NCBI GenBank assembly: GCA_035529935.1
Contig: DATKVT010000028.1
Coordinates: forward strand, 1-32,985
Length of the DNA: 32,985 nucleotides
DNA from: Williamwhitmania sp.
GTDB taxonomy: Bacteria; Bacteroidota; Bacteroidia; Bacteroidales; Williamwhitmaniaceae
Reading direction: 5' to 3'
Part shown: positions 1 to 32,985 of the stretch, piece after piece
Layout: every line of letters starts with the position of its first letter
Numbering within the stretch: position 1 is the stretch's first letter
Position numbers and translations under genes: made by a program
Notes under the pieces: model-generated
What the model saw: the letters and a program-made list of their open reading frames with translations, nothing else
What the model was told of the DNA's origin: nothing
Database searches by the model: none

Positions 1-269
1 TCAACTCCTGCCTCCTTCGCCTGCTTATACGTTGAAGGTGGTTCTCCATGTGCCCTCAGAAGCAATTTTTTCCCTGCAAGTTTGCCTATATCACTATGGC
101 TAACGGTTATGAGCCCCTTTCCCAGCAGGCGATGAACCTCCTCCCCATTGTGAACAATTTCGCCAAGGCAGAACAGCCTATCATCGGAAGAGAGTAAGGA
201 TTCGGCCTTCTCAATGGCCTTAACCACCCCAAAGCAAAATCCAGAACCGCTATCTATATCAACCACCAT
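1..269 (-). CDS. ispH: 4-hydroxy-3-methylbut-2-enyl diphosphate reductase IspH, N-terminal part (cut by window edge)
   Basis: The reading frame starts at the ATG at 269 and runs off the left edge, so only the first 89 codons are visible. They match the N-terminus of IspH (LytB), the [4Fe-4S] enzyme that makes IPP and DMAPP in the last step of the MEP isoprenoid pathway. Visible family residues are Cys12 in the GFCFGV motif (first cluster ligand), His40 in the IVHNG motif and His74 in RAHGEPP, the two histidines that contact the substrate diphosphate. The gene starts 8 nt after the cmk stop and is probably co-transcribed with it. The porQ-cmk-ispH order is also known from Porphyromonas gingivalis. 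The other two cluster cysteines lie outside the window. Confidence 0.95.
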   Translation of the reverse strand, partial: MVVDIDSGSGFCFGVVKAIEKAESLLSSDDRLFCLGEIVHNGEEVHRLLGKGLITVSHSDIGKLAGKKLLLRAHGEPPSTYKQAKEAGV

Positions 270-277
270 ACAAATGG

Positions 278-967
278 CTATAACTTTTCAATTATCGTTT
301 TTACCCACTCCATCTGTTCTGCGGGGGTCATGTAGCTATTATCGAGCACAAGGGCATCGGTAGCCTTGCGCAGTGGGCTAACCTCGCGATTTTGGTCCAT
401 GTGATCCCGATTTCTCACGTTAGCCTCAATCTCCTCGAGCGAAACCGACTGGCATTTTTCCTGCAGCTCTTTGTAACGGCGCATTGCGCGAACTTTAGGA
501 TCTGCAGTCATAAATATTTTCAGCTCTGCATCTGGAAAAACAACCGTTCCAATATCACGCCCATCCATCACAATACCTTTACTTTTGCCCATCTCCTGTT
601 GCAGCGCAACCATTTTTGTCCGTACCTCAGCAATGGCACTAACTGGTGAAACAAGGTTTGACACCTCAATGGTCCTTATGGCATCCTCAATTACCTCACC
701 GTTGAGCATTGTTTCGAAACGACCTGCGCTGGCGTTAAAAACAAACCCAATTTGAAGAGAGGGTAACATCTCCAGCACCTTTGTTTTGCTCAATTTGCCG
801 TCCTCTGTCACGGCGCCGCCACGAATGGCTGCAAGGGTAACTGCGCGATACATGGCACCGCTGTCGATGTAGATATATCCAAACTCCTTGGCAATAGCCT
901 TTGCAAATGTGCTTTTGCCACAGGAGGAGTAACCATCGATGGCAATGGTAATTTTCGTTGAAAGCAT
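278..967 (-). CDS. cmk: cytidylate kinase
   Basis: This 229-residue protein has the normal length of bacterial CMP/dCMP kinase, which phosphorylates CMP and dCMP with ATP in the cytoplasm. The P-loop is at residues 12-20 (GYSSCGKST), followed by the IDSGAMYR segment (about 35-42) typical of the family and by DGRDIGTVVFP (about 135-145), which belongs to the CMP-binding side. The LID-like stretch with RRYKEL follows. The ATG at 967 is the only sensible start, because the P-loop needs the preceding ITIAIDG strand. It lies downstream of porQ on the same strand with a 128-nt gap that holds a good -7 box, and 8 nt upstream of ispH, so cmk-ispH is probably an operon. Confidence 0.96.
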   Translation of the reverse strand: MLSTKITIAIDGYSSCGKSTFAKAIAKEFGYIYIDSGAMYRAVTLAAIRGGAVTEDGKLSKTKVLEMLPSLQIGFVFNASAGRFETMLNGEVIEDAIRTIEVSNLVSPVSAIAEVRTKMVALQQEMGKSKGIVMDGRDIGTVVFPDAELKIFMTADPKVRAMRRYKELQEKCQSVSLEEIEANVRNRDHMDQNREVSPLRKATDALVLDNSYMTPAEQMEWVKTIIEKL

Positions 968-986
968 TAAAATCTTTTTAACCGAG

Positions 987-994
987 CAAAGGTA
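987..994 (-). promoter_or_regulatory. Candidate Bacteroidota -7 box for cmk-ispH
   Basis: On the minus strand the sequence TACCTTTG fits the Bacteroidota consensus TAnnTTTG exactly and lies 20 nt upstream of the cmk start codon. I see no clear TTTG at the -33 position, so the call rests on the -7 box and its position only. Confidence 0.45.
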
Positions 995-1095
995 ACTAAA
1001 ATAGTAGGGGAAGCGGGATGAACGTAGGGAAAAAGAGGAAGGAAAATGATTGCAATCGATTGTTCATCACCATCAACCAAATAAATATTAGGGCA

Positions 1096-2139
1096 TTAAC
1101 CTTTACTGGTTAAATCAATCGAAACAGAAAACACATTAGAAGCGCCGCTAATGTGATAGGTAGATCGCGCATAGTTGAACATTAAACGGCGAATTTTGAG
1201 GCCAAAGCCCCAGCTGAATCCAACCATGGCCGGTTTATCCACAACCTTCAGCTCATTTCGACGACGAAAGGAGTATCCACCACGCAGGTAAAAGCCACGA
1301 AGCGGATTAAACTCGATACCGGCAATGGTGTGCGAAAGTATTTCGTTTCCAAAATGCGAAAGTGACGATTGCGAGCTGGACGACGCTTGGTCGGTGGCAA
1401 ATGGATCGTTGTTGGTGGTTGGACGCTTATAGAACACATTAATATCCTGCAGCTGCTCAAAAGTTGTCACTATTCGAAAGGGGGCATGCCGCAGCTTCAG
1501 CGAAAAACCGGCAAGAATTTCAAAAGGTAAAGGCTCGTGGGAGCCTGCATACGTTTTTAGCTGGGTTCCAAAGTTGCGAAACATAGCCGTTGCAGCAAAC
1601 AGGCTATCGGCGGAGTGGTAGGTAAAGCCCATATCGAAAGCAAACCCGTAGGAAACATAGCTCTCCATAGCAGAGTAAACAGGCTTAAACGAGGCACCCA
1701 TCTGCACCCTAGGTGAGAGTGCGCGAGCCAAAGAAACATTCATATTGTATTCCGAAGCCCTGAATGTTCCGGTAATATTTCCCAGCTCGTCTGCTGCTTG
1801 AAAGCTACCATAGTTAATGCCAGACAGGCCAAAAGCCATAGTGCCAAATTTTCCAAAATCACGAACTAGGCCGATACTCCCATACTTAATATCGGCATAG
1901 TAACTAATAAAGGCAAGGGTGGCTTGCTTATTCATTGAAGCAGTGAGGAGCGAAGGACTTTGAAGAACAAGACCAGCATCGTTGTCCCAAAGTCCGATGG
2001 CTTCGCCACCCAAAGCCGAAGCACGAGCAGAAACCGGAAGGCGAAGAAAGGAGTACGTGCTCTCCCCTGCCGACTGGGCCTTAAGTCCAGTGGCGTAAAG
2101 CACAAGTATTATAAACGCAAAGGTTAGTTTTTGCTTCAT
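1096..2139 (-). CDS. porQ: Type IX secretion system outer-membrane protein PorQ
   Basis: The 347-residue protein starts with a signal peptide (residues 1-21, cleavage after LKA before QSAGEST). The mature N-terminus, with LRLPVSARASALGGEAIGLWDNDAG, is the conserved start of the PorV/PorQ group of FadL-like beta barrels. The remainder alternates short amphipathic strands and ends in an aromatic-poor barrel strand (VFSVSIDL). PorQ is a component of the type IX secretion system, which moves proteins with C-terminal sorting domains across the outer membrane in Bacteroidota. The neighbours cmk and ispH support the call, since this order is shared with Porphyromonas gingivalis. There is a Ser/Asn-rich insert at about residues 242-258. 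No other T9SS gene is in the window. Confidence 0.9.
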   Translation of the reverse strand: MKQKLTFAFIILVLYATGLKAQSAGESTYSFLRLPVSARASALGGEAIGLWDNDAGLVLQSPSLLTASMNKQATLAFISYYADIKYGSIGLVRDFGKFGTMAFGLSGINYGSFQAADELGNITGTFRASEYNMNVSLARALSPRVQMGASFKPVYSAMESYVSYGFAFDMGFTYHSADSLFAATAMFRNFGTQLKTYAGSHEPLPFEILAGFSLKLRHAPFRIVTTFEQLQDINVFYKRPTTNNDPFATDQASSSSQSSLSHFGNEILSHTIAGIEFNPLRGFYLRGGYSFRRRNELKVVDKPAMVGFSWGFGLKIRRLMFNYARSTYHISGASNVFSVSIDLTSKG

Positions 2140-2395
2140 GCTATATAAAGAGCTCGTAAAGTTAAAAATTTATGTATTGCCTCCTAGCCATGCGGTTATG
2201 TTGTTTAACGGAGCAAACACCACTTTATTTCAAGTAGACAACTGGTAATAGCGCCATCATCAATCCTTAAATTTAAACATATCTGGTGGAACTATATCAG
2301 CTTCAGATTAGGTACAAATCGGTTAAGACTTCACATAAAGGTAAGATGCTAGCCAAATAATTTGTTACTTTACACTTCGAATTTAGAGCAGAGTG

Positions 2396-3274
2396 ATGGT
2401 AGTTAAGGAGAAGATTTTATTTGTAGTAAATCCCGTTTCAGGAACTGGTAAAAGAGAAAAAGCACTAAAACTCATAAAAGAGAAGCTATCTCCCAACTAT
2501 GATGCCAAGATTGTAATAACCAAGTTTGCAGGTGAGGCAACAGAAATAGCCATACGATACCATCAAAAAGGCTTCAACAAGGTGATTGCCGTAGGAGGAG
2601 ATGGAACAGTAAATGAGGTGGCCAAAGGAGTTTCTGGGACTAACATGGCAATGGGCATTATTCCTACCGGATCGGGAAATGGCCTTGCACGGCACCTCCA
2701 CATCCCAATGAATATCTCAAAGGCAATTGAGGTAATTAATAGGGGAAACGTTACAGATATTGACCACGGCACCATTAACGATACGATGTTTTTCTGCACT
2801 TCCGGTGTGGGCTTCGACGCTCTTATTGGCAACAAGTTTGCCGAGGCCGGAACGCGAGGTCTTACCACCTATGCAAAAACCACCATTAGGGAATACTTTA
2901 CCTTTAAACCGCAGCACTACACCCTAGACATAGACGGTAAAATATATGAGCGCGACTCATTCATGATAACCTTTGCCAATGCCTCTCAGTATGGCAACAA
3001 CGCTTACATTGCGCCTCATGCCGACATTGCCGATGGATTGATCGACGTAGTTATTGTAAAACGCTTTCCGCTTTATAAGTCCCCTCGGTTTGCCTACCAA
3101 ATGTTCACTAAAAAGATGAACAGGTCACCATACGTGGAGACATTCCGCGCCAAAAACATAACCCTTAATCGTAAGGAAGCCGGATATGTTCATTTCGATG
3201 GCGAACCGGGAACGATGGGCGCCATGCTAAAGATTGCTGCGGTTCATGCAGCGCTTAAGGTTATTATTCCCTAA
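2396..3274 (+). CDS. Diacylglycerol kinase family / YegS-like lipid kinase
   Basis: The 292-residue protein has the DAGK catalytic domain: NPVSGTGK near residues 12-19, the nucleotide-binding GGDGT at 67-71 and PTGSGNGLAR at 90-99. The C-terminal half (FANASQYGNNAYIAPHADIADG, then a beta-rich end with HFDGEPG) is typical of the YegS/DgkB/BmrU group. Such enzymes phosphorylate diacylglycerol or related lipids with ATP at the inner face of the membrane. I chose the ATG at 2396; an in-frame GTG directly before it (2393) is an alternative. A 256-nt gap separates it from the divergent porQ. Its TAA shares bases with the TAG of the convergent gene that follows. The exact lipid substrate cannot be told from the sequence. 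Confidence 0.9.
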   Translation: MVVKEKILFVVNPVSGTGKREKALKLIKEKLSPNYDAKIVITKFAGEATEIAIRYHQKGFNKVIAVGGDGTVNEVAKGVSGTNMAMGIIPTGSGNGLARHLHIPMNISKAIEVINRGNVTDIDHGTINDTMFFCTSGVGFDALIGNKFAEAGTRGLTTYAKTTIREYFTFKPQHYTLDIDGKIYERDSFMITFANASQYGNNAYIAPHADIADGLIDVVIVKRFPLYKSPRFAYQMFTKKMNRSPYVETFRAKNITLNRKEAGYVHFDGEPGTMGAMLKIAAVHAALKVIIP

Positions 3275-3777
3275 ACCAGGTCAGGGTGCTGCTTCATGCG
3301 CTCCACAATCCGATAGACTGCCGGACAAACATAGGTATTCTTCAAGGTAAGGTTTAGTAACTGCTCAAACTTGCGCCTGTCGGTATGCGGATACTCTCGA
3401 CAAGCCTTTGGCCTATCCTCGTAAATGGAACAGTAGTTATCGGACATTAAGAACGGGCATGGCTGCTTCCTGAAAACATAATCACCATCGCTGTCGAGGT
3501 GAAGGTGACGGCTGATTAACTCCGAAGGGCTTATGCGCAACGAGCGAGCCATGCGGTCGATATCACGATCGGTAACAATGGGACTAATGCTCTTGCAGCA
3601 GTTGGCACAGTTCAAGCAATCAACCTCTTCAAAAACTTGATGATGTAACTCCTGCACAACCACATCGAGCTTAGCTGGTGGACGACGACGGAACTTTTGA
3701 AAGAACTGCTTCGTTTTTGGAGCCTCTCCTGCAGCTCGTTCCTTAAGACTTTCGAGCTCTTGCGCGGTTATATCCAT
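3271..3777 (-). CDS. YkgJ-like cysteine-cluster protein
   Basis: This is a 168-residue soluble protein with eight cysteines arranged as C54-x2-C57-x2-C60-C61, then C107, C116, C126 and C151. This spacing, with the CPFL and RPxxCREYP contexts, is that of the YkgJ/UPF0153 family of putative zinc- or iron-sulfur-binding proteins, whose biochemical role is not established. The gene overlaps the end of the EamA transporter reading frame by 35 nt on the same strand, so the two are probably co-transcribed and translationally linked. Its stop codon overlaps the stop of the convergent lipid kinase gene, leaving no room for a terminator between them. Confidence 0.85.
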   Translation of the reverse strand: MDITAQELESLKERAAGEAPKTKQFFQKFRRRPPAKLDVVVQELHHQVFEEVDCLNCANCCKSISPIVTDRDIDRMARSLRISPSELISRHLHLDSDGDYVFRKQPCPFLMSDNYCSIYEDRPKACREYPHTDRRKFEQLLNLTLKNTYVCPAVYRIVERMKQHPDLV

Positions 3778-4696
3778 TTCTGATTACGCCCTTTACCGAT
3801 TTCACATGCTCACGGCTAAGCTGCGACAGCATCAGCCCACCAATCACCACCGACATTCCCACAAACTGCATTAGGGTGAGATGCTCGTGCAGCACAATAA
3901 TTGCCAAAATAGTTGTAATTACAGGTATAGCATTGTTGAACACGGTGGCTTTGTTTATGCCCAAGCCCCGAATGCTATAGCTAAAAAGTAGGAAGGCTAG
4001 TGTGGAAGCAAAAATAGACATCAACAACACCAACATAATTGCCCTCCCGCTGATAGGGGTTATAAGGAAATGCCCTCCCTCAAAGAATATAAACAGTGGA
4101 AGAAAAAAGATGGCTCCAATGGTATTTTGGTAAGCTGTTATGGTAAACACGTTGTAACGGCTAGTAAGTGTTTTAATCACTGCCGAATACCCCATGGTTG
4201 AGGACACTGCAAGAAACATAAGCAACACCCCTGCCGGACGTGCCACCAGCTGGAAATCTTTATTTACAAGAACCAGCAGCACTCCAAAGATAGAGATAAC
4301 TATTCCGGCAAAGCTGGCTCGTGTCAAGCGTTCTCTGTGAAAAACATAGGCGCTAATAGAAGTAAATAGAGGTATGGTGGAGATTATTACCGATGCCACC
4401 GACGATGATATCATTGTAACGCCAATGCTTTCGCCAATGAAATACATTAGAGGCTCAAAAAAAGCAAGAATAATAAAGAGCTTAAGGTCACCTGGTTTAA
4501 TTTTCTCCAACTTTCCAAGGAAGTAGCTCACAGGAAAGAGAAACAGAAGGGAAATTAGCAGCCTAAAGAACACCAGCGTAATGGGATAAGCACCATATTC
4601 TTGGTAGAATTGCTTATACCAGATGAATGTTAAGGCCCAAAAAACCTGAGCTAAAATTACGGCTATGTAAACGGTGAACTGCTTCGATTTTAACAT
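3743..4696 (-). CDS. EamA-family (drug/metabolite) transporter
   Basis: The protein is an integral membrane protein with about ten hydrophobic helices, in two repeats of five as in the EamA/DMT superfamily (RhaT-like). Typical features are FWALTFIWYK in helix 1, the AxVIISTIPLFTSISAYVFHRERLT segment at the end of the first repeat and a matching NNAIPVITTILAIIVLHEHLT segment in the second. I prefer the ATG at 4696, which puts the first helix about ten residues in, as is usual; an in-frame ATG at 4741 would add 15 polar residues. The C-terminus is basic. It lies upstream of and overlaps the YkgJ-like gene. The exported or imported substrate is unknown. Confidence 0.9.
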   Translation of the reverse strand: MLKSKQFTVYIAVILAQVFWALTFIWYKQFYQEYGAYPITLVFFRLLISLLFLFPVSYFLGKLEKIKPGDLKLFIILAFFEPLMYFIGESIGVTMISSSVASVIISTIPLFTSISAYVFHRERLTRASFAGIVISIFGVLLVLVNKDFQLVARPAGVLLMFLAVSSTMGYSAVIKTLTSRYNVFTITAYQNTIGAIFFLPLFIFFEGGHFLITPISGRAIMLVLLMSIFASTLAFLLFSYSIRGLGINKATVFNNAIPVITTILAIIVLHEHLTLMQFVGMSVVIGGLMLSQLSREHVKSVKGVIRNGYNRARARKS

Positions 4697-4741
4697 CTTG
4701 GAATTAAAGTAAAATGCGGGCGAATCTACACATTTTTTCAT

Positions 4742-5098
4742 TAAATATTAAGGCTCTGGAGTAAAACAAGATTGCCCATTTGCACATTGAGTGAAACCAA
4801 TAAACCAGCTCGATTTTCCGATAGCCATCCACCATTTCACGCTTCTGATAAATTATTATTATTCTTTATGGCTATGTAAAATACAGTAATGGAATTTCAT
4901 CCAAAAGAGGTAAGGCAACAAGTCTAACAGGTAAGTTCCTAGGACATATAAATTCTGCCTCTTTTCAAAAAATATGTATAAAACAACTTGCAGGCGCAAT
5001 CGTTTGTAAGCATATCACTCAGCCCATCATCAGCTGTTTTTCAACTGGTTATTATCAAAAAATGACTTTTCACCATAGCAAATCATCTCCGATATCCA
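4742..5098. other. Intergenic region between divergent EamA and GH31 genes
   Basis: This AT-rich gap contains no credible coding frame. It should carry the promoters of both divergent genes. An 8-bp inverted repeat, AAAAGAGG at 4903-4910 and CCTCTTTT at 4958-4965, is present, but it is too short and too widely spaced to be called an operator. I see nothing else that can be supported. Confidence 0.4.
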
Positions 5099-5106
5099 TA
5101 CTTTTG
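5099..5106 (+). promoter_or_regulatory. Candidate Bacteroidota -7 box for the GH31 gene
   Basis: TACTTTTG at this position fits the TAnnTTTG consensus exactly and lies 53 nt before the preferred GH31 start codon at 5160. No TTTG element is found at the expected -33 distance. A transcript starting from here would begin just before the in-frame upstream ATG at 5124. Confidence 0.45.
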
Positions 5107-5159
5107 CATTCCCTAGGCAACAATTGACTAGGTTAATTTCAGAAACAACACATAACCTA

Positions 5160-7553
5160 ATGATACGAAAAGCGCAAGCTGTTTTGGCTTTTGGACTAAT
5201 GAGCGCAGTGTGTAGCGCACAGCCAGCAAGCCGCCAATTTATTGGAGTAAAGGATTCTCTTGGCACCATGGTAGTTAACGTTTCCGACGGCCATTACACA
5301 ATTGTTGCTTTCAACGAAAAGATGGTGCAAACCACCTTCTATCCAAAAGGAATTCAGGAAAAGAATTTTTCTTTTGCAGTGTGTATGACTCCTCAGAAAC
5401 CTGAACTTGCCATTAGCCAATCCGCCACATCGGCCTCCATTCAGGTGGGCAAAGGCCTCAAGATTGTCATTACAAAGAGTCCATTCAACATTGGCTACTA
5501 CTACCACGACACGCTGCTTATTGCTGAGAACAAAGGCTATGAGCGCACCGATTCAACTCAAATTATGAGTTTGTCGATACAGCCTAAGGAGGTGCTCTAT
5601 GGCGGAGGAGAGCGTGCGCTGGGAATGAACCATCGTGGCTACGACCTAACGCTCTATAATAGGGCTCACTATGGCTATCAGGAGCATTCTGAATTAATGA
5701 ACTATACACTCCCGATGTTCCTCTCCAGCAAGCGCTATGCGGTGCTCTTCGACAACGCCTCGCTGGGCTGGCTTGATCTCGACAGCCACGAGAATAACAC
5801 CATAAACTATACCACCATGAGCGGTACCATTAACTATTGTGTAATAGCTGGCGATAGCTGGTACGATTTGGAAAACCAATACACCCAGCTCACAGGTAGG
5901 CAGCCACTACCTCCCCGCTGGGCCTTTGGCAACTTCAGCAGCCGGTTTGGATACCATTCTCAGCAACAGGTTCTCTCCACGGTGGATAAGTTTTTCAAGG
6001 ACTCCATTCCGTTGGATGCCGTTATCATCGATATTTACTGGTTTGGCAAGGGCATTTTTGGTGACATGGGTCGTCTCGACTGGTACCGTGACAGCTTTCC
6101 AGAGCCAATCAAAATGATGCAAACGCTAAAAGCAAAAGGGGTGAAAACCATATTGGTAACAGAGCCATTCATCCTCACCACCTCTACACGATGGCAGGAG
6201 GCTGTTGACAACCAAGTGCTGGGAACCGACACCAGCGGAAAACCCTACACCTTCGATTTCTACTTTGGTCATACTGGACTGATCGACATTTTTAAACCAA
6301 AAGCACAACAGTGGTTCTGGAACATATACAAAGGACTTACCAAGCAAGGAGTTGATGGCTGGTGGGGCGACCTAGGTGAACCGGAGGTTCATCCGGCAGG
6401 GCTGCAGCACGTGATTGGCAGTGCCAACGAGGTTCATAACGCCTACGGCCACATCTGGGCAAAGGTTGTATTCGATGGGTATAAGAAAGACTTCCCAAAT
6501 ACTAGGCCATTCATTCTGATGAGAGCAGGCTATGCTGGCTCTCAGCGATACGGAATGATTCCGTGGAGTGGAGATGTTAGCCGCAGCTGGGGTGGATTGG
6601 TACCTCAACCCGAAATAGCACTGCAGATGGGAATGCAAGGGCTTGGGTATGCGCACTCCGACCTTGGTGGATTTGCCGGGGGCGAAAAGATTGACAACGA
6701 ACTCTACATCCGTTGGTTGCAGTATGGAGTTTTCCAACCCATATTCAGGCCACATGCACAGGAGCAGATTCCACCTGAGCCTGTATTCCAGAACGACACC
6801 ACCATGGCTTATGCCAAGGCAGCCGTTGAACTCCGGTATAAACTTCTACCCTACGTTTACTCACTTGCCTTTGACAACAGCCAAACAGGCAAACCACTTA
6901 TGCGTCCGCTGTTTTTCAACGAGCCTAATAATCCACAGCTACTGACCTACGACAAGGCATACATGTGGGGCGATGCTTTTCTGGTTTCACCTGTAAAGGC
7001 CCAAGGAATAAAGGAACAGGCAGTGTATTTACCAAAGGGAACAAGCTGGACCGATTTCTTCACTGGGAAGGTTTACAATGGAGGCAAGGATATCACCCTA
7101 CCACTTACGCTCAACCACATTCCGGTTTTAGTTAAAGGCGGTGCCATAATCCCCATGCTGCAAAAGGTTGCCAGCACAACGCAAGCTAATTTCAACCAGC
7201 TGGAGGTACACTACTACCTCGATCCTGCTGTAGCAACATCCAGCTACGACCTATACAACGACGATGGTGAAACACCGAACGACTACATTAACGGAAACTA
7301 TGAAAAGCTAAATATAGAAGTATCAAACACCAGCAGGCTGTTAGCATTTATGTTTGCACCCGAAATTGGTAAAATCTATACGATAGCCAAAGACAAAGAC
7401 ATTTTGTTGACCATCCATAACTCACCAAAAAAACCGAAGAAGGTATTGGTGAATGGGAAAAAGCAAGGTGAATGGAGTTGGGTCAATGGAGAAGTGGCCA
7501 TAAACATCAGCGTTCCAACAACAAGCAACACAAAAGTAACTTTGAAATACTAA
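5160..7553 (+). CDS. Secreted GH31 alpha-glucosidase-type glycoside hydrolase
   Basis: The protein is about 797 residues from the ATG at 5160, chosen because it starts the signal peptide (MIRKAQAVLAFGLMSAVCSAQ); an upstream in-frame ATG at 5124 would place polar residues before it. After an N-terminal beta-sandwich comes the GH31 barrel. The expected nucleophile is Asp404 in GWWGDLGEPE, and the acid/base is Asp472 in PWSGDVSRSWGGL; HSDLGGF and RPHAQ are further family motifs. A C-terminal beta domain of the DUF5110 type (YDLYNDDGETPNDY) follows. GH31 enzymes mostly remove terminal alpha-linked glucose or xylose; the substrate here is not determined. The protein is probably periplasmic. It stands alone, without SusC/SusD or sensor genes, and has its own terminator. 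Confidence 0.95.
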   Translation: MIRKAQAVLAFGLMSAVCSAQPASRQFIGVKDSLGTMVVNVSDGHYTIVAFNEKMVQTTFYPKGIQEKNFSFAVCMTPQKPELAISQSATSASIQVGKGLKIVITKSPFNIGYYYHDTLLIAENKGYERTDSTQIMSLSIQPKEVLYGGGERALGMNHRGYDLTLYNRAHYGYQEHSELMNYTLPMFLSSKRYAVLFDNASLGWLDLDSHENNTINYTTMSGTINYCVIAGDSWYDLENQYTQLTGRQPLPPRWAFGNFSSRFGYHSQQQVLSTVDKFFKDSIPLDAVIIDIYWFGKGIFGDMGRLDWYRDSFPEPIKMMQTLKAKGVKTILVTEPFILTTSTRWQEAVDNQVLGTDTSGKPYTFDFYFGHTGLIDIFKPKAQQWFWNIYKGLTKQGVDGWWGDLGEPEVHPAGLQHVIGSANEVHNAYGHIWAKVVFDGYKKDFPNTRPFILMRAGYAGSQRYGMIPWSGDVSRSWGGLVPQPEIALQMGMQGLGYAHSDLGGFAGGEKIDNELYIRWLQYGVFQPIFRPHAQEQIPPEPVFQNDTTMAYAKAAVELRYKLLPYVYSLAFDNSQTGKPLMRPLFFNEPNNPQLLTYDKAYMWGDAFLVSPVKAQGIKEQAVYLPKGTSWTDFFTGKVYNGGKDITLPLTLNHIPVLVKGGAIIPMLQKVASTTQANFNQLEVHYYLDPAVATSSYDLYNDDGETPNDYINGNYEKLNIEVSNTSRLLAFMFAPEIGKIYTIAKDKDILLTIHNSPKKPKKVLVNGKKQGEWSWVNGEVAINISVPTTSNTKVTLKY

Positions 7554-7567
7554 GGGGTGTTTATCCC

Positions 7568-7606
7568 ATAGAAAGCAGCACTGCAAATGGCAGTGCTGCT
7601 TTCTAT
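7568..7606 (+). terminator. Strong hairpin downstream of the GH31 gene
   Basis: A perfect 17-bp stem (7568-7584 pairing with 7590-7606) with the 5-nt loop AAATG starts 15 nt after the GH31 stop codon. The 3' arm ends in TTTCTATTTAT instead of a clean U-run, so it is a weakly U-tailed intrinsic terminator or a 3'-end-stabilising hairpin. Confidence 0.75.
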
Positions 7607-7733
7607 TTATAGGGAGGAGATTATTACCTTACATCTTATTATTCTGATGAATAGCCCTATTAATGAAAAGAACTAATCAAAAAATTGCTCCACCAGTTAC
7701 CATATCGTATTGTCCTAAAATCAACCCGTTTAG

Positions 7734-7764
7734 CTTGAATATCTATAAAAGATTTTTACATTTA
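7734..7764 (+). promoter_or_regulatory. Candidate promoter of the SGNH-SGNH-MBOAT operon
   Basis: CTTG at 7734-7737, a 19-nt spacer and TACATTTA at 7757-7764 match the Bacteroidota promoter pattern (TTTG, N19, TAnnTTTG) with one mismatch in each box. It lies 31 nt upstream of the first start codon of the operon and downstream of the GH31 terminator. Confidence 0.5.
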
Positions 7765-7795
7765 CGGTTACCAAAGCAAAATTTCAGTTGCTGCA

Positions 7796-9289
7796 ATGCA
7801 AAAACCGTTCAAGGTATTCTCACTTCTTTTTATTGCTCTGGCATTGCTTGCCGCAATTTCATTCATCTATCCACGCGAGGGAATAACCATTGGAGATAGC
7901 ACCACGCTAACCTTTCCATCGCTTACCGACTTATTCCTCCCCGACACCAGTGGCGTAAAGCATATCAATGAGCTATTCAGCCGCGACGTATTGGCTAAGA
8001 TGGGTGTAAGTGATACCCCTACACTAGTGGATACTGCAACAGCAGACACTATAGCACAGCCGCTGGACTCTGCTTCGAACAAAATAGACACCACCATCCG
8101 ATTAGTAACCATCAAGAATATTGAAGCCAACCTCCCCTCCATCGACCTTGAATACCCCGACAGCGGAACGGTTACCCTACACAACTTCTTCGATGCGCTA
8201 ACAACCATAAAGAGCAATTCAGCCCCAATACGGGTACTGCACTACGGCGATTCTCAGATAGAGGTCGACCGAATTACCTCCCGATTGAGGAGTAAGCTAC
8301 AGCAGCAATTTGGCGGAGGAGGTTATGGGTTTCTAACCATGGAAAGCGCAGAACAGAGCTACCAACTCAACATATCCAGCACAAACCTATGGGACACCAG
8401 AAAGATTAAAAATAAAAACGATAGGTCGAAAAAGAATTTTGGACCATTCTTTAGCTCAGCACGAATAGGCATCGCAGAAACCGCAAAGAAAAACGAAGGA
8501 TCCATCACCATTAGCCGGAGCAATCTCGGCAGGGTCATCCGCCGCTTTTCCCTTATGTTTATGCCAACCTCACCTCTGCTGCTCGAAACCAAGGCGGACG
8601 ATTCAATCCTATTTGCCGACATCATTCCACCATCGGAAAACCCTCAGCTGGTTACGGTGGAGCTGCCTCCATCCACAAAAACAATCAGAGTAAAGATGCA
8701 AGCCGATGTTAGCCCACTTATCTTTGGCTTAGGGTTCGACCAAAGCCGAGGCATTGCGGTGGACAACATCCCCATAAGGGGTAGTTCCGGGCTTGAGTTT
8801 ACTCGTGAAAACGGCAAACTTTTGGCCGCTTCATACAAAATGCTCAACGTTAAGTTGCTCTTGCTGGAATTTGGTGTAAACGTGGTGCCCAATGTGGTGA
8901 AAAGTTACACCTACTATGAGGAGGCACTCTATCAACAGCTGGTGTTTCTGCGACGAGTTGCTCCCAATGCCTCCATCATCCTCATCGGCGTTTCGGACAT
9001 GTCACGAAACAACAACGGGAGGATGGTCTCCTATCCAAATATTGAGAAGATTAGGGATGCACAAAAGCGTGCAGCCTTTCGGGCAGGATGTGCCTTTTGG
9101 GACTGCTACCGTGCAATGGGCGGAGAAAACGCAATGCCTGCATGGGTAAACGCACAACCACCATTAGCAAACAAGGATTATATCCATTTTACACCCACTG
9201 GAGCCAACCTGATTGCCGAGATCTTCTACAAAGCTTTGATGAAGGACTACCAAAAATATTGTGCCACTCAAAAAACAACAAAACAATGA
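7796..9289 (+). CDS. SGNH-family hydrolase/acyltransferase, membrane-anchored (first of a pair)
   Basis: The 497-residue protein begins with a hydrophobic segment at residues 5-25, without a lipobox, so it is probably anchored in the inner membrane facing the periplasm. A Thr/Asp/Ser-rich linker follows. The SGNH catalytic blocks are HYGDS at 149-153 (nucleophile Ser153), FGVN at 359-362 (block III Asn362) and DYIH at 461-464 (Asp461, His464). About 205 residues lie between blocks I and III, far more than in simple SGNH enzymes, and look beta-rich. Its stop overlaps the start of the second SGNH gene. The neighbouring MBOAT gene suggests a role in O-acetylating a polysaccharide, like AlgX/AlgJ or PatB, instead of simple hydrolysis; this is inferred from context. 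Confidence 0.85.
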   Translation: MQKPFKVFSLLFIALALLAAISFIYPREGITIGDSTTLTFPSLTDLFLPDTSGVKHINELFSRDVLAKMGVSDTPTLVDTATADTIAQPLDSASNKIDTTIRLVTIKNIEANLPSIDLEYPDSGTVTLHNFFDALTTIKSNSAPIRVLHYGDSQIEVDRITSRLRSKLQQQFGGGGYGFLTMESAEQSYQLNISSTNLWDTRKIKNKNDRSKKNFGPFFSSARIGIAETAKKNEGSITISRSNLGRVIRRFSLMFMPTSPLLLETKADDSILFADIIPPSENPQLVTVELPPSTKTIRVKMQADVSPLIFGLGFDQSRGIAVDNIPIRGSSGLEFTRENGKLLAASYKMLNVKLLLLEFGVNVVPNVVKSYTYYEEALYQQLVFLRRVAPNASIILIGVSDMSRNNNGRMVSYPNIEKIRDAQKRAAFRAGCAFWDCYRAMGGENAMPAWVNAQPPLANKDYIHFTPTGANLIAEIFYKALMKDYQKYCATQKTTKQ

Positions 9290-10431
9290 GTAGGCAAAAG
9301 ATCTACGTGATGCTTGTGACAACCCTGCTCCTTGCCTCTATCCCATTTGGGAGAACCGAAGGATTGGGCAAAATCGGCAACAAAGCCATCATTGAAAATC
9401 CCGACGAGATGGCCACAGGCAGTATATCGGAGGTTAGGATATTGCACATTGGTGACTCCCACATTCAAGCCGATTTCTTTACCGGTGAAGTTCGTCGACT
9501 GCTACGCCAATATCTCCACGACACCCTACCCCAGCGCGGATTTATCTTTCCCTTTGCCGTGGCAGGAAGCAACAACCCCACCGACTTTAAATCGACGGCA
9601 ACCGGCAGCTGGCAAACGCTAAAGAGTACCAACAGCCCAGTAACCGAATCGCTAGGTGTAAATGGTTTAGCGCTCTCCACCAGCGACGCCAAGGCGACCA
9701 TAACCATTAAGATAAAATCAGAAAACAGCCGCTTTAATCGCGTCAGGGTGTTTTACAGTACAAAAGGAGGCTTTAAACCAAGTGTTGTGGGCAACTTCAC
9801 CGTTACCCAAACAGTGGAAGAGAACCTACATGAAATTACCTTCAACTTAAGCAGAAAGAGTGATTCCCTTACCCTAAAGGTTTTGTCAAGGGAAGAGGAT
9901 GGTGAGCTGCTGCTCCACGGCATTATTCTGGAGGACACATGCAGCAAATTCTCCTACAATGTTGCCGGTCTCAACGGTGCCACAACCACCAGCTTTACAC
10001 GATGTAAAATGCTCCAATCGGAAGTTGAGAGTATAAACCCCACCGTGGTGATAATTTCACTGGGAACCAACGATGCATACATCCCTTCATTCTCTCCAAT
10101 TGAGCTAAAGAATAACTTAGATGCGCTGATTGCCAACATACATCAATCGGCTCCAAGCGCGCTTATTGTGCTTACCACCCCCGGCGATTTTCTGGCAAAG
10201 GGGCACCGACGAACCACCAGACCACAAACTGCAGCAGAGGTAATCGTCCAAGTTGCCCATAAGCACCACCTCCCCGTTTGGAACTTTTTTGAGGCTATGG
10301 GAGGTAAAGGCTCCATTGATGCATGGAGAGGCAAAGGACTGGCTGCACCCGATGGGCTGCACCTCTCCAAGGAAGGTTACAAAGTGCAGGGGCAAATGTT
10401 TTTTGAATGGTTAACCGGTCTAAACACCTAG
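9286..10431 (+). CDS. SGNH-family hydrolase/acyltransferase, exported (second of a pair)
   Basis: The start is the ATG at 9286, overlapping the upstream stop in an ATGA; it opens a signal peptide (MSRQKIYVMLVTTLLLASIPFG). A longer frame begins inside the upstream gene but lacks an export signal. The mature protein has HIGDSH at 54-59 (Ser58), LGTND at 259-263 (Asn262) and DGLH at 356-359 (Asp356, His359), so all catalytic blocks are present. As in its neighbour, about 200 beta-rich residues separate blocks I and III. The two are probably diverged paralogues. The overlap implies translational coupling. The role is inferred from the MBOAT gene 4 nt downstream: transfer or removal of acyl groups on a glycan in the periplasm. 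Confidence 0.85.
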   Translation: MSRQKIYVMLVTTLLLASIPFGRTEGLGKIGNKAIIENPDEMATGSISEVRILHIGDSHIQADFFTGEVRRLLRQYLHDTLPQRGFIFPFAVAGSNNPTDFKSTATGSWQTLKSTNSPVTESLGVNGLALSTSDAKATITIKIKSENSRFNRVRVFYSTKGGFKPSVVGNFTVTQTVEENLHEITFNLSRKSDSLTLKVLSREEDGELLLHGIILEDTCSKFSYNVAGLNGATTTSFTRCKMLQSEVESINPTVVIISLGTNDAYIPSFSPIELKNNLDALIANIHQSAPSALIVLTTPGDFLAKGHRRTTRPQTAAEVIVQVAHKHHLPVWNFFEAMGGKGSIDAWRGKGLAAPDGLHLSKEGYKVQGQMFFEWLTGLNT

Positions 10432-10435
10432 AAGA

Positions 10436-11968
10436 ATGATGGAGACGGTTACACAGCTGGTTAGGCATTTCTTCCTCTACTCCAAAACGGAGCCGATGCT
10501 CTTTTCTGGGATTATTTTCTGGGGTTTCCTGCTTGTGCTGCTAGCTGGTTATCAGCTGGTATACCGACGCAATCACCTCCGCAACGTATACCTGCTGGCG
10601 TTTAGCCTTTTCTTCTACTATAAGTCTGGAGGGCTATTTTTCTGGCTACTGATTTTCTCTACCGTTATTGACTATACCCTCGGTTTAGCCATTGGAAAAA
10701 CGGAAAAGAAACTGGTTCGAAAGATGCTGGTTTCCTTCAGCGTAATAGTAAACCTTGGGGTGCTCTCCTACTTTAAGTATGCCTACTTCTACATCAACAC
10801 CATCAACTCCTGGTTCGGGACACACTTGCATGTTACTAACCTACTGGCTGAGTGGAGCAACCAAATATCAGGAAGTCACTTCGATCCGCTGGTAATCATT
10901 CTTCCAGTTGGAATTTCATTCTATACGTTTCAAACCATCTCCTATACCGTCGATGTGTACCGTAGGCTTATTCCACCTGTAAAGAGCATACTCGATTTTG
11001 GGTTCTACGTGAGTTTCTTCCCGCAGCTTGTGGCTGGCCCCATTGTAAGGGCATCGGAATTCATACCCCAGATCTATACCAAATACCACCTCTCCAAGGA
11101 CGAACTTAGCCACGCCATTTTTCTCATAATCATTGGATTGATAAAGAAAATTGCCGTTTCTAACTACATATCAATAAACTTTGTCGATAGAATATTCCTG
11201 TCGCCCACCTCCTACTCCGGTTTTGAGATTCTGATGGGTGTTTATGGATATGCACTTCAGATATACTGTGACTTTAGCGGCTACACCGATATTGCTCTTG
11301 GCGTAGCCCTTCTACTGGGTTTCCGCCTGCCTGTAAACTTCAACTCGCCCTACAAGGCCACTAGCATCACTAACTTTTGGCATCGATGGCACATATCGCT
11401 TTCGCGCTGGCTTCGCGACTACCTATACATACCGTTGGGTGGAAACCGAAAAGGGAAAATTCGTACCTACGCCAATCTGCTTGTGACAATGCTTCTGGGA
11501 GGGCTATGGCATGGGGCCAGCCTTAAGTTTATGGTTTGGGGCGGAATGCATGGCGTTGCGCTCGCCACAGAAAGACTGTTTGGCATTGGTCGTAGCGAAA
11601 GCCAAAAGAAACTTTCATGGTGGAAGAAAGGTGTTGCAATAATCCTAACATTTAATTTTGTTTGCTTAGCCTGGATACCTTTCAGGGCGGGCAGTTTCGC
11701 CGATGCCAGCTTAATAGTCTCACGCATTGCTTCAGCTTTCTCTTTTACAGCAATCCCAAGCATTTTGTTGGGCTATAAATCAGTATTTATAGTAATGGCA
11801 ATTGGATATGCGGCACATTGGTTTCCATCGCAGGCAAAAGAAAACCTCCGGGGAAAGTTTATTCAAGCTCACTGGTCTATTAAAATCCTTGCAATAATAG
11901 CTGTTGCATTTACACTTGCACAGGTTCGGTCGGCTGAGGTGCTACCATTTATTTATTTCCAGTTTTAG
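10436..11968 (+). CDS. MBOAT-family O-acyltransferase (AlgI/DltB/PatA-like)
   Basis: The 510-residue polytopic protein has about eleven hydrophobic helices. It carries the MBOAT core: FYTFQTISYTVDVYR, PQLVAGPIVR, QIYCDFSGYTDIALG, FWHRWHISLSRWLRDYLYIPLGG (His316 and His319) and LLGGLWHGA with the family's invariant histidine at 359. AlgI and PatA relatives pass acetyl groups from a cytoplasmic donor across the inner membrane to periplasmic SGNH or related acetyltransferases that modify alginate, cellulose or peptidoglycan. It starts 4 nt after the second SGNH gene and ends the operon. The glycan target is unknown because no polysaccharide synthase is in the window. Confidence 0.93.
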   Translation: MMETVTQLVRHFFLYSKTEPMLFSGIIFWGFLLVLLAGYQLVYRRNHLRNVYLLAFSLFFYYKSGGLFFWLLIFSTVIDYTLGLAIGKTEKKLVRKMLVSFSVIVNLGVLSYFKYAYFYINTINSWFGTHLHVTNLLAEWSNQISGSHFDPLVIILPVGISFYTFQTISYTVDVYRRLIPPVKSILDFGFYVSFFPQLVAGPIVRASEFIPQIYTKYHLSKDELSHAIFLIIIGLIKKIAVSNYISINFVDRIFLSPTSYSGFEILMGVYGYALQIYCDFSGYTDIALGVALLLGFRLPVNFNSPYKATSITNFWHRWHISLSRWLRDYLYIPLGGNRKGKIRTYANLLVTMLLGGLWHGASLKFMVWGGMHGVALATERLFGIGRSESQKKLSWWKKGVAIILTFNFVCLAWIPFRAGSFADASLIVSRIASAFSFTAIPSILLGYKSVFIVMAIGYAAHWFPSQAKENLRGKFIQAHWSIKILAIIAVAFTLAQVRSAEVLPFIYFQF

Positions 11969-12124
11969 CAATCCCATCTCTCTATGTGCTTAAATAAAAA
12001 AAAGCATTACCTTAGTTTGTGCATTTAGGTTACACAACTCATGCACCAAATTCAACTACATAAGTATTAAAGAAATACAATCTTCGAACAAGCCAATATA
12101 ACCGAAAACCAAAACCCTAGAACA

Positions 12125-12658
12125 ATGAACAATGTCGATGAAGACACACTTCAAAAGAGTCAACGAATGGCCATTGAACTGGGAATCCCATTGAGGATTT
12201 CCGTTAAATCCATAGTAAAAGTCCAGATGATTTTTACCATTCTTGCACTTTTAACTATTTTTTACTTTGCCCCAGAGCTCTATGCCCGAGCAGCATTTAC
12301 AAGCATAGAGACTGTATCACTACTTGTTGTCACTCCATTACTGCTAATTGCAACATTCTTGTTTTACGCCATCTCCGATGCGGTAATTGTAAATGGAGAG
12401 TTGCGCATTAAAAACATTTTGGTTAAGCCACGCCACCTCAACCTACTCATGGTAAACAAGGTATGGATGCCCTTTGGCCCAGAATCAAAGATTGCAGTGA
12501 TTTTCTACCACGGTTTTAAACTATTCCCTCCATTTAGCATTATCATTATTCCAAATTGGATTCCAAGTGCTGCAAGCCTACGCGGGATGATACTATATGG
12601 AAAAGACTTATCTGCAACCATATCCCGTCCAGAAATAAAACTCAAGCATCAGCAATAG
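12125..12658 (+). CDS. Uncharacterised small membrane protein
   Basis: I do not recognise this 177-residue protein. After a polar N-terminus it has two hydrophobic helices (about 33-50 and 64-84) joined by a short loop, then a soluble C-terminal part of about 90 residues with short beta-like stretches (AVIVNGELRIKNIL, SKIAVIFYHGFKLF, FSIIIIPNWI). Two helices followed by a small beta domain recall bacterial PH-domain (bPH2) membrane proteins, but this is a shape comparison only. It stands 156 nt after the MBOAT gene and 126 nt before the carboxypeptidase, on the same strand, with no clear promoter. Confidence 0.7.
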   Translation: MNNVDEDTLQKSQRMAIELGIPLRISVKSIVKVQMIFTILALLTIFYFAPELYARAAFTSIETVSLLVVTPLLLIATFLFYAISDAVIVNGELRIKNILVKPRHLNLLMVNKVWMPFGPESKIAVIFYHGFKLFPPFSIIIIPNWIPSAASLRGMILYGKDLSATISRPEIKLKHQQ

Positions 12659-12784
12659 CTGCCGACTGCCATCCGACAGGTGCAAATCGGGACTGATGTT
12701 GACTTTGCGAATCGAAACCTATGCCAAACCATAAGGTGTGTGTCAAAACTTTTGCTAATTTGGCGATTGTAAAACAGCAACGCC

Positions 12785-13912
12785 ATGAAGATTTCTACCA
12801 GCTTCGACTCGGGAAACATAGAGGTTGTAAGCCTAAGTTCACATGAAAACATTCAGCTAAAAATCCGAAAGGACACCCAGTCCGAATTCCTGCAGTGGTT
12901 CCACTTCAGGCTTTTGGGTGCACAGGGTTACCCCTGCACAATTCACCTTGTAAACGCGGGGGAAACCTCCTACCCTGAAGGATGGGTAAACTACTACGCC
13001 TGTGCTTCCTACGACAGGAACACTTGGTTTCGAGTACCAACCACCTTCAACGGAAAGGAGCTTACCATAGAGATTACGCCCAAAGAAAACAGCATCTTTA
13101 TCGCGTACTTTCCTCCGTATAGCTATGAGCGTCATCTGGAGTTGGTTTCCACTGCACAATCGGAGGATATTTGTGTGCTCGACTCCCTTGGCAAAACGCT
13201 GGAAGGTCGCGACATTGACTTCCTAACGCTGGGAGAATTTACCAAAGAGAAGCGCAAGGTTTGGATTATTGCCCGCCAACATCCGGGAGAAACCATGGCC
13301 GAATGGTTTATGGAGGGGCTCATCCACCGCCTACTCGACAGCGATGATCCTGTGTCGCGCCGATTACTGGAGCAGTGCACCTTTTTTCTTGTTCCCAATG
13401 CCAACATCGATGGCTCCATTCACGGCAACCTTCGCACCAATGCTGGCGGGGTGAACCTCAATCGGGAGTGGGGGAACCCTTCCCCGCTAACAAGCCCGGA
13501 GGTTTACTACATTATGCAGAAAATGAACGAAACCGGGGTAGACCTCTTTTTGGATATTCATGGCGACGAGGCCATCCCATACTGCTTTGCCTCTGGCATA
13601 GAGGGACTTCCAGGATACCACGGACGGCTTCAGATGCTGCAGGAACGTTTTATGGAGTTGTGGGAAGCCTTCAACCCTGATTTCCAAACCAAGCATGGCT
13701 ACCCCAAAAACGAACCAGGAAAGGGCAACCTCAAAATAGGATCCAAGGCAGTTGCCCACCGGTTCGACTGCCTCGGGCTTACTATTGAAATGCCATTTAA
13801 AGACAACGCCAACTTACCCGATCGGGCATTTGGATGGAGTCCAGAACGATCTATCAAGCTTGGAGAATCTGTGCTCAACATCATCCTTCAAATTCAGAAT
13901 GTACTACGATAG
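12785..13912 (+). CDS. M14-family zinc carboxypeptidase, cytosolic carboxypeptidase (CCP/AGBL) type
   Basis: The 375-residue protein has no signal peptide and the two-part layout of the M14D subfamily: an N-terminal beta-sandwich domain of about 130 residues, with YSYERH at its end, then a carboxypeptidase domain. Zinc ligands are His166 and Glu169 in RQHPGE and His259 in DIHGDE; the catalytic Glu335 lies in GLTIEMPF. The substrate-side motif NANIDGSIHGNLRTNAGG with NLNREW is as in CCP enzymes. Eukaryotic CCPs trim glutamates from tubulin; the bacterial substrates are mostly unknown. The cytoplasmic location is inferred. The gene is followed by a terminator shared with the convergent aroK. 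Confidence 0.92.
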   Translation: MKISTSFDSGNIEVVSLSSHENIQLKIRKDTQSEFLQWFHFRLLGAQGYPCTIHLVNAGETSYPEGWVNYYACASYDRNTWFRVPTTFNGKELTIEITPKENSIFIAYFPPYSYERHLELVSTAQSEDICVLDSLGKTLEGRDIDFLTLGEFTKEKRKVWIIARQHPGETMAEWFMEGLIHRLLDSDDPVSRRLLEQCTFFLVPNANIDGSIHGNLRTNAGGVNLNREWGNPSPLTSPEVYYIMQKMNETGVDLFLDIHGDEAIPYCFASGIEGLPGYHGRLQMLQERFMELWEAFNPDFQTKHGYPKNEPGKGNLKIGSKAVAHRFDCLGLTIEMPFKDNANLPDRAFGWSPERSIKLGESVLNIILQIQNVLR

Positions 13913-13927
13913 ATGTTCTAAAACAAA

Positions 13928-13956
13928 AGACCCACAGAGTAATTTTCAGTGGGTCT
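13928..13956. terminator. Bidirectional terminator between the carboxypeptidase gene and aroK
   Basis: An 8-bp stem AGACCCAC/GTGGGTCT (13928-13935 with 13949-13956) encloses a 13-nt loop. On the plus strand it is followed by GCTTTTATCT and on the minus strand by TTTTGTTTT, so it can serve both convergent genes. Confidence 0.75.
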
Positions 13957-13984
13957 GCTTTTATCTAATTACAATGCAATAGAA

Positions 13985-14494
13985 CTAATTCAATTTTGGG
14001 CGTACAGCAGCAGCAATCTCCGCTGCTGTAGGTTCGTCCGAAGTGATTACCAACTTTGCAGTAGAGTAGTAGGGTTCGCGCAGCCTTAGCATCTCTTTGA
14101 TATAGGCAGTAAGCTCATCCACCGATTTACCCCAGAGAAGCGGCCTATCAACCTTTGAATCAGCCAAACGATTCACAAGTGCTTCCACACTTACCTTGAT
14201 GTAAATTGTAAGCCCCTTGGTGTTCATTGCTTCCATATTGTTGTAGAAGCAGGGAGAGCCACCGCCCGTTGCTACCACCAAACCATTCTGACTGGTCAAA
14301 TCGAGGAGAATTTCATTCTCCACTTTTCGGAAATGCTCTTCGCCCTGAGTAACAAATATCTGACGAATGGTCTTCCCAGTTTGCAACTCTATGTGCTCAT
14401 CCATGTCGATGTAGCGCATGCCCAGCAGTTCGGCGAGTTGCCTACCAAGGGTTGTCTTTCCCGAAGCCATAAAACCAACGAGGTATATATTCAT
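13985..14494 (-). CDS. aroK: shikimate kinase
   Basis: The 169-residue protein has the length and motifs of type I/II shikimate kinase, which makes shikimate 3-phosphate in aromatic amino-acid synthesis. The P-loop is at residues 7-15 (GFMASGKTT), DMD at about 31-33 binds Mg and shikimate, followed by FR in EEHFRKVE, the GGG motif (ATGGGSP) and RPLL in the LID region. It is 45 nt downstream of parC on the same strand, so it may be the last gene of a parE-parC-aroK transcript. It ends at the bidirectional terminator. Confidence 0.96.
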   Translation of the reverse strand: MNIYLVGFMASGKTTLGRQLAELLGMRYIDMDEHIELQTGKTIRQIFVTQGEEHFRKVENEILLDLTSQNGLVVATGGGSPCFYNNMEAMNTKGLTIYIKVSVEALVNRLADSKVDRPLLWGKSVDELTAYIKEMLRLREPYYSTAKLVITSDEPTAAEIAAAVRPKLN

Positions 14495-14539
14495 AGTCGA
14501 AAGTTATGGCGGTTAATATAATACATTTTATTTATCGGA

Positions 14540-17206
14540 CTAAATTTCCAACGACATTTGTGTTATTTCGCCCTGTTCCTCATCGTTACCACCTTCAGGA
14601 AGTGAGTCGGGAACCTCTGGTTCTGTAGCATCCACAGCAGCAACGGGCTCATCCTTTACCAATGGCTCCACAAACTTTGCTTCTCCCACAACGTAGGTGG
14701 TTAGCCTCTTTCCGCGCGCTCTAAAACTTTTAACACCGATAAATTCAGAAACGTCAACCAGTTCGTTCAGCCTGTGGGCATGAGCACCACCAAAGGTAAT
14801 CTCCACCTGCGGCCACTTATCCACCGAGAGGGCAACAAGGTAAGAACCTTCGGCCTCGCCAACAAAACTCTGCGGTTTATCAATATTCTCAACCACAAAT
14901 CGTTTGAGGTAAACAAACGACTGCTCCGCATCGAAAAATAGGACGGAGTATACCTTCTCGGAATCAAACTTTTCAATATGGATGAGGTCATCATCGTAGT
15001 GGTTGGATACGTCAAACGAGGTAACAGCATATATGCCCCGCTTGTAGAATACCACAATTCGATCGTTGGTTCCAAATTCACCAAGCGATGTACCTCTGCC
15101 GTCTGCATTTAGCCGCAGCACATCGGCATCGAACCAAATTTTCTGTCCGCCAAGCGTAGAAACACCCTTCTCCTTTACCTGAATTTTATGAATGGCGTAG
15201 CGACTAAAAATATTCCCAATGGAACTACGTCCCTTAATAGCTAGCTCGCTAAAGTCAAGATCAAGGATAGGTTTTTTGAGCTTAGGCCTTGGCTTTAGGA
15301 ATACCTTCAACACCTCTGCTTCGCCATTGGGGTTCACGCTCATGTATAGAACCTGTGACCCGTCTGTACCTTTAGAGATATCGTACTCCTTATCGCGAGT
15401 TATCCCCGTAATGGCACATCGCTTAATCATAATAGCACCATTTCGCCCATCACGGTAAACCACGTTGTATATGGTTCGGGTATCGTTTCTCCTAAAAACA
15501 CCAATATGGATAATATCCTTACCGAAGAACGACTTCTCCGCCACCTTGGCAATAATATACTTTCCACTCCGGAGAAAAACGATGATGTCGTCGATATCGG
15601 AGCAATCGCAAACGTACTCATCCTTCCTTAGGCCAATACCAAAGAATCCTTCCTCCCTGTTCACATATAACTTTTGGTTGGCCACCACCACCTGGGTTGC
15701 CTGAATGGACTCAAAGCTCCGGAGTTCAGTTTTTCGTTCCCTACCCTTGGAGTGCTTTTTCCTAATCTGTTCGTAGTAGGCAATGGTGTAATCTACCAAG
15801 TGCGCCAGGTGATTCTTTACCACCTTCATTTCGGCCTCAATACCCTTGATAAGTTCATCTGCCTTTTTAATATCGAACTTGGATATTTTCTTAACAGGTT
15901 TTTCGGTCAACTTCTCCACGTCAGAGCGGGTAATTTCCCTATTGAATTTTGGGCGAAAAGGATCAAATCCACGTTCGATAGCTACCAGAATATCCTCCCA
16001 TGTTTCGGTATTCTTCTCCAGCTCTCGGTATATTCTCTCTTCGAAGAAAATCTTTTCAAGCGATGAAAAGTGCCACTCCTCCTCCAGCTCGAAAAACCTA
16101 ATTTCCAACTCCCGCTTGAGCAAAAATTTGGTTTTTTCAGCAGTTGCCTTCAACATCATTTTTACCCCGTAGAAGTGGGGCTTATCATCCTCTATTACGC
16201 AGGAGTTTGTGGAAATCGAAATTTCACAGTCGGTGAAGGCGTAAAGGGCGTCAATAGTTTTATCGGGTGAGGTTTCCGCCGGTAGGTGAATCAGTATCTC
16301 AACGTTCTGCGCCGTGTTATCGTCGATCTTCTTTATCTTAATCTTCCCCTTGTCGTTCGCCTTTAAAATACTATCGATGAGCGTGGTGGTATTCTTACCA
16401 AAAGGTATTTCGGTAATAACCAAGGTTTTTTTATCCAGCTTACTAATGCGAGCTCTAACTTTTACCACTCCACCACGTACACCATCGTTATAGCGACCGC
16501 AGTCGGCAAGACCACCTGTAGGAAAATCGGGGTAAAGTTCAAAGTCCTCGCCCTTCAGGTAAGAAATGGAGGCATCGATGAGCTCGATAAAGTTGTGGGG
16601 TAAAATTTTGGAGGCAAGGCCTACGGCAATACCTTCCACACCCTGAGCCAATAGCAATGGGAACTTAACAGGTAGCGTCACCGGCTCTTGGTTTCTACCA
16701 TCGTAGCTCTGCATCCACTCTGTGGTTTTTGGGTTAAAGACCACGTCGTTGGCAAACTTGCTCAGGCGAGCCTCGATATAACGAGGGGCTGCTGCGCTAT
16801 CGCCCGTAAGGATATTTCCCCAGTTTCCCTGACTTTCAATGAGCAAATCTTTCTGGCCCAGCTGTACCAAGGCGTCGCCAATGGAGGCATCGCCATGGGG
16901 ATGATACTGCATGGTGTAACCAATAATGTTCGCTACCTTGTTGAAACGGCCATCGTCGAGCCGTTTCATGGCGTGCAGGATGCGTCGCTGAACAGGCTTA
17001 AGTCCATCGTACACATGAGGCACGGCACGTTCAAGAATTACGTAGGAGGCGTAATCGAGAAACCAATCCTTGTACATTCCTGAGAGATACTTTTTCTTCA
17101 CCCCCTCGCCCGTTAAGCGAGCCAACTTCTCCATGTCGGCCGACCCCTCGGCCGGCTGTCCCTCTACATCGTCCAACTCTTCACTTTTATCTAGATCTTC
17201 AGCCAT
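14540..17206 (-). CDS. parC: DNA topoisomerase IV subunit A
   Basis: The 888-residue protein is the DNA-cleaving subunit of a type IIA topoisomerase. The catalytic tyrosine is Tyr143 in AAPRYIEARL, preceded by DGLKPVQRRILHAM and YHPHGDASIGDAL. A winged-helix/tower region follows, then a coiled-coil stretch at about 430-480, then a C-terminal beta-pinwheel region (about 505-830). The end is an acidic tail of about 50 residues. I call it ParC instead of GyrA because it is paired directly with a ParE-type gene (12 nt upstream) and lacks an obvious GyrA box. Many databases label this Bacteroidota form only as gyrase/topoisomerase IV subunit A. It separates linked daughter chromosomes. Confidence 0.92.
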   Translation of the reverse strand: MAEDLDKSEELDDVEGQPAEGSADMEKLARLTGEGVKKKYLSGMYKDWFLDYASYVILERAVPHVYDGLKPVQRRILHAMKRLDDGRFNKVANIIGYTMQYHPHGDASIGDALVQLGQKDLLIESQGNWGNILTGDSAAAPRYIEARLSKFANDVVFNPKTTEWMQSYDGRNQEPVTLPVKFPLLLAQGVEGIAVGLASKILPHNFIELIDASISYLKGEDFELYPDFPTGGLADCGRYNDGVRGGVVKVRARISKLDKKTLVITEIPFGKNTTTLIDSILKANDKGKIKIKKIDDNTAQNVEILIHLPAETSPDKTIDALYAFTDCEISISTNSCVIEDDKPHFYGVKMMLKATAEKTKFLLKRELEIRFFELEEEWHFSSLEKIFFEERIYRELEKNTETWEDILVAIERGFDPFRPKFNREITRSDVEKLTEKPVKKISKFDIKKADELIKGIEAEMKVVKNHLAHLVDYTIAYYEQIRKKHSKGRERKTELRSFESIQATQVVVANQKLYVNREEGFFGIGLRKDEYVCDCSDIDDIIVFLRSGKYIIAKVAEKSFFGKDIIHIGVFRRNDTRTIYNVVYRDGRNGAIMIKRCAITGITRDKEYDISKGTDGSQVLYMSVNPNGEAEVLKVFLKPRPKLKKPILDLDFSELAIKGRSSIGNIFSRYAIHKIQVKEKGVSTLGGQKIWFDADVLRLNADGRGTSLGEFGTNDRIVVFYKRGIYAVTSFDVSNHYDDDLIHIEKFDSEKVYSVLFFDAEQSFVYLKRFVVENIDKPQSFVGEAEGSYLVALSVDKWPQVEITFGGAHAHRLNELVDVSEFIGVKSFRARGKRLTTYVVGEAKFVEPLVKDEPVAAVDATEPEVPDSLPEGGNDEEQGEITQMSLEI

Positions 17207-17218
17207 TTCAATCGATAA

Positions 17219-19135
17219 TTACAATTGAGCCTCCACGGCCTGTTTTTCTTTCTTTTCCTTTTCACCATTCAAACTAGGTTTGCCGTTGATTTTGTTCAGT
17301 TCCTCCAGCAAATCCTCCTCAATTCTGAGGTTTTCAATGATAAATTCCTGTCGCTCCGGAGTATTCTTTCCCATATAGAAAGTTAGAAGTTCCGAAATGA
17401 TGTCGTCCTTGGTAATACGAACGGGGTCGAGCCTAATATCAGCTCCAATAAAGTTTCGGAACTCATCGGGTGAAATTTCACCAAGCCCTTTGAATCGAGT
17501 AATTTCCGGATTTGGACCCAACTCCTTAATGGCCTTTTCGCGCTCGTCGTCGTTATAGCAGTAAGCAGTTTTCTTCTTGTTTCGAACACGGAAAAGTGGC
17601 GTTTGCAGAATAAAGAGGTGCTCCTGCCGAATAAGGTCGGGGAAGAACTGCAGAAAAAAGGTTATGAGCAGCAGGCGAATGTGCATTCCATCAACGTCGG
17701 CATCGGTAGCAATCACCACCTTGTTGTAGCGAAGGTTATCCATATCCTCCTCTATGTTCAGCGCTGCTTGAAGCAGGTTGAACTCCTCGTTCTCATACAC
17801 CACCTTCTTTGTCATGCCATAGGTATTCAGCGGTTTTCCCTTTAAGCTAAATACTGCCTGGGTATTCACATCGCGGCTCTTAGTGATGGATCCAGAAGCG
17901 GAATCTCCCTCCGTTATAAACAGGGTTGACTCCTCAGTAAGTGCATGCTTTTCGTTATAGTGAACGCGGCAATCGCGTAGCTTACGGTTGTGGAGACTGG
18001 ACTTTTTAGCTCGCTCACGCGCCAACTTTTGGATACCAGAAATGGCCTTTCGCTCCTTTTCTGAGTCCATTATTTTACGGAGTAGACTTTCGGCACACTC
18101 CGAGTTGCGGTGCAGGAAGTTGTCAAGCGACTCCCTCAAAAAATCACCAATAAAGTTTCGAATGGAGCTACCCCCAGGGCTAAGATCCTTCGACCCCAAC
18201 TTGGTTTTTGTCTGTGACTCAAAAATGGGCTCCTCTACCTTAATGCTTACTGCGGCAACAATGGAATTTCGAATATCGGAGGCATCAAAATCTTTGCGAT
18301 AAAATTCGCGAATAGTCTTCACTATAGCCTCCCGAAATGAGGTTAAGTGTGTGCCACCTTGTGTGGTATGTTGTCCGTTTACAAACGAATAGTATTCCTC
18401 TCCATAATGAGTTCCATGGGTAATAGCCACTTCAATATCGGGACCTCTCAGCTGAATAATTGGGTAGAGTCCTTCCTCCGACATATTCTCATTAAGCAGG
18501 TCAACTAAGCCGTTGGCTGAGTAAAATTTTTGTCCATTGAAGAGGATGGTCAATCCGGTATTCAGGTAAACGTAGTTGCGCAGCATCGTTTCGAGATACT
18601 CCGGCTGAAAGGTGTAGGAACCAAAGATTGTCTCGTCGGGGGTAAACTGCACCAAGGTGCCGTTCTTCTGACCCGTCTCAGTCTGGGGTTGCTCCTCAAC
18701 CGTTATGCCACCCGAAAAGGTAACAAGCTTTGTTTGTCCTTCACGGAACGCCTGAACAAGAAAAGATGAAGAGAGTGCATTAACCGCCTTAATACCCACA
18801 CCATTCAATCCTATCGACTTCTTGAAAGCTTTGGAATCGTACTTCCCTCCAGTATTCATTTTAGAGGCCACGTCCACTACCTTACCCAGCGGAATTCCCC
18901 GTCCAAAGTCGCGTATCGAAATCGTTTTATCTTCCAGCTTAACCTCAATAACTTTCCCATAGCCCATCATGTACTCGTCGATGGAATTGTCGAACACCTC
19001 CTTGAAGAGGACATAAATGCCGTCATCTGGTGCCGTCCCATCGCCCAGTTTGCCGATGTACATACCCGGTCTACGGCGTATGTGCTCGTACCAAATGAGC
19101 GTTTGAATTGAATCTTCCGAATAATTCGCAGTCAT
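17219..19135 (-). CDS. parE: DNA topoisomerase IV subunit B
   Basis: The 638-residue protein is the ATPase and TOPRIM subunit. The GHKL ATPase site shows RRPGMYIG at 22-29, EVFDNSIDE with Glu46 (catalytic) and Asn50 (Mg), DFGRGIP at 76-82 and [22 protein letters not shown] belongs to the transducer domain. TOPRIM residues are Glu409 in ITEGDSASG and Asp478, Asp480 and Asp482 in DADVDG, followed by MHIRLLL. The short length without a large insertion fits ParE of Bacteroidota. It precedes parC by 12 nt and is the first gene of the unit. The C-terminus is a short charged tail. Confidence 0.94.
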
Positions 19136-19154
19136 ATCTATTGAATTGCTGTCA

Positions 19155-19162
19155 CAAATATA
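19155..19162 (-). promoter_or_regulatory. Candidate Bacteroidota -7 box for parE-parC
   Basis: The minus strand reads TATATTTG here, an exact match to TAnnTTTG, 20 nt upstream of the parE start codon. No good TTTG is seen at the -33 position. Confidence 0.5.
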
Positions 19163-19243
19163 AGTATAAACAAGCGTAAAGAGGACTCATGGTTTATCAA
19201 CAACTTATAAACCACTAATTAACAGTTAATGATCAAATGCTTG

Positions 19244-19993
19244 CTAGCTGTAGTATTCCGGAACCCACTGTTTGTGAATCTCCACCATCTGCTCCCTTAC
19301 GATGGTTGAAAGTTCTACGGCGCTCTTCTGCTCGACAACCTCGGTGGGAATAGGCGGAAGCACCGTAATGGTGAACGTTTGTCTTCGTTTCGCAACAAAC
19401 GCATCGCGAGGTAGTGCTTCGCTTGTTCCGTGCACTACCACCGGTAATATGGGCACCCTTGCCTCGCGAGCAACCAGAAAGGCACCCTCCTTAAATCGGT
19501 TCATTTTGCCATTTCTACTCCTTGTACCCTCGGGAAAGATCAAAATTGAATTTCCATCACCAAGAGAAGCCACACACTTTTCTACCATATGTCGTGCGCT
19601 GATGGCATTGCCACGCGAAATTCCTATATGCCTATTGATCCACAAATTCCAGCCAACTACAGGGACCTTGAATACTTCTGCCTTCGACACCCACTTAAAG
19701 GGTAGAGGAAGCCGATACATCAGCGGAATATCGAGCGAAGACTGGTGATTTACCACAACAACGTAACGTTGTCCCTTAACGATATTCTCGCGTCCATGCA
19801 TACGAACCTTCCAGAAGGGGTTACCATAAATATAGAGCAACGCCCAACAGCTCGAAAATCGATGCAGCACATAAAGCCGTTTGTCGAAGGCGACCGTAAG
19901 CAGCCATACGGGCACCATTATACCGAAGAAAAGCACCGAGGATGTTATAGCCACCAACACCCACACCAGAGCCATATTAATTTTACCAAGCAT
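19244..19993 (-). CDS. plsC: 1-acyl-sn-glycerol-3-phosphate acyltransferase
   Basis: The 249-residue protein has an N-terminal hydrophobic helix (about 8-35) and a PlsC acyltransferase domain with the four family blocks: the catalytic NHQSSLD (His83-x4-Asp88), WVSKAEVFKVPVVGW with GISR (residues about 124-127), FPEGTRSR at 153-160 and VPILPVVVHG. It converts lysophosphatidic acid to phosphatidic acid on the inner membrane, an essential step of phospholipid synthesis. It lies 108 nt upstream of parE on the same strand, with a separate -7 box for parE between them. It is divergent from the exported protein at 20144, with the regulatory region between. Confidence 0.92.
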   Translation of the reverse strand: MLGKINMALVWVLVAITSSVLFFGIMVPVWLLTVAFDKRLYVLHRFSSCWALLYIYGNPFWKVRMHGRENIVKGQRYVVVVNHQSSLDIPLMYRLPLPFKWVSKAEVFKVPVVGWNLWINRHIGISRGNAISARHMVEKCVASLGDGNSILIFPEGTRSRNGKMNRFKEGAFLVAREARVPILPVVVHGTSEALPRDAFVAKRRQTFTITVLPPIPTEVVEQKSAVELSTIVREQMVEIHKQWVPEYYS

Positions 19994-20084
19994 GGAGACA
20001 AGAATAAGTTTGCAAGTTTACAATTTTTTGAAATGAATCCGTTACCACCAAGACAAATCCTACAGAACAAACTAAGTCACTTTT

Positions 20085-20115
20085 TTTGCAAACAGTTCTA
20101 ATTTAGCTATTTTTG
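20085..20115 (+). promoter_or_regulatory. Textbook Bacteroidota promoter for the gene at 20144
   Basis: TTTG at 20085-20088, a spacer of exactly 19 nt and TATTTTTG at 20108-20115 match both parts of the primary-sigma consensus TTTG-N19-TAnnTTTG without a mismatch. The transcript would start near 20121, about 20 nt before the start codon. Confidence 0.75.
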
Positions 20116-20143
20116 CCAATCTACCACCTGAAAATTATTTACC

Positions 20144-20716
20144 ATGCGAGCATTAACCGTTTTATTTTTTGCATTCTGCAGTCTTGTTTTGAGCCCCTCT
20201 CTGGTAAATGCACAAGACAATGAGGTTCCGGACACTATCATAATGCTTACCGGGAAAAAACTTCTTGTAAATGTTTCTGGACTTACTTCTACTGATGTAA
20301 AGTATTTTGTGACTGGAGTTGCCAAGCAACAAACGGTAAAGAGAAAATCGGTGCAGATGATTCACTATCACACTGGTCGTCAAGAGGTGCTCAACAAACC
20401 ACTGTTCACCATGATCAGTGCTAGCGATTACAGAAGTGTAATTATTACCGACAAGCCGGAAGAGGTCGATGGCCTATTCCCTCGTGGCAAGGTGGAATCG
20501 CGCTCGCCTAAGAGCGTGCGTAGCGCTAAGGACGCACAAAAGAATGCCGAAATTCGGCTCAAAAAGAAGGCGGCCAACCTTGGAGGTGTCATGATTCTGC
20601 TTACCAAAAAGGAGTTCAAGGGTGGATATGGTGAGGTGCCTATCTGCATTATGGAAGGAGTCGCCTACGGCACAGAGCCGGCGACGGAACAATCAAAAGA
20701 ATCCGCTCCAAAATAA
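20144..20716 (+). CDS. Uncharacterised exported protein
   Basis: I do not recognise this 190-residue protein. It has a signal peptide (residues 1-24, cleaved after VNA before QDNE). The mature part begins with the pattern DTIIMLTGKKLLVNVSGLTS, followed by KRKSVQMIHY, similar in shape to small Bacteroidota periplasmic proteins that begin with a DTI-x-x-x-G-x-x-hydrophobic beta strand. A charged Lys/Arg/Ser-rich stretch (about 115-146) separates it from a C-terminal segment with GGVMILLTKKEF and GGYGEVP. It has its own perfect promoter and its own terminator, so it is a single-gene transcript, likely well expressed. Confidence 0.8.
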   Translation: MRALTVLFFAFCSLVLSPSLVNAQDNEVPDTIIMLTGKKLLVNVSGLTSTDVKYFVTGVAKQQTVKRKSVQMIHYHTGRQEVLNKPLFTMISASDYRSVIITDKPEEVDGLFPRGKVESRSPKSVRSAKDAQKNAEIRLKKKAANLGGVMILLTKKEFKGGYGEVPICIMEGVAYGTEPATEQSKESAPK

Positions 20717-20720
20717 AAGC

Positions 20721-20749
20721 AAAAGCCACAGCAAATTGCCGTGGCTTTT
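20721..20749. terminator. Intrinsic terminator, probably bidirectional
   Basis: The 9-bp stem AAAAGCCAC (20721-20729) pairs with GTGGCTTTT (20741-20749); an inner GCA/TGC pairing extends it past a one-base mismatch. The plus strand continues with TT after the stem. The minus strand ends in CTTTTGCTTTTATTTT. It lies between the exported protein gene and the convergent lplA and can serve both. Confidence 0.85.
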
Positions 20750-20768
20750 TTGTTGTCACCAACAATGA

Positions 20769-21749
20769 CTAAAAAAGACCGGGGACAAACTCTTCCACGG
20801 CAATACTTGAGAAATACTCACTAAAGGGAATAGCCTTAAGTCGATCCGTAACCTTGTCAACATCGTGAGGACAGCCGGTTAGCAGTGCCTCTACCTCCGT
20901 AATATCACGTTTATTGAAGAAGTCTCCGTAAATCTTTATCTCCTTAATGCTTCCCCGCTCTACGTTTAAGTGAAACTCCACATGTCCGCCACTGGTTTTA
21001 ATACCCCGCTCAAGTTGATAATGAGGCGAGTAGCCAAAATTCCAATCCCACGTCGAGTATTTAGTATCGGTAAGCGAATTTATGGCAGTGAGATCCGCTT
21101 GGGAGTAGTCATAATCTACGGCGTCGCCATACATCTCCTGAATGTGGTTCATAATAAGGTCGCGAAACTGGAGCACATCCATCGACGTGGATAGGTGATC
21201 CGAAATATTGGTGACCCTTGACCGAACACTTTTCACCGCCTTGTCCTGATATTTGAGCGGGTTCACCTTTAGAGCATCGCTCAAGTCTGTCATCTTCGAG
21301 GAGAAAAGCAGCGTACCATGGTGGAGCACACGCCTTTTATACACATGCTCAGCATTGCCTGAAAACTTTTTTCCCTCAATGGTGAGATCGTTTCTCCCTT
21401 CGAACTTGGCATCTATCCCAAGAGTAAGTAACACATCGAGAATAGGCTTGGTAAATTTTTGAAAATCAACCAAATTGCCATCTTCGCCATTAACAATGAA
21501 GGTAAAGTTGAGATTTCCCAAATCGTGGAATACGGCACCGCCTCCCGATAGCCTACGAACAACCTTGATGCTATTATCTTTAATGAAGTCGAGGTTGATT
21601 TCGGCCAGCGTATTTTGGTGTTTTCCAACAATTACAGAAGGCTCATCTCTCCAAAGCATAAATATATCGTCGGAGAAATTTTTCAGAAGATACTCCTCTG
21701 CCGCAAGGTTAAAGTAAGGATTGGTATTGGGATGTTTAATACAAAGCAT
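20769..21749 (-). CDS. lplA: lipoate--protein ligase
   Basis: The 326-residue protein has the LplA layout: NPYFNLAAEEYLL near the start, VIVGKHQN at about 39-46, the lipoate-binding RRLSGGGAVFHD at 65-76, NDLTIEGKKFSGNA with the lysine and SGNA that hold the activated lipoate, HHGTLL, and a C-terminal accessory domain of about 80 residues (HVEFHLNVERGSIKEIKIYGDFF). It activates scavenged lipoate with ATP and attaches it to E2 and GcvH proteins. It follows the PAP2 gene by 58 nt on the same strand and ends at the shared terminator. The length and the second domain fit a full LplA, not LipB. Confidence 0.94.
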   Translation of the reverse strand: MLCIKHPNTNPYFNLAAEEYLLKNFSDDIFMLWRDEPSVIVGKHQNTLAEINLDFIKDNSIKVVRRLSGGGAVFHDLGNLNFTFIVNGEDGNLVDFQKFTKPILDVLLTLGIDAKFEGRNDLTIEGKKFSGNAEHVYKRRVLHHGTLLFSSKMTDLSDALKVNPLKYQDKAVKSVRSRVTNISDHLSTSMDVLQFRDLIMNHIQEMYGDAVDYDYSQADLTAINSLTDTKYSTWDWNFGYSPHYQLERGIKTSGGHVEFHLNVERGSIKEIKIYGDFFNKRDITEVEALLTGCPHDVDKVTDRLKAIPFSEYFSSIAVEEFVPGLF

Positions 21750-21807
21750 ACCTATTTTGAATTAGCAGTTATAGAGCCACTAACAACGGTAGGATAGAAA
21801 AGCTCAA

Positions 21808-22377
21808 CTATGTTGGACAAGTCTCGTAGCAGGGAAGTTTTCTCATGACAGTGTAAACCGAAAGTCCAATCAACGAGCCTACAATGGCACCACCAAGTAT
21901 ATCGCCAGGAAAGTGAAGCCCCATGTATATGCGGGTGTAGGACACTACCAAAGCCCAGCATAGGATTGCAATGGTGTACCAACGAGTTCGAAAAACCAAC
22001 AGGCTGAACATGGCAAAGGAAAAGGTATTGGCGGCATGCGATGATACAAAGCCATACATTCCACCGCGCTGATCTCTCACTAAATGAATCAGCTGCTCCA
22101 AACCAAGGGTATGGGTTGGGCGCAAACGCTCAAAGACATTCTTAAAAAGGTGAACGGAAATTTGGTCGGACAGGGTTACGGTTAATATTGTCATCACCAG
22201 AATGATCCAACCCGTACGCCCAAACTTTTTAAAGAAAAAGTATACCACCACTGCATAGAGAGGAACGGAGGTAAACTTGTATGAAATCCAAAACATCACC
22301 CAGTCAAAGAAGGGAGAGTGGAGACCATTAAGAAACAGCAGCAGCTGTTTATCCAGATTTATAAGATAGTCAAGCAT
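21808..22377 (-). CDS. PAP2-superfamily membrane phosphatase
   Basis: The 189-residue protein has five to six hydrophobic helices and the three-part acid-phosphatase signature: Lys79-x6-Arg86-Pro87 (KNVFERLRP), the VSSHAAN motif with Ser113 and His114, and Arg149-x5-His155-x3-Asp159 (SYTRIYMGLHFPGD). Such enzymes remove phosphate from phosphatidic acid, undecaprenyl pyrophosphate or related lipids on the periplasmic face. Which substrate applies here is open: it could be a PgpB/BacA-like carrier-lipid recycler or a lipid A phosphatase. It begins 3 nt after the obg stop codon, so it is almost surely co-transcribed with obg. Confidence 0.92.
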   Translation of the reverse strand: MLDYLINLDKQLLLFLNGLHSPFFDWVMFWISYKFTSVPLYAVVVYFFFKKFGRTGWIILVMTILTVTLSDQISVHLFKNVFERLRPTHTLGLEQLIHLVRDQRGGMYGFVSSHAANTFSFAMFSLLVFRTRWYTIAILCWALVVSYTRIYMGLHFPGDILGGAIVGSLIGLSVYTVMRKLPCYETCPT

Positions 22378-22380
22378 GGC

Positions 22381-23370
22381 TTACGAATTAAGTTCTTTCC
22401 AAAGAAGGTCTTTTAACTCCTTGATGCCGGTATTTGTAATTGAACTAATAAACATGTGGGGGATACCCGGCAGGTCTTTTGCAATTTCACTCTTGAGCTC
22501 CTCATCTAGCAAGTCGCTCTTCGATATGGCAAGCACACGTCGCTTATCGAGCAGCTCAGGGTTAAACATCTTTAACTCGTTGAGCAGCACCTCGTATTCC
22601 TGCTTTATGTCCTTGCTATCGCTTGGAATAAGGAAAAGCAGCATGGAATTTCGCTCAATGTGACGCAGGAAGCGAAGGCCTAACCCCTTCCCCTCGTGTG
22701 CTCCCTCAATAATTCCTGGAATATCAGCAATTACGAACGATTTAAAGTCGCGATACTCCACAATGCCCAGGTTCGGCTCTAATGTGGTAAATGCGTAGTC
22801 GGCAATCTTAGGCTTGGCGGAAGTAATAACCGAAAGCAGCGTCGATTTACCTGCGTTGGGAAAACCTACAAGTCCCACATCGGCCAATATTTTCAACTCG
22901 AGAATCACCCAGCCTTCACTGCCCTCTTCACCGGGCTGTGCAAAGCGAGGAGTTTGGTTTGTGGCTGATCTAAAATTCCAGTTTCCGAGACCGCCTCTAC
23001 CACCTGGTCGTAAAACGACTTGTTCGCCATCGGAAGTTATTTCGCAAAGCACCTCACCTGTTTCTGCATCGCGGGCCACAGTACCCAGCGGCACTTCAAT
23101 CATCCTATCCGCACCATCGGCACCTGTACTTCTACCACTGCTGCCCGATACTCCATCTTCTGCAAACACGTGCCTACGGTACTTAAGGTGAATCAGGGTC
23201 CACAGCTGCGCATTACCCTTCATTATAATATGGCCACCACGGCCACCATCACCTCCATCGGGCCCACCTTGCGCCACGAACTTCTCACGGTGTAGGTGGG
23301 TAGAACCCTGCCCCCCATTACCCGAACGACAGAATATCTTTACGTAATCAACAAAGTTAGACGATGACAT
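22381..23370 (-). CDS. obg: GTPase Obg (CgtA)
   Basis: The start is the ATG at 23370 ([12 protein letters not shown]), which opens the Obg fold; the frame is open for 17 codons further upstream but those do not belong. The 329-residue protein has the glycine-rich Obg domain (1-160, with [19 protein letters not shown] and GGRGGLGN), followed by the GTPase domain with P-loop GFPNAGKS at 169-176, switch FTTLEPNLG at 194-202, DIPG at 216-219 and a SKSD-type G4. No extended C-terminal domain is present, as usual in Bacteroidota. Obg acts in late assembly of the 50S subunit. The hpt-adk-obg order is typical of the phylum. Confidence 0.95.
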
Positions 23371-23456
23371 TGTATGCGGTATATTTTGTGTGTTGCAACC
23401 CGTCCTCAAGGTAACATCCAAGAGAGCTAGGGTAGGAATATCGAAAAAAACCCGAC

Positions 23457-24041
23457 CTACTTCTTTTTTGCAAACGACTCTACTCCAGAAACAATTCGAT
23501 CGAAAATATCATCAATTGTTCCCATTCCATCAATGGCCAAATATTTATTTTGAGCCCTATAGTAATCAATTACAATGGCAGTTTGCCGATTGTAAACCTG
23601 AATTCTATTCTCAATAATCGACATGTTTCTATCGTCGCTACGGTCGTCCAACTTGCTCCTTGCCACTAGCCTATTCATGAGCTCCTTGTAGTCCACTTCC
23701 AACGACATCATCATTACAATGGCCGTCCCCTTTGCTTCAAGCATCTTGTCCAGCTCTCGTGCCTGAACGGTGGTTCGTGGAAAGCCATCGAAAACAATGC
23801 CGCTAAACTCATGGTGCACGTCAAGCAGATTTTCGATAAGCCCAATAACCATATCGTCGGGTACTAGCTCGCCCCTGTCGATATACTTTTTAGCCTCCTG
23901 ACCAAGGGAGTTTCCCTCCTTAATGGCTTCGCGGAGCAACTCTCCGGTGGATACGTGCTTCAGATTGTATTTCGCAATCAACCGTTCCGACTGGGTTCCC
24001 TTGCCAGCCCCAGGAGGGCCAAACAAAACAATGTTAAGCAT
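23457..24041 (-). CDS. adk: adenylate kinase
   Basis: The 194-residue protein interconverts AMP, ADP and ATP. The P-loop is GPPGAGKGT at 8-16, followed by STGELLR (AMP site) and DGFPRT in the middle. The LID is short ([10 protein letters not shown]), without the zinc-binding cysteines of long adenylate kinases, which fits the short-type enzymes of Bacteroidota. It is 33 nt downstream of hpt and 86 nt upstream of obg on the same strand, so the three are probably one transcript. Confidence 0.95.
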
Positions 24042-24074
24042 ATAATCTTTAGGTATTGGGGTTGCCGAAAAATA

Positions 24075-24617
24075 CTACCGGCTTACCAGGGTGTACACAT
24101 CTTTTAAGTTTCTCCCCAGCTCATCGTAGTCGAGCCCATAGCCAACCACAAAGTCGTTGGGGATTTTCTTACCAATATAGTCAATCTTGATTGCCTTCTT
24201 ATAGCTTTCAGGCTTAAAGAAGAAGGTTGCAACACAAATCCTTTCGGGCTCGTGCTTCTGAATAAGATCGTATAGTTTTTCGAGCGTAATGCCTGTATCC
24301 ACAATATCTTCCACCACAACCACACACTTCCCCTTAAGCGAGGTTGTAAGGCCAACAAGCTCCTTTACCATACCGGTAGTAACAGTACCTTGATAAGAGG
24401 AAAGTTTCACGAACGAAACCTCGCAGGTAAAATCGATACACTTTACCAAATCGGCAGTAAACATGAACGACCCATTGAGCACACTCAGGAAAACAACATT
24501 ATCCTTGCCCCCAAGGTCAGCAATAATATTGTCCGCAACGTGCCTTACCATTTGCTGGATCTCCTCGTGGGGGATTGCCAACTCAAATTCCTTATCGTGA
24601 AGTTTCACACGTTTCAT
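24075..24617 (-). CDS. hpt: hypoxanthine phosphoribosyltransferase
   Basis: The 180-residue protein has the PRPP-binding motif VVVVEDIVDTGIT at 99-111 (acidic pair Glu103-Asp104), an upstream LNGSFMFTADL loop and a C-terminal DFVVGYGLDYDE stretch, all as in Hpt. It salvages hypoxanthine, and often guanine, to IMP and GMP. It is the first gene of the hpt-adk-obg unit. The minus strand reads TTTATTTG at 24646-24653 (one mismatch to TAnnTTTG), 28 nt upstream, a possible but weak -7 box. Confidence 0.95.
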   Translation of the reverse strand: MKRVKLHDKEFELAIPHEEIQQMVRHVADNIIADLGGKDNVVFLSVLNGSFMFTADLVKCIDFTCEVSFVKLSSYQGTVTTGMVKELVGLTTSLKGKCVVVVEDIVDTGITLEKLYDLIQKHEPERICVATFFFKPESYKKAIKIDYIGKKIPNDFVVGYGLDYDELGRNLKDVYTLVSR

Positions 24618-25070
24618 GATGCGTGCATTTTTGTCAATTACCTACCAAATAAAAAATAAATTCTTGTCCGGAACTTAAAGATTATCATGACAAAATGCTG
24701 CAATTCAAACTATTACAGCCATATTCTACACGAAGAACTCAGTCCCGGAGCAAAAAATTACTACCTTGCGAAAGTATGAATATTTGCAGAAACAAACCTC
24801 ATCAATTGTGAAATTCCTGACGAATTGCACGAGTGAATATACAAATTGGGGATGGATTTTCGCCAAGGAGTCCACCCTATCGGGCAAGCCAGCTATACAA
24901 AACAACCAACATACCCATTCCACGTCCACTGAAATCTGGTCGCCTTTAGCACATCACACTTCACCCAATAATATTTTAGGAAGGTCGTTAAAAAAATGGT
25001 GGACGGCCCCACGCTTGATGCAATCATCAATAACCGAAATGTTACAACTTGTTAAACTAAACATACCCAC
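24618..25070. other. Intergenic region between divergent hpt and purE
   Basis: This 453-nt region is unusually long for the window. It should hold the promoters of both divergent purine genes. Beyond the weak hpt -7 box at 24646-24653 I find only TACCTTGC at 24762-24769 as a poor plus-strand candidate, which would leave a purE leader of nearly 300 nt. Open frames on both strands (for example 24766-25074 on plus) have no protein-like composition and run into purE. I recognise no riboswitch. A 7-bp inverted repeat (24923-24929 and 24999-25005) is not significant by itself. Confidence 0.4.
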
Positions 25071-25583
25071 ATGAATCCACAAGTAAGTATTATTATGGGC
25101 AGCACCTCCGATATGCCCTTAATGGAAGAGGCAGCTAAGCTGCTGAACGAGCTGCAAATCCCGTTCGAAATCAATGCCCTTTCGGCCCACCGTGTCCCGG
25201 AGTTGGTGATGGAATTTGGTAAAAATGCCCACAAGCGCGGGGTTAAGGTGGTTATTGCCGGTGCCGGGGGTGCCGCCCATCTACCAGGAGTTATTGCTGC
25301 TTTCACACCGCTCCCGGTGATTGGCGTGCCAATCAAATCGTCGAACTCCATCGACGGTTGGGACTCCATCCTCTCCATTCTGCAGATGCCCGCCGGAATC
25401 CCTGTAGCAACGGTAGCTTTGGACGGTGCACGGAATGCAGGAATACTTGCTGCTCAAATAATTGCAACTGGAAATCCTGAACTATTAGAAAAAATCCTTA
25501 CTTTTAAGCAAGAGTTGGCAAAGAAAATTAAGAAGGCCAACGAAGAGTTGGCCACCATTAAGTTTGAATATAAAACAAACTGA
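25071..25583 (+). CDS. purE: N5-carboxyaminoimidazole ribonucleotide mutase (class I PurE)
   Basis: The 170-residue protein has the class I PurE signature: MGSTSD at 9-14, SAHR at 38-41 and AGAGGAAHLPGV at 63-74 with the catalytic His70, then LPVIGVPI and a closing helix pair. It moves the carboxyl group of N5-CAIR to C4 in de novo purine synthesis. PurK, its usual partner, is not here. Its stop codon TGA overlaps by one base the ATG of the next gene, an outer-membrane protein, so expression of the two is linked although the functions look unrelated. Confidence 0.96.
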   Translation: MNPQVSIIMGSTSDMPLMEEAAKLLNELQIPFEINALSAHRVPELVMEFGKNAHKRGVKVVIAGAGGAAHLPGVIAAFTPLPVIGVPIKSSNSIDGWDSILSILQMPAGIPVATVALDGARNAGILAAQIIATGNPELLEKILTFKQELAKKIKKANEELATIKFEYKTN

Positions 25584-26446
25584 TGAACCACACGAAGACA
25601 AAAGAGCTGCTGCGCTCCCCATTAAGGGCAGGAAGCTTTTTTGTCTTTATCTTTCTCTTATCCATTCTAACCATTGGTGCATCAGCACAGGATGAATCCA
25701 CCCCTACAGATGCTGCGGCGCAAGGCAAGGGTGGAGTAGCCACCACAACCGTCTCCCCCTGGAGCATCTTCTCCAACCAAGGAGCGCTTGGCTTTTACGA
25801 CCACAAGGCGGTTTCGCTCCATCAGGAAAATCGGTTTTTGGTAAAGGAACTTAACGTGAGCGCCATTGCAGCTACCCTGCCCGTTAAGCCTGGAACCATT
25901 GCGCTATGTGTCTCCCGATTGGGATACAGCTTATACAACGAAAGCCAACTCATGCTCGCCATTGGTAAGCGGCTATGGCCATCGTTCTCGGTTGGCATTG
26001 GCCTGAATGCCCATTACCTTAAGCTGGCAGAAGGCTATGGCCACAGCAGCGCATATACCGTGGAGGCAGGCGTTCTCTACTCACCAATAAAAAACCTTTC
26101 GGTAGGGCTTCATCTCTTTAACCCCACAGCCGAAACAATGGGAGAGAATCCGTGCAAAAAGTTGGCGAGCGGCATCTCGGCAGGAATAGGCTACACGGCT
26201 GCACCGGGTGCCATTCTCGCAATTGAGGTTACCGAGCAGGAAAATATTGAAACGCAATTCCATGCAGGTATTGAAGCAACGGTTATTGACCAGCTGGTGC
26301 TGCGAGCCGGATACGCCTCCAACCCCGATTTGCTCTCCTTTGGGCTGGGATATACCTACAAACCGCTAAAGGTCGATTTAGCTCTCACAACCAACAATCC
26401 GTTGGGCCTATCCAGCTTTCTCACGGTAGCGTACCTCTTTAACTAG
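25583..26446 (+). CDS. Predicted outer-membrane beta-barrel protein
   Basis: The 287-residue protein has a long signal peptide (about residues 1-36, with hydrophobic core FFVFIFLLSILTIGASA and cleavage before QDES). The mature part begins with a Thr/Ala-rich linker and SPWSIFSNQGALGFYDHKAVSLHQENRF, a start seen in PorV/UPF0164-type barrels (a region of N-terminal residues with the fold of FadL plugs), then about ten alternating amphipathic strands and a terminal VAYLFN. The start overlaps the purE stop. The downstream HhH protein begins 6 nt after it, so the two barrels may act together. The function is unknown; kinship to PorV is a guess from the pattern. Confidence 0.8.
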   Translation: MNHTKTKELLRSPLRAGSFFVFIFLLSILTIGASAQDESTPTDAAAQGKGGVATTTVSPWSIFSNQGALGFYDHKAVSLHQENRFLVKELNVSAIAATLPVKPGTIALCVSRLGYSLYNESQLMLAIGKRLWPSFSVGIGLNAHYLKLAEGYGHSSAYTVEAGVLYSPIKNLSVGLHLFNPTAETMGENPCKKLASGISAGIGYTAAPGAILAIEVTEQENIETQFHAGIEATVIDQLVLRAGYASNPDLLSFGLGYTYKPLKVDLALTTNNPLGLSSFLTVAYLFN

Positions 26447-26452
26447 GCTGCC

Positions 26453-28492
26453 ATGAAACAACTTTTCATCGTGCTTGCCATAGCCATTACCTCACCATTT
26501 CCAGCTAGGAGCCAAGTGGGTAGTGATTCCACAAGATATTCTCACATCCTCATAGAAACCTTGCTGGAGGAGCTGGCCGAAAAGGAAGATATGAGCGAAG
26601 AGGCCTTGGAGGATGTCTCCAACAATCTTCTAAACCTAATTGACAACCCAATAAACATTAACGATACTACCCCGGGAAACCTAGCCCAGCTGCCACTCTC
26701 CGATTTACAGATAGGTAGTATCGTGGATTATATCAGAAACCACGGGCAGCTGGCCAGCCAATACGAGCTACCGTTGATTCCAGGCATAGACCAAGCCCTT
26801 GCTGAAAATTTGATACCCTTTATCACCGTGGGTCCGGTTGTAAAAGCCTCTTCAAGTAAAAAAACTCGGAATAGATTGCTAATGCGCTACAGGAGGGTGC
26901 TGGAGCAGCAATATGGCTACCTCCCCCAATCGAAAGGTGGGCCTGTAAACGGCTACCTTGGCTCGCCAGATGGGCTCCTCGTGAAGGGACGAATGCAGCT
27001 TCCCCATCGAATAACACTTGGCTTTACCGCGGAGAAAGATCCAGGTGAGGATTTTCTTAGGGGGAGTAACCCCAACGGCTTCGACTTCTATTCGGGATAC
27101 ATCGCAGCAACCGAACTGGGAGTGTTGAAGCAGCTGGTAGTGGGTGACTTTTCCGCTAACTTTGGACAGGGACTCACCCTTTGGACAGGCTACCCCCTTG
27201 GAAAGGCAAGTTTGCTCATCGATCCAGGGAAACAAGGACGAACCATTTCACCCTACTCCTCCACCGACGAGAATCGTTTTTTCAGGGGTGTGGCAACCAC
27301 GGCCGCTTGGGGTGAAGTAACAATAACGGGCTTTGCTTCCCACAAAAACATGGATGGGAACCTCGAGACCGACACCACTGGATTCAGCAGCTACCTCGCC
27401 ACCGGCAGCCATGCCACCACCAGCGAAATGGCCAACAAGCACACCATTTCTGAGAACGCCATGGGTTTAAACTTTTCACTGAGCCACAGCTGGCTTAAAG
27501 TTGGGGTTTCGGGGTTTGGTGCAAAAACTAACAAGCCGTTCATTCCCTCCACTGCCCCACAGGATATGCTCGAACCTGACCCAACAGAAATTCTTCGCAT
27601 TGGCACACACTTTTTGGCCATAACCCACAAGGCTGAGTTCTTTGGCGAAGTGGCCACCGATCAATACCGCTCCACTGCTATGGTGGCCGGAGGCATTTGG
27701 CAAGCCGCCCCTGCACTTACCGCCTATATTGTTGGACGAAATTATGGCAAACGCTACCTCTCACGCATGACCGCAGGGTTTGGCGAGGGTAGCCAAACTA
27801 GTGCCGAACAAGGAATTTGCATCGGTCTGGAGACCAGCCCCTATCCCAAATGGCGACTGCGAAGCTACGCCGACTTCTTCTCCTTCACCTGGCTAAGGTA
27901 TAGAGTGTCGGCCCCGTCATCAGGTAATGAAGTTTTTACTGAGGCTACATTCCGCTCCGACTCAGGGTTTGCGCTTCAGCTGCTTTTTATCCGTGAGACA
28001 AAGCCATACAACATCGACGTAAACCAAAACACCCAGCTTGAGCAGAACACCAAAACAAGGGCTCGGGTGCAAATCACCTTTTCTCCCTCAAAAACGGTGA
28101 CGCTTCGCACAAGGCTGGAGCATGTTTGGTATGACAAGGAACTATCGACCAACGAAAAGGGAGTGGTGCTGCTTCAGGATTTAACTTGGTACACAGGCAA
28201 TAGAAAACTATCGCTGAGCGCAAGGGCAGCCTACTTCAACACCGATGGATGGGACTCACGGCTATACGCCTACGAGAACGACGTACTCTACTCCTTTTCT
28301 GTTCCAGCCTACTACCTCTCCGGAGCGCGATTCTACCTGCTTGTCACCGGCAAGCTCACCCAAAATCTTACGCTTTGGTTACGCTGGTCGCAAATCCGTT
28401 TTGCCCAAAAAAACGAGGTCGGTTCGGGTCTTACTGCGATAAACGGAAATGCAAAAAACGAGGTCAAAGCCCAATTCCTACTGAGGTTTTAG
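26453..28492 (+). CDS. Large outer-membrane protein with N-terminal helix-hairpin-helix (ComEA-like) region
   Basis: The 679-residue protein has a signal peptide (1-20, cleaved before QVGSD). Residues about 66-125 (starting NPININDTT, with LAQLPLSDLQIGSIVDYI and LPLIPGIDQALAENL) form two helix-hairpin-helix units of the ComEA kind, including the usual IN-x-A/T and hydrophobic-Gly-I pattern. From about 140 on the sequence is amphipathic beta strands (for example GFTAEKDPGEDFLRGSN, GDFSANFGQGLTLWTGY) and ends in a barrel strand (KAQFLLRF). Bacteroidota carry such proteins of unknown role. HhH units bind DNA in ComEA, so DNA uptake or handling is possible, but they may be used here as a protein-interaction module. 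The gene is third in the purE transcript. Confidence 0.85.
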   Translation: MKQLFIVLAIAITSPFPARSQVGSDSTRYSHILIETLLEELAEKEDMSEEALEDVSNNLLNLIDNPININDTTPGNLAQLPLSDLQIGSIVDYIRNHGQLASQYELPLIPGIDQALAENLIPFITVGPVVKASSSKKTRNRLLMRYRRVLEQQYGYLPQSKGGPVNGYLGSPDGLLVKGRMQLPHRITLGFTAEKDPGEDFLRGSNPNGFDFYSGYIAATELGVLKQLVVGDFSANFGQGLTLWTGYPLGKASLLIDPGKQGRTISPYSSTDENRFFRGVATTAAWGEVTITGFASHKNMDGNLETDTTGFSSYLATGSHATTSEMANKHTISENAMGLNFSLSHSWLKVGVSGFGAKTNKPFIPSTAPQDMLEPDPTEILRIGTHFLAITHKAEFFGEVATDQYRSTAMVAGGIWQAAPALTAYIVGRNYGKRYLSRMTAGFGEGSQTSAEQGICIGLETSPYPKWRLRSYADFFSFTWLRYRVSAPSSGNEVFTEATFRSDSGFALQLLFIRETKPYNIDVNQNTQLEQNTKTRARVQITFSPSKTVTLRTRLEHVWYDKELSTNEKGVVLLQDLTWYTGNRKLSLSARAAYFNTDGWDSRLYAYENDVLYSFSVPAYYLSGARFYLLVTGKLTQNLTLWLRWSQIRFAQKNEVGSGLTAINGNAKNEVKAQFLLRF

Positions 28493-28538
28493 CCCATTTT
28501 ACCAATTTGACCAACTGCCAATTAGCTAACAGTAAACG

Positions 28539-28570
28539 TTTGTATACGGCATCTTCTTGCACTACTTTTA
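28539..28570 (+). promoter_or_regulatory. Candidate promoter for the gene at 28580
   Basis: TTTG at 28539-28542, a 20-nt spacer and TACTTTTA at 28563-28570 (one mismatch) fit the Bacteroidota pattern. The -7 box lies within a small palindrome, CTACTT/AAGTAG (28562-28577). Transcription would begin only a few nucleotides before the first ATG (28580). Confidence 0.5.
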
Positions 28571-28579
28571 TAAGTAGAG

Positions 28580-28972
28580 ATGCTAGTTATGCTAAACGTT
28601 GCCTACGATTTCGACCCCGTTACGTCGCTCTTTGTCCATAAAATGACAGAAGCGGAGCCGTTCAATGAGGTAAACTATATCCTAACCGTTTCGGAATTTC
28701 TCGAGATTCTAGAATACAAAAAGCCCACCCTAATTCTAATCCACACCTCTCAAAAAGAGATGCTTCCGATGAACAAGCTATCGGGATGGTTGGAGCAACA
28801 GGTGTTACCACAAATAGCACGGCTTGGCATTAGGAAAATGGCCATTGTTTCCGACGCTTACCCAAAAGGAATAGTAAAAAGGAGAACCTACCACCACTTC
28901 CCTTGGCTCACCATTGGCACATTCAAATCGGAGTCCACTGCCAAGCAGTGGCTGCTAAAGGGAACGACATAG
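28580..28972 (+). CDS. Small uncharacterised cytoplasmic protein
   Basis: The 130-residue protein has no signal peptide and no membrane helix. Two ATGs are possible, 28580 and 28589; because the promoter lies so close, the second (MLNVAYDFD) is equally likely. The pattern is beta strand, a helix with LTVSEFLEILEYKKP, strand TLILIHTSQK, a helix with WLEQQVLPQIARLG, then a strand IRKMAIVSDA and a last helix ESTAKQWL. This order resembles SpoIIAA/STAS-like folds, as seen in small Bacteroidota proteins with a WL-x-x-x-V-x-P helix, but I cannot name a family. It is preceded by its own promoter. Confidence 0.7.
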   Translation: MLVMLNVAYDFDPVTSLFVHKMTEAEPFNEVNYILTVSEFLEILEYKKPTLILIHTSQKEMLPMNKLSGWLEQQVLPQIARLGIRKMAIVSDAYPKGIVKRRTYHHFPWLTIGTFKSESTAKQWLLKGTT

Positions 28973-28996
28973 CAGTTTCTAATTCCTAGTTTCTGG

Positions 28997-29065
28997 TTGG
29001 GCTTCGCCCAGCTGTCCGGCCACTTGACGGTTTCGCTCGAGCGATTCGTTGTTTGTGCGGGCCCG
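28997..29065. repeat. Cluster of three GC-rich palindromes
   Basis: Within 70 nt there are TGGGC-TTC-GCCCA (28997-29009), the perfect palindrome TCGCTCGAGCGA (29032-29043) and the perfect palindrome GCGGGCCCGC (29056-29065), flanked by AT-rich DNA. Such arrays of short GC-rich hairpins resemble REP-type intergenic elements. No transposase (RAYT) is visible here. A further CTCC-AA-GGAG hairpin lies a little downstream (about 29079-29088). Whether this is a dispersed repeat needs a genome comparison. Confidence 0.5.
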
Positions 29066-29135
29066 CGAAGACCAACAATCTCCAAGGAGGTGTAATTGCT
29101 TGCTGACATAGATTTTCCAGTCTTCTAAAATCAAC

Positions 29136-29714
29136 CTAATAAAACAGCCTCCTATACTCTTCCTGTCTAAATCGCCTGGTTATGCGAAATAATGCAACGA
29201 GGACCATGGCTAAAAAAACAGCATACGATGCATACTTTACCCTTAGCATGAAGTTCATGTATTTGGTCATGCTATCAAATTCGGGTGTGGAGGCAACCGG
29301 TTCTATTTGATTAAGCATTTGGGTAGAACTGACAATAAAAAAGAGAATCAAGGCTAATCCAACTAGAATTAAAAGCCAACATACCACTAGGAATACTTTT
29401 CGTGCCCAATTCTTATACCTTAGCAGGCCTATGGAGCTAATTAAAATACCGGTTGAAACTAAAATGGTTATTGCAAGGCTGGCGTATAACATTACCTGAA
29501 CATTGGCCATGCTATGTGCCACCTCAAGATTATCTTCAGGGTTAAAATTCTTAAGTACAGGATTATTTGCAAACAATACCATTTCTATGACTCCCCAAAC
29601 AGAAAAGTAGATTAACATCCCTGAAATAATGGCTCCAAGACTCCCAATGGTAGCTATGAATGCCTTTCTTTTAATAAACAAGTCATCGATGATATCCAAT
29701 CCATTATTTGTCAT
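29136..29714 (-). CDS. Uncharacterised four-helix membrane protein
   Basis: From the ATG at 29714 the protein is 192 residues (MTNNGLDIIDDLFIKRKAF); the frame is open to an ATG at 29789, which would add 25 residues rich in cysteine (MNGCTNCCSVQL) that look unlike a membrane-protein start. Four hydrophobic helices are visible (about residues 20-45, 73-95, 103-127 and 158-175). A polar loop after the first helix (NPVLKNFNPEDNLEVAHSMANV) and a basic C-terminus (RITRRFRQEEYRR) suggest cytoplasmic ends. I recognise no family. A possible -7 box, TATATTTA, lies on the minus strand at 29838-29845. It lies next to the palindrome cluster. Confidence 0.65.
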   Translation of the reverse strand: MTNNGLDIIDDLFIKRKAFIATIGSLGAIISGMLIYFSVWGVIEMVLFANNPVLKNFNPEDNLEVAHSMANVQVMLYASLAITILVSTGILISSIGLLRYKNWARKVFLVVCWLLILVGLALILFFIVSSTQMLNQIEPVASTPEFDSMTKYMNFMLRVKYASYAVFLAMVLVALFRITRRFRQEEYRRLFY

Positions 29715-29936
29715 ACAAATTGGTTTTAAAAACTTCAAATAACATGCATCAGTTAATTGAACCGAGCAACAGTTTGTGCAGCCATTCATCTGCTGGCGTG
29801 TATCTCCTCATCCATGCCCACCAGGAAGTTGCTATTGTAAATATAGTAAATGTGCAATACCCCGCCTAACTTTTTTGTCGACACCAGTGTGGTTTAATAA
29901 TTTATTGCCTTTGTAGTATTTAATTGGTGAAGGCTT

Positions 29937-30335
29937 CTACTGGCTCGCAATTTTCTCAATGCAATCTCCTTTTATATTGCTTGAGATGAACGGCATTTTA
30001 TGGGGGTTATCTCCGCCTCTCCACACCACAGTTTTTCCTACTCTAACTAAAAAATGGTCAATGGGCATCGCCGAGATTTTACTCCCAACGCTTTCTATAT
30101 TTACAACATAACTTTTACCAATGTTGATTTGCTCATATTCTGATTTACTACAAACGGTATCCTTGCTGGAGATAATTGTCAATGTATCATTGTTGCTCAA
30201 ATCAACTCCACTAATAACAAAGCCATCCTCGTAATCAGTAATAGAGTATATTTTGATGAGTTTGCTAGTTGGCTGAGAAGAACAGTGCATATGGACTATG
30301 CACAAAAGAATGATTAACCCCAATATTTTCTTCAT
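29937..30335 (-). CDS. Small exported protein of unknown function
   Basis: The start is the ATG at 30335 (MKKILGLIILLCIVHMHCSSQ), which opens a signal peptide with a cysteine near the expected processing site (IVHMHCSS), so it might be a lipoprotein; the lipobox is poor. An earlier in-frame ATG at 30368 adds polar residues. The mature part (about 112 residues) has beta strands (KIYSITDYEDGFVISGVDL, DTLTIISS, KSYVVNIESV) and ends in VGKTVVWRGGDNPHKMPF. No family is recognised. The composition is AT-rich compared with the neighbours. Confidence 0.6.
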   Translation of the reverse strand: MKKILGLIILLCIVHMHCSSQPTSKLIKIYSITDYEDGFVISGVDLSNNDTLTIISSKDTVCSKSEYEQINIGKSYVVNIESVGSKISAMPIDHFLVRVGKTVVWRGGDNPHKMPFISSNIKGDCIEKIASQ

Positions 30336-30485
30336 ATCGTCAGTGTTGATTTTAATTTTGCTAATCAAGTCTTCCCATCACAATATTGCAGTGTTTAAAT
30401 ACTTCAAACTAAACTCACCAAATTTCATGAATGGCTGAACTGCGCTGCTGCTTTAATTTCAAACCGAGCCTGTTATGAAGATAAA

Positions 30486-30510
30486 AAAAGCCCTGAAGTT
30501 CAGGGCTTTT
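30486..30510 (-). terminator. Intrinsic terminator of the MFS transporter gene
   Basis: The stem AAAAGCCCT/AGGGCTTTT closes a 7-nt loop (GAAGTTC). On the minus strand the stem is followed by a run of seven T (30483-30489 region on plus reads as A), 25 nt past the MFS stop codon at 30535. Confidence 0.85.
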
Positions 30511-30534
30511 AATTTTTATTGATCACTTAGCTTT

Positions 30535-32211
30535 CTATCTGTTAATATTGGGTAGCTCCAGACCATAACCCTTCTTTCTATCTTCTGCCTTAAGCAGGAA
30601 GGCAAACAGCAGGGAGAGTATGCTCAGCGAGGTAAAAATTACCAAATCGAAGAAGTAATCGTACCGAAGGTTCAACTTTGTCTTCTCTATGATAGGATAG
30701 ATTGCTTCTGAGGTTTTAATCTCAATATCCTTGTAAAACAGGGTCTTGTTTTCCTCCTTATTAATACCCGATAGCGCACTTGCGGTGCTTGCTGCAATGC
30801 TACTTTTTAGGCTTCCCATGTCAACCGATGAGGTTGGAACTGCCTCGTATATGGTATTCTGTACCAGCGAGTCGATGGTTCGGCTGCTGGCCTTTTCGGC
30901 GAGCTGCGTAATTTCCTTACCGGTAAGACCGTAAGCCTTATCGGATAGCACCTGCTGGTAGCCATTCGCAACGGCATCCTTTATAACCAGCTTGTTGGGG
31001 GTTACCTCCGGATTGGTTGCATTGAGCACTACGCCCAGCAGCAACGGAATGGCCCACAGGCCAATATTCTGAATCCAGAAAATTACTGCATAGGCTGTAC
31101 CCAGCTGCCTTTCGGGAATAATCTTGGGAACGGAGGGCCACATGGCGGCCGGAACCAACGAAAAACCTATTCCAAGGATGATTACCATGGCCGCTGCCAG
31201 CCACCAGGCGTTTAGGAAAGGAATTGCCAGTATGCCATGCACAAAAATTAAGATGATGGATCCCATAATCATGATGGTGGCACCCTTCCCTTTGGTGTCG
31301 TAAAATGTCCCAAACAGAGGCGTGAGGAAGATGGTGCCAAACGGAAGCAGGGCGGGGATGGCACCTGCCAGGTTGGGGTTGACGTGGTACTTGTTGATCA
31401 TCAAGTCGGTTGCGTAGAACAAAAACGGGAACACGGCCGAGTAGAACAGCACGCAGAGGATGGCGATATACCAGAAGCCCTTGTTCTTTATGATGAAGAG
31501 AATGTCCTTCATCTCAAAGGCCTCCTCAACCTCGTTGCCATTGCTGCTTTGGGCGATGGAGGCATCCAGCCTCTTATCCATAACCATGTAGATGATGAAG
31601 GCGGCCAGCGCAATAAGCATGAGGACAAAAGCCAACAGAACAGGAGATGTGAAGGAGTAGGTTGTTGCCAGCGGCAAGGCAATGCCAAGCGCAACTGCAG
31701 TTCCCAAACGGGCAATGGACATCTGTAGGCCCATAGCCAACGCCATCTCCTTGCCCTTAAACCACTTTACAACGGCCTTCGATACGGTAATTCCTCCTGC
31801 CTCTGACCCTACGCCAAAGATTCCAAATCCGATAGCGGAGATTACCACCTGCGTTTTTACTCCAAAAATCATGGCGCCATCGGGAAACACGTGTATCAGC
31901 GCCCAGTAGTTAAGCCCTGTTCCCACTACCATTAACACAGTGGACATGATGCCGGTAAAGCGGATCCCCATTTTATCGAGGATAATGCCGCTAAAGATTA
32001 GCATGAACAGGAATACGTTAAACCAGGTGTAGGAGGAGGTATATATCCCAAAATCGGAGCTGTTCCAACCCAAAATGCTCTCCAGCATCGGCTTAACCGG
32101 CGAAAGGGCATAGTTAAAGTAGTATGAACCAAACATTGATAGCGATACTATTATCAGCGCGGTCCATCTCGCCTTTTTCGAGTCGCGTAAAGTAGTTATC
32201 AGTTTTTCCAT
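30535..32211 (-). CDS. MFS transporter with long loop before the last helix
   Basis: The 558-residue protein has twelve hydrophobic helices and MFS signatures, such as GIILDKMGIRFTG (motif A, residues about 75-87) between helices 2 and 3 and GTFYDTKGKGA in the second half (301-311). A cytoplasmic central loop lies at about 211-245. Residues about 398-515, some 118 residues, form a hydrophilic Ser/Ala/Lys-rich segment between helices 11 and 12, which should be periplasmic; most MFS proteins have fewer than 20 residues there. This layout recalls MFSD1-like dipeptide carriers of Bacteroidota, but the substrate is not known. A weak promoter box, TACATTTA, lies on the minus strand at 32243-32250. 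Confidence 0.88.
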   Translation of the reverse strand: MEKLITTLRDSKKARWTALIIVSLSMFGSYYFNYALSPVKPMLESILGWNSSDFGIYTSSYTWFNVFLFMLIFSGIILDKMGIRFTGIMSTVLMVVGTGLNYWALIHVFPDGAMIFGVKTQVVISAIGFGIFGVGSEAGGITVSKAVVKWFKGKEMALAMGLQMSIARLGTAVALGIALPLATTYSFTSPVLLAFVLMLIALAAFIIYMVMDKRLDASIAQSSNGNEVEEAFEMKDILFIIKNKGFWYIAILCVLFYSAVFPFLFYATDLMINKYHVNPNLAGAIPALLPFGTIFLTPLFGTFYDTKGKGATIMIMGSIILIFVHGILAIPFLNAWWLAAAMVIILGIGFSLVPAAMWPSVPKIIPERQLGTAYAVIFWIQNIGLWAIPLLLGVVLNATNPEVTPNKLVIKDAVANGYQQVLSDKAYGLTGKEITQLAEKASSRTIDSLVQNTIYEAVPTSSVDMGSLKSSIAASTASALSGINKEENKTLFYKDIEIKTSEAIYPIIEKTKLNLRYDYFFDLVIFTSLSILSLLFAFLLKAEDRKKGYGLELPNINR

Positions 32212-32487
32212 ATAGGTTTTAGTGGTTAAAAAAAATTTGGCATAAATGTAGAAAACAATTTGAAAGAAAAACTTTTTAGTGGACTAAAGTTTCACACATG
32301 TTAATACGTTGAATTACAGCATCTAATATAACCACATAGTCGCCGAATATTAATTATTTCCAGCGCTTAATAGCTAAGTTACAAGCAAACTTAATTTGTG
32401 GCATGTAGCGCCGCTAATGAAGGGCTAAAAAACTTTCTATGGGCAATACCGCATATTTTCGCCTACGGGTCGGGGAGCAGCTCACCG
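32212..32487. other. Intergenic region upstream of the MFS gene
   Basis: The left part (to about 32400) is AT-rich and should hold the MFS promoter. From about 32440 the GC content rises and the sequence grades into the repeat tract. An open frame from ATG 32439 to 32693 runs through the first repeats; I do not call it a gene because its heptad pattern follows from the 21-bp repeat. Confidence 0.4.
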
Positions 32488-32676
32488 ACTCACTTTTTTG
32501 GCCCGAGCGGCTCCCTTTCCTGTTCGTGCGCTACCTTTTGTGGGGAATTATCCTAAAAAGGGGAGAGGATCGGCTCCCTTTTGGTTTTCTTGGGCTATCC
32601 TTTTTCCTCGCAGGGCTGGCTATTTTACTCCTAAGCCTACCATTTCGCGAGGAGATGCTCCTTCGTAGCGAAAGCG
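32488..32676 (+). repeat. Degenerate 21-bp tandem repeat, block 1 (pyrimidine-rich strand forward)
   Basis: Nine units of 21 nt, with a core like CTCCCTTTT. Cores or their degenerate forms begin at 32489, 32511, 32531, 32574, 32595, 32616, 32637 and 32658, nearly all 21 nt or a multiple of it apart. One unit (32551-32571) carries the core in the opposite orientation (AAAAAGGGGAG). The part of each unit outside the core varies freely. The tract continues as block 2. Confidence 0.7.
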
Positions 32677-32733
32677 CTTTCGTGCAGAGGTAGGCTTGCC
32701 TCGCAATTTGGGAGGCCACTTTGGGTCGCGTGT

Positions 32734-32796
32734 TAGGTTATCCTCCCTTTTTGTGAGGTCTCCTTCCCTTTTAATGAGGCTATCCTCCCTTGCTGC
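32734..32796 (+). repeat. 21-bp tandem repeat, block 2 (three forward units)
   Basis: Three units of 21 nt begin at 32734, 32755 and 32776. Each has a GAGG- or TAGG-like start, a variable dinucleotide and a TCCTCCCTTTT-like core. Core starts (32743, 32764, 32785) fall in the phase of block 1 with a shift of one nucleotide. The core of the first unit, CCTCCCTTTTTG (32742-32753), is repeated inverted at 32810-32821. Confidence 0.75.
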
Positions 32797-32808
32797 TAGG
32801 GCTACGAG

Positions 32809-32934
32809 GCAAAAAGGGAGGTCTACCGCCCTTCAAGAGGGACGAACCGAGGTAAAAGGGAGCCCATTCAGGGAATAAGAGGGAACGACCTCGGTAAAAG
32901 AGAGCCTCTTCTGGATAAAAGGGAGAACGCTGCG
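32809..32934 (-). repeat. 21-bp tandem repeat, block 3 (six units in opposite orientation)
   Basis: Six units of 21 nt fill 32809-32934. Their core on the plus strand is AAAAGGGAG (32812, 32854, 32896 as AAAAGAGAG, and 32917) alternating with AAGAGGGA (32835, 32877). This is the reverse complement of the block 1 and 2 core. The remaining nine or so bases of each unit vary. A 12-nt stretch (32797-32808) is the turning point between blocks 2 and 3. The repeat stops about 50 nt before the window edge. Confidence 0.75.
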
Positions 32935-32985
32935 CTGCGGGGTGAGGATTTGATTTGGTCTACAATAGTCAGGGGGTGACTTGTT

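Follow-up and report, generated by a model that had tools for sequence, protein, structure and literature searches.

Close to its right-hand end the window, by which we mean the whole 32,985-nt stretch of Williamwhitmania DNA analysed here, carries an array of degenerate 21-bp units. We propose, with about an even chance of being right, that it is the DNA half, present as an orphan copy, of a chromosomal module with two parts, in which the gene of a protein named hyp157 is joined to a 21-bp array that would hold a row of protein dimers. Gene and array together look like an undescribed two-part unit of Bacteroidota, and a description of this module was not found in the open-access literature. 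An earlier note on the window, made from the sequence alone, missed both the related array that lies beside a gene and the phylum-wide linkage of gene and array.

Structure and surroundings of the window array

We determined the self-match of the tract 32480–32940 at increasing lags. At lag 21 it reached 0.414, whereas in shuffled sequence the maximum over all lags averaged 0.305, and none of 500 dinucleotide shuffles attained the observed value; at lag 42 the self-match was 0.427 and thus above the lag-21 value. Elsewhere in the window, forty tiles of 800 bp all stayed below the periodicity threshold. The 21-nt period over about 450 bp described in the earlier note is therefore real, and its borders, placed there at 32488–32934, are right to within about 10 bp. 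A tandem-repeat scan, which the note had suggested, agreed on the period but not on the extent: the sole TRF call is confined to 32735–32791, because the units are too diverged. The features of the region are as follows.

32480–32930, no strand assigned: orphan array with some 20 units of 21 bp, degenerate and near-palindromic, recognised by the shuffles, the dyad grid and an in-register paralogue at G000:C217:8880-9330
32735–32791, plus strand: best-preserved units with a T-core, AGGCTATCCTCCCTTTTAATG (TRF period 21, score 70)
32805–32930, minus strand: units with an A-core on the plus strand, on the same grid as the T-core units, with centres from 32813 to 32918 in steps of 21
32446–32471, minus strand: conserved element end GACCCGTAGGCGAAAATATGCGGTAT, facing the side on which a paired gene would be expected, also present at G000:C217:9305-9330
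32968–32985, plus strand: REP-like hairpin of a dispersed family, truncated by the contig end so that its first arm, GTCAGGGGGTGACTTGTT, is left; this arm occurs about 20 times in the genome
32439–32693, plus strand: open frame of 84 aa across the array, judged spurious (no Pfam match, at least 7 stops per frame in the C217 paralogue)
30535–32211, minus strand: MFS transporter gene (PF07690, E 2.7e-30), the nearest real gene, outside the module

Fitting a 21-bp weight matrix gave about 20 units with a consensus of approximately CTCsCTTTTnGCGAG followed by a 6-nt spacer, and the units are near-palindromic with the pattern CTNNC-N5-GNNAG. Dyad centres are found at 32750, 32771, 32792, 32813, 32834 and onwards to 32918 in exact steps of 21 bp. 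This grid runs unbroken across 32797–32808, where the earlier note had placed a switch of orientation; what changes strand along the array is the central run of four to five T or A alone. Since only this run flips, the tract has to be seen as a single continuous array and not as two opposed ones, and the supposed switch falls away. The single clear slip of the grid, 43 in place of 42, lies between 32707 and 32750, and to the left of 32581 some weak units follow the grid only loosely.

The element end GACCCGTAGGCGAAAATATGCGGTAT occurs at only the two listed sites in the whole genome when up to three mismatches are allowed, and 235 bp separate the MFS transporter gene from this end at 32446. As a protein profile scan found no hyp157 homologue in the window, the tract is an orphan array. 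Inverted ends or a target duplication were not found at the window copy, where one shared end is seen and the contig stops at 32985. The REP-like hairpin, with the form GTCAGGG(T/G)G..AGTC(G/A)C(G/C)CCCTGAC, belongs to a repeat family separate from the array and also flanks the C217 array; it was observed at 32968–32985 of the window, at 4616–4666 and 5339–5389 of L007 and at 4782–4828 of L006. Contig C231 overlaps exactly with the last 141 nt of the window, which looks like an assembly-graph overlap, and the window contig would thus end in a repeat.

Paralogous arrays and linkage to the hyp157 gene

Further copies with a 21-nt period, which the earlier note had named as a supporting result, are present in the same genome and in related ones. 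Arrays of the window type lie on contigs C217 and C105 as well as in the congener G001. When the window array is aligned in inverse orientation to the C217 array over its full length, identity is 58% over 451 bp with a single gap of 1 nt. The identity amounts to 0.575 in register and to at most 0.41 at every other 21-bp shift; because it peaks in register, both arrays are paralogues that were copied whole rather than independent amplifications. They also have a common end, GACCCRTANGNNAAAATWTGCGGTAT, which is absent elsewhere in the genome. Judged from general indel rates, so few indels at such divergence point to a constraint on spacing, and the spacing of the array indeed looks constrained, in agreement with the selection on spacing that had been suggested before. 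Identity between the two arrays further depends on the position within the unit (p 0.017) and is symmetric about the dyad (p 0.012), with maxima near unit offsets 3 and 6–8, these modest p values being those of one paralogue pair. C/G at offset 3 and T/A at offset 6 are the commonest bases in most other arrays too. A 155-bp copy of 32485–32639 with 99% identity was also noticed at the start of contig C53 (L005 1–155); beyond it the flank differs and contains a putative tRNA gene, and the copy represents either a recent duplication or a strain variant.

Directly 5’ of the C217 array lies a gene of 157 aa, hyp157, and an array in genome G274 is likewise located directly 3’ of such a gene. Searching 60 relatives with the protein yielded 16 homologues in 7 genomes, nearly all of them with a 21-nt or 42/43-nt array directly downstream, and in a profile search 26 of 296 Bacteroidota genomes proved to have the family. 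At the fetched hyp157 loci the periodicity threshold was passed by 33 of 44 downstream regions versus 4 of 45 upstream regions. After removal of one duplicated locus a 3’ array accompanies 32 of 43 genes compared with 4 of 44 upstream (Fisher p 2.5e-10), the genes in this count having been found by protein alone with the arrays unused, and many of the genomes being fragmented MAGs; the remaining 11 of 43 genes are those without a detected array. In 34 downstream regions some period from 14 to 31 exceeded the threshold, and in 30 of these 21 was the best. The reverse approach, in which arrays found by DNA were inspected with the protein profile, placed hyp157 directly upstream at eight loci (L082, L093, L095, L103, L115, L116, L123 and L153). 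No recurrent neighbour gene other than hyp157 was found at the linked loci.

Gene-linked arrays start on average 114 bp past the stop codon and have a mean length of 285 bp. In complete modules they comprise roughly 7–23 degenerate 21-bp units private to the locus: at different loci the sequences are mostly unrelated and the period of 21 bp is constant. Similarity of the arrays correlates with that of the proteins (Mantel r 0.40, p 5e-4; r 0.15, p 0.008 for pairs with protein similarity below 0.35), a signal that is also expected from shared descent. Many gene-linked arrays have a weak dyad or none (combined p 0.04). The second hyp157 gene of the genome from which the window comes (L221, G000:C89:15332-15772) has its own array of about 14 units of 21 bp with a different sequence.

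The hyp157 protein gave no significant match in Pfam, NCBIfam, PHROGs, PADLOC or PDB sequences. Its AlphaFold2 model is all-helical with a mean pLDDT of 92 and contains one helix of about 55 residues. Foldseek with this model returned nothing convincing among PDB or viral proteins, and no DNA-binding fold was recognised in the domain and structure searches. Plasmid and phage collections likewise gave no match to hyp157.

Distribution and mobility of 21-bp arrays

An order-wide DNA search with the window or the C217 array as query gave, outside the genome of these arrays, a single match of 24 nt, to the C217 query, and nothing else. Because this search found so little, profile models were built. 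With a three-unit sequence profile arrays were found in other Bacteroidales, and a pattern scan over 84,980 genomes gave 70 loci, of which roughly half show clear 21-bp arrays. The loci stem mostly from Bacteroidales MAGs which, going by record names and general knowledge, we take to be of termite-gut origin, and additionally from Maribellus, Chitinophaga and one Streptococcaceae MAG. The motif GACAAAATGGCAGT, or one close to it, ends the arrays at ten termite-gut Bacteroidales loci (L090, L121, L106, L109, L119, L128, L132, L136, L141 and L153), the flanks of which differ. Among viral contigs there were 24 pattern matches, none of them inside an array.

In Tannerella sp. Ncb351_bin64 the arrays sit in MITE-like elements with the inverted ends CAGGGCAACCGCAYCAAAA. 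Perfect 9-bp target duplications surround all 7 of the 7 complete elements, which places them among MITEs, and 6 of the 7 have a length of 159+21n, the seventh being off by 1 nt. Thus, 21-bp arrays can be mobile and can change by whole units. The family (L105, L107, L112, L126, L159, L168 and L186) shows about 50 matches to the inverted ends in one genome of 3.1 Mb; an autonomous partner was not found there, and the plasmid collection gave no match to the element. Copies in Odoribacteraceae have common ends as well, GRGGGCGTGTCAARAGCC, unlike those of Tannerella.

The Streptococcaceae MAG Nc350_bin195 (L097, L100, L102, L138, L140, L147 and L155) carries arrays of 21 or 42 bp with the same consensus and up to 35 units. 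By inspection they are flanked by genuine streptococcal genes, and no hyp157 gene is present within the fetched DNA; they reflect either transfer between phyla or convergence. A z of 5 obtained at one pair in these arrays, which could have been taken for an RNA hairpin array, stems from two alternating unit types and was dismissed.

Several other repeats were noticed. L087 (3840–4160, G152:C10) is a strong 21-bp array of about 15 units with the unrelated sequence TGGAACTAGCCTGACTGAAAC, and L081 (728–880, G269:C278) is a short 7/14/21-bp repeat, ACCCGAAACTTCAA, immediately upstream of an aconitase-like gene. The pattern matches in Xenorhabdus indica (L154) and in an Acidobacteria genome (L125) resemble coding heptad coiled coils rather than members of the array family.

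Interpretation and comparison with known systems

A complete module consists of an all-helical hyp157 gene product of about 157 aa, whose gene is followed, on average about 115 bp past the stop codon, by the locus-private array. Most likely, as far as can be predicted from sequence, each unit is a binding site of a dimeric protein on one face of the helix, the dyad being read by the dimer. With 21 bp equalling two helical turns, 10–20 dimers could line up on one side of the DNA as a cooperative nucleoprotein array, and hyp157 itself would be the binder. Orphan arrays such as that of the window may be extra sites which arose by duplication or transposition and slowly decay. Possibly the arrays serve as a centromere-like or nucleoid anchor, or titrate the hyp157 protein. 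Points that weigh against the reading as a whole are that the searches recognised no DNA-binding fold, that the dyad is weak or missing in many gene-linked arrays, that 11 of 43 genes had no array detected and that the Streptococcaceae arrays showed no hyp157 gene in the DNA covered. Of the functions considered in the earlier note, the one-sided array of protein-binding sites is thus the best reading, with binding itself put forward as a prediction, whereas the fold-back structure received no support, as neither covariation nor a convincing fold energy (z about -2) was found.

The main rival is selfish minisatellite or MITE DNA that spreads by transposition and replication slippage and has no function for the host, the window copy being a decaying relic. 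The Tannerella elements fit this explanation well, having CAGGGCAACCGCAYCAAAA as terminal inverted repeats, 9-bp duplications in every case and lengths mostly of 159+21n, as do the common ends GRGGGCGTGTCAARAGCC of the Odoribacteraceae copies and the precedent of BrickBuilt (PMC4596501). It does not account for the gene linkage, i.e. for a 3’ array at 32 of 43 hyp157 genes, nor for the single 1-nt gap between old paralogues and their dyad-symmetric conservation, and neither inverted ends nor a target duplication were detected at the window copy. We regard selfish DNA as a rather unlikely explanation, yet as the strongest of the rivals. A transcribed array whose RNA works with the protein, after the manner of type III toxin-antitoxin systems, is improbable: the gene does adjoin a private repeat array, and array and protein sequences correlate, but the array is placed 3’ and not 5’ of the gene, the arms show no covariation in the arrays of the same genus, the RNA fold reaches a z of only about -2, no Rfam match was obtained up to E 1 and hyp157 had no match in PADLOC.

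Phased A-tracts that curve the DNA as a purely structural signal, with no dedicated protein, would be compatible with runs of four to five T or A every 21 bp and, since such runs bend DNA alike on either strand, would explain the flips of the core. Some arrays, however, have CCGGA or CCGAG cores instead of the A/T run and keep the flanking dyad, and the linkage to one protein family is left unexplained, which makes this reading very improbable. The earlier note had named a decayed coding sequence as the finding that would speak against its own view. Such a sequence with heptad repeats could be imagined, as 21 is a multiple of three, as the look-alikes L154 and L125 read as heptad coiled coils and as one frame shows slightly lower conservation at its third position when the paralogues are compared (0.48 vs 0.60). 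Stops nevertheless occur in all frames of the C217, C105 and G001 arrays, none of the frames is generally open in 29 gene-linked arrays and the open frame of the window has no Pfam match, so that we consider decayed coding DNA extremely improbable.

Returning to the module of hyp157 gene and array, we are somewhat more hesitant, at slightly under an even chance, to propose a new class of chromosomal modules of protein and DNA in Bacteroidota: a helical protein of a new family would be encoded beside, and evolve together with, a private array that is conserved in its 21-bp spacing and not in its sequence, and orphan arrays, some of them mobilised as MITEs, would spread the sites through the genome. 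A protein family without any annotation hereby gains a concrete and testable partner throughout the phylum. The arrays hold an exact period of two helical turns despite a freely drifting sequence, and the linkage would explain a class of puzzling degenerate minisatellites, some of which break assemblies. Should hyp157 bind the array that accompanies its gene, bacteria would have a nucleoprotein array of a new kind, and as every array has its own protein, specificity can be tested by swapping pairs.

Several known systems resemble the module in part. In the type III toxin-antitoxin systems ToxIN, CptIN and TenpIN an array of repeats of about 35 nt lies 5’ of the toxin gene and acts as RNA. As in the module, a private tandem repeat array accompanies the gene of a small protein; here, however, the array has a period of 21 nt and is located 3’ at 32 of 43 loci and upstream at 4 of 44, and hyp157 has no significant Pfam, NCBIfam, PADLOC or PDB-fold match that would assign it to the ToxN, CptN or TenpN families. 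Plasmid iterons with their Rep proteins and centromere arrays (parC/parS) consist of phased sites at intervals of two helical turns, with the gene of the binder next to them. The phased tandem arrangement two helical turns apart beside a protein gene is found here as well, but hyp157 modules are chromosomal, contain no Rep or Par domain and were not matched in the plasmid collection. In REP elements with RAYT transposases, too, a protein gene is combined with linked, dispersed palindromes; in contrast, hyp157 lacks a match to the Y1-transposase or any other Pfam family, and its arrays are tandem and private to the locus.

A close parallel to the repeats themselves is BrickBuilt, a MITE of Porphyromonas gingivalis with a 23-nt tandem unit, AGAYCATARTATCCTCTCRTRTG, and IS5-type terminal inverted repeats, GAGACCTTYGCA, which was described only from Porphyromonas and for which no linked protein gene was reported (PMC4596501). 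Both are intergenic degenerate minisatellites of Bacteroidales with variable unit number and dispersed copies, in Tannerella also with inverted ends, and the BrickBuilt consensus too has a dyad (9 of 11 pairs). The ends GAGACCTTYGCA were not encountered, as the Tannerella elements carry CAGGGCAACCGCAYCAAAA and none were recognised at the window copy. The arrays described here differ from BrickBuilt in their period of 21, their consensus, their linked protein family and their phylum-wide occurrence.
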